Shown: positions 1 to 53,095 of the stretch, piece after piece | Numbering within the stretch: the first letter of the stretch is position 1 | Layout of the letters: every line of letters begins with the position of its first letter | Assembly (NCBI GenBank): GCA_021816765.1 | Contig: JAKAXB010000014.1 | Span: 1 to 53,095, forward strand | Source of the DNA: Natronospirales bacterium | GTDB lineage: Bacteria > Pseudomonadota > Gammaproteobacteria > Natronospirales > REEB76 | Reading direction: 5' to 3' | Length of the DNA: 53,095 bases | Program-made: the position numbers and the translations under genes | Notes under the pieces: generated by a model | Told to the model about the DNA's origin: nothing | What the model saw: only the letters and a program-made list of their open reading frames with translations | Database searches by the model: none

Positions 1-240
1 CCTACCGCTAGACGATCCCCCAAACATTCACCAAATTATCAGGGAACCGTCCCTGGTGGGCACACCGGCCTCGACGTCCTGTCTCGGCGCTCGTCGCACT
101 GCGACGAGCCCTACCGCTAGACGATCCCCCAAAATCCCATTAATTTTAAATCTCAGGGAACCGTCCCTGGCGCGCTTATCGGCCCCGACATCCCTGTCGT
201 GGCGCTCGCCGGCGAGAGATGCCATTCAAAGCATCTCTCG
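1..240. repeat. Degenerate tandem palindromic repeat downstream of rpsI
   Basis: Two imperfect units of about 110 bp lie head to tail. The 11-base start CCTACCGCTAG recurs at 1 and 110 and is followed both times by ACGATCCCCCAAA. A hairpin block, CAGGGA-ACCG-TCCCTG plus G, recurs at 40-56 and 154-170. Unit 1 ends in a perfect 9-bp inverted repeat with a 3-base loop (89-109). Unit 2 ends in a perfect 10-bp inverted repeat with an 8-base loop (213-240). A fainter third start (ACGATCTCCCC) follows near 268. No convincing gene is seen in 1-300. The block lies just past the rpsI stop on the transcribed strand, so it could act as a 3' stabiliser or terminator; that is inference. Confidence 0.75.
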
Positions 241-300
241 TGAAATCTCCGGCTCGCCCTGCCACCAGACGATCTCCCCGTGGAACCGTGCAGCCCCGGA

Positions 301-693
301 TTAACGCTTGGAGTACTGCGGCGCGCGGCGGGCCTTGTGCAGACCGACTTTCTTGCGCTCCACGGCGCGGGCGTCGCGCGTCACAAAACCGGCTTTGCGC
401 AGCGGCGAACGGTGCGTCTCATCGTACTCGATCAACGCGCGGGTAATGCCGTGGCGAATGGCGCCTGCCTGGCCAGTGGTGCCGCCACCCGCCACCGTCA
501 CGTTGACGTCTAGGCTATCCAGCTGGTTCACGACCTGGAGCGGCTGGCGCACGATCATGCGTGCAGTCACGCGACCGAAATATTCATCCAGCGGACGACC
601 GTTGATGAGGATGCGGCCCTTGCCCGGCTTTACAAACACGCGCGCTTTGGAGGTCTTGCGGCGACCGGTTCCATAATTGGTACTCACTGCCAT
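301..693 (-). CDS. rpsI: 30S ribosomal protein S9
   Basis: S9 of the small ribosomal subunit head, 130 residues, the usual family length. It has the S9 signature: an N-terminal [12 protein letters not shown], the [15 protein letters not shown] block in the middle, and a basic C-terminal tail ending QYSKR, which in this family reaches toward the P-site tRNA. The start ATG lies 29 bases after the rplM stop, with an AAGAG-type ribosome site before it. It is the second gene of the conserved rplM-rpsI pair, so it probably shares the rplM promoter. The repeat block at 1-240 follows its stop. Confidence 0.98.
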
Positions 694-722
694 TGGGTTT
701 TTCTCTTGGGAAAATCAGGTTA

Positions 723-1151
723 TTAAATATCCAGCTTCTGGGGCTGCTGCGCCGCGTGTTTATGTTCCGCACCGGCATACACCTTGAGCTTTTTGAACAT
801 GGCGCGGCCCAGCGGATTCTTGGGCAGCATGCCCTTGACGGCAATCTCAATGATACGTTCCGGGTGGGTCTCCAGCAGCTTGCCGAGACTGGTGTGCTTC
901 ATATTGCCGATGTAGCCGGTATGGTGGTGGTACATCTTGTCCCGCACCTTGTTGCCGGTGGTGTGCACCTTGTCCGCATTGATAACCACGATGTAATCAC
1001 CGGTATCCACGTGCGGCGTATATTCAGGCTTGTGCTTGCCGCGCAAGCGGCGCGCAATCTCGGTCGCCAGGCGACCCAGCGTCCTGCCACTGGCATCCAC
1101 CAGATACCAGTCACGTTTGACGGTCTCCGGCTTCGCTGAAAACGTCTTCAT
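723..1151 (-). CDS. rplM: 50S ribosomal protein L13
   Basis: L13, an early-assembling protein of the large ribosomal subunit, 142 residues, exactly the usual bacterial length. Recognisable stretches are the N-terminal [18 protein letters not shown], the [13 protein letters not shown] strand, and [19 protein letters not shown] near the C-terminus. It is first in the rplM-rpsI operon. A good sigma70-type promoter sits just upstream. In E. coli the operon is controlled by L13 binding its own leader; a leader of only about 20-30 bases is predicted here, so such control is uncertain. Confidence 0.98.
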
Positions 1152-1184
1152 GGAAAAAACTCCGGGGGCCAGCGAAAAGGGGCA

Positions 1185-1213
1185 ATGCTACGCGACACCC
1201 CGTGGTTTTTCAA
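1185..1213 (-). promoter_or_regulatory. Predicted sigma70 promoter of rplM-rpsI
   Basis: On the minus strand a -35 box TTGAAA (1208-1213) is separated by 17 bases from a -10 box TAGCAT (1185-1190). The spacing is ideal, and the predicted start is about 27 bases before the rplM ATG. It lies in the gap after the ferredoxin gene, so the ribosomal operon need not depend on read-through. Confidence 0.55.
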
Positions 1214-1296
1214 CCGCTTGGATGCGCCGCACGGTGGCTCCGCCGACCCATTTCCGAGTCAGAACGTGAGAAAGAATCTTCTTATAAATCAATCTA

Positions 1297-1608
1297 TTAT
1301 CTTATACGAAGACGCTCGACGGTACGCCCGTTTCGGAGATGTTCCTCAACGATCTCGTCTATGTCGTCCAGATCGGCATAGGTGTACCAGACCGCGTCAG
1401 GATACACCACGGCGACGGGTCCTTCGCTGCAGCGATCCATGCACCCCGCCTTATTTACCCGCACGCCGCCCGGCCCGGAGATACCGAGTGCTTTCACCCG
1501 CTGCTTGGCGTAGCTGCGCATGTGCTCGGCATCATGATTCTGGCAGCAGGGCGAACCATCCTCGCGCTTGTTGGTGCAGAAGAAAATATGGCGCCGGTAG
1601 TAGGACAT
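1297..1608 (-). CDS. Thioredoxin-like [2Fe-2S] ferredoxin
   Basis: Small ferredoxin of the thioredoxin-fold [2Fe-2S] type, 103 residues. The expected cysteine ligands are visible: Cys11, Cys21 or Cys22, Cys56 and Cys60 (the last two in NKAGCMDRC). The fold is related to the NuoE subunit and to clostridial or Azotobacter-type 2Fe-2S ferredoxins. A conserved GP.VVYP segment follows the second cysteine pair. It is probably a soluble electron carrier; the partner cannot be inferred. It lies between the DUF481 gene and rplM on the same strand, but nothing ties it functionally to either. Confidence 0.88.
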   Translation of the reverse strand: MSYYRRHIFFCTNKREDGSPCCQNHDAEHMRSYAKQRVKALGISGPGGVRVNKAGCMDRCSEGPVAVVYPDAVWYTYADLDDIDEIVEEHLRNGRTVERLRIR

Positions 1609-1662
1609 GGGAAAACGTGGCCCCCCGTTAAAGTCCGCCCATTTTACTCCCCGCCTTGCCGC

Positions 1663-2427
1663 TCAGAACGTGTAAACGAGCGAGATGGAGGTGATGGTAT
1701 CGGTGTTCTTGAAGCCGGGTAGAACGTTGCTGTTGTATCTCACAGTGTAGGACACGGACAGAGCGAAATTGCCGGCCAGATTAGTAGTAAGCGCGGTAAT
1801 GGACTGGATAAAGGTGTTATTCGTACCGTGCTCGTCGCCGATATTTTCGGAAAAATTGCTCTTCCCGCTGAATTTCCACAGATAGCTGGCAGCCAGCCGT
1901 TCCACGAACTCGCTGCTGTCGGTAGCGTTAGTGTAGTGGGTCTGGCGCGCGCCGCCACCGATCTCCACGTCCAGTTGCTGGGTAGCGGTGGACAGCAGGC
2001 GACGCCCGTAGCCCAGGATTTCGGAAGTACGCCGCCGGTAACCGCTGAAGGTATCCCGCAGATAATCCGCCATGCCGAACACGTAATCCCTGTCAGTGAA
2101 ATTGTAATCGCTCTGGCCGTTGAGCTCATAGCTCTGCGCCGTGGTGACACCGTTCTGACTGGCATTGATGCCCTGGAAGGAAAGCGCATCCTGCCACTTG
2201 CCACTCTTGTAACCGGCCAGTGCATGGCCATTCAGGCTGCGGGTATTGGTATTACCGGTGGTGGCCAGGTAACCGAGTGACATGGAACCCTGCCAACCCG
2301 GTTTGGTGGCCACCTTCCTGGCTGCATCGGCATTCGCTTCGATCTGCACCCAGTAGGAATCCGCGTACGCGGCACCGGTCAGCACGAACAACAGAGTAAC
2401 CCCTGCTAATAAGGGTTTTATAGACAT
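1663..2427 (-). CDS. DUF481 family outer-membrane beta-barrel protein
   Basis: Protein of 254 residues with a clear signal peptide (MSIKPLLAGVTLLFVLTGAAYA, cleavage near residue 22). The rest is rich in alternating aromatic strands, with GSMSLGYLATTGNTNTRSL near the N-terminus and a final strand ending SLVYTF, whose terminal Phe is typical of outer-membrane barrels. This matches the DUF481 family (E. coli YdiY type, annotated as salt-induced outer-membrane protein). Its molecular function is not established. The gene diverges from the GlcF-like gene, and the roughly 135 bases between them should hold both promoters. Confidence 0.85.
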   Translation of the reverse strand: MSIKPLLAGVTLLFVLTGAAYADSYWVQIEANADAARKVATKPGWQGSMSLGYLATTGNTNTRSLNGHALAGYKSGKWQDALSFQGINASQNGVTTAQSYELNGQSDYNFTDRDYVFGMADYLRDTFSGYRRRTSEILGYGRRLLSTATQQLDVEIGGGARQTHYTNATDSSEFVERLAASYLWKFSGKSNFSENIGDEHGTNNTFIQSITALTTNLAGNFALSVSYTVRYNSNVLPGFKNTDTITSISLVYTF

Positions 2428-2563
2428 GGAAGCTCCCTCTGGAGCTGGTAACAGAAAGAATGAAAAAAGGATTTTCCAGGCGTATCCGGCCGAATCAAGT
2501 GAGCGGCGCCGCAGGCTGTATCATAACGCATCCGTTGTGCCCTGCCAGTTTGCGTTGCCTCTC

Positions 2564-3817
2564 ATGCCACAGACATTCCCGGACTTCCCTCTTGCCGACG
2601 CCGATAAGTGCGTGAAATGTGCGCTGTGCCTGCCTCACTGTCCCACCTATCTGCAAACCCGCGACGAAGGCGAATCGCCTCGCGGACGCATTGCGCTGAT
2701 GCAGGGTTTCGCCATTGGCGCGCTGGCAATCACTCCTCGCCTTGTGGCGCATCTGGATCATTGCCTCGCCTGTCGTGCCTGCGAAGCGGTGTGCCCCGCG
2801 GACGTGCCCTACGGCAAGCTCATAGATGCCACACGCCTGGAATTCGTCCGGCAAGGGCACGGCGGAGAACCGCCCGCTGTGCGCCTGTTTGCAGCCTGCA
2901 TGCGCCGCCCCACGCTGCTGCGTACATTGCACGGTTTCCTGTGGTTCACACAACGTCTCGGTTTGCTCAGGCTTGCTGTCATCTCGCCCCGCCTGGCCCG
3001 GCTTGTGAAACTTCTGCCGCGGTTGTCGGCCCCGCACCGCTGGCGTGACGTGTACGCGCCGCCTCAGGAAAATGCTCAGGAAGTTGCGCTGTTCCTCGGC
3101 TGCATCGCCCGCGTGACCCAGCCGGCCGTAACCCAAGCCAGCATCAGCGTGCTGAACGCGCTCGGCTACCGTGTCCGAATTCCAGAGAGGCAGGTCTGCT
3201 GCGGCGCGCTGGATCAGCATGCAGGCCGATCCACCCAGGCAGCAGCACTCGCTTTGAAGAATCTCGACGCCTTCGACACGGGCACCGGCGCGCCTTTACT
3301 GCATACCGCCAGTGGCTGTGGGGCGACTCTGAATGAGTATCCGCTGCTGGTTGCGGATGCGCGTGCCGCTGGATTCAGCGCGCGCACTCGTGATATCAGC
3401 AGTTTCCTCACAAGCCAGAGCCGGCTTGGCCAGATCCAATTCAAACCCTGGCAAGCACGGATGCTGGTGCACTCCCCCTGCACACTGAAAAACGTGCTCA
3501 AGGCCGACAAGGCCGTGGCTGAATTGCTGCGCTGCATCCCCGGATTGCGCGTCGAAATGCTGCCTGCCGGCACCGGCTGCTGTGGCGCAGCGGGCGCCCA
3601 TGTGCTCACCCAGGCGCAAACCGCAGACCAGCTGGCGGATGCCATCGCCGCGGCGGTGGAGCGCACCCGGCCGGATGTGCTGGTCACGGCGAATGTGGGT
3701 TGCGCCCTGCATTTACGGGCGGCACTGCAACGCCGCGGTCTCGGCATACCGCTATTGCACCCTGTGGAAATCCTTGCGCGTCAGCTGGCGGATGAAAACA
3801 AGAAAATGGCGTTATAA
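2564..3817 (+). CDS. glcF: Glycolate oxidase iron-sulfur subunit (GlcF-like)
   Basis: Fe-S subunit of the glycolate or lactate dehydrogenase type, which passes electrons from a flavin subunit to the quinone pool. Two [4Fe-4S] motifs are visible near the N-terminus (CVKCALCLPHCP and CLACRACEAVCP). Two CCG domains follow, with CCG at QVCCGALDQHAG and GTGCCGAAGAH. I chose the ATG at 2564 (417 residues, near the usual 400 or so) because upstream in-frame residues look non-coding and the longer frame would overlap the divergent DUF481 start. The flavin partners GlcD and GlcE are not in this window, so the true substrate is open. The stop is 7 bases from coq7. Confidence 0.82.
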   Translation: MPQTFPDFPLADADKCVKCALCLPHCPTYLQTRDEGESPRGRIALMQGFAIGALAITPRLVAHLDHCLACRACEAVCPADVPYGKLIDATRLEFVRQGHGGEPPAVRLFAACMRRPTLLRTLHGFLWFTQRLGLLRLAVISPRLARLVKLLPRLSAPHRWRDVYAPPQENAQEVALFLGCIARVTQPAVTQASISVLNALGYRVRIPERQVCCGALDQHAGRSTQAAALALKNLDAFDTGTGAPLLHTASGCGATLNEYPLLVADARAAGFSARTRDISSFLTSQSRLGQIQFKPWQARMLVHSPCTLKNVLKADKAVAELLRCIPGLRVEMLPAGTGCCGAAGAHVLTQAQTADQLADAIAAAVERTRPDVLVTANVGCALHLRAALQRRGLGIPLLHPVEILARQLADENKKMAL

Positions 3818-3824
3818 TTTCTGC

Positions 3825-4475
3825 ATGAGCACTGTGCGCTGCCTCAGCCCCCTGGACCGGTTCATCGCCGAACTGGATCGGGCATTGCGCTGCGCCTTTC
3901 CCGCATCACCCCACACCGCCGCGCGCGACAATCCGGCCGCCGCACAACCGGCGGATGAGTTAAGCACACAGGAACGCAGCCTCTCCGGTCGGCTCATGCG
4001 CGTCAATCACGCCGGTGAAGTCGCCGCCCAAGCGCTGTACCAGGGGCAAGCTTTCACCGCCCGCAGTGACAACGTGCGCAACAGCATGGCGCAGTCCGCC
4101 GCAGAGGAAATGGATCACCTGGCCTGGTGTGAACAGCGTCTTCAGGACCTGCATGCCTCCGCGAGCCGGCTCGATCCCTTCTGGTACCTCGGTTCGTTCG
4201 CCATCGGCGCCATAGCGGGACTCGCGGGCGACAAGTTCAGCCTCGGCTTCGTGGCGGAGACCGAGCATCAGGTGGTGCAGCATCTGCAGGGGCACTTGCA
4301 ACGCCTGCCGGCCGGCGATCAAAAAAGTCGCGTGATCTTGCAACAGATGAAAGAGGATGAAGCGCGCCACGGCAGCACTGCAATCCGCGCCGGCGGCAAG
4401 ACGATGCCGACGCCGGTGCGTGCCCTCATGCGGCTGACATCAAAAGTGATGACAGGGACGGCGTATTGGATTTAG
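3825..4475 (+). CDS. coq7: Coq7-type ubiquinone hydroxylase
   Basis: Di-iron hydroxylase of the Coq7/UbiF-replacing family. It hydroxylates the demethoxy-quinone intermediate late in ubiquinone synthesis, at the inner membrane. The protein has 216 residues from the ATG at 3825. The di-iron ligands are visible as GEVAAQALY, EEMDHLAWCEQR, ETEHQVVQHL and EDEARHG, that is, repeated E and ExxH motifs. A hydrophobic stretch FAIGAIAGLAGDKFSLGF lies in the middle. I recall coq7 beside speD, vfr and trpC in Pseudomonas, which matches this order. The reading frame extends further upstream, but only inside glcF, so that part is spurious. Confidence 0.93.
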   Translation: MSTVRCLSPLDRFIAELDRALRCAFPASPHTAARDNPAAAQPADELSTQERSLSGRLMRVNHAGEVAAQALYQGQAFTARSDNVRNSMAQSAAEEMDHLAWCEQRLQDLHASASRLDPFWYLGSFAIGAIAGLAGDKFSLGFVAETEHQVVQHLQGHLQRLPAGDQKSRVILQQMKEDEARHGSTAIRAGGKTMPTPVRALMRLTSKVMTGTAYWI

Positions 4476-4482
4476 CGCGGAA

Positions 4483-4507
4483 ATCATGGCGAACGGCCAG
4501 CCATGAT
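4483..4507. terminator. Hairpin between convergent coq7 and the small membrane gene
   Basis: A perfect 8-bp inverted repeat, ATCATGGC / GCCATGAT, with a 9-base loop lies in the 62-base gap between the convergent genes. It lacks a T-run on either strand, so it is at best a weak bidirectional terminator or transcript-end hairpin. Confidence 0.35.
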
Positions 4508-4537
4508 GACCGGGCGGGAACGCAACCGCGCCATAAA

Positions 4538-4813
4538 TCAGGTAAACGCCAGCACGATCAGCGCAATGCCCACAGCAATCATGGCGTAGCCGCGCGCCCT
4601 GCTGCGGCTGAAACTGATGTTCTGCCGCTCCGGCTGGAGCAGATGCCGCATGTTTTTCAGACTGTTGAACTTGCTGTGGGTCAACTCTTCCGATTTGAGC
4701 CAGTCTTCCTGTTGCACGTCCTTCTCGCTGCTGGATACGCTCCACAGAATCAGCGCGCCGTAAATTAAAGCCAGCGCGCCGGCAACAACAAACAGGCTCT
4801 TTATCAAAGACAT
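4538..4813 (-). CDS. Small two-span membrane protein downstream of speD
   Basis: Protein of 91 residues, not assigned to a named family. It has an N-terminal membrane span (about residues 4-25, LFVVAGALALIYGALILW), a charged central segment of about 45 residues, and a C-terminal span (about 73-90, GYAMIAVGIALIVLAF). The central SKFNSLKNMRHLLQPERQNI segment is basic and probably cytoplasmic. It begins 26 bases after the speD stop on the same strand, so it is likely co-transcribed. A longer overlapping frame (4440-4952) lacks this organised hydrophobic pattern and was not chosen. Confidence 0.65.
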   Translation of the reverse strand: MSLIKSLFVVAGALALIYGALILWSVSSSEKDVQQEDWLKSEELTHSKFNSLKNMRHLLQPERQNISFSRSRARGYAMIAVGIALIVLAFT

Positions 4814-4839
4814 GCTGAAAATCCCGCGCCCTTGCCCAT

Positions 4840-5673
4840 TTACTGTATTTCAGCCCGACTGCCCTTCTTGATATTACGCCCGGAAAATATTTCCAGCATC
4901 TCGTTTTCCAGCCGCTGGCGGACGCGCTCCGCCTCCCGGGTCTTGAGTTCACCCATCCCGGTACCGAAGAGGTAATTATTGAGATCCAGATCCTTGAGGA
5001 TCATCTTGGTGTGAAAGACGTTTTCCTGGTACACGTTCACATCCACCATGCGGTAACGCACGCGGGTGTCCTCCGAAAGGAAGTTCTGGATGGAATCGAT
5101 GTTGTGGTCGATAAAATGCTTGGTGCCATGTATGTCACGGGTGAAGCCGCGTACGCGGTAATCCACAGTCACGATATCCGATTCAAACACATGGATGAGA
5201 TAATTCAGTGCCTTGAGCGGCGAGATGCGCCCACAAGTGGACACATCGATATCCGCACGAAAGCTGCTGATACCGTTGTCCGGATGGCTCTCCGGATAGG
5301 TGTGTGCGGTGATGTGGCTCTTATCCAGATGCGCCACCACTGCGCGCGGCAATGGACCCGGTGACTCGCCGCCGTGGGCGGTGGCCAGCGCCTGGGAAGC
5401 CATCGGCTCCTCGGAGATGAGCATGGTGACGGAAGCACCCTGGGGGTGATAATCCTGATGCGCAACATTCAAAATGGTGGCACCGATGATGTTGGAAACG
5501 TCCCGGAGAATCTGTGTCAGGCGCTCGCCATTGTAGGCCTCATCAATGTACTCGATGTATTCCTTCTGATGGCGTTCATTGAGCGCATAATTGATGTCGT
5601 ATATGTTGAAACTGAGGGTCTTGGTCAGATTGTTGAAACCGTGCAGTTTCAGCTTGTTGAGCGTTGTTGCCAA
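4840..5673 (-). CDS. speD: S-adenosylmethionine decarboxylase proenzyme
   Basis: Makes decarboxylated SAM, the aminopropyl donor for spermidine. The protein has 277 residues, close to the class 1A enzyme of E. coli (264). The self-cleavage site is in [17 protein letters not shown]: the chain should split between Lys118 and Ser119, and the serine becomes the pyruvoyl cofactor. The catalytic [15 protein letters not shown] segment is also conserved. No speE is in the window, so the aminopropyl transferase must be elsewhere. The gene diverges from crp across about 250 bases. No clear CRP site (TGTGA-N6-TCACA) is seen in that gap. Confidence 0.96.
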
Positions 5674-5921
5674 TGCTGGGGCCCCCCGGCCGGGTTTGTG
5701 GGAGCGCTGCCGCGCGTTGCACCTATTTTATCTGCAATTGCCCAGCGGAGACCGGAACACGGTAAACCTTTATCCAGCCCGCGCGTAGAGACTCGGGTAA
5801 CCCGCGCTTTATGTCACAGCTGGATGCTGTCCGCAGAAGTACTTTTCCCTGCGGCTGCATGGGCCGATCGCCGGGAACATGCTGGCTTAGAGAGTCTTGG
5901 AGTCCACGGGAGCAGGCAGGC

Positions 5922-6638
5922 ATGCAACACGGGCAGACACGGCATTTCGGCCTGGCGGCCATTGACCGTTTCCTGAACCATTGCCATGTCCGGCGCGTGC
6001 CCGCCAAGGCGGTGGTCATCAGCGCCGGCGAGGCGTCCACCTCGCTGTTCTTTGTCGTGGAAGGCTCGGTGGCTGTCATCAGTGAAGACGAAGACGGCAA
6101 CGAAATCGTGATGGCCTATCTCAACCGCGGTGAGTTTTTTGGCGAAATGGGACTGTTCCAGGCAGAAGCCACGCGCAGCGCCTGGGTGCGCACCCGCAGC
6201 GAATGCCTGCTGGGGGAAATCAGTTACACGCGCTTCCGCGAACTGGCCCACAGCGATCCGGACCTGCTGTTCGAGCTGGCCGGCCAGCTTGTGGCGCGCC
6301 TCAAGGTCACCACCCGCAAAGTGCGGGATCTGGTGTTCCTGGATGTCACCGGCCGCGTCGCGCGCACGCTGCTGGATCTGTGTGAGCAGCCGGACGCCAT
6401 GACCCATCCCGACGGCATGCAAATCCGCATCAGCCGCCGGGAAATCGGCCGTATCGTGGGTTGTTCGCGGGAGATGGCGGGGCGGGTACTCAAGTCCCTG
6501 GAAGAGCAGTCGCTGATCTCGGCCGCCGGCAAGACCATCGTGGTATTGGGTGCCCGGCCGGGCAGCAACGACAAAAGCATCCCCCTTACAAGCCGGTTTC
6601 TGCAAAAGGGTACCCCAAAAAATAGCGGTGCCCAGTAA
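5922..6638 (+). CDS. crp: cAMP receptor protein / Vfr-type global regulator
   Basis: CRP-family activator with an N-terminal cyclic-nucleotide domain and a C-terminal winged helix. The cAMP pocket GEFFGEMGLF...TRSAWVRT, the hinge RLKVTTRKVRDLVFLDVTGR, and the DNA-binding RREIGRIVGCSREMAGRVLK closely follow E. coli CRP, so it probably binds cAMP and a similar site. I chose the ATG at 5922, preceded by a GGAGCAGG-type ribosome site, giving 238 residues. CRP normally ends soon after IVVxGxR; here about 27 extra residues follow (GARPGSNDKSI onward). The gene stops 4 bases from the end of convergent trpC. I recall vfr beside trpC in Pseudomonas. Confidence 0.95.
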   Translation: MQHGQTRHFGLAAIDRFLNHCHVRRVPAKAVVISAGEASTSLFFVVEGSVAVISEDEDGNEIVMAYLNRGEFFGEMGLFQAEATRSAWVRTRSECLLGEISYTRFRELAHSDPDLLFELAGQLVARLKVTTRKVRDLVFLDVTGRVARTLLDLCEQPDAMTHPDGMQIRISRREIGRIVGCSREMAGRVLKSLEEQSLISAAGKTIVVLGARPGSNDKSIPLTSRFLQKGTPKNSGAQ

Positions 6639-6642
6639 CACC

Positions 6643-7443
6643 TCAGTCGGCGAACAACTCGTGCAGCTTCGCCCCCGGATCCGGCGCGCGCATGAAGATT
6701 TCGCCCACCAGGAACGCGGGTACGCCCCGGGCGCGCAAGTGCGCCACGTCCGCGCGCGCGCGGATACCGCTCTCCGTCACCACCAGACGGTCACTTGGAA
6801 TCTTCGGGAGCAGGGACAGGGTCGTCTGCACATCCGTATGAAATGTACGCAGGTCGCGGTTGTTGATGCCGATGAGCGGCATATCAAACCTCAGCGCACG
6901 CTCAAGCTCGGCTTCATCATGCACTTCCACCAGCACATCCATGTCCAGATCATCCGCCAGCATGGCAAGGTCGCCGAGCATGGCGTCACCCAGCGCCGCC
7001 ACAATCAGCAGGATGCAGTCCGCACCCAGCACCCGCGACTCATATACCTGCCAGGGATCAATGATGAAGTCCTTGCGCAACACCGGCAGTGGACAGGCTT
7101 GCTTCGCCATACCCGGGTAGGCGGCATCGCCATGGAAATGCTTTTCATCCGTGAGCACCGACAAACAGGCGGCGCCGCCGGCGGCATAGCTCGCGGCAAT
7201 GTCTGCCACGTTGAAATCCTGCCGCAGCACGCCCTGACTGGGGGAAACTTTCTTGATCTCGGCGATGACGCCGGGCCGGTTATTCTGCACTGCCCGCGTC
7301 AGCGCGCCGAGAAAGTCGCGTGTCGGCGACAAGCCTTCCAGTGCGGTACGCAGGCGGGCGAGTGGTTGCATCCGGCTGCGTGTCTCCACCTCCACCGTCT
7401 TGTCGGCGAGGATGCGCCTGAGTATATCCGGCGTATCTTTCAC
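6643..7443 (-). CDS. trpC: Indole-3-glycerol phosphate synthase
   Basis: Converts CdRP to indole-3-glycerol phosphate in tryptophan synthesis. It is a monofunctional TIM barrel of 266 residues, not fused to TrpF. Family motifs include [19 protein letters not shown] near residue 55, [26 protein letters not shown] and VTESGIR. The start is GTG, overlapping the trpD stop by four bases (GTGA), so translation is probably coupled. It is the last gene of the block rpe-gph-trpEGDC. trpF, trpB and trpA are not in the window. Confidence 0.97.
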
Positions 7444-8459
7444 TGAGTGACTTCCACCAGCCGCTTGAGCCTTCGCTCCGCTTCACCGTTCCGCATGACT
7501 TGGCGCGCCCGCTCCACTCCCGCCGCCAGTGTCGGACTCAGGCCGGCGGCATAGATGGCCGCACCGGCATTCAGTGCCACCATGTCAAATGCCGCCCCCG
7601 GCTGACCAGCCAGCGCCTGGCGAATACGCACCAGACTCTCCTGCGCACTCTGCACACGCAGACCGTCAAGTGGCTGCGACACGATGTCGTAATCCCCGGG
7701 CTGTATGGTGTAGCTGCGAATCTGGCCATGTTGCAATTCGCTCACCCAGGTGGGCACGGCGATGCTGATTTCATCCAGACCATCGTAGGAATGCACCACC
7801 AGCACATGCTCGCTGCCCAGCATGCGCAGTACCTTGGCAAGCGGCTCCACCCAACGCTGTGCGAATACACCGAGGAGCTGATTGGGCGCCTCCGCCGGGT
7901 TGGTGAGCGGCCCCAGCAGATTGAACAGCGTGCGCGTGCCGAGTTCCTTGCGCGGTGCGGCCGCATAGCGCGTGGCGCTGTGATGGGCGGGTGCATACAG
8001 GAAACCCAGGCCCACATCATCAATGCAGCGGGCGATGCGCTCCGGCGGCAGATCCAGCTTCACGCCCATGGCTTCGAGCACATCGGCGCTGCCGGAACTT
8101 CCGGACATGGCACGGTTGCCGTGCTTGGCCACGCGTCCGCCGGCCGCCGCCACCACGAACGCGGCCGCCGTGGAAACGTTGAACAGCCCCTTGCCATCGC
8201 CGCCGGTACCGCAGGTATCCACCAGATGGTCTTTTTTCACGTTCACCTGCACCGCCAGTTCACGCATGACGGTGGCAGCCGCGGCGATCTCCTCCACGGT
8301 CTCGCCCTTGGCGCGCAGGCCGGCCAGGAATCCACCTATCTGGACAGGCGTGGCGCCGCCAGTCATGATCTGGCGTATGACCGATTCCATATCCGCACGC
8401 GACAAGTCTTCCCGGTCCACAATGCGGCTGATGGCTTCTTTGATGTCCAAGTAATCCAC
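7440..8459 (-). CDS. trpD: Anthranilate phosphoribosyltransferase
   Basis: Transfers phosphoribose from PRPP to anthranilate. The protein has 339 residues, the usual length for a stand-alone TrpD. The PRPP-binding glycine-rich [17 protein letters not shown] and the [21 protein letters not shown] block are intact, and GPLTNPA follows. It lies 57 bases after trpG, separated by a strong GC hairpin, and overlaps trpC by four bases. Confidence 0.98.
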
Positions 8460-8479
8460 CTCCTTCCATACCTTGCCCT

Positions 8480-8503
8480 CTCTCCCCCTGAACGGGGGGA
8501 GAG
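8480..8503. repeat. GC hairpin in the trpG-trpD gap
   Basis: CTCTCCCCC (8480-8488) pairs with GGGGGAGAG (8495-8503) around a 6-base loop. It lies wholly within the 57-base gap inside the trp operon, with no T-run. Such C/G-rich palindromes often occur as dispersed intergenic repeats and could pause ribosomes or stabilise the upstream message; the role is inference. Confidence 0.55.
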
Positions 8504-8516
8504 GAAAGTGGGGAGC

Positions 8517-9092
8517 CTATTTCAAAAAATTCTTCAACAGATCATGCCCATGCTGCGTGAGAATGGACTCCGGATGAAATTGCACGCCCTCAACCGGCAG
8601 GCTCTTGTGCCGCAAACCCATGATTTCCTCCACACCGCCGTCGGCGTTCTCCGTCCAGGCGGTGATTTCGAGGCAACCGGGTAACAGCTCCCGCGCAATC
8701 GCCAGCGAATGATAGCGCGTGGCTTCAAAGGGATTCGGCAGGCCGGCAAATACGCCCTTACCGTCATGCTGGATCAGCGAAACCTTGCCATGCATTACGC
8801 GATTCGCATGGACGATCTTCCCGCCATAGGCCTGGCCGATACTCTGGTGACCCAGGCACACGCCGAGGATCGGGATCCTGCCGCCGAGCCGCCTGATGAG
8901 TTCCACTGAAATGCCCGCCTCGTTGGGCGTACACGGACCCGGCGAAATCACAATGCGTTCGGGGTGAAGTTTTTCCACTTCCTCCACAGTGATGGCGTCG
9001 TTCCGATACACACGCACATCCGTGCCCAACTCGCCCAGGTACTGCACCAGGTTGTAGGTGAAGGAGTCGTAGTTATCGATCATGAGCAGCAT
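8517..9092 (-). CDS. trpG: Anthranilate synthase component II (glutamine amidotransferase)
   Basis: Supplies ammonia from glutamine to TrpE for anthranilate synthesis. The protein has 191 residues. The class I amidotransferase triad is visible: Cys79 in GVCLGHQ, with His and Glu in the C-terminal FHPES. The N-terminus [19 protein letters not shown] is typical of TrpG/PabA proteins. In many gammaproteobacteria this subunit also serves folate synthesis with PabB; no second copy is in the window to judge that. It lies 225 bases after trpE and 57 before trpD. Confidence 0.96.
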
Positions 9093-9317
9093 GCGTTGCG
9101 CCTCAAGAGATTTTTGTGCGGCCTACGGCCACGATGATTGAATGCGGGTTCCCGCAAGCCCCGGCTTTCGAGCACGTTCCCTCGCTGCTCGCGTTCTCGG
9201 CGCCGCGGCAGCGGAACCCCGCTCTCTTGAATAGTTGCGGCTGCAGGCCGCTCAATGGCAAGTGCGTTGAAACAACGCGCTGTGGAGCGAAAACATCACG
9301 AGTCAAATGACTGGTCT
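9093..9317. repeat. Intergenic spacer in the trp block with a dispersed repeat
   Basis: The 225 bases between trpE and trpG hold no convincing gene. A 30-base stretch at 9175-9204 matches, in inverted orientation, 26 of 30 bases at 24555-24584, the other large empty spacer in this window. A second short motif, GCGGCCTGCAGCCG, lies near 9240 on the minus strand and recurs on the plus strand near 19443. This suggests a dispersed repeat family inserted between two genes that are often close or fused. Confidence 0.5.
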
Positions 9318-10790
9318 TCATGTCCCCTGCCCGTTGCTGGTCATCGCCACTGCGCGGATCAGCGCCTTGCCCTTGTTCAGGGTTTCCTCCCATTCCCGCT
9401 GCGGCACGGAATCGTGCACGATGCCGGCGCCTGCCTGCACGTGCAGATAGCCATCCTTGATCACCGCCGTGCGGATGGCGATGGCGGTGTCCAGGTTGCC
9501 GTTCCAGGCTATATAACCTACGGCACCGGAATAAATGCCGCGTTTCACCGGCTCCAGTTCACGAATGATCTCCATGGCCCGTACCTTGGGTGCGCCGCTC
9601 ACCGTGCCTGCTGGAAAACAGGCGCACAGCACATCGAGCGGCCCCACCCCCGGTTTCAGATTGCCCTCCACCTGCGACACGATGTGCATCACATGGGAAT
9701 AGCGCTCAATTACCATACGCTCGGTGAGACGCACGCTGCCGGTCGCGGCAATGCGTCCCACGTCATTGCGACCAAGATCCACGAGCATCACGTGCTCGGC
9801 GCATTCCTTGGGATCAGCGAGCAGCTCTTCCGCCAGCGTCGCGTCTTCCGCCGGCGTGCGGCCGCGCGGCCGGGTGCCGGCGATGGGTCGCAGGGTCACG
9901 CTACCATCCTCCACGCGTACCAGCACTTCCGGTGAGGAGCCCACCACCTGGAACCCGCCAAAGTTGAGGTGATACATGTAAGGCGAGGGATTCAGAACGC
10001 GCAGCGCACGATACACGTCCAGGGCGCTGCCGGCGAACGGCGCGGTGAGCCGCTGCGACAGTACCACCTGCATGATGTCTCCGTCGTGGATATAGTCGCG
10101 CGCCTTCGAAACGGCGGCGCAGAACGCTTCCCGATCAAATCCGCAACGGAACTCACCGGCAGCACTGCCGGCAAAGCCTCCCCGGGATGGATAACACAGA
10201 GGTCCCCGCAGCCGCGCCGTCAGATACTCCAACCGTCGCTCCGCTTCGACCAGCGCATCCGCTTCCTCCACGTCCGCGTGCACCACCAATTGCAAAGTGC
10301 CGCGCAAATTGTCGAAGATGACCAGTTCGTCGGCGAGCATCAGCAGTATATCCGGACAGCCAAGCGTGTCCGGCGAGGCGGTTTTCCTGAGACGCGGTTC
10401 GATGCAGGCTACGCTGTCATAACCGAAGTAGCCTACGAGGCCGCCGCTGAAACGCGGCAGGTCTTGCATTACGGGCACACGATACCGCTGCCGCAGCTTC
10501 TCGATCTCGCCCAACGGATCATCGGTACGCAGACGTTCTTCGTCACTCTTGCGGCGCACACACAAAACCCCATCCGCATAACTCAGCACTGTGCGTGCCG
10601 GCAGGCCGATAATGGAGTAACGGCCCCAGGTTTCACCGCCCTCCACCGATTCAAACAAGAACGAATATGGCGCGTCGGCGAGTTTGAAGTAGGCGCTTAG
10701 TGGTGTGTCGAAATCCGCGAGGATCTCTTTGACGATGGGGATACGGTTGAATCCGGCCGCCCGAAGTGCATCAAAACGCTGTTGGTCCAT
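9318..10790 (-). CDS. trpE: Anthranilate synthase component I
   Basis: Chorismate-using subunit that makes anthranilate with TrpG, the first committed step to tryptophan. The protein has 490 residues. N-terminal SFLFESVEGGETWGRYS is the region that binds feedback tryptophan in this family. The C-terminal chorismate domain shows RPIAGTRPRG, DLGRNDVGRIA, HIVSQVEG and FPAGTVSGAPKVRAME. It begins 159 bases after gph. I looked for a Trp-rich leader peptide and attenuator there and found none convincing. A small palindrome (AGGGTCACCCT, plus strand, 10793-10803) covers the ribosome-binding region. Confidence 0.97.
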   Translation of the reverse strand: MDQQRFDALRAAGFNRIPIVKEILADFDTPLSAYFKLADAPYSFLFESVEGGETWGRYSIIGLPARTVLSYADGVLCVRRKSDEERLRTDDPLGEIEKLRQRYRVPVMQDLPRFSGGLVGYFGYDSVACIEPRLRKTASPDTLGCPDILLMLADELVIFDNLRGTLQLVVHADVEEADALVEAERRLEYLTARLRGPLCYPSRGGFAGSAAGEFRCGFDREAFCAAVSKARDYIHDGDIMQVVLSQRLTAPFAGSALDVYRALRVLNPSPYMYHLNFGGFQVVGSSPEVLVRVEDGSVTLRPIAGTRPRGRTPAEDATLAEELLADPKECAEHVMLVDLGRNDVGRIAATGSVRLTERMVIERYSHVMHIVSQVEGNLKPGVGPLDVLCACFPAGTVSGAPKVRAMEIIRELEPVKRGIYSGAVGYIAWNGNLDTAIAIRTAVIKDGYLHVQAGAGIVHDSVPQREWEETLNKGKALIRAVAMTSNGQGT

Positions 10791-10949
10791 GAAGGGTCAC
10801 CCTGAAAACGGAAACGACGATTTGCCTGAAATGCAAAAACGCCAGCCTCACCATCGCCAGGTGCGGACTTTCTCGACTCCGTTCAGGTTGACCGGAAAAG
10901 ACATGGGGCAACGGCCTTTGACCAACGGCGCGCGGAACACGCCATGCAG

Positions 10950-11654
10950 TTAAACATACCGGCTCGCGAACGCGGGAGCAAGCCCCGCCGCCCATTTTTC
11001 CAGCAGAGGCGGTAATTCCGCTAGAGAATCCAGCATCGCGTCCGGTCTGAGCACGCTCACGTCCTGCCCGTAACCATAGCGCACGCCCACGGCGCCGAAG
11101 CTCGCGGCCCGGGCCGCGAGCATGTCGTTTCTGGAATCGCCGACCATGCAAGCCTGCTGCGGTGTGACGCCGCAGTGCTGTGCGGCATGCAACAGGGGCA
11201 GCGGATGCGGTTTGCGCTGCGTCAACGAATCGCCCGACAGCACCACTCCGAAATAGGAACGCAGCGCAAGCGCCTCAAGCAGTGGTTCGGTGAATTCCGC
11301 CGCCTTGTTGGTGATGCAGGCCATGGCGCAGTCCCGCTCACGCAGAAGCTGCAAGACGTCCCGCGCGCCCGGATAAAGCCGCGTCTCCACCGCCAGGTGC
11401 GCACGGTAAGCCCGGCCAAAGGCCGCAAGGCCGTGTTGGTACAGCACTGCATCCGGTTCGCCGTCCAGCGTGCCGGTGAGCGCGCGTTTCACCAACCTGC
11501 GAACGCCATCGCCCACCCACGCGCGTATTTTGTCGCCGCCGGGCGCCGGTATCCCAACTTCGCAAAGCATTTGATCCAGCGCATGCGCGATATCCGCCAC
11601 ACTGTCCACCAGTGTGCCGTCCAGATCAAACGCAACCATCCGGATTCGCGCCAT
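10950..11654 (-). CDS. gph: Phosphoglycolate phosphatase
   Basis: HAD-family phosphatase that removes 2-phosphoglycolate, formed mainly from DNA 3'-end repair. The protein has 234 residues. HAD motifs are present: FDLDGTLVDSVADI (nucleophile Asp), a middle ACITNKAAEF, KPHPLPLL, and VGDSRNDMLAAR. Its ATG shares one base with the rpe stop (TGATG), so the two are probably translationally coupled. Its product glycolate could feed the GlcF-type enzyme at 2564, but that link is inference. Confidence 0.94.
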   Translation of the reverse strand: MARIRMVAFDLDGTLVDSVADIAHALDQMLCEVGIPAPGGDKIRAWVGDGVRRLVKRALTGTLDGEPDAVLYQHGLAAFGRAYRAHLAVETRLYPGARDVLQLLRERDCAMACITNKAAEFTEPLLEALALRSYFGVVLSGDSLTQRKPHPLPLLHAAQHCGVTPQQACMVGDSRNDMLAARAASFGAVGVRYGYGQDVSVLRPDAMLDSLAELPPLLEKWAAGLAPAFASRYV

Positions 11655-12328
11655 CAGCCCACGGCATGTGCGACTTCGTCGCGCATCGTCTTGATGACGG
11701 CCGCATAATCCTTGGCACCGAAGATTGCTGAACCGGCCACGAAGGTGTCGGCGCCCGCTGCGGCGATCTCGCGGATATTCTCCACTTTCACGCCGCCGTC
11801 AATTTCCAGGCGGATGTCACGACCGCTTTTTTCTATGAGTACACGCGCATCACGAAGCTTGTCGAGACTGGAACGGATGAACGACTGGCCGGAAAAACCC
11901 GGATTGACGGACATGACCAGCACCATGTCCAGCTTGTCCATTACATACCCGAGGTGATCGAGCGGTGTGGCCGGATTGAATACCAGGCCGGCCTTGCAGC
12001 CGTGCTCACGAATGAGCGCGAGACTGCGGTCAATGTGCTCACTCGCTTCAGGGTGAAACGTAATATAGGTGGCACCCGCCCTGGCAAAATCCAAAATGAT
12101 GCGATCCACCGGCTTCACCATAAGATGTACGTCTATGGGCGCCTGCACGCCGTACTTGCGCAACGCTTCGCACACCACCGGACCGATGGTGAGGTTGGGC
12201 ACGTAATGATTGTCCATCACGTCGAAATGGATCATGTCCCCGCCGGCTTTCAGCACGGCATCCACCTCTTCACCCAGACGGGCGAAATCCGCGGAAAGAA
12301 TCGAGGGAGCGATGCGAAAATCCCGCAT
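11654..12328 (-). CDS. rpe: Ribulose-phosphate 3-epimerase
   Basis: Interconverts ribulose 5-phosphate and xylulose 5-phosphate in the pentose phosphate pathway. It is a TIM barrel of 224 residues. Conserved metal and substrate sites are seen in [48 protein letters not shown] and [12 protein letters not shown]. It is first in the minus-strand block that runs through gph and trpEGDC. The roughly 110 bases before it, shared with the divergent CopD-like gene, should hold its promoter. Confidence 0.97.
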
Positions 12329-12440
12329 GTGTGGAGTCCCGTCCGGTTTCTTTGTTAAAAGGCGCTACACTTTACCCTATCGGCCGGTCCACCGGCCACC
12401 GCTAGCCACCTTCAGCACAAACAGCGGAGAACCTGCCCCA

Positions 12441-12917
12441 ATGAACGCTTTCGCCATGGCCATGGTCATCGCTCTCCATTCGCTCTCCGCCGTCATCTGG
12501 GTGGGCGGCATGTTCTTCGCCTACCTGGCGTTGCGACCGGCGTTGACGGATCACAGCATCCTCGCCCGCGCCCATCTCTGGGCCGCAGTGTTCCGGCGCT
12601 TCTTCCCGTGGGTGTGGCTCAGCATCACGATGCTGCTGGTCACCGGGCTTTTCATGATCTTCACGGCCTTCGGCGGCTTCCGGCAGACACCGCTATACGT
12701 GCACGTCATGCTGGCGCTCGGCATTCTCATGATGCTGCTATTCGCTCACGTGTTCTTTTCGCCCTACCGACGCTTGCGCCACAGCGTGGAAACCAACGAT
12801 GAAACCGCGGCAAGGAAGGCCATGAACCAGATCCGCATCGTCATGCTTGTCAACCTGGTCCTGGGCCTGATCGTGATCTTCGTGGCGACAATGGGCTCCT
12901 ATTCATTTTACGACTGA
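12441..12917 (+). CDS. CopD-like four-span inner-membrane protein
   Basis: Protein of 158 residues from the ATG at 12441; a longer upstream frame overlaps rpe and was rejected. Four membrane spans are visible, beginning near residues 3, 57, 82 and 132. The first contains ALHSLSAVIWVGGMFFAYLALRP, and the conserved His and Trp-Val-Gly-Gly resemble CopD-family and related haem or copper membrane proteins. Further histidines lie at HVHV-like positions before span 3 (YVHVMLALG) and in it (FAHVFF). Function is unproven. It stands alone, diverging from rpe. Confidence 0.75.
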   Translation: MNAFAMAMVIALHSLSAVIWVGGMFFAYLALRPALTDHSILARAHLWAAVFRRFFPWVWLSITMLLVTGLFMIFTAFGGFRQTPLYVHVMLALGILMMLLFAHVFFSPYRRLRHSVETNDETAARKAMNQIRIVMLVNLVLGLIVIFVATMGSYSFYD

Positions 12918-12969
12918 GCACGATCCTGCGCAGACGAACGCGTGTACCCGCGGGGGCCGCGCAAGCCTT

Positions 12970-13713
12970 TCAAGCCGGTTTGACGCCTACCATATATACC
13001 AGCGTTTCCTTGCGCTGACCCGGTGGCGGCGCACTCCTCAATCCGAGACATTCCAGCAGACCAGCAGCGGTGGCCCGGCTCCACCAGAGGTACGGGAACG
13101 AAACATTGCGCGGCGCAAAGACAAATCCTGCGCGACGGATCATCTTCAGGTACTCATCCGCGGTTCTCTGCACTTCCATGGGATGACGGAACAGAAAGCG
13201 GATAACCCAGGTACAGATATATTCCCGGGTGGATTCCGCAAACAGCAGCACACCGCCGGGTTTCAGCACCCGGTGGAACTCCGCCAAGGCTGCTTCCTGA
13301 TGCACCAGATGATGGAAGGTCTGGTGGCAGAAAATCAGGTCAACACAGCCATCCGGCAACGCGATGGCGCTGCAATCGCTCCTCAGCAATTCCACCGGGA
13401 GGCTCTGCCTGACCGCGGCATCGTGGGCACGCCTCAGCCCCCCGACCTCCGCATCCAGGCCTATCAACCGCTGTGGCTGGAATTTGCCGTGCAGCAGGCG
13501 GAACGCCTTGCCCTGTCCGCAACCCGCGTCCAGTAGTACGGGATAACTTGCCCGGGGTTCGCTGATCAGACCCACAAGTTCATCAAGCGCGATCTCGACG
13601 ACATGCTTTTCCCAGGTGTGCGTACCCAGAAACCAGAAGCCGAAACGGGATTCGGGAACAAACTCCCTGGGCCGGCGTTCATGCCTGGCGGGCCGCCACA
13701 AGTCGTCGGGCAT
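12970..13713 (-). CDS. Class I SAM-dependent methyltransferase
   Basis: Protein of 247 residues with the Rossmann methyltransferase core: motif I LLDAGCGQGKAF near residue 60, an acidic strand end at LIGLDAEVGG, and HRVLKPGGVLLFAEST near residue 150. The post-core segment IRFLFRHPMEVQRTADEYLKMIRRAGF is of the Methyltransf_11/25 style. The substrate cannot be told; small-molecule or lipid substrates are most usual for this type. It converges on the CopD-like gene and is followed upstream by djlA on the same strand. Confidence 0.8.
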   Translation of the reverse strand: MPDDLWRPARHERRPREFVPESRFGFWFLGTHTWEKHVVEIALDELVGLISEPRASYPVLLDAGCGQGKAFRLLHGKFQPQRLIGLDAEVGGLRRAHDAAVRQSLPVELLRSDCSAIALPDGCVDLIFCHQTFHHLVHQEAALAEFHRVLKPGGVLLFAESTREYICTWVIRFLFRHPMEVQRTADEYLKMIRRAGFVFAPRNVSFPYLWWSRATAAGLLECLGLRSAPPPGQRKETLVYMVGVKPA

Positions 13714-13768
13714 GGCTCACCTCATCCCGGTTCACTGCGGTCCGTACGAGTGTATACGAAGCCGCGTG

Positions 13769-14566
13769 TTACTTCATGCCGCGTGCCGCTTTGATGGTCT
13801 CGTAGGCCACATTGATCTGCTTGGCTTTTTCCTGGGCGAGTTTGAGCATCTCCTCCGGCAGACCGCTGGCGACCAGCCTGTCAGGGTGATATTGCTTCAT
13901 CAGCCGACGGTACGCGTGCTTGATTTCCTCATTGCCGGCATCGGATTTCACGCCCAGCGTTTGGCAGGCGGCCGCGAGCCTGTCGGGACGTGGTTGGGAG
14001 GGCGCTTCTCCCCAACCGAAGGCCTGCTGGGCGCGAATAAACTCCTCGTACCGGCGCAACTCAATGGGTGGAATGCCAAGCACGCCGCAAATACGGTTTA
14101 AAATGACCTGCTCGGCGGGCTGCAGCACACCGTCCGCGAACGCCGCATGCAGCTGAATCTGCAGAAACATGCGCAACAGCGCGGGGTGACCGCCGCATTC
14201 GTCACGAAACCGGATGAGCATGGCGTCCAGGGGGAAATCCGGCTGTTTCCCGCGGTTGAAGAGTTCGATGGCGGCATGCTGCTGTTCGGCACTCAGATTC
14301 ATCTGCGCCATGATGGCGCGGGCGGCGCGGATATCGTCCTCAGATATGCGGCCGTCGGCCTTGGCGATGTGGCCCATCACCGAGAAAGTGGTATTGAAGA
14401 ATACCGCCTGCGCACGTTCGGTATGACCCCCCACCCAGCCGGCACGCACGCGGCCGGAAGTCAGGCTGTAGCCCAACGCCGCGCCGAGCAGAGCGCCCAG
14501 CGGACCACCCAGCGTGTAGCCCAACGCGGCGCCGATCAGCATTCCCCACCAGCCCACCGTAAGCAT
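13769..14566 (-). CDS. djlA: DjlA-type membrane-anchored J-domain co-chaperone
   Basis: Membrane-anchored DnaK co-chaperone. From the ATG at 14566 it has 265 residues (E. coli DjlA has 271). Parts in order: a glycine-rich N-terminal membrane helix (GMLIGAALGYTLGGPLGALLGAALGY), a TerB-like helical domain with GHIAKADGRISEDDIRAA, and a C-terminal J domain with the HPD tripeptide in MKQYHPDRLV. A GTG at 14590 would add eight residues. I prefer the ATG because the helix then starts where the family does, though no start has a well-spaced ribosome site. Confidence 0.9.
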   Translation of the reverse strand: MLTVGWWGMLIGAALGYTLGGPLGALLGAALGYSLTSGRVRAGWVGGHTERAQAVFFNTTFSVMGHIAKADGRISEDDIRAARAIMAQMNLSAEQQHAAIELFNRGKQPDFPLDAMLIRFRDECGGHPALLRMFLQIQLHAAFADGVLQPAEQVILNRICGVLGIPPIELRRYEEFIRAQQAFGWGEAPSQPRPDRLAAACQTLGVKSDAGNEEIKHAYRRLMKQYHPDRLVASGLPEEMLKLAQEKAKQINVAYETIKAARGMK

Positions 14567-14681
14567 CCTTCGGCAAAGAAAAAGGCGCACATTCTAGCAG
14601 CCGCCGCGCACGCGGCTGGACAGAATTTCCAACCTCACGGAAGATAGGCGTCCCCGGCTTCCTCCATTCAAGGACGCGTGC

Positions 14682-15608
14682 ATGTCCGCTCAACCCGCCA
14701 CGCTCTTCGAGACCCATCTCAAAGGCCTGCCGCTGATCCACCGCGGCAAGGTGCGCGATATCTATGATGCCGGACCGGAACATCTGCTGATCGTCACTAC
14801 CGACCGGCTCTCGGCCTTCGACGTGGTGCTGCCGGATCCCATTCCAGGAAAGGGTGCGGTGTTGACCGGCATCTCGCGCTTCTGGTTCGAGCGCACGCAG
14901 CACATCATTCCCAACCAGCTCACCCGCATCACACTCGCCGATGTGGTGCGGGATCCCCTCGAGCGAACGATGATCGAGAACCGTTCCATGGTGGTAAAGA
15001 AACTGAAAGCCCTGCCCATCGAAGCGGTGATGCGCGGCTATCTCATCGGCTCCGGCTGGAAGGATTACCAGAAAACCGGCGCGGTCTGTGGCATCGCACT
15101 GCCGCAGGGCCTGCAACTGGCAGACAAACTGCCGCAACCCCTTTTCACCCCCGCCACCAAGGCGCCCAAGGGCCAGCACGACGAAAACATCTCCTTCGAG
15201 GAGGCCGCCAGACTCCTGGGGCGGCCGCTGGCGGAGCAAATACGCGACAAGAGCAGCCAGCTTTACAACTATGCCGCGGAACATGCGCACCAGCACGGCA
15301 TCATCATCGCCGACACCAAATTTGAATTCGGATTGGACAAGAACGATCAATTGGTGCTCATCGACGAAGCTCTGACGCCGGATTCCTCGCGCTTCTGGCC
15401 CGCCGACAGTTACCGCCCCGGTATCAGCCCGCCCTCTTTCGACAAGCAATACGTGCGCGACTACCTGGAAACCCTGAACTGGGACAAGAAACCGCCCGCG
15501 CCCCGGTTGCCAGCGGAAGTAATCGCCAAAACCGCGGAAAAATACCGCGAAGCGTATAAGCAACTAACTACACAGATAGCTCTTCGTTCAGAACATCAGC
15601 CAAGATGA
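14682..15608 (+). CDS. purC: SAICAR synthetase (long form)
   Basis: Joins aspartate to CAIR in purine synthesis. The protein has 308 residues, the long form found in many proteobacteria and yeast; the E. coli type is about 237. Motifs include [12 protein letters not shown] (ATP site), [41 protein letters not shown] and [14 protein letters not shown]. It lies alone on the plus strand. The purH and purD genes are about 29 kb away in this window, so purine genes are dispersed. Confidence 0.97.
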
Positions 15609-15881
15609 CAAAAAGCGTCCAACAAAATGCCGAGGGCTGCCGGCAAAGTCTCCCTCACCTCTTCCCCTTGTATGTTCTGTTCGTAGGAGTAGAGAGAATG
15701 TGTTTTGGCCCGGTAGACCGTTCAACCCTTCCCCGTATGGACTGGAGACATAGGTAACACCTTTACAGTGCATGACAAATCTCAAAGAGGAGCGCTGTCA
15801 TGCCATGAAACGGGGTGTCAATCATGTCGTTACGATCGGATGAAACGATCAGAACCGGACTTGAATATAAAGCTGTCCCGC
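15609..15881. other. Spacer after purC, no gene seen
   Basis: No gene is seen in the 273 bases between convergent purC and the cis-prenyltransferase gene. A segment at about 15731-15785 reads, on the minus strand, like the terminal sequence common to several insertion-sequence families (AAGGTGTTACCTATGTCTCC), so it may be an IS scar. No matching second end or transposase piece is nearby. Confidence 0.4.
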
Positions 15882-16769
15882 TCAGCGGCCGTAGCGGCGA
15901 TTGCGACGCTGATACGTGCGCACGGCACGCAGGAAATCAATGCGCCTGAAGGCCGGCCACAACACGTCGCAAAAATAAAACTCGCTGTAGGCCGCCTGCC
16001 AGATAAGAAAGCCGGACAAGCGCTGCTCGCCGCTGGTGCGAATAATAAAGTCCGGATCCGGCATGCCACCCGTGTAAAGATAGCGTCCAAGAGTCTCGGA
16101 GCTCAACTCGGAAGCCACCGACTCGATCGAGCGCCCTTCGGCCGCCGCCTCGACGAGAAGGCTTTTTACCGCGTCGGTAATTTCCTCGCGCCCGCTGTAA
16201 GCGAGCGCCATGGTAAGCAGCATGCCGTCGTGCTCCGCGGTGGAAAGTTCAAGCGCTTCGCTCGCGGCCACGACCCGCTCGGGCAGACGTTCACGCTGAC
16301 CGATGATTTTCACGCGCACGCGCTCGGATTTCAGCCGTGGCTCCTGCATCAACCGGGCACTCTCACGCACGAACAGATCCAGCAGATATTCCACTTCGGC
16401 GTTCGAACGGCTGAAATTCTCGGTGCTGAATACATAGAGCGTGACATGACGCACGCCGAGATCGAGGCACCATTCCAGCACCTCGCGCAGTTTGTCCACG
16501 CCGAACTGATGCCCGAGCGTAGCCTCGAGCCCGATGCCACGGGCGAAACGGCGATTGCCGTCGAGGATCAGTCCGATGTGCGCCGGTGCCGGCCCTGCGG
16601 CCACCTGGCGCACCAGTCGCCGTTCATACCACCAGTAAAGCGGATGCAGCAGCGGCCTTAACAGTTGCCACGTGCGATAGAGGAGCCTCGCATAAAGCGG
16701 GCGTAACCGGCTCGCGGCGGCTGGCCTCGTACCGGCGTCCGCATTTGAATGAGAAGCGTTCTGATCCAT
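15882..16769 (-). CDS. Cis-prenyltransferase (UppS-like, divergent type)
   Basis: Cis-prenyltransferase of the undecaprenyl diphosphate synthase family, which elongates farnesyl diphosphate into a polyprenyl lipid carrier. It has 295 residues, including about 45 extra N-terminal residues that are basic and aromatic (LYWWYERRLVRQ). The catalytic Asp is Asp70 in HIGLILDGNRRFARG. Usual bacterial UppS has DGNGRWA, and the form here with LGHQFGVDKLREVLEWC resembles archaeal-type members. The C-terminus keeps RTSGEQRLSGFLIWQAAYSEFYF. It is isolated from the frr-uppS-cdsA-dxr cluster where the standard gene lies, so it may be a second enzyme with a different chain length. Confidence 0.85.
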   Translation of the reverse strand: MDQNASHSNADAGTRPAAASRLRPLYARLLYRTWQLLRPLLHPLYWWYERRLVRQVAAGPAPAHIGLILDGNRRFARGIGLEATLGHQFGVDKLREVLEWCLDLGVRHVTLYVFSTENFSRSNAEVEYLLDLFVRESARLMQEPRLKSERVRVKIIGQRERLPERVVAASEALELSTAEHDGMLLTMALAYSGREEITDAVKSLLVEAAAEGRSIESVASELSSETLGRYLYTGGMPDPDFIIRTSGEQRLSGFLIWQAAYSEFYFCDVLWPAFRRIDFLRAVRTYQRRNRRYGR

Positions 16770-17021
16770 AGTCGCTACATCGAGGGTCTACAGGATACAA
16801 TCTTTTGTGCTCCGCCGCGAACGGAGAGGACGCTCGATATTCGCGGTCGCAAAGAGCAATGCGCGAAGTTCCGGAATCTTCAGCTTCAGTTCCACGCGCG
16901 ATGGTGCCGCCGGCTCGCGTATCTGCGAGCGGAGATCATCGCCAGGACCGGGGGTAAATACCAGGAAGCCTGCCGGCACTGACTGGCTGACCGGCAGCAC
17001 AGAGGAAAACCCAACGGCATT

Positions 17022-17777
17022 ATGCGTACTGCGGGAGTCATCGGTACAAGCCTGATCCTGCTGCTTTGCAGTACCAACTGTGCGCACGCCCGCACCGCAG
17101 AATACTGCCATACGCCTTCGGTACAAACTCTGATTGCCTGGTACCACACTGCCTATCCGGATAAGCCCCTGCGGTACAGCCCGCGCAATTCAGCGATCTA
17201 TCACCCGTTCGCGGTTTTCCGCACGCAACAGCCGCCCATACACTGGATCGGTCTGGCGTGGCTCTCGCCCGAATGGGGTGCGCTGTTTGCGGTGAACTGT
17301 GATGGCAGGCCGCTCGCGGCCCGATCAGATGGGGCCGTCGGCAAGATAAGCGCCGGACCCGTCTTGCCGGCCCTGGGGCAAACAGTCATGGCTGAATACG
17401 TGGACAAGGAAACCGGCGACTGCGTGCATGACTCGATAGAAATTCTCACGCTCCGGGACGGCAACATCGTTTCCCTGTGGAAACACGGCTACCAGCAGGG
17501 CATGAATGTGACCGATGCCAAAACGAGCTTCAACGGCTTTGTCACCGAAAACTACGCTGTGAGCTTCCACGATGATGGAAAGACGATTCAGGTTGCGGGC
17601 ACAATCCTGGCTTACTCTTACCGCAAGGACGGCTCCCAGTCCCCGACGCCGTCTTCGAGAAAAACGCTGCCGGCGGAAACCTGGCATTGGAACGCGAACA
17701 CGCTGCACTTCCTGCCGGGAAAGCGCTACCCGCAACCGGGCCTCTGCGTCAATCCCGACCGGTCCAGCGCAAAATAG
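17022..17777 (+). CDS. Secreted protein of unknown function
   Basis: Protein of 251 residues with a signal peptide (MRTAGVIGTSLILLLCSTNCAHA, cleavage likely after residue 23). I do not recognise the family. The mature part has four scattered cysteines (Cys29, then in VNCDG, GDCVHD and GLCVNPD), compatible with two disulfides in the periplasm. It contains several aromatic motifs (PIHWIGLAWLSPEWGALFAVN, ETWHWNANTLHFLPG). It is alone on the plus strand and diverges from the cis-prenyltransferase gene across about 250 bases that hold no gene. Confidence 0.65.
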   Translation: MRTAGVIGTSLILLLCSTNCAHARTAEYCHTPSVQTLIAWYHTAYPDKPLRYSPRNSAIYHPFAVFRTQQPPIHWIGLAWLSPEWGALFAVNCDGRPLAARSDGAVGKISAGPVLPALGQTVMAEYVDKETGDCVHDSIEILTLRDGNIVSLWKHGYQQGMNVTDAKTSFNGFVTENYAVSFHDDGKTIQVAGTILAYSYRKDGSQSPTPSSRKTLPAETWHWNANTLHFLPGKRYPQPGLCVNPDRSSAK

Positions 17778-17867
17778 AGCCCAGTGGCATCCGTCATTCT
17801 CAGTGCTCCGTATTTGACGGCGGCTGAAGCTGCCTGCCGAATACTCGCCATGGGAAAATAGGATGAC

Positions 17868-18494
17868 TCACGGAAGATTACCTGAATAGATCCACTTTCC
17901 CAGCCAGGCCATCTCGCCAATTAGGTACGGATAGTAAACCGCAAGCGCCAGAAAACCTGCGCCGCCAACGAGGAAACCCAGGCGCGTCTTGAAACCGCTG
18001 AGATCGGTGTAGAACGGTGCAAAGCAGATGAAGGCGAGAAAGAAAGCGATCACAAAATAGAACATCGAAACCAGGAAGGCGCTCCAAGCGGTATAGGAAT
18101 CGTGGAGCAAGGCGGCACAGGCCATACCCATGGAAAGTCCGGACACCACCACGATGGAATCCTTGATACCCAGAATCAGGCTGGTAAAAAACCGTGGCAC
18201 CCGGCCTTTCTCGTACGGAGCAAAAGCCAGAAACAGGAACTCGACGCCTATCAGGATCATGGAGACCGGCGTCAAAACCAGGAGAATATCGGGGCTGACA
18301 GCACCGCTCATGAAGTTCCGAAAGGTCTTATACGCCTCCTGATGCAGGTGCAGCATCATCAGGGAGGCGACAAATCCCAGGAACAGATTGATCCCCAGAT
18401 TGACGACGGATTTTTCGATGTCCCGGATCATCGAATGATGCAGCAGCACAAGAATCTCATGGGGCGGCTGTTTTTTCTTTCTCCTGCGGAACAT
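17868..18494 (-). CDS. Multi-span inner-membrane protein of unknown function
   Basis: Protein of 208 residues with a basic N-terminus (MFRRRKKKQPPHEI) and about five hydrophobic spans beginning near residues 30, 66, 103, 133 and 174. No enzymatic motif is seen and I do not recognise the family. The first loop carries histidines (LHHSMIRDIEK and LHLHQEAYKTF). It converges on the secreted-protein gene and lies 24 bases after the BtuF-like gene on the same strand, so the two could be co-transcribed. Confidence 0.65.
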   Translation of the reverse strand: MFRRRKKKQPPHEILVLLHHSMIRDIEKSVVNLGINLFLGFVASLMMLHLHQEAYKTFRNFMSGAVSPDILLVLTPVSMILIGVEFLFLAFAPYEKGRVPRFFTSLILGIKDSIVVVSGLSMGMACAALLHDSYTAWSAFLVSMFYFVIAFFLAFICFAPFYTDLSGFKTRLGFLVGGAGFLALAVYYPYLIGEMAWLGKWIYSGNLP

Positions 18495-18518
18495 GGCTGC
18501 CCTCCCCGGCCCAAAGCC

Positions 18519-19346
18519 TCAGCGCGCACCATCATAGCCGGCTACGGCACCGGCTTCTGCCCAGCGGGCAAAGATCCGCTGCAACGCCGACACGCCGTCG
18601 GTCAGGGCAGCCGGCCCCGGTTGCAGGATGAGGGAGGATTTCACTTCGCGCAACTCGCCATGGCGCACCGCAGGTATGGCATGCCATCCGGGCCGTGCGG
18701 CGACGGCTTGCGGCTGGAATTTCTTGCCGCACCAGGAGCCGATGATGATGTCCGGTTGACGGCGCACGACTTCCTGCGGGTCAGCAATGATACGGTTTTT
18801 CCCCAGCGCCTGTTTCGCCAGTTCCGGAAAGCTATCCTCGCCGCCGGCGATGCCGATCAATTCCGACACCCAGGCGATGCAAGATATCTGCGGCTCATCC
18901 CATTCCTCGAAATAGACACGGGGATGCCGTGGCAACTTGGCTGCCTGAGCACGGATATCCTCCAGCACGTTCTGCAAACGTTCCACCAATGCGTGTGCCT
19001 TCGTTTCGCAGCCGATCATTCCCCCCAGCATCAGGATCATGCGCAGGATTCCCGCCACTGTGCGCTGATTGAACACGTGCACCTCGACGCCGTGGCGCAC
19101 CAATTCCGCGGCGATGTCCGCCTGCAGATCGGAAAAACCCAGGACCAGTTCGGGTTCGAGTTCCAGAATCCTGTCGATCCTGGCGCTGGTGAAGGCCGAG
19201 ACTTTCGGTTTCTGCTTGCGTGCCTGGGACGGCCGCACGGTGAAGCCGGAGATACCGACGATGCGCCGGTCCTCACCCAGCAGATACAGCGTTTCGGTGG
19301 TTTCTTCCGTCAGGCAGACGATGCGCTCGGGATAGTGAACTGTCAT
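18519..19346 (-). CDS. Cobalamin-binding BtuF-like protein without signal peptide
   Basis: Member of the periplasmic-binding fold of the BtuF/FhuD type (COG0614). From the ATG at 19346 it has 275 residues. It starts directly with the first strand, RIVCLTEETTETLYLLGEDRRIVGISG. Other family blocks are PKVSAFTSARIDRILELEPELVLGFSDLQADIA, VYFEEWDEPQISCIAWVSELIGIAGGED and DIIIGSWCGKKF. There is no signal peptide or lipobox, and the 22 extra residues from an earlier GTG or ATG do not make one. No BtuC or BtuD partner is near. Whether it binds cobalamin in the cytoplasm or uses another export route is unknown. Confidence 0.82.
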   Translation of the reverse strand: MTVHYPERIVCLTEETTETLYLLGEDRRIVGISGFTVRPSQARKQKPKVSAFTSARIDRILELEPELVLGFSDLQADIAAELVRHGVEVHVFNQRTVAGILRMILMLGGMIGCETKAHALVERLQNVLEDIRAQAAKLPRHPRVYFEEWDEPQISCIAWVSELIGIAGGEDSFPELAKQALGKNRIIADPQEVVRRQPDIIIGSWCGKKFQPQAVAARPGWHAIPAVRHGELREVKSSLILQPGPAALTDGVSALQRIFARWAEAGAVAGYDGAR

Positions 19347-19593
19347 ACGCCATGTGCTTTGCAATGGACCAGTTGCGGGGAAACCCAGAGTAACCGAATT
19401 CAGTGCTCTCACCCCAGCTCTTGAACGAGGGTTAGAAAGTGCGCGGCCTGCAGCCGTCCTGTTCAGGAAACCTGGCTTTCCTGCCCCTGGGACAAAACCC
19501 CGGTTCCATTACTCGCGGCCGCAGGCCGCATAAACCAATGGTTGTTTCAGCAGGGCTGACATGGGCGCCGTCCGCTTCCGCTACACTGCATCC

Positions 19594-20595
19594 ATGCAAG
19601 ACGCATCGCCCTCCACCACACCTTATCAGGATCTGACACCGGACACGCTGCTGACGGCGGTGGAAAGTACCGGACGGCTCACGGACGGCACGCTGCTGGC
19701 GCTCAACAGCTACGAGAACCGCGTGTATCAGGTGGGCATTGAGGATCGTCCGCCGGTCATCGCCAAATTCTACCGCCCCGGCCGCTGGTCGGATGAGGCT
19801 ATCCTTGAGGAGCATGCCTTTCTGAAGGAACTCACGGAAGAGGAGATCCCGGTGGTGGCGCCGCTCCCCGGCACCGGCGGCGCAACGCTGCTGAAACATG
19901 CCGCTTACCGTTTCACGCTGTTCCCACGCCAGGGCGGGCGGGCCCCCGACCTGGAACGCCCCGAGCAGTTGGAATGGCTGGGCCGTCTCATCGGCCGCAT
20001 CCATGCGGTGGGCGCCGTGCGCCGCTTCGAACACCGTTTGGTCCTGAATGCGCGCACCTTCGGCCGGGAACCCCGGGCGTTCCTCTTGGAGAGCCGCTTC
20101 CTGCCAGCGGAACTGATGCCCCGCTACCGGGAGGTAACCGAGCTCTTGCTGGCCGGTGTGGACCGTTGTTTCGAGCGGGCGGGCCGGGTGCAGAACATCC
20201 GCCTGCACGGCGACTGCCATCCCGGCAACCTGCTGTGGACCGACGCCGGGCCGCATTTTGTGGACTTCGACGACTGTGCCACCGGCCCGGCGGTGCAGGA
20301 CCTGTGGATGCTGCTCTCCGGTTCCCGGGCGGACATGGAAGGCCAGCTCAGGGATGTCATCGAAGGCTACCGGCAATTCGCCGACTTCAACCCGGCGGAA
20401 TTGCATCTCGTGGAAGCGCTGCGGGCGCTGCGCATACTGCATTACGCCGCCTGGATCGCGCGTCGCTGGGATGACCCGGCTTTCCCGCGCGCCTTCCCCT
20501 GGTTCGACGGGCCGCGCTACTGGGAGGAGCACATCCAGGTACTGCGGGAACAGGTGCCCATGCTGGAGGAATCGCCCCTGGCCCTCGACCTGTAG
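19594..20595 (+). CDS. srkA: Stress response Ser/Thr kinase SrkA (YihE) family
   Basis: APH-type protein kinase of the SrkA/YihE family, linked in E. coli to resistance against stress-induced death. From the ATG at 19594 it has 333 residues (E. coli 328). The phosphate-loop-like LNSYENRVYQVG, the lysine strand PPVIAKFYRPGRW, the catalytic LHGDCHPGNLLW and the metal-binding FVDFDDC are all present, so it should be active. In E. coli yihE lies next to dsbA; here it is followed after 66 bases by the GNAT gene. A frame from 19561 would add only 11 residues. Confidence 0.92.
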   Translation: MQDASPSTTPYQDLTPDTLLTAVESTGRLTDGTLLALNSYENRVYQVGIEDRPPVIAKFYRPGRWSDEAILEEHAFLKELTEEEIPVVAPLPGTGGATLLKHAAYRFTLFPRQGGRAPDLERPEQLEWLGRLIGRIHAVGAVRRFEHRLVLNARTFGREPRAFLLESRFLPAELMPRYREVTELLLAGVDRCFERAGRVQNIRLHGDCHPGNLLWTDAGPHFVDFDDCATGPAVQDLWMLLSGSRADMEGQLRDVIEGYRQFADFNPAELHLVEALRALRILHYAAWIARRWDDPAFPRAFPWFDGPRYWEEHIQVLREQVPMLEESPLALDL

Positions 20596-20661
20596 CGCGC
20601 GTGGTGTCATCATTATGCACACACGGAAATTCCTCCCTACTTTCCTACCCCACCCGCCGGC

Positions 20662-21159
20662 ATGATCCGTCCCGCGAACCTGAGCGACCTCGACGCGCTG
20701 GTTCAGCTTGAAGCCCGCTGCTTTGACACCGACCGTGTGTCGCGGCGCAGTTTTCATTATCTGCTCACACGCGGGCACGCGATGCTGCTGGTGGACGAGG
20801 AACGCAACGGCTTGCGCGGTTATGCGCTGATTCGCTTCCAGGCGCGCTCGACGCGGGCACGGCTTTACTCCATCGCCATTGATCACGGGCATCGCAGCCA
20901 GGGCATCGGCCGCGCACTGCTCGCGGCGACCGAGGACACAGCACGTAAACACGGCGCCAGCAGCATGCGGCTTGAAATCCGCAAGGACAACCACGTGGCC
21001 GCGCGGCTGTACGAGAAAATGGGCTATCAGCGGTTCGGCGCCTATCTCGATTACTACGCCGATCACATGGACGCCCTGCGCATGGAGAAATCGCTGGTAC
21101 CACATTCGCATGCGGCCATTACAGGCAACGCCACACCGCCCGCCCACAGAGTCACATGA
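20662..21159 (+). CDS. GNAT acetyltransferase paired with RLAN ATP-grasp ligase
   Basis: Single-domain GNAT acetyltransferase of 165 residues. The acetyl-CoA pyrophosphate loop is GHRSQGIGRALLAA, preceded by the strand RLYSIAID and followed by MRLEIRKDNHVAARLYEKMGYQRFG, the usual motif B. In the families I know, the GNAT next to RLAN ligases is often fused to a papain-like or C39-like peptidase; here the chain ends about 20 residues after the GNAT fold. Its stop overlaps the next start by four bases (ATGA), so the two are translationally coupled. The acceptor is unknown: either the N-terminus of a ribosomal protein, as with RimI/RimJ, or a small peptide made by the ligase. Confidence 0.88.
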   Translation: MIRPANLSDLDALVQLEARCFDTDRVSRRSFHYLLTRGHAMLLVDEERNGLRGYALIRFQARSTRARLYSIAIDHGHRSQGIGRALLAATEDTARKHGASSMRLEIRKDNHVAARLYEKMGYQRFGAYLDYYADHMDALRMEKSLVPHSHAAITGNATPPAHRVT

Positions 21160-22646
21160 CCGCCGACCCTCCCCAACCCCAGACGGCCCCCACCCACATC
21201 ATCGTGGTGGAGAGCCGTGGCGATTGGCAACCGGAATTTCCCCATCATGTCACCGTGCTTGCGAAGGACTATCTCTCGCAGCATGAGTACTTCGCGCAGA
21301 AAGGCATCAAGGTCGTCAACCTGTGCCGCAGCTACAATTACCTGAGTACCGGTTACTACTGTTCGCTGCTCGCCGAGGCGCGCCGCCACAAGGTGGTACC
21401 GAACGTGAAGACCATCTCCGAACTCAGCAGAAAATCCCTCTACCAGCTCGAATCCGCCGACCTCGACTACATGGTGCAGAAACGGCTGCGACGACTGGTG
21501 CGTGACAGCTATGGCATCAACGTCTTCTTCGGCCAGTGCAGTGACACGATGCTCGAGGAAGTCGGCCAACAGGTGTTCGATATGTTTCCCTGCCCGTTGC
21601 TGCGCATCGAATTCGAACGCGATCAGAAATGGTCCATCAGCCGCATCAAGGCCTTCCATCTCAACCAGCTCAGCGATGTCCAGCGCGGACAGTTCGCTAC
21701 CGCCCTCAACAGCTACTTCAGTAAACGCTGGCACTCGCCCAGGACGCGCAACTCCGCGCGTTATGACCTCGCGGTGCTGTACAACTACAACGATCCCATG
21801 TCGCCATCCGACCAGCGTTTCCTGTCACGCCTGATGCGTTCCGGCAAGGAACTGGATATCAACGTGGAGGTGATTGAACGCAAAGATTACGCGAAGCTGC
21901 CTGAATATGACGCGCTCTTCATCCGCGAGACGACCGGCATCGGCAATCATACCTACCGCTTCGCCCGCAAGGCGGAAAACGAGGACATGGTGGTGATTGA
22001 CGACCCGAACTCCATTCTGAAATGCACCAACAAGATTTATCTCGCGGAGCTACTGCGTTCCCATCGCATCCCCCGGCCAAAAACCGTGATCGTGTCCGAA
22101 GACACGGTGGACTCACTGCCGAGCCAGATTCCCTTCCCCATCGTGCTCAAGATCCCGGATGGCTCCTTCTCCCTGGGTGTGTTCAAGGCCAACGACCCGG
22201 AGGAACTCAAGGCTCTGGCGGAGAAACTTTTCGAGGAATCCGACCTGATCCTGGCTCAGGAATTCGTGTACACCGCTTTCGACTGGCGCATCGGCATCCT
22301 CAACCATAAGCCGCTCTATGCCTGCCAATACTACATGTCCAGGAACCACTGGCAGATACTCAAGCACGAGGGCGGCGGGCGTTTCAAGGATGGGGATTCC
22401 CGCACGCTGCCGGTCGGGGACGTGCCCAAGCCGGTGATGCATGCGGCGCTCAGGGCCGCCCACCTCATCGGCGACGGCCTGTACGGGGTGGATATCAAGC
22501 AGAACGATAAGGGCGTGTACCTTATCGAGGTCAATGACAATCCCAACATCGAGGCGGGCGTGGAGGATGCCGTGCTCAAGGACGAGCTGTACCGCATCAT
22601 CCTCGGAGAATTCATCGCCCGCCTTGACCGCCGTCGCCCGGGCTGA
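21156..22646 (+). CDS. RimK-type ATP-grasp ligase with N-terminal RLAN domain
   Basis: Protein of 496 residues with two parts. Residues about 10-200 match the RLAN domain (HIIVVESRGDWQPEFPHHVTVLAKDYL, VNLCRSYNYLSTGYYCSLLAEARRH). Residues about 205-490 are a RimK-like ATP-grasp: YDLAVLYNYND, LPEYDALFIRETTGIGNHTYRFARKAE, NKIYLAELLRSHRIPRPKT, FPIVLKIPDGSFSLGVF and the metal-binding LIEVNDNPNIEAGVED. Such enzymes join a carboxylate to an amine using ATP. RimK itself adds glutamates to ribosomal protein S6, but the substrate of RLAN members has not, to my knowledge, been shown. It is coupled to the upstream GNAT and followed after 39 bases by a YihY gene. Confidence 0.9.
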   Translation: MTADPPQPQTAPTHIIVVESRGDWQPEFPHHVTVLAKDYLSQHEYFAQKGIKVVNLCRSYNYLSTGYYCSLLAEARRHKVVPNVKTISELSRKSLYQLESADLDYMVQKRLRRLVRDSYGINVFFGQCSDTMLEEVGQQVFDMFPCPLLRIEFERDQKWSISRIKAFHLNQLSDVQRGQFATALNSYFSKRWHSPRTRNSARYDLAVLYNYNDPMSPSDQRFLSRLMRSGKELDINVEVIERKDYAKLPEYDALFIRETTGIGNHTYRFARKAENEDMVVIDDPNSILKCTNKIYLAELLRSHRIPRPKTVIVSEDTVDSLPSQIPFPIVLKIPDGSFSLGVFKANDPEELKALAEKLFEESDLILAQEFVYTAFDWRIGILNHKPLYACQYYMSRNHWQILKHEGGGRFKDGDSRTLPVGDVPKPVMHAALRAAHLIGDGLYGVDIKQNDKGVYLIEVNDNPNIEAGVEDAVLKDELYRIILGEFIARLDRRRPG

Positions 22647-22685
22647 GGCTGGAATGACTTCCCCGGCACGCACAAGGACCATCCT

Positions 22686-24041
22686 GTGCTGATGAACAGA
22701 ATTCAACAGGCATTCGACCGGCACGTCTGGCATGGCGATTTGCACTCCATGCCGGCGCATAAACGCGTGTTGATCTTCTGGTTGCGCATGCTGCAGTTGC
22801 TGATCCAGGATCTCGCCAGCGGCGAAATCACGCTGCGCGCCATGAGCCTGGTCTACACCACACTGCTCTCCATCGTGCCGCTCCTGGCATTCGTCTTCGC
22901 GATCCTCAAGGCTTTCGGCGTACAGGACAATCTTAAACCGCTGCTGCTCAACTTTCTCGCCCCCCTGGGAGGAAAAGCCGGGGAAATCTCGGCGAAAATC
23001 ATCCACTTCGTGGATAACGTAAAAGCCGGGGTACTCGGCATCATCGGTCTGCTGATCCTGCTCTACGCTATCGTGGCGCTGGTACAAAAAGTGGAGTCCG
23101 GTTTCAATTACGTATGGCGCGTGCGCGAAGTGCGTACGTTCAGCGAACGCTTCAGTCATTACCTGAGTATCCTGCTCATCGGGCCGCTGCTGCTGGTATC
23201 GGCACTCACCATCACCGCCACGGCGAGCAGCGACACGCTGGTGCAACATATCATTAACCTGGCTCCGCTTGGCTGGCTTCTGGTGCTGGCCGCCAGAATC
23301 CTGCCGTACCTGCTGGTCATTTCCGCTTTCACTTTTATCTATGCGGTGGTTCCCCACACCCACGTGCAGTTTCGCGCCGCACTGACGGGCGGCATCTTTG
23401 CCGGCATCCTGTGGGAGTTCGCCGGCTGGGCATTCGCGGTACTGAGCGTCTCCTCCACCCGCCTTACCGTCATTTATTCCGGCTTCGCCATCCTCATCAT
23501 GTTCATGATATGGCTGTACCTCTGCTGGCTCATATTGTTTGTCGGTGCGCAAGTGGCGTTCTACGTGCAGAATCCGGAACTGGTGCGTCACGCCCGCGGC
23601 AGCAGGGACATCGGTGGACGCACGCTGGAACGCGTGGCGCTGCACATCATGTATCTCGTCGGCCGCTGCTACTACGAAAGCAAGATGCCCTGGTCGAGGG
23701 AAGAACTGGCGCGCCGCCTGCGCGTACCCACCGACACCGTCCTGGACGTGCTCGGGCGCCTGCGCGAGAACGGATTGGTGATGCTGGTTTCCGGGCGCAT
23801 CCGCCGTTACGTACCGGCCCGCGATATGAGTACCATCACACTCAGGAATATTGTGAACGCCATGCGCCTCAATCCGCCGGGCGCCGAGGACGTGGATCGC
23901 TATCTGAACGTGGTGGCTTCCGTGGACGAGGTGATGGAAAAACTCGACCACGCCGTTGACAGCGCTCTCGGAGACATCACCTTGCGCTCACTTGTGGAGC
24001 AGCAGGCCGTCATAGACATCGCGGATTTGCGCCGTGCGTGA
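22686..24041 (+). CDS. YihY family inner-membrane protein with C-terminal winged-helix-like region
   Basis: Protein of 451 residues. Residues 1-300 are a YihY (formerly RNase BN) membrane domain of six spans, with ITLRAMSLVYTTLLSIVPLLAFVFAILKAFG, IVALVQKVESGFNYVWRVRE and the late LTVIYSGFAILIMFMIWLYLCWLILFVGAQVAFY. The nuclease name is outdated, since RNase BN is now known to be RNase Z; the true role is unknown. The C-terminal 140 residues include a helix-turn-helix-like segment (WSREELARRLRVPTDTVLDVLGRLRENGLVML). The GTG at 22686 is preferred because AAGGA ends seven bases before it; an ATG two codons later is the alternative. Confidence 0.88.
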   Translation: MLMNRIQQAFDRHVWHGDLHSMPAHKRVLIFWLRMLQLLIQDLASGEITLRAMSLVYTTLLSIVPLLAFVFAILKAFGVQDNLKPLLLNFLAPLGGKAGEISAKIIHFVDNVKAGVLGIIGLLILLYAIVALVQKVESGFNYVWRVREVRTFSERFSHYLSILLIGPLLLVSALTITATASSDTLVQHIINLAPLGWLLVLAARILPYLLVISAFTFIYAVVPHTHVQFRAALTGGIFAGILWEFAGWAFAVLSVSSTRLTVIYSGFAILIMFMIWLYLCWLILFVGAQVAFYVQNPELVRHARGSRDIGGRTLERVALHIMYLVGRCYYESKMPWSREELARRLRVPTDTVLDVLGRLRENGLVMLVSGRIRRYVPARDMSTITLRNIVNAMRLNPPGAEDVDRYLNVVASVDEVMEKLDHAVDSALGDITLRSLVEQQAVIDIADLRRA

Positions 24042-24620
24042 GTTTTTCAGTTATTGTGCGACCACTGGCCGCATAATTGATAGTGAGCTTCCGCGCCCGC
24101 ACGGCAGGTCCCTTTCTTTGCCCGCGCAAAGATAAAGAACGAAAGAAACGTGTCCCCGAACACCGCCGACTGCGGCGGTTCCCTGCGTGCTTCCCTCGTT
24201 CGGGGCTTCGCAGACGGCATTTCCTGTGCCGCCGCGAAGGCTCACCCTCTCTGGCTTCACCTGCTTCGCGGCCTCTTTTCCGCGCTTCGCTATCCTAACT
24301 CCGCTTGAAAACAGGGTATGCCATCCTTGGCATGCCCGCTCGACGCTGCGCGTCTTGCCCCACTCGGTCCAGTGCGCGGCGGTGTTCAAAGGGGTTCAAG
24401 AGAAAGAAAGCTTGCGCATGAATGCAAGCATTTCCTGATTATCCGTGGATGACGCCGAGCCTCGCAGCGTCCGAAGAGAAAAGCCTTTCACAGAAGGGAC
24501 GGGGCAAGAGATTGCCCCATCCGCGCGACCGACACAAGAATGTGTCGTGAGCGCGGCCCCGAGGACGCGAGAAGCGAGGAAACGCGCTCTCTTGAACTGG
24601 TCGAGGCTGGAGGTCGCCTC
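24042..24620. repeat. 579-base spacer with repeat-like sequence, no gene
   Basis: No convincing gene is seen between the convergent YihY and waaF genes. Frames here have poor codon character. At 24111-24150 a palindromic A/T-flanked element is seen: CTTTG-CCCGCG-CAAAG inside a wider CTTTC...GAAAG pair. At 24555-24584 is the 30-base element that also occurs inverted at 9175-9204. Codes read across this block look like the repeated junk translations seen in intergenic repeats of many gammaproteobacteria. Confidence 0.5.
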
Positions 24621-25628
24621 TCAGACAATACGCCGCTGAACTTCATCCACTGTTATCTGATTCAGACAATTCAAGTGCTTCAGCGGGCATTCGCGCTGGA
24701 AACAGGGACTGCAGTCGAGTCGCAGATAAATAATCTCAGCCCGGTCGGTGAGCGGCGGGGTGTAATCCGGCGAGGAGGAACCGTAGATGGCGACCAGCTT
24801 GACGCCCACGGCGGCGGCGATGTGCATCAAACCGGAATCATTGGTGATGGCGGTTTCCGCCAGTGCCAGCAGATCCACCGCGTCTTCCAGCCTGGTGCTG
24901 CCGCAAAGATTCACGACGCTCTTGCCGGCGATGCGCGTGATCTCCTCGCCCAGGGATTGCTCCCGGGCGGAACCGAACACCCATACCTGTTTGCCGGAGG
25001 CTAGCAACTGCTTCGCCAGTTCGCCGTAACGCTCCACCGGCCAGCGCTTGGAAGGTCCGTACTCGGCCCCCGGCATCATGGCGACGATGGGCGAATCCCG
25101 GTTCAAGGCCAGCTTGTCCAGTAGGGCATTTTGATTTTGCGTGTCCACCCGCAGTTGTGGCTGGGGAATATCCGCCGGTGGCAGCGGCGCATCCCGCGCG
25201 AGACCCAGGGCCACGAACCGCTGCACCGTCCGGGCAAGTTTGGTCTTATCCGGCGCTCGCATGTCGTTGATGAGACCGTAACGCCATTCGCCTCGGTAAC
25301 CGGTGCGCTTGGGAATGCCTGCGAAGAACGGCACCAGTGCGGATTTCCAGGAACGCGGCAGCACGATGGCGTGATCGTGGCGCCCGCGCAGCAAGCGCCC
25401 CAATCTCCGGCGCGCGCCAAAACCGAACTCACCGTGACCCAGCGGCATAACGATGCTGCTCTTCACCTCCGGCATGCGCGCCAGCAACGGCTTCGACCAG
25501 ACCGGCGCCAGCACGTCAATCTCGGAATCGGGGAAGCGCTGTTTGAGAGTGATGAACAGGCTTTGCGCCATCACCATATCGCCGATCCAGGCGGGGCCGA
25601 CGACAAAGATGTGCTGCGTGCTATTCAC
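24621..25628 (-). CDS. waaF: ADP-heptose:LPS heptosyltransferase II
   Basis: Adds the second L-glycero-D-manno-heptose to the LPS inner core, on the cytoplasmic side of the inner membrane. It is a GT9-family enzyme of 335 residues. Family blocks: IFVVGPAWIGDMVMAQSLF at the N-terminus, LPRSWKSALVPFFAGIPKRTGYRGEWR, PGAEYGPSKRWPVERYGELA, and ITNDSGLMHIAAAVGVKLVAIYGSSSP. The C-terminal CSPCFQRECPLKHLNCL is typical of WaaF. It follows hldD by three bases on the same strand, in a compact LPS-core operon. Confidence 0.95.
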   Translation of the reverse strand: MNSTQHIFVVGPAWIGDMVMAQSLFITLKQRFPDSEIDVLAPVWSKPLLARMPEVKSSIVMPLGHGEFGFGARRRLGRLLRGRHDHAIVLPRSWKSALVPFFAGIPKRTGYRGEWRYGLINDMRAPDKTKLARTVQRFVALGLARDAPLPPADIPQPQLRVDTQNQNALLDKLALNRDSPIVAMMPGAEYGPSKRWPVERYGELAKQLLASGKQVWVFGSAREQSLGEEITRIAGKSVVNLCGSTRLEDAVDLLALAETAITNDSGLMHIAAAVGVKLVAIYGSSSPDYTPPLTDRAEIIYLRLDCSPCFQRECPLKHLNCLNQITVDEVQRRIV

Positions 25629-25631
25629 GCT

Positions 25632-26585
25632 TCAGCCTTTATTGGAGTTCAACCACTCCATGTACTTCTGCACACCCTGCTCCACCGTCATGAACGGATG
25701 CTCACAGCCGGCGGCGCGCAGCGCGCTCATGTCCGCCTCGGTGAAGCTCTGGTAGCGGCCTTTGAGGTTCTCGGGGAAGGGGATGTATTCGATCTGGCCC
25801 TTGCCGTGGTATTGGATGACGGCGCGTGCCACTTCGTTGAAGGTCTGGCTCTTGCCGGTGCCCAGATTGAAGATACCCGACACCTTGGGGTGGTCCAGCG
25901 CCCACAGGTTCACGGCGCACACATCATCCACGTGGATGAAATCGCGGCGCTGTTCGCCATCGCCGTAGCCGCCGCTACCCTGGAACAGCCGGCATTTGCC
26001 GTCCGCAAGAATCTGGTGGTTGAAATGAAAGGCGGTGCTCGCCATCTTGCCCTTGTGCTGCTCACGTGGCCCATACACATTGAAGTAGCGGAAGCCCACT
26101 ACCTGACTCTTGGGCGCGGTCTTCAGGCGGCGCCGCACATATTGGTCGAACAGAAACTTGGAATAACCGTACATATTGAGCGGAGCTTCATACTTGCGTT
26201 CCTCCTTGAACACCTTGCCTGCACCATATACCGACGCCGAGGAAGCGTAGAGGAAAGGGATGTTGCGCGCCAGGCAATGTTCGAGCAGCGCCTTGGAATA
26301 CTCGTAATTCACCGTCATCATGTACTGGCCGTTCCACTCGGTGGTTGCGGAGCAGGCGCCGTTGTGGAACACCGCCTCGATGGGTCCGAGACCAACGCCA
26401 CTTGCGACCTGCTGCAAAAAGGTATCCTTGTCACGGTAGTCGGCGACCTCCGCCTCCACCATATTCTTGAATTTGGTGCCGTCCTTGAGATCATCCACCA
26501 CGATGATGTCGGACTGGCCGCGCTTATTGAGCGCCAGCACCAGGTTGCTGCCCACGAAGCCCGCGCCGCCGGTGACGATAATCAT
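25632..26585 (-). CDS. hldD: ADP-L-glycero-D-manno-heptose 6-epimerase
   Basis: Makes ADP-L-glycero-D-manno-heptose, the substrate of WaaF and WaaC. It is a short-chain dehydrogenase-type epimerase of 317 residues from the ATG at 26585. The N-terminal NADP-binding [19 protein letters not shown] and the catalytic Tyr-Lys pair in [14 protein letters not shown] are present, along with [15 protein letters not shown]. The ATG overlaps the stop of the upstream glycosyltransferase (ATGA). A longer frame to 26732 is antisense noise inside that gene and was rejected. Confidence 0.96.
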
Positions 26586-27340
26586 GCTTGCTCTCGCTTC
26601 GAGTAAATCACCATATATTTGTAGAACACCCCATTCGCTTCGGAGACCGAGATCAGCAGCCCGCGCCAGCCGTCCAGCATACCGAGTCGCAGAAAGTAGG
26701 CGCGAATGAAGGCCCAGACAGTCTTGAGACAAATGACAACCGGCGGATAAGTACGCGTGGACTCGCCCGCTTTGAGCATGGTGTAGCGGTGCATCTTCAC
26801 CAGGAAATCGCCCGCGTCGCGCATGGCAGTGTGACGCAGCGCACCGCTGAGCGGCATCGGCTGTTCGCCGGGCACGAGCCCCACCTTCTCATGCACCGCC
26901 ACATCCGTGAACTGGTGCGTGCCACGGTGGTACAGGCGCGTAAGCCACTGGCTGCCCCAGCCCGCGTGGCGCACACGCTTGCCCAGCAGGTAATTCCGGC
27001 GCTCCACCGCATACACCTGCTCCGGTTTGTCGAGAGCCAGGCCCGACAGGCTCGCGGCCAGGCCCGCGTCCACCACTTCGTCCGCATCCAGGGAGAAAAT
27101 CCAGTCGTTGCACGCCAGCGCAGCCGCGGCGTTTCGGGTGGGGCCGAAACCCCGGAACTCGCCTTGCTGGATACGCACATTGGCATAGCGTGCGGCGATA
27201 GAGAGCGTGTCGTCCCGGGAGCCGTTGTCGTACACCAGCACTTCGCCGAACTCGCGTACGCTGTCCAGTGTCGCGGCCAGTGTTGCCTCTGCATCGCGCA
27301 CCATGAGTACCACGGAAATGCGGGAGCGCGCGCTGGTCAT
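26582..27340 (-). CDS. Family 2 glycosyltransferase of LPS core (WaaE/KdtX-like)
   Basis: Glycosyltransferase family 2 enzyme of 252 residues. The GT-A fold is shown by [35 protein letters not shown] and the metal-binding [13 protein letters not shown]. The C-terminal half ([22 protein letters not shown] and a membrane-associated segment [18 protein letters not shown]) fits WaaE/KdtX proteins, which put a glucose on the first core heptose in some species. Coupling to hldD and waaF supports an LPS-core role. The exact acceptor is uncertain, so no symbol is given. Confidence 0.87.
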
Positions 27341-27361
27341 GACACCTCCCGTGGAGAATGC

Positions 27362-27595
27362 TTAGTCAACCAGGGTGTACTCGGCCCCGCAGTAGGGGCA
27401 CTCGACCTCACCGCCGGCCTCCAGGGCCAGGAACACCCGTGGGTGGGAGTTCCACAGGCTCATGCCGTCCATGGGACAGTGCAGCGGCAGATCCTTGCGG
27501 GTCACTGCATAATGACGGCGGGCATTGGGGGTGACTTGCCCTTCCTGCACGACGACGGCGGCCTTGGCCACGGTGACACCTCGGTAATCCATCAA
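27362..27595 (-). CDS. Zinc-finger CHCC domain protein
   Basis: Small protein of 77 residues in the zf-CHCC family (the bacterial relatives of a mitochondrial complex I subunit). The likely zinc ligands are His59-type and Cys residues in LPLHCPMDGMSLWNSHPRVFL and GEVECPYCGAEYTLVD. A second ATG directly follows the first. In other gammaproteobacteria such a gene usually lies by ilvE and waaF; here it sits directly after glnE. Its function is not known. Confidence 0.82.
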   Translation of the reverse strand: MMDYRGVTVAKAAVVVQEGQVTPNARRHYAVTRKDLPLHCPMDGMSLWNSHPRVFLALEAGGEVECPYCGAEYTLVD

Positions 27596-27616
27596 ACGGG
27601 GCGTGATTATACCAAG

Positions 27617-30484
27617 CTACTCCGCATTCCCGGCCTGAGCCGCGCCGATGATCTGCTCCCACAGGGCCCGCACCCGGTCACGCTGGGGTTCCACTTCCGC
27701 CGCCGGTATGCGCGCCGGCCGGCCCTCCAGGCTGCGGCGGTGCACGATACGGCGGAAATTCCGGTAGGTATCGGCGAGAAACAGGCCCGTGTCCGCATCC
27801 AGAACGCCGCTGCTGACCAATCCCTCCAGATTACGGATGTTGTCGGTCCAGTCCAGCAGCGAGGCATGGGCCGCCGCATGGCGCAACACCAGATACTGCA
27901 CCAGGAATTCGATATCGGTGAGGCCGCCGGTATCCAGCTTGATATCGAACTCCTCGCCGGCGTGGGCATGCTCCCGCAACATGCGCGCACGCATGAGCGA
28001 AACTTCGCGCTTGAGCGCCTCGCCGTCCCGCGGCCGGCCAAGCACTTCGCGGCGCAGTTTGCTGAACGCCTCGCTCACTGCGGCATCGCCCGCCACTGGC
28101 CGCGCCCGCAGCAGAGCCTGATGCTCCCAGGGCCAGGCCTGCTCGCGCTGGTAACGAGCGAAGCCCTCCAGTCCGCTGACAATGAGCCCCACCGCACCGC
28201 TGGGCCGCAGGCGCGTATCCACCTCATAGAGCACGCCCGAGGTAGTGGGAATGGACAGGATATTGATGACGCGCTGCGCGAGACGCGTGAAGAACTCGTT
28301 GTTGCCCAGCGGACGCGCACCGCGTGTCTGCTGATCTTCTCCGTCGCTGTCATGCAGAAACACCAGATCGAGATCGGAGCCGTAACCCAACTCGAGGCCG
28401 GCGAGCTTGCCGTAGGCGATGATGCCGAAGTGCGCACGGCGCTCGCCCCCGCCATCACGACACCAGGGCTCGCCGTGGCGCGAGCTCAGGTGCTGCCAGG
28501 CGATTTCCAGCGCCTTCTGGATCACCTGCTCCGCGATCCAGGTAAGGAAATCGCTCACTTTCATGAGCGGCGCACTGCCGGTGAGGTCCGCCGCCGCCAC
28601 CCGCACCACCGCCGTCTGCTGGAACTGGCGCAACGCATCCATCTGACCTTCCAGATCGTCGGGAGCAATGCCGGCGAGCGCGTTTTGCAGTTCCGCGTGC
28701 AGGGATTCCTGGGAAGGAAATTCGTTGAACACGCGTGGATCAATCAATTCATCCAGCAACAGCGGCGCACGTGCCACCATGTCGGCAAGCCAGACGCTGC
28801 CCGAGGCGAGCCGCGCCAGATGTTCCAGCGTCGTGGGATTTTCGAGGAGCAGCGCGAGATAGGTGGAACGTTTCGCAATGGTTTCCACCACGCGCAGCAG
28901 CCGCTTGAAAGTCTCGCCCGGCTCGGGGGTGTTGCGCGCCACCTCGAAAAGTCGCGGCAGCAATTCATCCAGGCGCTTGCGCCCACGCTCACCCAGTGCC
29001 CGGGACAACGGCCCTTTGCGCAACTGCTGCAACCGCTGCAGGATTTCCGCAGGTTGCGCGTAACCGGAATCGGTCAGTAGCCTGCCTGCTTCTGCGTCCG
29101 CGAGCGTGCCACGCCACAAAGCCGTGAAGGATGATTCCTTGCGTTGCTGTTGCCGCACCGCGTGGGGCGCGACGAACACATTTTCAAAAATCCGCTGCAC
29201 CTGACGGCGATGCCCTTCCAAAGCCTGGCTGAATAACGGCCAATCGGCATATCCCATGGACCAGACGAGTCTTGCCCGGCTCTCTTCGTCTTTTGGCAAT
29301 TCGTGGATCTGCTCATCCTTGTATTCCTGCAGCCGGTTCTCCACCCGCCGCAGGAATTCATACGCCGCAATGAGCGCATCGGCCTCCGCCTGTTTCAGAT
29401 AATCGGCCCGACCGAGATGGTGCAACACGGGGACAATGCCGCGCTCCCGCAATTGCGGCTCACGGCCGCCGCGGATCAACTGGAATACCTGGCCGGTGAA
29501 TTCGATCTCGCGGATGCCGCCGCGGCCGAGTTTGATATTGTCATCGAGTCCGCGCCGCGCCACTTCCTGCATGATGAGCTGCTTCATCTCGCGCAACGAA
29601 TCGAAGGCATTGAAATCCAGGTAGCGCCGGTATACGAACGGCCGCAGCATGGCCAGCAATCGCCCGCCCTGGGCCAGGTCGCCGGCCACCGGTCGCGCCT
29701 TGATGAAAGCATAACGTTCCCATTCACGGCCGTGGTTCTGGTAATAGGTCTCCATGGCATTGAAGCTGAGCGTGAGCGGTCCGGCCTCACCGAAAGGTCT
29801 GAGGCGGAGGTCCACGCGGAAAACGAGGCCGTCCGCCGTCATCTCATCCAGCGCCCGCACCAGTTTCTGAGCGAGACGCATGAAGTATTCCTCGTTATCG
29901 AGCGGCTTCGGGCCGTCGCTGCTGCCGTTCTCCGGATAGGCGAATATCAGATCGATGTCCGAGGAGAAATTGAGCTCATGGGCGCCCAGTTTGCCCATGC
30001 CCAGCACCACCAGCGATTGCGTTTCGCCCTTGGGGTTGCGTGCCACACCGTGACGTTCAGTGTGCCAGCGCGCCAACGAGGTCAGTGCGCCGTCCAGGCA
30101 GGCATCCGCCAGAGCCGAGAGATCTTGCAGCGTCTGCGTGAGGTTCGCCCAGCCCGCCAGATCCCGCCAGGCAATGCGTGTCATCTCGCGCCGGCGGAAT
30201 TGCCGCAAGCTACGGGATAATTCGGCTTCGTTCTGGACGGTGCGCAAGGTCGCACTAACCCGCAACGCGGGCGAAAGCGTGCTTTGCAAATCCCCGGAAT
30301 TGAAGAGATCGGCGAGCAGTTGCGGCTGGCGGATGCAGGTTTGCGCCACGAACTCGCTGCACACCCATACCCGCGGCAATGCCGCCGCCACGGCGGCGGC
30401 TGGTTCCGGCAACTCAGGCAGTGACTGCCGGCAGCGTTCCCAAACGGGACGCAGCAGTTCTGGAATGGTGTCGGCGCTGGTCAT
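27617..30484 (-). CDS. glnE: Bifunctional glutamine synthetase adenylyltransferase/deadenylase
   Basis: Controls glutamine synthetase by adding or removing AMP on a tyrosine, in response to PII protein and glutamine. The protein has 955 residues (E. coli 946). Two nucleotidyltransferase domains are visible: the N-terminal deadenylase with ELNFSSDIDLIFAYPENG and the C-terminal adenylylase with ELGYGSDLDLVFLHDSDGE. Each has the paired aspartates needed for catalysis and a following receiver helix set. It diverges from the rlmL-like gene across only 50 bases. Usually ilvE follows glnE in relatives; here the CHCC zinc-finger gene does, 21 bases on. Confidence 0.97.
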   Translation of the reverse strand: MTSADTIPELLRPVWERCRQSLPELPEPAAAVAAALPRVWVCSEFVAQTCIRQPQLLADLFNSGDLQSTLSPALRVSATLRTVQNEAELSRSLRQFRRREMTRIAWRDLAGWANLTQTLQDLSALADACLDGALTSLARWHTERHGVARNPKGETQSLVVLGMGKLGAHELNFSSDIDLIFAYPENGSSDGPKPLDNEEYFMRLAQKLVRALDEMTADGLVFRVDLRLRPFGEAGPLTLSFNAMETYYQNHGREWERYAFIKARPVAGDLAQGGRLLAMLRPFVYRRYLDFNAFDSLREMKQLIMQEVARRGLDDNIKLGRGGIREIEFTGQVFQLIRGGREPQLRERGIVPVLHHLGRADYLKQAEADALIAAYEFLRRVENRLQEYKDEQIHELPKDEESRARLVWSMGYADWPLFSQALEGHRRQVQRIFENVFVAPHAVRQQQRKESSFTALWRGTLADAEAGRLLTDSGYAQPAEILQRLQQLRKGPLSRALGERGRKRLDELLPRLFEVARNTPEPGETFKRLLRVVETIAKRSTYLALLLENPTTLEHLARLASGSVWLADMVARAPLLLDELIDPRVFNEFPSQESLHAELQNALAGIAPDDLEGQMDALRQFQQTAVVRVAAADLTGSAPLMKVSDFLTWIAEQVIQKALEIAWQHLSSRHGEPWCRDGGGERRAHFGIIAYGKLAGLELGYGSDLDLVFLHDSDGEDQQTRGARPLGNNEFFTRLAQRVINILSIPTTSGVLYEVDTRLRPSGAVGLIVSGLEGFARYQREQAWPWEHQALLRARPVAGDAAVSEAFSKLRREVLGRPRDGEALKREVSLMRARMLREHAHAGEEFDIKLDTGGLTDIEFLVQYLVLRHAAAHASLLDWTDNIRNLEGLVSSGVLDADTGLFLADTYRNFRRIVHRRSLEGRPARIPAAEVEPQRDRVRALWEQIIGAAQAGNAE

Positions 30485-30534
30485 GCTGGAGAAAATGATT
30501 GGTAGGTCAGCAAACTTAACTGTAACCTAATCCC

Positions 30535-31758
30535 ATGTCTGCTCCCCGCCAGCCGAATTCCCCTGCCGCTTTGCGGTTTTTCGCCACTGCCGCCAAGGGG
30601 CTGGAACCGATCGTGGCCGATGAATTGCGCGCACTCGGGGCCAGGAACGTGAAAGAGGCGCGCGGCGGTGCGTCATTCGAGGGACCGCCGGCCATAGCCT
30701 ACCGCGCCTGCCTGTGGTTGCGCGCCGCCAACCGGGTGCTTTACCCGATTTCGAAATTCGGCGTCACGGATGACGCCCAGCTGTACGCGGGCATCAACAG
30801 CATGCCCTGGGAAAATGACCTGTCAGCCGACGCCAGCCTGGCGGTGGATTTCACCGGCACCACCGCCGGCATCACCCATACTCAGTATGGCGCACAGCGC
30901 GTCAAGGACGCCGTCGTGGACCGCTTCCGCGAAAAATTCGGCCGTCGTCCCAGCGTTGACCGCGAGCAGCCGGATGTACGCATCAACTGCCATCTGCATC
31001 GCGACATCGCCACCGTGAGCCTCGATCTCTCCGGCGACAGCCTGCACCTGCGTGGCTACCGCATACAGGGTGTGGCGGCGCCACTGAAAGAAAACCTTGC
31101 CGCCGCGCTGCTGCTCAAATGCGGCTGGCCGGAAATTGCCAAAGCGGGTGGCAGCTTCGTGGACCCCCTGAGCGGTTCCGGCACGCTGGTGATTGAAGCC
31201 GCGCTCATGGCCGGGGATATCGCCCCGGCTCTGCTGCGGGATTACTGGGGCTTCAGCGGCTGGCTGAAGCACGACCGCAGGCTCTGGGAAAAGCTGATCA
31301 TGGAAGCGCGTGAGCGTCAAACCGCGGGCCGCGCGTGCAAGCTGATGATCCTGGGATACGATCACGATGCCAAAGCGATCCTTACCGCACAACAGAACGC
31401 ACGCACGGCCGGCATCGCTCCCACGGTACGCTTCGAACATAAATCCTTGGAACACAACACTCTGCCCAGCGGATTGCCGCCCGGGCTGGTGGTTACCAAC
31501 CCCCCCTACGGCGAACGCTTGGGAAAAGTCGAAACCCTCGGACCGCTCTACGCGACGCTCGGCAACTGGCTCAAGACTCAGTGCCCCGGCTGGCAGGCCG
31601 GCGTCATCGTCGGCGACCTTGGGCTCGGCAAACAACTCGGCATCCGCGCCCGCAAAATGAATTCCTTCTATAACGGCGCGCTGGAATGCAAGTTGCTGCA
31701 GTTCAGCATCGAACCGGAATGGTTCATGCGTGGCGGCGCCGCAGAAACTCCCGAGTAA
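30535..31758 (+). CDS. rlmL: RlmL-type 23S rRNA guanine-N2 methyltransferase (single-domain form)
   Basis: Class I methyltransferase of 407 residues, homologous to the N-terminal half of E. coli RlmKL, which makes m2G2445 in 23S rRNA. In order: an N-terminal FATAAKGLEPIVADELRALGA strand, a THUMP domain (to about residue 165, ending near SLDLSGDSLHLRGYR), and a methyltransferase with DPLSGSGTLVIEAALMA and the catalytic TNPPYGERLG. E. coli RlmKL has about 700 residues with a second RlmK methyltransferase domain. That domain is absent here. The gene ends at 31758, about 100 bases before an IS30 remnant, so it may be truncated; but stand-alone RlmL enzymes also exist. Confidence 0.85.
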   Translation: MSAPRQPNSPAALRFFATAAKGLEPIVADELRALGARNVKEARGGASFEGPPAIAYRACLWLRAANRVLYPISKFGVTDDAQLYAGINSMPWENDLSADASLAVDFTGTTAGITHTQYGAQRVKDAVVDRFREKFGRRPSVDREQPDVRINCHLHRDIATVSLDLSGDSLHLRGYRIQGVAAPLKENLAAALLLKCGWPEIAKAGGSFVDPLSGSGTLVIEAALMAGDIAPALLRDYWGFSGWLKHDRRLWEKLIMEARERQTAGRACKLMILGYDHDAKAILTAQQNARTAGIAPTVRFEHKSLEHNTLPSGLPPGLVVTNPPYGERLGKVETLGPLYATLGNWLKTQCPGWQAGVIVGDLGLGKQLGIRARKMNSFYNGALECKLLQFSIEPEWFMRGGAAETPE

Positions 31759-31855
31759 CGCTCCTTCTTCAGGAAGGCTGTACGCGGGTCATTCCACTGA
31801 CATCTCGCCGTATTACACTAACGGCATCGTCACGCTCTAATTTCAGGACGCGGCT

Positions 31856-32222
31856 TCAAGTTCCAAGTGCAACCGTTAATGAAGTCTTGGTGTGAAAGAA
31901 TACTTCATACGGCGTCTTGAATCCTAATCGTTCTCTGGGTCGGTGGTTGAGCCGACGCATGGCATGATCCAGTTCCTGCTGGGTGACGGTACTCAGGTTG
32001 CGGCGCTTGGGGAAGTACTGACGGATCAGCCCATTGGTATTCTCATTGGTGCCACGCTCCCACGAACAGTAGGGATGCGCAAAGTACACCCGCGCCGCCA
32101 GTGACTGGGCAATCCGTTCATGCTGGGCGCCTTCCGTCCCGTTATCCAGGGTAAGAGTGTGCACGCGAGCTTTGAACGGACGCAACACAAATCGCCAAAA
32201 AATACGCTCGAAAATGCGGTGC
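31856..32222 (-). pseudogene. IS30-type transposase remnant (C-terminal part)
   Basis: The frame encodes the last 110 or so residues of an IS30-family DDE transposase. Recognisable parts are VHTLTLDNGTE (second catalytic Asp) and HPYCSWERGTNENTNGLIRQYFPK (catalytic Glu), followed by the usual RPRERLGFKTPYEVFF end. The frame runs back to a TAG near 32220, adding only about ten residues (RIFERIFWRF), and the N-terminal two thirds of the transposase are missing. No clear pair of terminal inverted repeats is seen. It is therefore an inactive fragment. It lies between the rlmL-like gene and the groEL terminator. Confidence 0.82.
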
Positions 32223-32274
32223 TAAGTAACTTAAACAGTTACTCACCAACCAACACTCTGAAAATGTTTCTTTT

Positions 32275-32308
32275 GGTTACTTTATATTTGCGCCAAAGAA
32301 AAGTAACC
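32275..32308. repeat. A/T-rich palindromic intergenic element
   Basis: GGTTACTTT (32275-32283) and AAAGTAACC (32300-32308) form a perfect 9-bp inverted repeat with a 16-base loop. A GGGG...CCCC pair follows near 32316. Elements of the form TTTCTTTGGTTACTTT...AAAGTAACC are widespread between genes in gammaproteobacteria. The rest of the spacer 31759-32434, apart from the transposase remnant and the terminator, holds nothing I can name. Confidence 0.5.
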
Positions 32309-32368
32309 TGCCGTAGGGGTGCGGAAACCCCACCTCTTAATGGTCGCGGCCCCCTGGCAGCCCAAACA

Positions 32369-32396
32369 AAAAGCCCCGCGTTTCCGCGGGGCTTTT
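32369..32396 (-). terminator. Intrinsic terminator of groESL
   Basis: On the minus strand, perfect 12-base arms AAAAGCCCCGCG / CGCGGGGCTTTT surround a 4-base loop, followed by further T residues. It lies 39 bases past the groEL stop. The plus-strand reading is also T-flanked, so it may work in both directions. Confidence 0.9.
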
Positions 32397-32434
32397 CCGT
32401 CTTCCTGACACAACCGACCCAGTCGGTTGAATCA

Positions 32435-34081
<1,647 letters not shown>

Positions 34082-34121
34082 CTAAATGAATTTCATGTTG
34101 CAAGTGCGGATGACGGCAGCG

Positions 34122-34415
34122 TTACTTGCTTTCGATCACTGCCATGATGTCTTCTTCTTTCATCACCAGCAGTTCTTCGCCATCTACCTTGACCTCAGTG
34201 CCGGAATACTTGCCGAACAGCACCTTGTCGCCGGCCTTCACATCCAGGGCACGGACCTCGCCGTTTTCCAGGATCTTGCCGTTGCCAACGGCTTTGACCT
34301 CGCCCTTGATGGGCTTTTCCGCCGCGGTATCGGGAATGACGATGCCGCCGGGGGATTTGGTTTCCGAATCCAGGCGCTTGATAATCACCCGGTCATGAAG
34401 TGGACGTAGCTTCAT
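34122..34415 (-). CDS. groS: Co-chaperonin GroES (10 kDa)
   Basis: Lid of the GroEL chamber, 97 residues, the usual length. The [21 protein letters not shown] start, the mobile-loop region [17 protein letters not shown], and the C-terminal [14 protein letters not shown] are present. It is first in the groES-groEL operon. The leader contains a perfect CIRCE element and a sigma70-type promoter. Confidence 0.98.
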
Positions 34416-34484
34416 AAGATCACTCTCCTCACGAAATGATTTCTCAGGTTTAACGGTCTGATGCTTGAGCGGATCGGGAGGTTG

Positions 34485-34511
34485 TTAGCACTCTCCCGAA
34501 CTGAGTGCTAA
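34485..34511. promoter_or_regulatory. CIRCE operator (HrcA binding site)
   Basis: A perfect CIRCE inverted repeat, TTAGCACTC-N9-GAGTGCTAA, matches the consensus at every arm position. HrcA represses groESL through this site in other bacteria, and GroEL itself assists HrcA. It overlaps the predicted transcription start of groES and lies about 70 bases before its ATG. The hrcA gene is not in the window, so its presence in the genome is predicted. Confidence 0.95.
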
Positions 34512-34538
34512 TAATAAGGGCGAATCCCACAGAGTCAA
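34511..34538 (-). promoter_or_regulatory. Predicted sigma70 promoter of groESL
   Basis: On the minus strand the -35 box TTGACT (34533-34538) and -10 box TATTAT (34511-34516) are 16 bases apart. The -10 box abuts and slightly overlaps the CIRCE arm, the classic arrangement for HrcA control. The same bases could also be a weak heat-shock sigma32 promoter, but the sigma70 reading fits better. Confidence 0.7.
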
Positions 34539-34571
34539 GGGCTGGAATCAGTAAACGGTCAGAGATATTTT

Positions 34572-34898
34572 ATGCTTGAAAATCAATTAGTTGTGCTATC
34601 TACTCTCCCTGACCAGGAGTCAGCAGAGCATATGGCCACCATCCTGGTGGAAGAACGCCTTGCCGCCTGCGTGAATCTGGTGCCGGGACTTACCTCTATA
34701 TATCGTTGGCAGGGGACGCTGCGGCGGGAACCCGAGTACCTGCTGCTCATCAAAACCACGGCCGCCCGGTTCACACAGGTACGCGAGCGCATCCGCGCCT
34801 TGCATCCTTATGAAGTCCCGGAGATCATCGCCCTGCCCATCCGGGATGGCGACCCGGCTTATCTGAATTGGCTCACCGAGAACACCCAAGTCCCATGA
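34572..34898 (+). CDS. cutA: Divalent-cation tolerance protein CutA
   Basis: Small trimeric protein of 108 residues named from copper-tolerance work in E. coli; its true role is unsettled. The family core is intact: VLSTLPDQESAEHMATILVEERLAACVNLVP, IYRWQGTLRREPEYLLLIKTT and LHPYEVPEIIALPI. Its stop overlaps the dsbD start by four bases (ATGA). The same cutA-dsbD pairing occurs in other gammaproteobacteria and suggests a link to metal or thiol homeostasis in the envelope. It diverges from groESL. Confidence 0.95.
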   Translation: MLENQLVVLSTLPDQESAEHMATILVEERLAACVNLVPGLTSIYRWQGTLRREPEYLLLIKTTAARFTQVRERIRALHPYEVPEIIALPIRDGDPAYLNWLTENTQVP

Positions 34899-37129
34899 AA
34901 AAATCCGCCTTCCTGATCGGGCTCCTCGCCCTGCTGCCCGGGCTGGTCCATGCCGATGAACAGCCGCTGCCGCCGGACCAGGTGTATCGCCTGCAGGTAC
35001 AGCCGCAGAACGGCGTCATCATGGCGCACTGGGACATCCTGCCGGGCTACTACCTTTACAGGAATAAATTCCAGTTCGTCAGCCACACGCCCGGAATCAT
35101 CCTGGGTACCCCGCAATTTCCCCCGGGCGAAATGCATCACGACCCGTTTTTCGGCGATCAGGAGATTTACCGCAACGGCGTGACCGCCAGCGTGCCTTAT
35201 ACGGGTTCGGGATCACTGCAACTGGAAGTGGTTTACCAGGGCTGTGCCGACATGGGCTTCTGCTACCCGCCGCAGAAAAAAGATTTCGCGCTGCAGCTGG
35301 CGGCCGCGGCGGCCGTTGGCGTGCATCCGCCGGACCTGGCGGCATTGGTTTCCGGCGGCAGCGATCAAAGTTTCCCGCCACCGGATCAGGTATTTCATTT
35401 TGCGGCTTACGCGCAGGACAGCAGCACCGTGCTGGTCAGTTGGCAGATCGCCGACGGTTATTACCTGTACCGGCAAAAATTCCATTTCAGCAGCGACAAT
35501 CCCGACATCCAGCTGGGTGCGCCCGGTTTTCCCCAGGGTGAAATCAAGAACGATCCATACTTCGGCACCAGCGAAATCTACCGCCACAGTGTGAACGCGC
35601 TGATTCCGGTGACGCGCAGCGGCGGCGCCAGCCGCTTCACGCTGATCGCCAGCTACCAGGGATGCGCCGACCGGGGGCTGTGCTATCCGCCCATCACCAA
35701 GACCGTGAACATTGATTTCGCCGCACCGGGCGGGGCTTCCGCGCCGGCCGCCGCCGCGCCGCAGGCCGGCACGCGAACTACGTTGCCGCCGGTGTCACAG
35801 CAGGGCCGGCTGTTTGAGCTAATCCACAGCGGTAACCTCGCCTGGGTACTGCTGGTGTTCCTGGGCCTGGGGCTGGCGCTCACCTTCACGCCCTGCGTGC
35901 TGCCGATGATTCCCATCATCGCCGGACTGATCGCCGGCCAGCATGAAAAACCGTCCACCGCACGCGCATTTTTCCTTTCGCTGGTGTACGTGCTTGCCAT
36001 GGCGCTCACCTACACCGTGGCGGGTGTCATCGTGGCGCTCGTCGGCGCGAACCTGCAGGCCTGGTTCCAGAATCCCTGGATCGTGAGTGTGTTCAGCCTC
36101 ATCTTCGTGCTGCTGGCGCTGTCCATGTTCGGCCTCTACGAGTTACAGATGCCCAGCGCCCTGCAGACGCGTCTGGCAGGCCTCAGCAATGCGCAGAAAG
36201 GTGGCGCATTTGTGGGCGTCGGCATCATGGGGGTGCTGTCCGCACTCATCGTCGGTCCCTGCATCACCGCGCCGCTGGTGGCGGCGCTCCTGGTCATCGG
36301 TCAGAGCGGTGATCCGGTGCGCGGCGGCCTGGTATTGTTCGCGCTTGGGCTGGGCATGGGCATTCCACTGCTCATCGTCGGCACCTCGGCCGGGAAACTC
36401 GTGCCCAAGGCCGGGGCATGGATGAACGCAGTGAAATGTGTGCTCGGCGTAATCTTGCTGGGTGTCGCCATCTGGTTCTTGTCGCGCATCCTGCCGGGCG
36501 CGGTGACGCTCGCTCTGTGGGCGGCGCTCGCCATTATCTGCGGCGTGTATCTTGTGCTGCTGGATGCACGCGCGAACGGTTGGCGCACACTGTGGAAAGG
36601 CGTGGGTGTGCTGCTGGGTGTTTACGGCATTCTCATGCTGGTGGGCGCGGCCACCGGCGGTGACGACCCATTACGGCCTCTGGCGCGACTCAACCTCACG
36701 ACTCCCACCGGCCCCGCCCTGCGCGAGTCCGTAGCAACACGCGGCTTGCAGTTCACGCGTGTGAAGACACTGGCTGACCTCAATCGCGCGGTCGCGCAGG
36801 CGAGCGCCGCGCACAAAACCGCGATGCTGGATTTCTACGCCGCCTGGTGCGTTTCATGCAAGGAAATGGCGCACAGCACGTTTACCGATCCGGGCGTCAA
36901 GGCGGCGCTCGCCCACACCGTGCTGTTGCAGGCGGACGTGACCGCCAACGACGCCGAAGATCAGGCGCTGCTCAGGCACTTTGGCATCTACGGACCGCCC
37001 AGCATCATGTTTTTCAACGCGCGGGGCCAGGAACTCAGCGCCTATCGCGTGGTCGGCTATATGGGTCCGCACGAATTTGCGCGGCGCGTCCGGCAGGCTT
37101 TCGCCGGTTCCACGGGAGCACAGGAATGA
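34895..37129 (+). CDS. dsbD: Thiol:disulfide interchange protein DsbD with duplicated N-terminal domain
   Basis: Moves electrons from cytoplasmic thioredoxin across the inner membrane to periplasmic reductases. From the ATG at 34895 it has 744 residues; E. coli DsbD has 565. After a signal peptide (cleavage near GLVHA) come two N-terminal DsbD-alpha domains rather than one. Each has the active cysteine pair: Cys117/Cys123 in YQGCADMGFCYPP and Cys257/Cys263 in YQGCADRGLCYPP. The eight-span domain follows (FTPCVLPMIPIIAGLIAGQ, and VGPCITAPLVAALL with its paired Cys). The C-terminal thioredoxin domain has AAWCVSCKEM (Cys652, Cys655). All redox cysteines are kept. Confidence 0.95.
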   Translation: MKKSAFLIGLLALLPGLVHADEQPLPPDQVYRLQVQPQNGVIMAHWDILPGYYLYRNKFQFVSHTPGIILGTPQFPPGEMHHDPFFGDQEIYRNGVTASVPYTGSGSLQLEVVYQGCADMGFCYPPQKKDFALQLAAAAAVGVHPPDLAALVSGGSDQSFPPPDQVFHFAAYAQDSSTVLVSWQIADGYYLYRQKFHFSSDNPDIQLGAPGFPQGEIKNDPYFGTSEIYRHSVNALIPVTRSGGASRFTLIASYQGCADRGLCYPPITKTVNIDFAAPGGASAPAAAAPQAGTRTTLPPVSQQGRLFELIHSGNLAWVLLVFLGLGLALTFTPCVLPMIPIIAGLIAGQHEKPSTARAFFLSLVYVLAMALTYTVAGVIVALVGANLQAWFQNPWIVSVFSLIFVLLALSMFGLYELQMPSALQTRLAGLSNAQKGGAFVGVGIMGVLSALIVGPCITAPLVAALLVIGQSGDPVRGGLVLFALGLGMGIPLLIVGTSAGKLVPKAGAWMNAVKCVLGVILLGVAIWFLSRILPGAVTLALWAALAIICGVYLVLLDARANGWRTLWKGVGVLLGVYGILMLVGAATGGDDPLRPLARLNLTTPTGPALRESVATRGLQFTRVKTLADLNRAVAQASAAHKTAMLDFYAAWCVSCKEMAHSTFTDPGVKAALAHTVLLQADVTANDAEDQALLRHFGIYGPPSIMFFNARGQELSAYRVVGYMGPHEFARRVRQAFAGSTGAQE

Positions 37130-37767
37130 AGCATGTCCAGGCCACCGGGCTTGTCATCGCCATCCTCATCGCCGCCACCGCGGCCGGTTTCGGTGTATAC
37201 GAGTGGCTACAGCCCACCGGTATGCCACCCGCATCCCCGGCTGCGATGCCCGCAGTACACGCCCCGGCACCGATGCTCAGCGCCGCGCAGGCCATGAACC
37301 TGCCGCTGGATGACCTGGACGACAACACGCACAAGCTCGCCGACTGGCACGGCAAGGTGCTGCTGGTGAACTTCTGGGCCACCTGGTGCCCGCCGTGCCG
37401 TGAGGAGATTCCGCTGCTGGTGAAACTGCAGGCCCAATATGCCGCCCAGGGATTGCAGATTGTGGGCATTGCCACCGATGAGCAAAGCGAAGAAGACGTG
37501 CGCAAGTTCGTACACACGATGGTGGTGAACTACCCCATCCTGATGAGTCACGACCAAACCCCGCAAATCATCGCCGCCTTGGGCGGCAATTTCATCGGCC
37601 TGCCTTACACCATACTGCTCGACCGGCAGGGCAGGGTGCTGAAGATTCATCCCGGTGAATTACAGCCCCATGAGGCCGAAAGCCTGGTGCGTATGGCCCT
37701 GCACCTTCCCGCACCCGCTCCTACCTCGGCAACAGCAACCCCTGTGGCTGTAACACAGGCTAAGTAG
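37126..37767 (+). CDS. TlpA-like periplasmic thioredoxin
   Basis: Membrane-anchored thioredoxin-like protein of 213 residues. It has an N-terminal anchor (TGLVIAILIAATAAGFGVYEWL), a proline- and alanine-rich linker, and a TlpA/ResA-type domain with NFWATWCPPCREEIPLL (Cys88, Cys91). The cis-proline loop is NFIGLPYTILLDRQGRV. An Ala/Thr/Pro-rich tail of about 25 residues ends it. Its start overlaps the dsbD stop (ATGA), so DsbD is the likely electron source. Probable jobs are reducing apocytochrome c or other cysteine pairs in the periplasm; the target is not shown. Confidence 0.9.
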   Translation: MKHVQATGLVIAILIAATAAGFGVYEWLQPTGMPPASPAAMPAVHAPAPMLSAAQAMNLPLDDLDDNTHKLADWHGKVLLVNFWATWCPPCREEIPLLVKLQAQYAAQGLQIVGIATDEQSEEDVRKFVHTMVVNYPILMSHDQTPQIIAALGGNFIGLPYTILLDRQGRVLKIHPGELQPHEAESLVRMALHLPAPAPTSATATPVAVTQAK

Positions 37768-37992
37768 CCGCCAAATGCACCGATTCTGCCGCCTTCTGTC
37801 AAACTGGGCATGGACAAACCTGCCTGCCTAGCCCACAATTATTCCCGGCTCCCAGGCACGCCCTGGGAAGCAAACGCCGGATATCGGTAACTTCGTTAAA
37901 TTTCACGAATCAGGTAGGGATCAGAAGCGTTTAGCACGCTTCCGAGGTAGCTTAATCCCCAGCTATACCCCATTTCCTGCAGGCATAACGTG
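37768..37992. other. Spacer before aroQ with two hairpins
   Basis: No gene is seen in 225 bases. Two stem-loops are visible: TCCCAGG-CACG-CCTGGGA-like arms near 37851-37869 and GAAGCG-loop-CGCTTC near 37927-37944. Neither has a T-run. A weak TATACC lies near 37969 and could be the -10 of an aroQ-accBC promoter. Confidence 0.35.
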
Positions 37993-38439
37993 ATGCAAAT
38001 TCTGCTTTTGAATGGCCCCAATCTGAACCTGCTGGGCGAGCGGGAGCCGCAGCATTATGGCCACGATAGCCTGTCCGCCGTGGAAAAACGCCTGCAGGAG
38101 CGGGCCAGGGTCCTTGGCCACGAACTCAACGCGTTCCAGAGCAACCACGAAGGCGCTCTCATTGACCGCATCCAGGCGGCACGCAAGGACGGCACGGTCT
38201 TCCTGTTGTTCAATCCCGGCGGCTACACCCATACCAGCGTGGCACTGCGGGATGCGCTGGCCGCCACCCGCCTGCCATTCATCGAGATCCACATCAGCAA
38301 CATCCACGCGCGCGAGCCGTTCCGCCAGCAGTCGGTTTTCTCCGACTTGGCAGTGGGCGTCATCGCCGGCCTCGGCGTGCAGGGCTACGAACTCGCCTTG
38401 CTGGCCGCGGACCGTTACCTGCATAGCCAGAAAACCTGA
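37993..38439 (+). CDS. aroQ: 3-dehydroquinate dehydratase, type II
   Basis: Shikimate-pathway enzyme forming 3-dehydroshikimate. It has 148 residues, typical of the dodecameric type II enzyme. The conserved [21 protein letters not shown] start, [29 protein letters not shown] and [19 protein letters not shown] hold the catalytic Tyr, Arg and His. The ATG at 37993 is chosen; an overlapping GTG just before would add one residue. It lies 23 bases ahead of accB, an order I recall from Pseudomonas. Confidence 0.97.
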
Positions 38440-38462
38440 GCCTGCTTTATCCGGGGTGCACC

Positions 38463-38933
38463 ATGGACATACGCAAGGTCAAGAAACTGATTGAGCTGCT
38501 GGAAGAATCCGGTATCGCTGAAATCGAGATTACCGAGGGCGAGGAATCGGTGCGCATCAGCCGCTATGGCGGCAGCGCGCCACCGATACCCCAGACAGCC
38601 GCACCCGCGGCCGTGCCGGCAGCGGCCGCTGCGGCTGCCGCGCCGGCATCCACGGCAGCGGCTCCCGCCACCACGCCCGGCGGCAAGGAAATCCCCCCGG
38701 GCCACCAAGTGAAGGCTCCCATGGTGGGTACCTTCTACCGCTCGTCTTCGCCGGGCGCCAAGTCCTTCGTGGAAGTGGGCCAGAGTGTCAAGGAAGGCGA
38801 CACCCTGTGCATCATCGAGGCCATGAAGATGATGAACCAAATCGAAGCCGACAAGCCCGGTACCATCAAGGCGATTCTCGCTGATAACGGCGACCCGGTG
38901 GAGTTCGGCCAGCCCCTGTTCGTGATCGAGTGA
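38463..38933 (+). CDS. accB: Biotin carboxyl carrier protein of acetyl-CoA carboxylase
   Basis: Carries biotin between the carboxylase and transferase halves of acetyl-CoA carboxylase. It has 156 residues, the same as E. coli AccB. The N-terminal domain is [23 protein letters not shown]. An Ala/Pro-rich linker (about residues 40-75) follows. The C-terminal biotinyl domain has Lys122 in [12 protein letters not shown] as the biotin site. It is followed after 39 bases by accC. Confidence 0.98.
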
Positions 38934-38972
38934 GCCGTCGCTGTGGCCAAATCTCCACAACGCGCTCCCGCC

Positions 38973-40313
38973 ATGCTCGACAAAATCGTCATCGCCAACC
39001 GCGGCGAGATCGCGCTGCGTATCCTGCGCGCCTGCCGCGAACTGGGCATCAAGACCGTGGCGGTGCATTCCACCGCCGACCGCGATCTCAAGCACGTGCT
39101 GCTCGCCGACGAATCCGTGTGTATCGGGCCGCCGCCGTCGGCGGAGAGCTATCTCAACATGCCGGCCATCATCAGTGCCGCGGAAGTCACCGATGCGGTG
39201 GCGATCCACCCCGGTTACGGCTTCCTCGCCGAAAACGCCGATTTCGCCGAGCGTGTGGAGAGCAGCGGCTTCATTTTCATCGGCCCACGCCCCGAGACCA
39301 TCCGCCTCATGGGCGACAAGGTTTCCGCCAAACACGTCATGCAAAAGGCCGGCGTGCCCACGGTGCCCGGCTCCGAAGGCGCCCTGCCCGACAACCCCAA
39401 ACAGGTGCTGGTCACGGCCAGACACATCGGTTACCCGGTGATCATCAAAGCGGCCGGCGGCGGCGGCGGGCGTGGCATGCGCGTGGTACACAGTGAGGCG
39501 GCGCTGATGGCGGCCATCACCACCACCAAGGCGGAGGCCAAGGCCGCCTTCGGCAACGACACGGTGTACATGGAAAAATTCCTGGAACGGCCCCGGCATG
39601 TGGAATTCCAGGTGCTCGCCGATGGCATGGGCAACGCGGTTCACCTCGGCGAGCGCGACTGCTCCATGCAGCGCCGCCACCAGAAAGTCATTGAGGAGGC
39701 CCCGGCCCCGGGCATCACCGAAAAGCAGCGTCGCACCATGGGCGAACGCGTGGCCAAAGCCTGTGCGGACATGGGCTATCGCGGCGCGGGCACTTTCGAG
39801 TTTCTCTACCAGGACGGCCAGTTCTACTTCATCGAGATGAACACGCGCGTGCAGGTGGAGCATCCGGTGACGGAGATGGTGACCGGCATTGATATCGTGA
39901 AGTGGCAACTGATGATTGCCGCGGGCAAGCCGTTTACCTTGAAACAAAAAGACATCCGCATGCACGGTCACGCCTTTGAGTGCCGCATCAACGCCGAGGA
40001 TCCCAGGAACTTCATACCCTCACCAGGCCTGATCAAACGCTGGCATGCGCCCGGCGGTCCCGGCATTCGTGTGGATGCACATGCCTATACCGGCTACACC
40101 GTGCCACCCAATTACGACTCGCTCATCGGCAAGATCATCGCCTACGGCGACGACCGCGCGAGCGCGCTGGCACGCATGCGTACGGCTCTGCTGGAAATTG
40201 TGGTGGAAGGCATCAACAGCAACGTGCCATTGCACCAGAATCTGTTCAATGATTCCGCGTTTATCGCCGGCGGCACCAATATTCATTACCTGGAAAAGAA
40301 ATTGGGGTTATGA
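38973..40313 (+). CDS. accC: Biotin carboxylase of acetyl-CoA carboxylase
   Basis: ATP-dependent carboxylation of biotin on AccB, the first step of fatty-acid synthesis. From the ATG at 38973 it has 446 residues (E. coli 449). [25 protein letters not shown], the ATP-grasp glycine loop [40 protein letters not shown], and [17 protein letters not shown] are all intact. A GTG at 38943 would add ten residues not seen in the family, so the ATG is preferred. accA and accD are not in this window. Confidence 0.98.
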
Positions 40314-40402
40314 GGCGTTCAAAATTGTGGCTCTGCAAGTTCCTGCGTCAAGGTTTTCTTCTCATGGCGCCTCACTCCTGACATCTCACCCCTCACTCTG
40401 TT

Positions 40403-41299
40403 ATGTCCTGGCTACAATTCGAGATGACGCTGGGTAATCTGGATGCCGGACGCGTCGAAGCGGCATTGCTGTCCGCCGGCGCGCACTCGGTTACTTTCGA
40501 GGATGCCGGCAACACGCCGATTTACGAACCGGATGTGTCGCAACCTCCATCATGGAGTGACACGCGCGTGACCGCATTGTTTCCCGCTGACACGGACACA
40601 AGCGCCGTGCGTGCCGTGCTGTTCGCGGCGCTCAAGCTCCCGCACCTGCCGCCTCACCGTATCACGCCGCTGGCGGAGCGCAACTGGGTACGTGAGTGGC
40701 TGAAGGAATTCAAACCCACGCGCTTCGGGAAACGCCTGTGGATCTGTCCCACGGCCTATGCCCCGCCCGATCCCGGCGCGGTCAATATCCTCCTGGATCC
40801 GGGACTGGCCTTCGGCACCGGCACCCATGCCACCACCACCTTGTGCCTGGAGTGGCTGGATAGCACGGATCTGGCCGGTAAGACCGTGATTGATTACGGC
40901 TGCGGCTCGGGTATCCTCGCCATCGCCGCCGCGCGTCTTGGCGCGCGCCGCGTATGGGCGGCGGATAACGACCCCCAGGCGCTCGCCGCCACCCGCGAGA
41001 ACGCCCGTCGCAACCAAACGACCCCGCCCATGGAAATCAGCCCGCCGGAGGCGCTGGCTACCGTGCAGGCGGATGTGCTGCTGGCCAACATCCTCGCCGG
41101 CCCGCTTATGCAGCTCGCGCCGCGTTTTGCGGGGCTGGTGAAGCCGGGCGGAGTACTGGTGCTATCCGGTATCCTTGTCGCCCAGAGAGAGGAAATACAG
41201 TCTGCCTACGCGCCCTGGTTCCGATTCAGCGGCGGGGTCCAACGAGAGGAATGGTTGCGAATGGATGGCCTGCGCCTGCCCGCGAGTACTGAATGCTGA
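40403..41299 (+). CDS. prmA: Ribosomal protein L11 methyltransferase
   Basis: Trimethylates amino groups of ribosomal protein L11. The protein has 298 residues (E. coli 293). N-terminal substrate-recognition domain SWLQFEMTLGNLDAGRVEAALLSAGA, then a Rossmann methyltransferase with FGTGTHATTTLCLEWLD, TVIDYGCGSGILAIAAARLGA and VLLANILAGPLMQLAPRF. It lies 89 bases after accC and overlaps the next gene by 7 bases. Confidence 0.97.
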   Translation: MSWLQFEMTLGNLDAGRVEAALLSAGAHSVTFEDAGNTPIYEPDVSQPPSWSDTRVTALFPADTDTSAVRAVLFAALKLPHLPPHRITPLAERNWVREWLKEFKPTRFGKRLWICPTAYAPPDPGAVNILLDPGLAFGTGTHATTTLCLEWLDSTDLAGKTVIDYGCGSGILAIAAARLGARRVWAADNDPQALAATRENARRNQTTPPMEISPPEALATVQADVLLANILAGPLMQLAPRFAGLVKPGGVLVLSGILVAQREEIQSAYAPWFRFSGGVQREEWLRMDGLRLPASTEC

Positions 41300-42330
41300 C
41301 GACCTGCACCGCCTGCGGTACCCAGTTTCGTGTCACCACCGCGCAGTTACGCGTGGTGCACGGCTTGGTGCGTTGCAGCCGCTGTCACAGCGTGTTCGAT
41401 GCCTTCGAAACCCTGCGCGAGGAATACGAGGCTGCACCGTCCGCCGCGCCTGTTACACCGGCCCCGGCCACGGAAGAAACGCGCGCGCCTGAAAATCAGG
41501 CCACTGCCCCCGCCAACCAGGAACCGCCGCTGATGGCCGCGCCGCCCGTAGCAGAGGTCGTGGAAATACCGGACTTGAGCATTGAGCCGCAACAGGAGCA
41601 GCAGGCGCCCCCGGCGGATGACCTGTTTGCCGAGTTGTGGGGTGAAACCACCGCGCCTGCGAAAAGCTCCGGTAAATCGGTGGACAGGGATACGCCCTTA
41701 CTGATAGAGGACCACATCCCCAAGCCGCCGGAGCTGGCCCGGGACGCAGTACTGTACAAGCATGCAAAACTGCCACCACCGGAACATCACGCCCCGGCCG
41801 CACTACGCCGGCCCCTGGCCATTACCGGCTGGGGAATAGGGATTACGCTTCTGGCCTTGGTGTTGGGTGTCCAGGTGGTGAACGCCAACCGGCTGGCGCT
41901 GAGCCATAACCCGGTGCTGGGTTCGTCCCTGTCTGCGCTATACACGGCGTTGGGTCACCCCCTCTCGCCGTCACCGGCCCTGGGCAAGTGGCTGATCAGC
42001 AACATCAATGTGACCTCGGATCCGGACACACCTGGGGCGCTGTCCATCACCGGCGCATTGCAAAACAGCGCCACTTTTGCGCAACCCTGGCCGCTGCTGC
42101 GGGTGGAACTCACGGACCGCTATGGCGATCCGCTGCAGGCGCGGGATTTCACCGCCGGCGAATATCTGCCTGTCCGCCAGGCCAATACCTGGCTCGGTCC
42201 GGGCATGGCCACGCGTTTCCGCATTGATGTGGTGGATCCGGGCCCGGAAGCGGTGGGTTTCCAGGTTCAGCCCTGCCTGGATCTCACCGGCATTCACCAA
42301 TGCAGCAGCCATGCTGGTGCGAGTGATTGA
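41293..42330 (+). CDS. Zinc-ribbon and DUF3426 membrane protein
   Basis: Protein of 345 residues. It begins with an MJ0042-type zinc ribbon (Cys5, Cys8, Cys28, Cys31 in TTCTACGTQFRV and VRCSRCHSVFDAF). A long Pro/Ala/Glu-rich disordered region follows (about 40-170). A single membrane span lies near residues 175-196 (LAITGWGIGITLLALVLGVQVV). The C-terminal DUF3426 domain is probably periplasmic. The function is not known, but the gene is kept between prmA and dusB-fis in many relatives. A predicted dusB-fis promoter follows in the gap. Confidence 0.9.
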   Translation: MLTTCTACGTQFRVTTAQLRVVHGLVRCSRCHSVFDAFETLREEYEAAPSAAPVTPAPATEETRAPENQATAPANQEPPLMAAPPVAEVVEIPDLSIEPQQEQQAPPADDLFAELWGETTAPAKSSGKSVDRDTPLLIEDHIPKPPELARDAVLYKHAKLPPPEHHAPAALRRPLAITGWGIGITLLALVLGVQVVNANRLALSHNPVLGSSLSALYTALGHPLSPSPALGKWLISNINVTSDPDTPGALSITGALQNSATFAQPWPLLRVELTDRYGDPLQARDFTAGEYLPVRQANTWLGPGMATRFRIDVVDPGPEAVGFQVQPCLDLTGIHQCSSHAGASD

Positions 42331-42439
42331 TTTTGCACGCAGTTTTATGCGCGTTGCGCGCAGATTGCCGTGACATCATGCACGCCACTGCAACCCTGCA
42401 TGGGAGTATGCATAAATCGCCGCGTGAAAAATTTCAAGT

Positions 42440-42467
42440 TTGACAGGCGCACGATTGCAGCTATCAT
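42440..42467 (+). promoter_or_regulatory. Strong predicted sigma70 promoter of dusB-fis
   Basis: The -35 box TTGACA (42440-42445) is a perfect match. The -10 box TATCAT (42462-42467) follows after 16 bases. The sequence just downstream is C/G-rich (CCGTCCCGCTCCCGG), like the stringently controlled fis promoter of E. coli. This suggests growth-rate control here too, which is inference. Confidence 0.75.
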
Positions 42468-42506
42468 CTCCGTCCCGCTCCCGGCACAGCGCATCACGAC
42501 GCACTT

Positions 42507-43493
42507 ATGCGTATAGGGCCGTATTCTTCGCGTAACAACCTGGTGCTGGCGCCCATGGCGGGCGTGACCGACCGGCCATTCCGGCAATTGTGCAAGCGCC
42601 TCGGCGCGGGACTCGCGGTATCGGAGATGGTGACGGCCAGAGCGGAGCTGCGCGACAGCGCCAAGAGCCGGCGGCGCCGCGATCACGCCGGCGAGGTGGA
42701 ACCGCGCATTGTGCAGATCGCCGGCGCGGAACCCGCCATGATGGCCGAGGCAGCGCGTTTGAATGTGGCCGGGGGTGCCCAGATCATTGACATCAACATG
42801 GGCTGCCCGGCAAAAAAAGTCTGCAACAAGCTGGCCGGTTCGGCGCTGTTACAGGACGAGGAACTGGTTAGACGGATTCTAAACGCGGTGGTCGCCGCGG
42901 TGGATGTGCCGGTGACCCTGAAAATCCGCACCGGCTGGGATCGGCAGCACAGGAACGGTGTGCGCATCGCCATGCTGGCACAGGATGCCGGTATCCAGGC
43001 CCTCGCAGTGCATGGCCGCACGCGTGCGGACCTGTATACGGGCGCGGCGGAATACGCCACCATCCGCGCCATCAAGGCGGCGGTGAAGATTCCGGTGATG
43101 GCCAACGGCGACGTGACCACGCCGCAGCAGGCCAAGGCCGTGCTGCAACAGACCGGCGCGGATGCGGTGATGCTGGGACGCGCCGCCCAGGGGCGGCCGT
43201 GGATCTTCCGGGAAATCGAACAGTATCTGGCGACGGGCCAGCATTTGCCGCCGCCGGTAAATGAGGAAATTACCGAGATCATGCTGGGGCACCTGGACAA
43301 TCTCTACAGCTTCTACGGTGAGTTCACCGGTGTACGGGTGGCCCGCAAGCACATCACCTGGTATCTGAAGACGCAGCCGGAAGCGGCGGCCTTCCGGGAG
43401 CGGGTGGTGCGGGTGGAAACGGCGCAGGAACAATACAGGCTCATCCGCGGATTCCTCGCGGACAACAACAATGTAATGGAGCTGGCAGCATGA
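42507..43493 (+). CDS. dusB: tRNA-dihydrouridine synthase B
   Basis: FMN enzyme that reduces uridine in tRNA. It has 328 residues (E. coli 321). MAGVTDRPFRQLCKRLGAG at the N-terminus, the catalytic Cys100 in DINMGCPAKKVCNKLAGSALL, LKIRTGWD, VHGRTRADLYTG and ANGDVTTPQQA are conserved. It is the first gene of the dusB-fis operon, an arrangement shared with E. coli, and overlaps fis by four bases. Confidence 0.97.
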   Translation: MRIGPYSSRNNLVLAPMAGVTDRPFRQLCKRLGAGLAVSEMVTARAELRDSAKSRRRRDHAGEVEPRIVQIAGAEPAMMAEAARLNVAGGAQIIDINMGCPAKKVCNKLAGSALLQDEELVRRILNAVVAAVDVPVTLKIRTGWDRQHRNGVRIAMLAQDAGIQALAVHGRTRADLYTGAAEYATIRAIKAAVKIPVMANGDVTTPQQAKAVLQQTGADAVMLGRAAQGRPWIFREIEQYLATGQHLPPPVNEEITEIMLGHLDNLYSFYGEFTGVRVARKHITWYLKTQPEAAAFRERVVRVETAQEQYRLIRGFLADNNNVMELAA

Positions 43494-43816
43494 ACACGCG
43501 AGCAACAGCGCAGCGGCTGGAACTGGTGGATGATCCCCGGAAGTCCCGGGAGCGGGAAGACGGTGTGCCACATGCGATGGGTGCGTCCCATTGCCTGCGG
43601 GAGTACGCGGAAAAGACCCTGCGACGGTATTTTTCCGACCTGGACGGTCATGACCCTTCCGGCCTGTACGGCTTCGTACTGGGCGAAATTGAGCAGCCGC
43701 TTCTGAAGACGCTCATGGAGTACACCCGCGGCAACCAGTCGCGGGCCTCGGAAATCCTGGGTCTCAACCGCAGCACGCTGCGTAAAAAGCTGCGTCAATA
43801 TAAAATCAACACCTAG
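43490..43816 (+). CDS. fis: Nucleoid-associated regulator Fis
   Basis: Nucleoid protein of 108 residues (E. coli 98). The C-terminal helix-turn-helix is intact: [38 protein letters not shown]. The N-terminal part has some ten extra or altered residues. The start overlaps the dusB stop (ATGA). Fis in relatives activates stable RNA genes and bends DNA; no target is testable in this window. Confidence 0.97.
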
Positions 43817-43836
43817 CCGCGATTCACGCAGCTGTC

Positions 43837-43860
43837 ACCCGCCGCGCCACACGGGCGGGT
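43837..43860. terminator. Possible stem-loop between fis and purH
   Basis: ACCCGCC (43837-43843) pairs with GGCGGGT (43854-43860) around a 10-base loop. There is no T-run after it, so it would be a weak terminator or a transcript-end hairpin. Confidence 0.35.
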
Positions 43861-43890
43861 ACCTTGCCAGGCTATTCAGGGAAAAGCCAC

Positions 43891-45456
43891 GTGCAGCCCA
43901 TTCAACGCGCACTTGTTTCCGTTTCCGATAAAAACGGTCTGGTGGAATTTGCGCGCGCGTTGCACGCGCTCAAAGTCGAACTCCTCTCCACCGGCGGCAC
44001 CGCCAGACTGCTGCGGGATGCCGGCATCCCCGTCCGGGAAGTCTCCGAATACACCGGCTTTCCGGAGATCATGGCCGGACGCGTCAAGACCCTGCATCCC
44101 AGAATTTACGGCGGCCTGCTGGGCCGGCGCGGCACCGATGATGCCATCATGCGCGAACACGCTATCGCGCCCATTGATCTGCTGGTGGTAAATCTCTATC
44201 CTTTCGAGGCCAGGGTGGCCAAAGCCGATTGTTCGCTGGATGAAGCCATCGAGAATATAGACGTCGGTGGTCCCGCCATGCTGCGCGCTGCCGCGAAAAA
44301 TCATGCGCATGTCACGGTGGTGGTGGATCCGGCTGACTACAGTCGTGTATTGGACGAGATGCGCTCCAATGCAGGCGCCGTCGCGGATACCACGCGCTAC
44401 TCACTCGCCACCAAGGCCTTCGCCCATACCGCCGCTTACGACGATGCCATTGCCGATTACCTGGGTGCACGCACTGCGAAAAAGGATTCACGGCGGGTTT
44501 TCCCGGATTTCCACACCATCCGGTTCCGCAAACTGGCCGAGCTGCGTTACGGCGAGAATCCGCACCAGCGCGCCGCGCTTTACGCCGAACGTGGCGAACT
44601 CGACGGCACCCTGGCCGGCGCAAGACAATTACAGGGCAAGGAGCTCAGCTACAACAACCTGGCCGATGCGGACGCCGCACTCGCCTGTGTGCGCGCCTTC
44701 GATGCGCCCGCCTGCGTCATCGTCAAGCACGCCAATCCCTGCGGCGTGGCGCTGGGTGCAAACTTGCTGCAAGCCTATGACCGCGCTCATCAGACCGATA
44801 CGACCTCGGCATTCGGCGGCGTCATTGCCTTCAATCGCGAACTGGATGCCGGTACGGCAACCGAGATTCTCAAGCGCCAGTTCGTGGAAGTGATTCTGGC
44901 GCCCGCCATCGCTGCCGCTACCGCAACCGAACTGGCAAAGAAAGCCAAGGTGCGCGCACTGGTAACCGGACCATTCCAGCCCGCGCAGCACGCCTTCGAC
45001 TACAAGTGCATCAGCGGCGGCCTGCTGTTGCAGGACACCGATCAGAAGACCGTAATTGAACAGGACCTCAAAACCGTCACCCGCAAAGCGCCCTCAAAGG
45101 AACAGTTGCACGATCTGCTGTTCGCCTGGGCTGTAGTGAAGTTCGTGAAGTCCAACGCCATCGTCTATGCCCGTGACGGCCGGACCCTCGGCATCGGTGC
45201 CGGCCAGCCCAGCCGCATCATGAGCGCGAAAATTGCCGCCTGGAAGGCGCAAGAAGCCAAGCTCGAGGTGCGCGGCGCGGTCATGGCTTCGGACGCCTTC
45301 CTGCCCTTTCGCGACAGCGTGGACGCCGCCGCCAACGTCGGCATCAGCGCCATCATCCAACCGGGTGGTTCGCTGCGCGACCAGGAAGTGATCGCCGCTG
45401 CGGATGAATATGGAATTGCGATGGTGTTCACTTCAATGCGCCACTTCAAGCATTAG
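43891..45456 (+). CDS. purH: Bifunctional AICAR transformylase / IMP cyclohydrolase
   Basis: Catalyses the last two steps of IMP synthesis. From the GTG at 43891 it has 521 residues (E. coli 529). An AGGGA ribosome site lies eight bases upstream, so GTG is favoured over the TTG at 43864. The N-terminal MGS-type cyclohydrolase domain has [19 protein letters not shown] and [11 protein letters not shown]. The C-terminal transformylase has [15 protein letters not shown], the catalytic [11 protein letters not shown] and [11 protein letters not shown]. It ends convergent with the pseudouridine synthase gene. Confidence 0.96.
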
Positions 45457-45538
45457 ACAAGTATTTATTCCCCGGTTGCTGTGTTGCAACCCGATAAACG
45501 CACGCTTACCTGCCGAAATCGAGTACCTGGATTTTTAT

Positions 45539-46303
45539 TCAGCCGTGACTCAATTCTTTGATCTCCTGCTCGCTCAAATATCGCCATTGCCCTTTGCCCA
45601 GATCACCCAGCGGGATTGAGCCGATCGCGACCCGGATGAGACGCAACACACCGATATCCAACGCGGCCAACATGCGGCGGATTTGCCGATTGCGGCCCGC
45701 GTCGAGGATGATTTCCAGCCAAGCGTTGCGCGAACCCTGACGTAACAGGCGCGCCACCTTGGCTTTCAGCAACTCACCCTCCTCTTCGAGACCGTCCCGC
45801 ATCCGTGCAAGTTGCGCGGCCTCGGGTATGCCATTGACCTGCACGTGATAAACCTTATCGATCCGCGCAGGACCGGAAACCCGCGCGGCCCATTCCGGAT
45901 CGTTGCTGAACAGCAGCAGTCCCTCACTGGCACGATCAAGACGGCCGACCGGCGCAATCCAGGGCAGATCTGCGCCCTCGAAACACCGATAGACCGTGTC
46001 GCGCCCTCGTTCGTCACGTACGGTCGTCACCACTCCGCGCGGCTTGTTCAGCATCAAATAGATTCGTTCACCGGCGTGCGCGTCCGCGCCGTTCACTTCA
46101 ATGTGATCGTGCTCGCTGTACACCGGATGCTCGGGATCGAATATCACCCGCCCATTGACCCGTACCCGTCCGGACCGGGCCCACTCGGCGGCCTGCGTGC
46201 GCGAACATAGGCCGCGTTTCGACAGCACACGGGCTATACCGTGACGCGAACTCTGCGATGAATCCGGGATGCGTTTTGTCATGTCGGTGGATTGAGAATC
46301 CAT
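45539..46303 (-). CDS. RsuA/RluB/RluE/RluF family rRNA pseudouridine synthase
   Basis: Converts a uridine in rRNA to pseudouridine. The protein has 254 residues. It has an N-terminal S4 RNA-binding domain (ARVLSKRGLCSRTQAAEWARSGRVRVNG). The catalytic domain contains LMLNKPRGVVTTVRDERGRDTV and GRLDRASEGLLLFSND with the active-site Asp. The RQIRRMLAALDIGVLRLIRVAIGSI block follows. Which member of the family it is cannot be settled by eye. It lies between purH and purD on the opposite strand, next to a toxin-antitoxin pair. Confidence 0.9.
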   Translation of the reverse strand: MDSQSTDMTKRIPDSSQSSRHGIARVLSKRGLCSRTQAAEWARSGRVRVNGRVIFDPEHPVYSEHDHIEVNGADAHAGERIYLMLNKPRGVVTTVRDERGRDTVYRCFEGADLPWIAPVGRLDRASEGLLLFSNDPEWAARVSGPARIDKVYHVQVNGIPEAAQLARMRDGLEEEGELLKAKVARLLRQGSRNAWLEIILDAGRNRQIRRMLAALDIGVLRLIRVAIGSIPLGDLGKGQWRYLSEQEIKELSHG

Positions 46304-46352
46304 AGCAAACAGATCAGGACAAGATCAATATCTTGAATACGCGGTTTCGGTA

Positions 46353-46649
46353 TCAAACCGCATGCGCATGCACACGCTTCTCGATTTCCTGACCTGTCGC
46401 ACGGCGCGCCATACGCAAATCGTATTCAGTTTGCAGCCCCAACCACGTCTCCGGCGAGACATTGAAAAACTTCCCCAGCCGCAACGCGGTATCGGCGGTG
46501 ATGCCACGTTTGCCATTGACGATCTCGCTCACGCGGTTCGGCGGTACGCTGAGTTCGCGTGCCAGCCGGTTGATGCTGATATCCAAAGGCTTCATGAATT
46601 CCTCAAACAGTATCTCGCCAGGATGGATCGGGGGCAGCAGCTTCTTCAT
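46353..46649 (-). CDS. higA: HigA family antitoxin
   Basis: Antitoxin and transcriptional repressor, 98 residues. The Xre-type helix-turn-helix begins after the signature PPIHPGEILFEEFMKPLDISINRLARELSVPPNRVSEIVNGKRGITADTALRL, typical of HigA/VapI proteins. It follows the toxin gene by nine bases. In the HigBA order the toxin comes first, as here. It should bind the palindrome just upstream of higB. Confidence 0.93.
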   Translation of the reverse strand: MKKLLPPIHPGEILFEEFMKPLDISINRLARELSVPPNRVSEIVNGKRGITADTALRLGKFFNVSPETWLGLQTEYDLRMARRATGQEIEKRVHAHAV

Positions 46650-46658
46650 ACTCGTACC

Positions 46659-46937
46659 TCAGTGATAGTCCACAATTTCAACGTTGAGTGCATCACCGTT
46701 GCGCCAGACAAAACATATCCGCCATTGAGCGTTGATGCGGATACTGTGTTGCCCAGCCCGATTACCCTTGAGCGCCTCCAGGCGATTACCCGGCGGTACT
46801 TTAAGGTCTTCCCAGCGCACCGCGCGATGCAGATACAACAAGCGGCGGCGTGCAACGCGTTCAATCGCCCGGAACCGCGGCACCATCCGGTCCTCGAACA
46901 AGGCTTCCGTGTCTTTGTCCCGGAACGACTGAATCAT
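46659..46937 (-). CDS. higB: HigB-type mRNA interferase toxin
   Basis: RelE-superfamily toxin, 92 residues, that cuts mRNA on the ribosome in known members. MIQSFRDKDTEALFEDRMVPRF at the start and the C-terminal HSIRINAQWRICFVWRNGDALNVEIVDYH match HigB/GraT proteins. The protein looks intact. It precedes higA. The start codon lies only ten bases after the operator palindrome, with no clear ribosome-binding site, so the message may be leaderless or poorly translated. Confidence 0.92.
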   Translation of the reverse strand: MIQSFRDKDTEALFEDRMVPRFRAIERVARRRLLYLHRAVRWEDLKVPPGNRLEALKGNRAGQHSIRINAQWRICFVWRNGDALNVEIVDYH

Positions 46938-46947
46938 TGGTATAGGG

Positions 46948-46966
46948 TATTACGTAACCCGTAATA
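46948..46966. promoter_or_regulatory. Palindromic operator of higBA
   Basis: TATTACG (46948-46954) and CGTAATA (46960-46966) form a 7-bp inverted repeat with a 5-base centre. It lies ten bases before the higB ATG and is the best candidate for HigA autorepression. A TTGTCA (minus strand, 46967-46972) touches its edge and could be a -35 box, but the promoter is not clearly defined. Confidence 0.6.
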
Positions 46967-47027
46967 TGACAAGCGTTAAAACACGGAAGCCCGTAACATA
47001 GCGTTCAGTGTCTATGGGATCCCCAAC

Positions 47028-48311
47028 ATGAAAATTCTGGTTATCGGCAGCGGCGGACGCGAGCACGCGCTGGCGTGGAAGCTGGCGCAGTCGCCGCGCG
47101 TGGACAAGGTGTACGTGGCGCCGGGTAATGCCGGCACGGCGCACGAAAGCCGCTGCGAGAATGTGCGCATTCAGGCCGACAACCTGCGCGGGCTGCTGGA
47201 TTTCGCCCTGGGCCAGGGTGTGGACCTCACGCTGGTGGGGCCCGAGCAACCCCTGGTGCTGGGCATCACCGACCTGTTCACTCTGGCGGGCCTGAAATGC
47301 TTCGGACCGAGCCAGACGGCGGCGCAACTGGAAGGTTCCAAGGCGTTCAGCAAGAATTTTCTCGCCCGCCACCATATCCCCACGGCCGGATACCGCACGT
47401 TTGTGCAGACGGAGGCCGCACTGAAATACCTGCGCGAACACAGCGTGCCCATCGTGGTGAAGGCCGATGGCCTCGCCGCCGGCAAGGGCGTGGTGGTGGC
47501 GCAGACGCCAGCGGAGGCCGAACACGCGGTGCGCGACATGCTCGCCGGCAACGCCTTCGGCGAAGCCGGTCATCGGGTGGTGATCGAGGATTTCCTCGAA
47601 GGCGAGGAAGCCAGCTTCATTGTCATGGCCGACGGCGAGCACGTGCTGCCGCTGGCCACGTCCCAGGACCACAAACGTGTGGGTGAAGGTGACACCGGCC
47701 CCAACACCGGCGGCATGGGCGCCTATTCGCCGGCACCGGTGATAACACCTGAAATCCACGCACGCGTACTGCGCGAGATCATCGGCCCCACGGTGCGCGG
47801 CATGGCGGCGGAGGGCGTGCCCTATACGGGCTTCCTGTACGCGGGACTCATGATTGCAAAAGACGGCACACCGAGGGTACTGGAGTTCAACTGCCGCCTC
47901 GGCGATCCTGAAACCCAACCCATCATGCTGCGGCTCAAATCCGATCTGCTGGAACTTTGTGAAGCGGCCCTCGACGGGAAACTCAACAAGGTAAAAGCAG
48001 ACTGGGATACGTGTGTGGCTCTCGGCGTGGTGCTGGCGGCGGGCGGTTATCCGGGCGAATACAACAAAGGTGATGCCATCACCGGTCTGCCGCCCTTTAA
48101 CATGGATCACGTCAAGGTATTCCATGCCGGTACCGCGGAGCAGGACGGACGCATCGTCACGAACGGCGGCCGGGTACTGTGCGTAACCGCATTGGAGGAT
48201 AGCGTGGCGGATGCGCGTCAGCGTGCCTATCACATCGCTGACGGCATCCATTGGCCGGGGCGTTTCTTCCGCCGCGACATCGGCTGGCGTGCGGTGAGGC
48301 GTGAGGCGTAA
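47028..48311 (+). CDS. purD: Phosphoribosylamine-glycine ligase
   Basis: Makes GAR in purine synthesis. It has 427 residues, the usual length. MKILVIGSGGREHALAWKLAQSPRVDKVYVAPGNAGT at the N-terminus, the ATP-grasp blocks VVKADGLAAGKGVVVA, QDHKRVGEGDTGPNTGGMGAYSP and LEFNCRLGDPETQ are all intact. In relatives purD directly follows purH; here a pseudouridine synthase and higBA lie between them. The stop is followed immediately by a dispersed repeat. Confidence 0.97.
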   Translation: MKILVIGSGGREHALAWKLAQSPRVDKVYVAPGNAGTAHESRCENVRIQADNLRGLLDFALGQGVDLTLVGPEQPLVLGITDLFTLAGLKCFGPSQTAAQLEGSKAFSKNFLARHHIPTAGYRTFVQTEAALKYLREHSVPIVVKADGLAAGKGVVVAQTPAEAEHAVRDMLAGNAFGEAGHRVVIEDFLEGEEASFIVMADGEHVLPLATSQDHKRVGEGDTGPNTGGMGAYSPAPVITPEIHARVLREIIGPTVRGMAAEGVPYTGFLYAGLMIAKDGTPRVLEFNCRLGDPETQPIMLRLKSDLLELCEAALDGKLNKVKADWDTCVALGVVLAAGGYPGEYNKGDAITGLPPFNMDHVKVFHAGTAEQDGRIVTNGGRVLCVTALEDSVADARQRAYHIADGIHWPGRFFRRDIGWRAVRREA

Positions 48312-48419
48312 GGGCCGCTCCCGGCATCCTGCCTCTCGCAGCACTTGCACCTCCCTGTACATCGCGTGAGGTGTGCAAGAGTATTTTTTTGAAAACTTAC
48401 TTGCCAAGGCTTGCTGATT
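48312..48419. repeat. Dispersed repeat, copy 1 (after purD)
   Basis: This 108-base element begins one base after the purD stop. Its first 56 bases match 53 of 56 at 51731-51786, and the rest is recognisably similar up to a shared TTGCTGATT end. It lies between the convergent purD and rho genes. Confidence 0.85.
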
Positions 48420-48458
48420 CACCCCCTGTGCTTCACTCCTCGCCCCGGATTCATCAAG

Positions 48459-49718
48459 TCACGCGCGCTTCATGGAATCGTAGAATTCCGCATTGGTCTT
48501 GGTTTCCTTGAGCTTGTCCAGCAGGAATTCACTGGCAGCCAGCTCATCCATGGGATGCAAGAGCTTGCGCAGAATCCATATTTTCTGCAGTTCGTCCTGC
48601 GCCACCAGCAGTTCCTCGCGGCGCGTGCCGGAACGGTTGATGTTGATGGCGGGAAACACGCGCTTCTCGGCGATGCGCCTGTCGAGATGGATTTCCGAGT
48701 TGCCGGTACCCTTGAATTCCTCGTAGATCACGTCGTCCATGCGCGAACCGGTCTCCACCAGCGCGGTGGCGAGGATAGTGAGCGAACCGCCCTCCTCGAT
48801 GTTGCGCGCCGCGCCGAAAAACCGCTTGGGCCGCTGCAGGGCATTGGCGTCCACACCGCCGGTGAGCACCTTGCCGGAGGCCGGCACCACGGTGTTGTAA
48901 GCGCGCCCCAGACGGGTAATGGAATCCAGCAGAATCACCACATCGCGCTTGTGCTCCACCAAACGCTTGGCCTTCTCGATGACCATTTCCGCGACCTGCA
49001 CATGGCGCGTGGCCGGTTCGTCGAAGGTGGAGGACACCACCTCGCCCTTCACCGAGCGCTGCATCTCGGTCACTTCCTCGGGACGCTCGTCAATGAGCAG
49101 CACGATGAGATAGACCTCGGGATGATTGGCGGTGATACTCTGAGCGATATTCTGCAGCATCATGGTCTTGCCGGCCTTGGGCGGCGACACGATCAGGCCG
49201 CGCTGGCCCTTGCCGATGGGTGCGATCATGTCAATGATGCGCGCGGTGATATCCTCGGTGGAGCCGTTGCCGCGTTCCATTTTGAAGCGCTGCTTGGGGA
49301 ACAGCGGCGTCAGGTTCTCGAACAGCACCTTGCTCTTGGCGTTCTCCGGCGGATCGAAATTGATGTGGTCCACCTTGAGCAGCGCGAAGTAGCGCTCGCC
49401 TTCCTTGGGAGGGCGGATTTTGCCCGCCACGGAATCACCGGTGCGCAGATTGAAACGCCGTATCTGGCTGGGGGAGACATAGATATCGTCCGGCCCCGCC
49501 AGGTAGGAGCCCTCGGCGGAGCGCAGGAAGCCGAAGCCGTCCTGGAGGATTTCCAGCACCCCATCCCCGGAGATCTCCTCGCCGTTGCGGGCATGGGATT
49601 TGAGGATGGAGAAGATCACATCCTGCTTGCGCGAGCGCGCCATGTTCTCGAGGCCCATGGATTCGGCCAGCTCGATGATGGCTTCGGCGGGCCTTTTCTT
49701 CAGTTCCGTAAGGTTCAT
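48459..49718 (-). CDS. rho: Transcription termination factor Rho
   Basis: Hexameric RNA helicase that ends transcription. It has 419 residues, exactly the E. coli length. The N-terminal RNA-binding domain ([40 protein letters not shown]), the cold-shock-like primary site with [30 protein letters not shown], the Walker [14 protein letters not shown] and [15 protein letters not shown] are present. trxA lies upstream on the same strand, 146 bases away. In E. coli rho is autoregulated in its leader; nothing clear can be read here. Confidence 0.99.
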
Positions 49719-49864
49719 AAACGTTGTGTTCTCGGTCTCTCAGGAAATATAGGGATTGCCGGTGGAAATCCGGACTGGAATTTTTCCAGGTCGTTACCGG
49801 TCTTTGGCGGTGATTCGCGGCCGCCGGTTCACTTCATGTCCAACGGCTCCCGCCGTGCGGATGA

Positions 49865-50191
49865 TCACAAATTGGTTTCGATGAACGCCGCCAGTTGCGA
49901 CCTGGACAGGGCGCCGATTTTCTGTGCCTGCACGTTGCCGTCCTTGAACAGCATCAATGTCGGGATACTGCGGATGCCGTATTTCTGCGTAAGCTGCGCG
50001 TTTTCATCTACGTTGACCTTCGCCACCCTGAGTTTGCCCTGGTAGTCGGTGGCGATCTCATCAAGGATGGGGGCGATCATCTTGCAGGGTCCGCACCACT
50101 CGGCCCAGTAATCCACCAGTACCGGCAGGTCGGATTTGAGTACGTCGTTGTCAAAATTGGCGTCGCTGGTATAAACAATATGCTCACTCAC
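49865..50191 (-). CDS. trxA: Thioredoxin 1
   Basis: Cytoplasmic disulfide reductase and the likely electron source for DsbD. From the GTG at 50191 it has 108 residues. A GGAGG ribosome site lies ten bases upstream, so the 23 extra residues of a longer frame are rejected. The active site [19 protein letters not shown] has Cys33 and Cys36, and the cis-proline is in [13 protein letters not shown]. The rho-trxA-rhlB neighbourhood is the same as in E. coli. Confidence 0.97.
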
Positions 50192-50269
50192 GATTAAATG
50201 GCCTCCAAGTGGCTTAACCTGTTCGCATGTAGGCACGAGAACGCATGGGACGTGCAACACTCAACGGGG

Positions 50270-50298
50270 ATATTATGTGACGTGCCGTGCCCGTTTAA
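50270..50298 (-). promoter_or_regulatory. Tentative trxA promoter
   Basis: On the minus strand a -10 box TAATAT (50270-50275) follows a weak -35 TTAAAC (50293-50298) by 17 bases. It lies about 80 bases before the trxA start. The -35 match is poor, so confidence is low. Confidence 0.3.
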
Positions 50299-50449
50299 GG
50301 CACAATATCGCGGCTTGCTCGCGGTTCTGGTAAAAGCGCTGTGAAGTGCAAAATGTCCCGCACGAGGCGCGGGCTGCAGGCATTAGGTGATATTTGAGCC
50401 CAACCACCGCAAGAATGCAAGCCCCGGAGCCCTGTACAAAAAGCAGCCA

Positions 50450-51730
50450 ATGGACCAGCACCTGAGCGATCTGCGTTTTGAATCCCTGGGGCTGGCCGCG
50501 CCCCTGCTCACCAGCCTCATTGAGGCGGGTTTCAGCCGCTGCACCCCCATCCAGGCGGAAGCCCTGCCGTTGCTCCTCAAGGGCCAGGATGTGGCAGGCC
50601 AGGCCCAGACCGGCACCGGCAAAACCGCTGCCTTTCTGCTGGCCTTGTACCAGCGCCTGCTCACCAAACCCGCCGCAGCGGAGCGTCGGCCTACCCAGCC
50701 CCGCGCCCTGGTGGTAGCCCCCACCCGCGAGCTGGCGGTACAGATCCACAAGGACGCAGAAGTCCTCGGCCGGCACACGGGCTTCAAACTGACGGTGGTG
50801 TATGGCGGCGAGAATTACGACAAACAGCGCGATACCGTGACGGCGGGCGTGGATGTGCTGATCGGCACGCCCGGTCGGCTCATAGACTATTTCAAGCAGC
50901 ACATATACGACCTGCGCGCCCTGGATGTGATGGTGCTGGACGAAGCCGATCGCATGTTCGACATGGGTTTCATCGCCGACGTGCGCTTCCTGATGCGCCG
51001 CATGCCGCATCCGACCGAGCGGCTCAACATGCTGTTCTCGGCAACCCTCTCCTACCGGGTCATGGAGCTCTCTTACGAGCACATGAATAACGCCCAATTC
51101 GTGCGCATTGAACCGGACAAGGTCACGGTGAATCGCGTGCGTCAGGTGCTGTACCTGCCAGCCACCACTGAAAAGATTGCCTTGCTGGTCGGGCTGCTGC
51201 GGCAACTGGAAGCGCACCGCACCATGGTGTTCGTGAATACCAAGCGGGTCGCGGAAAATGTGGAAGCCTGGCTCAAAGGCAACGGCTTCAACGCCGCGGT
51301 GCTCTCCGGCGACGTACCGCAGAAAAAGCGCCTGCGCCTGTTGCGCGAATTCACGGAAGGCCAGTTGCCGATCCTCGTCACTACCGACGTGGCCTCCCGT
51401 GGTCTGCATATCCCCGATGTCAGCCATGTCATCAACTTCGACCTGCCCCAGGATGCGGAAGACTACGTGCACCGCATCGGCCGCACCGCACGCGCCGGCG
51501 CCGAGGGCGACGCCGTCAGCTTCGCCTGCGAGGAATACGCTTTTTCGCTGCCGGAGATCGAGGCCTTCATCGGCCACGGCATCCCGCGCGCCGCCCTCAC
51601 GTCCGATCTGCTGCCGGCACTGCAGCCACCGGCGCACCGCGAACGCTATCACGCACATCCGTACCTCACACAGGGACGCAGCCAGGGCCGTGGGCGGCGC
51701 GAGGGACGACGCGGTAGACGCCAGGCGTGA
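50450..51730 (+). CDS. rhlB: ATP-dependent RNA helicase RhlB
   Basis: DEAD-box helicase of the RNA degradosome. From the ATG at 50450 it has 426 residues (E. coli 421). The Q motif [63 protein letters not shown], the SAT motif in MLFSATLS, and [21 protein letters not shown]...[10 protein letters not shown] are present. A basic Arg/Gly-rich tail ([16 protein letters not shown]) ends it. The family and its divergent trxA neighbour support RhlB over other DEAD-box types. Confidence 0.95.
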
Positions 51731-51839
51731 GGGCCGCTCCCGGCATCCTGCCTCTCGCGGCACTTGTACATCCCTGTACATCGCGTAAGGCGTTCACAAA
51801 GTATTGTTTTGAAAGCTTACGGATCAGGGTTTGCTGATT
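51731..51839. repeat. Dispersed repeat, copy 2 (after rhlB)
   Basis: This 109-base element begins directly after the rhlB stop and is the partner of 48312-48419. As with copy 1, it lies between convergent genes (rhlB and the HAD phosphatase). The strongest identity is in the first 56 bases. Confidence 0.85.
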
Positions 51840-51844
51840 TGCCC

Positions 51845-52546
51845 TCACCCCTCACTCCCAACCCGTCGCTTCTTTAAAGGCATGAGTTCCGCCAGCGTTT
51901 CCACCGCCGGAAACTCGTCTATGTCCCGGGCGGGACGCCGCGAGTCCGGCCGGCGCATGGCGACGAGCTCGCGGATACCGTAATCGCAGGCGGCACGCAG
52001 CACCGGCAGACTGTCGTCCGCCAACAAGCTGCTCCCGGGGTCGAAAGACTCCAGCTCCCGCAGGCGCTCCCAGAAAGCGGTGGTTTCCTTTGGCGTACCG
52101 AAGCGGTGCGAGGATACGATGCGGTCAAAATGAGCGTCGAGACGGGTATGTTCCAGCTTGAGCGACAAGGCATCGGCATGGGCATTGGTCACCAGCACCA
52201 GCCGCCGGCCATTTCGGCGCACTTGGCGCATGAATTCCTCGGCATGCGGCTGCACGCGGATCAGATGCTGCCGTTCGCGCTTGAGCGCCAGGATGTCGAG
52301 GTCCAGTTCCCGCGACCAGTAGTCCAGACAGTACCATTGCAGCGTACCTTCCATGCGACGGAAGCGTGGCAGCAACTCCTGTCTTGCCTCTGCCGGCGTA
52401 AGACCGTGACGTTCGCCGTAACGCAGAGGGACGTGCTCCAGCCAGAAATGATTGTCGAAATGCAGGTCCAGCAACGTGCCGTCCATGTCCAGGAACACGG
52501 TATGGATGCGGGACCAGTCTGGGATTCGCTTCGCGGAAGCCGGCAT
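51845..52546 (-). CDS. yrfG: HAD phosphatase, YrfG GMP/IMP nucleotidase type
   Basis: HAD-family phosphatase of 233 residues from the ATG at 52546 (E. coli YrfG 222). Motif I is VFLDMDGTLLDLHFDNHFWLEHVP, then LVLVTNAHADALSLKLEHT (motif II) and GSSLLADDSLPVLRAACDYGI (motif IV). The HFDN..W..HVP..Y block after motif I is characteristic of YrfG, which removes phosphate from GMP and IMP. Upstream in-frame starts at 52558 or 52639 are possible but lie in the divergent promoter region with cysQ. Confidence 0.9.
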   Translation of the reverse strand: MPASAKRIPDWSRIHTVFLDMDGTLLDLHFDNHFWLEHVPLRYGERHGLTPAEARQELLPRFRRMEGTLQWYCLDYWSRELDLDILALKRERQHLIRVQPHAEEFMRQVRRNGRRLVLVTNAHADALSLKLEHTRLDAHFDRIVSSHRFGTPKETTAFWERLRELESFDPGSSLLADDSLPVLRAACDYGIRELVAMRRPDSRRPARDIDEFPAVETLAELMPLKKRRVGSEG

Positions 52547-52605
52547 GGTCGCTATCATATACTCAGCTGCCGCCGGCATTGAACGCCAATCAGAAGGAAC
52601 CGCAC

Positions 52606-53095
52606 TTGCCATATCGTGACGAACCACTGTTGGGGCCATTGCTGGACATCGCCGCGGAAGCGGGTGACCACATCCTCAAAATCTATACCACCGATTTCAC
52701 GGTGAACCTCAAGGCCGATCAATCACCGGTCACGGCCGCCGATATGGCAGCCCACGCTGTTATCGCGCAGGGCTTGCAACGTCTGACGCCGGATCTGCCG
52801 GTGCTGTCGGAGGAATCCAGCCACATTCCCTTTGTGGAACGCCGCCGCTGGGAAAGCTACTGGCTGGTGGACCCGCTGGACGGCACCAAGGAATTCATCA
52901 ACAGAAACGGCGATTTCACCGTGAACATCGCGCTGATACGGAATCACGCGCCGGTGGCCGGCGTGGTATACATCCCGGTGGAGAAAACCAGCTATTACGG
53001 CGTGGTGGGCGCCGGCGCCTATTGCCGGAAACCCGGAATCGTGGTGCAACCGATTCATGTGCAGCCGTTGGACGGGAAACCGGTGCGCGTGGTGG
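52606..53095 (+). CDS. cysQ: 3'(2'),5'-bisphosphate nucleotidase CysQ, 5' part
   Basis: Removes the 3'-phosphate from PAP left by sulfate assimilation. The window edge cuts it after 163 codons, of about 265 expected. A TTG start at 52606 is preceded by AGAAGGAA at suitable spacing. The inositol-monophosphatase fold is shown by LKADQSPVTAADMAAHAVI, LPVLSEESSH and the metal-binding YWLVDPLDGTKEFINRNGDF, followed by TVNIALI. In many gammaproteobacteria nudE lies between yrfG and cysQ; here the two are directly divergent. Confidence 0.93.
   Translation, partial: MPYRDEPLLGPLLDIAAEAGDHILKIYTTDFTVNLKADQSPVTAADMAAHAVIAQGLQRLTPDLPVLSEESSHIPFVERRRWESYWLVDPLDGTKEFINRNGDFTVNIALIRNHAPVAGVVYIPVEKTSYYGVVGAGAYCRKPGIVVQPIHVQPLDGKPVRVV

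Follow-up and report, generated by a model that had tools for sequence, protein, structure and literature searches.

Can a GNAT acetyltransferase and an RLAN-ATP-grasp ligase act together once the peptidase of their relatives is gone, and what would such a pair make? The question is raised by a two-gene locus in the window, the whole 53,095-nucleotide stretch of DNA analysed here, which makes up the whole of contig C12 in a Natronospirales genome of 2.58 Mb that is 99% complete. In principle, an ATP-grasp ligase couples an activated carboxylate to an amine, a GNAT transfers an acetyl group from acetyl-CoA to an amine, and papain-like domains of the DUF3335 and C39 kinds cleave or exchange peptide bonds. 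According to the Pfam text for RLAN, GNAT-peptidase and GCS2 neighbourhoods of this domain were reportedly described by Iyer et al. in 2009. The window locus shares the RLAN-ATP-grasp protein, the same GNAT type and the gene order with the RLAN/GNAT-DUF3335 systems (PF14401, PF11814). In those systems, however, the peptidase is fused to the GNAT, as is often the case for DUF3335 (2023 survey, PMC10318531), while the window has no peptidase in the locus or in the genome. The GNAT-only pair is a variant of the known RLAN family, which has already been described with a peptidase. In a limited literature search, neither a description of the GNAT-only subtype or of the phage unit reported below nor a described function of RLAN proteins was found.

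The four-base overlap of the two genes, pointed out in a previous sequence-only reading, is an ATGA in which the TGA stop codon of the GNAT (21157-21159) runs into the ATG start codon of the RLAN gene (21156-21158). It is retained in four genomes, the window and three congeneric MAGs, and suggests that the GNAT and the ligase are produced together. The GNAT matched Pfam Acetyltransf_1 (6.7e-18) and contains the acetyl-CoA loop RSQGIG (R78-SQG-I-G83). Its residues E105 and Y117 align with E103 and Y115 of E. coli RimI, which we take to be the catalytic residues, and its best solved relatives are the N-alpha-acetyltransferases Ard1, RimI and SSO0209. On a GNAT model derived from the fused proteins it scored 202 bits, compared with 50 bits for the RimI of the same genome. 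The frame stops 19 codons past the domain with no peptidase remnant inside, so that the end at 165 residues noted previously is indeed an end without a peptidase. The RLAN assignment of the partner was also borne out by the profile search, as PF14401 matched residues 36-182 (2.5e-52; 177 bits against a cut-off of 25), followed C-terminally by a RimK ATP-grasp domain (PF08443, 5.4e-12). The ligase residues K293, K332, D446, E458 and N460, at ATP and metal positions, are invariant in 39 relatives, and in the profile of these relatives residues 235-462 (profile positions) align with the RimK structures 5zct and 4iwx. Judged from their motifs, both enzymes look active. A structure of the ligase predicted from an eight-sequence alignment had a pLDDT of 53, too low to use. 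A ligase 98% identical is present in a 'Natronospirales' MAG, and further relatives in two Gammaproteobacteria MAGs.

Table 1. Positions of the GNAT-ligase pair, its neighbours in the window and the corresponding phage genes.
Feature	Position	Strand	Evidence or remark
RimI-like GNAT acetyltransferase, 165 aa, without peptidase domain	20662..21159	+	ORF, Pfam
RLAN + RimK-like ATP-grasp ligase, 496 aa	21156..22646	+	ORF, Pfam, invariant residues
RLAN domain (PF14401)	21261..21701	+	Pfam
Pre-ATP-grasp and ATP-grasp part of the ligase	21762..22643	+	Pfam, alignment to RimK structures
ATGA stop/start overlap	21156..21159	+	also present in each of the three congeners whose locus is intact
SrkA-like stress-response kinase, upstream neighbour	19561..20595	+	order-wide; context only
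YihY/BrkB membrane protein (C-terminal winged-helix; BrkB-Rrf2), downstream neighbour	22686..24041	+	order-wide; context only
Phage GNAT and RLAN-less ligase	L161:2496-3903, L164:2555-3867, L166:2493-3861, L168:2615-3876		

An artefact such as a contig break or a frameshift was rejected as the source of the missing peptidase: no break separates the genes, the frame terminates cleanly and the congeners show the same arrangement. The genome encodes one RLAN protein, and a whole-genome profile search returned no DUF3335, Peptidase_C39_2 or GCS2; a peptidase fused elsewhere to a closer GNAT partner, considered in the sequence-only reading, is thus not present among these families. No defence system was matched by PADLOC. 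The window GNAT shares its fold, the catalytic Glu/Tyr positions and the YY motif with RimI (S18-alanine acetyltransferase), but it is not the RimI of this genome, since it scored 85.8 bits against the TIGR01575 cut-off of 86.4 and a better RimI (123 bits) lies on C41. Likewise, the ligase has the ATP-grasp fold in common with RimK, and the RimK of the same genome is about 25% identical to its C-terminal half; in contrast to RimK, it carries the added RLAN, sits in a separate clade and scored 26.6 bits on the RimK equivalog NF007764, below the cut-off of 331. This canonical RimK is located beside a retropepsin-like protease (G000:C14:148316-149866, L112) in a RimK/RimB-type pair. As the genome has its own RimI and RimK, the window pair is additional to both. 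The spacings to srkA and yihY, 66 and about 40 bases respectively, are compatible with one operon.

Comparison within the order revealed how the peptidase disappeared. The arrangement srkA – GNAT-DUF3335 – RLAN – yihY is found in three same-order genomes (G012, G014, G016) and GNAT-DUF3335 – RLAN – yihY in a fourth (G015), all with a full-length DUF3335. At the same locus in the window and in the congeners G001, G007 and G008, the GNAT stops 18-33 codons past its domain and is then followed by RLAN. In the ligase tree, these four form a fully supported group next to G012, G014 and G016. Because the order relatives keep the fused gene at the same locus, the absence of the peptidase in the window genus is one in-place deletion from a fused ancestor, which agrees with the earlier proposal of a reduced form. 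Replacement of the GNAT by an unrelated one was ruled out, since the window GNAT groups with the RLAN-type GNATs; four tree rows for other GNATs, some of them translated from the wrong strand, were unreliable and left out of account. Within the genus, the GNAT domain had a dN/dS of 0.17-0.27 and the ligase one of 0.03-0.12; values well below 1 indicate that both genes are constrained by purifying selection, the GNAT less than the ligase. Loss of the pairing in close relatives, which the sequence-only reading would have counted against the system, is seen only in part. No RLAN protein was found in 6 of 10 congeneric genomes (52-97% complete) or in the sister genus, but every ligase of the genus with an available upstream flank has a GNAT alongside. 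The pair is patchy in the genus, not split.

About a fifth of the sampled genomes encode RLAN, 81 of 369 in the class and 72 of 398 in the phylum, whereas none of 14 well-known control genomes does. From those genomes and close relatives, 147 RLAN loci were classified with models built from the loci. A GNAT with a DUF3335 peptidase occurs at 96 of them, or 96 of the 124 GNAT-bearing loci. The sequence-only reading had taken the GNAT to be nearly always fused to a peptidase; fusion is the majority state, but 'nearly always' is too strong. A GNAT without peptidase was observed at 28 of the 147 loci; 27 of these are intact, and they spread over 13 families, so the window pair is no one-off. A Thiohalocapsa locus (L157) is an example of the fused form, and the cultured Dyella sp. 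S184 (L159) of the solo form. In a phylogeny of 143 ligases, the GNAT-only architecture requires 12 changes, at least 8 of them forced by supported branches. The GNAT-only pair is therefore a recurrent architecture with many independent peptidase losses, and no full DUF3335 was found elsewhere in the genomes of the GNAT-only forms within the class. Two solo GNATs (L140, L105) have lost the RimI tyrosine. The one broken locus (L113, G168) is a deletion product: after its first half, the GNAT continues in frame into mid-RLAN, and the ligase is broken.

The remaining loci have no GNAT. Fifteen carry a C39-like peptidase, 13 of them with a GCS2 ligase right after RLAN; one has GCS2 only, with neither peptidase nor GNAT; one has DUF3335 without a GNAT at a contig edge; and no partner was found at six, at least three of which lie at contig ends. 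The type II operon of C39-like peptidase, RLAN ligase and GCS2 ligase was seen at L062, L065, L066, L074-L076, L078, L082, L087, L089, L096, L099, L139 and L141, the peptidase being missing from L066. The window differs from this system in having no adjoining GCS2. GNAT and GCS2 were found together at none of the 147 loci. Since the type II loci form a single clade in the ligase tree, however, this exclusivity counts as one event and not as repeated evidence. Separately, three genomes of one genus, 6-6.7 Mb in size, encode two RLAN ligases each (L243/L244, L248/L249, L250/L251), one with a GNAT-peptidase and the other with a divergent solo GNAT.

Nine contigs were recovered from IMG/VR when it was searched with the alignment of the ligase. 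On four of them, phage contigs, the start of a ligase of 284-310 aa without RLAN is overlapped by a solo GNAT 143-165 aa long (Table 1). These GNATs scored 66-132 bits on the RLAN-GNAT model, compared with 50 for the RimI of the window genome, and the four ligases form one clade inside the RLAN family, on long branches and apart from RimK. The contigs carry phage genes for baseplate wedge, integrases, Sak4 annealing proteins and replication initiation; the two phage ligases tested have no PHROG. Within the class, the 81 genomes encoding this ligase are exactly the 81 encoding RLAN, so RLAN-less ligases are seen only in viral contigs. Further viral RLAN-less ligases without an adjoining GNAT are located at L162/L163:2977-3909 and L165:2917-3885, that of L162/L163 directly 3' of a 501-aa ORF among phage-like genes. 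On an AT-rich viral contig (L169:2986-4143, also L178), the RLAN of the ligase is cut to about its first half, possibly an intermediate towards the RLAN-less form. Further scans gave no more viral cases, and no further RLAN domain was confirmed in viral contigs.

The survey marks the dispensable parts of the system: the peptidase was repeatedly lost and the GNAT kept, and the phages keep the GNAT and the ATP-grasp part only. That the peptidase is lost most and the GNAT persists most favours synthesis of an N-acetyl peptide or amide by GNAT and ligase. We assign a probability of about 0.4 to the reading that the pair is a two-enzyme unit making such a product, in which a peptidase would serve for trimming or turnover and be unneeded for synthesis. 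The sequences establish the two enzyme families, the intact catalytic motifs, the conserved pairing, the loss of the peptidase in place and the purifying selection; from these we infer the reaction, the order of its steps, the small-molecule substrate and the role of the peptidase as follows. The RLAN-ATP-grasp protein would spend ATP on activating a carboxylate for coupling to the amino group of an amino acid. With acetyl-CoA as donor, the RimI-like GNAT would acetylate that small peptide at its free alpha-amine, or do so on the amino acid that comes first in it. The papain-like domain on the GNAT of the relatives may trim or turn over the product; being dispensable for synthesis, it could be deleted in the genus. 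An amino-acid ligation capped by acetylation, as put forward from the sequence earlier, is plausible. Synthesis is further favoured by the GNAT-less type II clade, which has beside RLAN the carboxylate-amine ligase GCS2, likewise an amine-acylating enzyme. The invariant ligase motifs, the alignment of the ligase to RimK, the closeness of the GNAT to N-alpha-acetyltransferases of proteins and peptides, and the low dN/dS of both genes also speak for it. On the other hand, RimK-family ligases modify proteins as well, so the sequence does not by itself point to a small-molecule product, and the GNAT may not always be active, given its faster evolution than the ligase in the genus and the loss of the tyrosine in L140 and L105.

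A known system with a comparable logic is Ngg/AsnO, also an acetyltransferase plus an amide ligase, whose classical operon includes a gene for a peptidase: Ngg acetylates the amine of one glutamine and links it to another, giving N-acetylglutaminylglutamine (PMC8070244). The analogy is not supported by homology of the ligase, which had no match to the Ngg model (TIGR03103); the window GNAT scored 30.8 bits against a cut-off of 569, the two genes of the window are separate, and no asparagine-synthase partner of the Ngg/AsnO type was seen with the pair.

Close behind N-acetyl-amide synthesis ranks RimK-like protein tagging, a tentative alternative in which the ligase would extend a cytosolic protein at its C-terminus by amino acids, the GNAT would acetylate the protein or the tag, and the papain-like peptidase of the relatives would remove the tag as RimB does for RimK. 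It draws on the best alignment of the ATP-grasp part, which is with the S6-glutamate ligases RimK, on the likeness of the GNAT to RimI and Ard1, both of which act on proteins, and on the pairing of RimK with a protease eraser, the aspartic protease RimB (PMC12239564). However, a canonical RimK with a retropepsin is already encoded at C14, the ligases with RLAN branch as a clade clearly separated from RimK, and the neighbourhood of the pair contains no conserved gene that could be the target. Moreover, with the eraser lost so often, tags could no longer be removed.

It is improbable that the GNAT is a regulator which acetylates the ligase, the ligase then being the enzyme and no pathway being involved. 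The translational overlap, the conserved position of RLAN N-terminal to the ATP-grasp part and a P. aeruginosa plasmid RLAN ligase without a nearby GNAT would fit this explanation, but phage ligases without RLAN still keep the GNAT, and the motif type is that of alpha-amine, not lysine, acetyltransferases. The plasmid gene (L170, NZ_CP133752.1, 3902-5491) is annotated as a RimK-family ligase, and neither GNAT nor peptidase was detected within 4 kb of it. Least probable is that the fused protein has left in the solo GNAT a remnant that is now decaying: dN is higher in solo GNATs than in the ligase and L113 is plainly broken, yet dN/dS is clearly below 1, frames, motifs and the ATGA overlap are intact in four genomes, 27 solo loci are intact and phages have a solo GNAT as well.

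Returning to N-acetyl-peptide or amide synthesis, the phage GNAT and ligase, which lack both RLAN and peptidase, point to the pair as the core, so that GNAT and ligase look like the working core of a peptide-making or peptide-tagging system. A three-domain system is thereby reduced to a two-enzyme reaction amenable to in vitro assay. It is rather doubtful, though conceivable, that this is a minimal, portable core for the synthesis of an N-acetyl peptide (or tag), which phages took up without RLAN and peptidase, either for the production of a small acetylated amide or for the modification of a protein of the host or the virion, the cellular pairs being the same core minus the peptidase.

Two further gene neighbourhoods were recorded. 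Divergently upstream of the fused GNAT-peptidase gene lie genes named by inspection of their sequences as argE-like (12 loci) or argA-like (7 loci), at L063, L071, L083, L090-L092, L117, L128, L131, L132, L134, L136 and L142; they possibly reflect a link between the system and amino acids in N-acetylated form, or simply ancient synteny. In addition, a DUF155 (RMND1-like) membrane protein gene is found downstream of RLAN at seven loci, including L070, L074, L093, L101 and L114.
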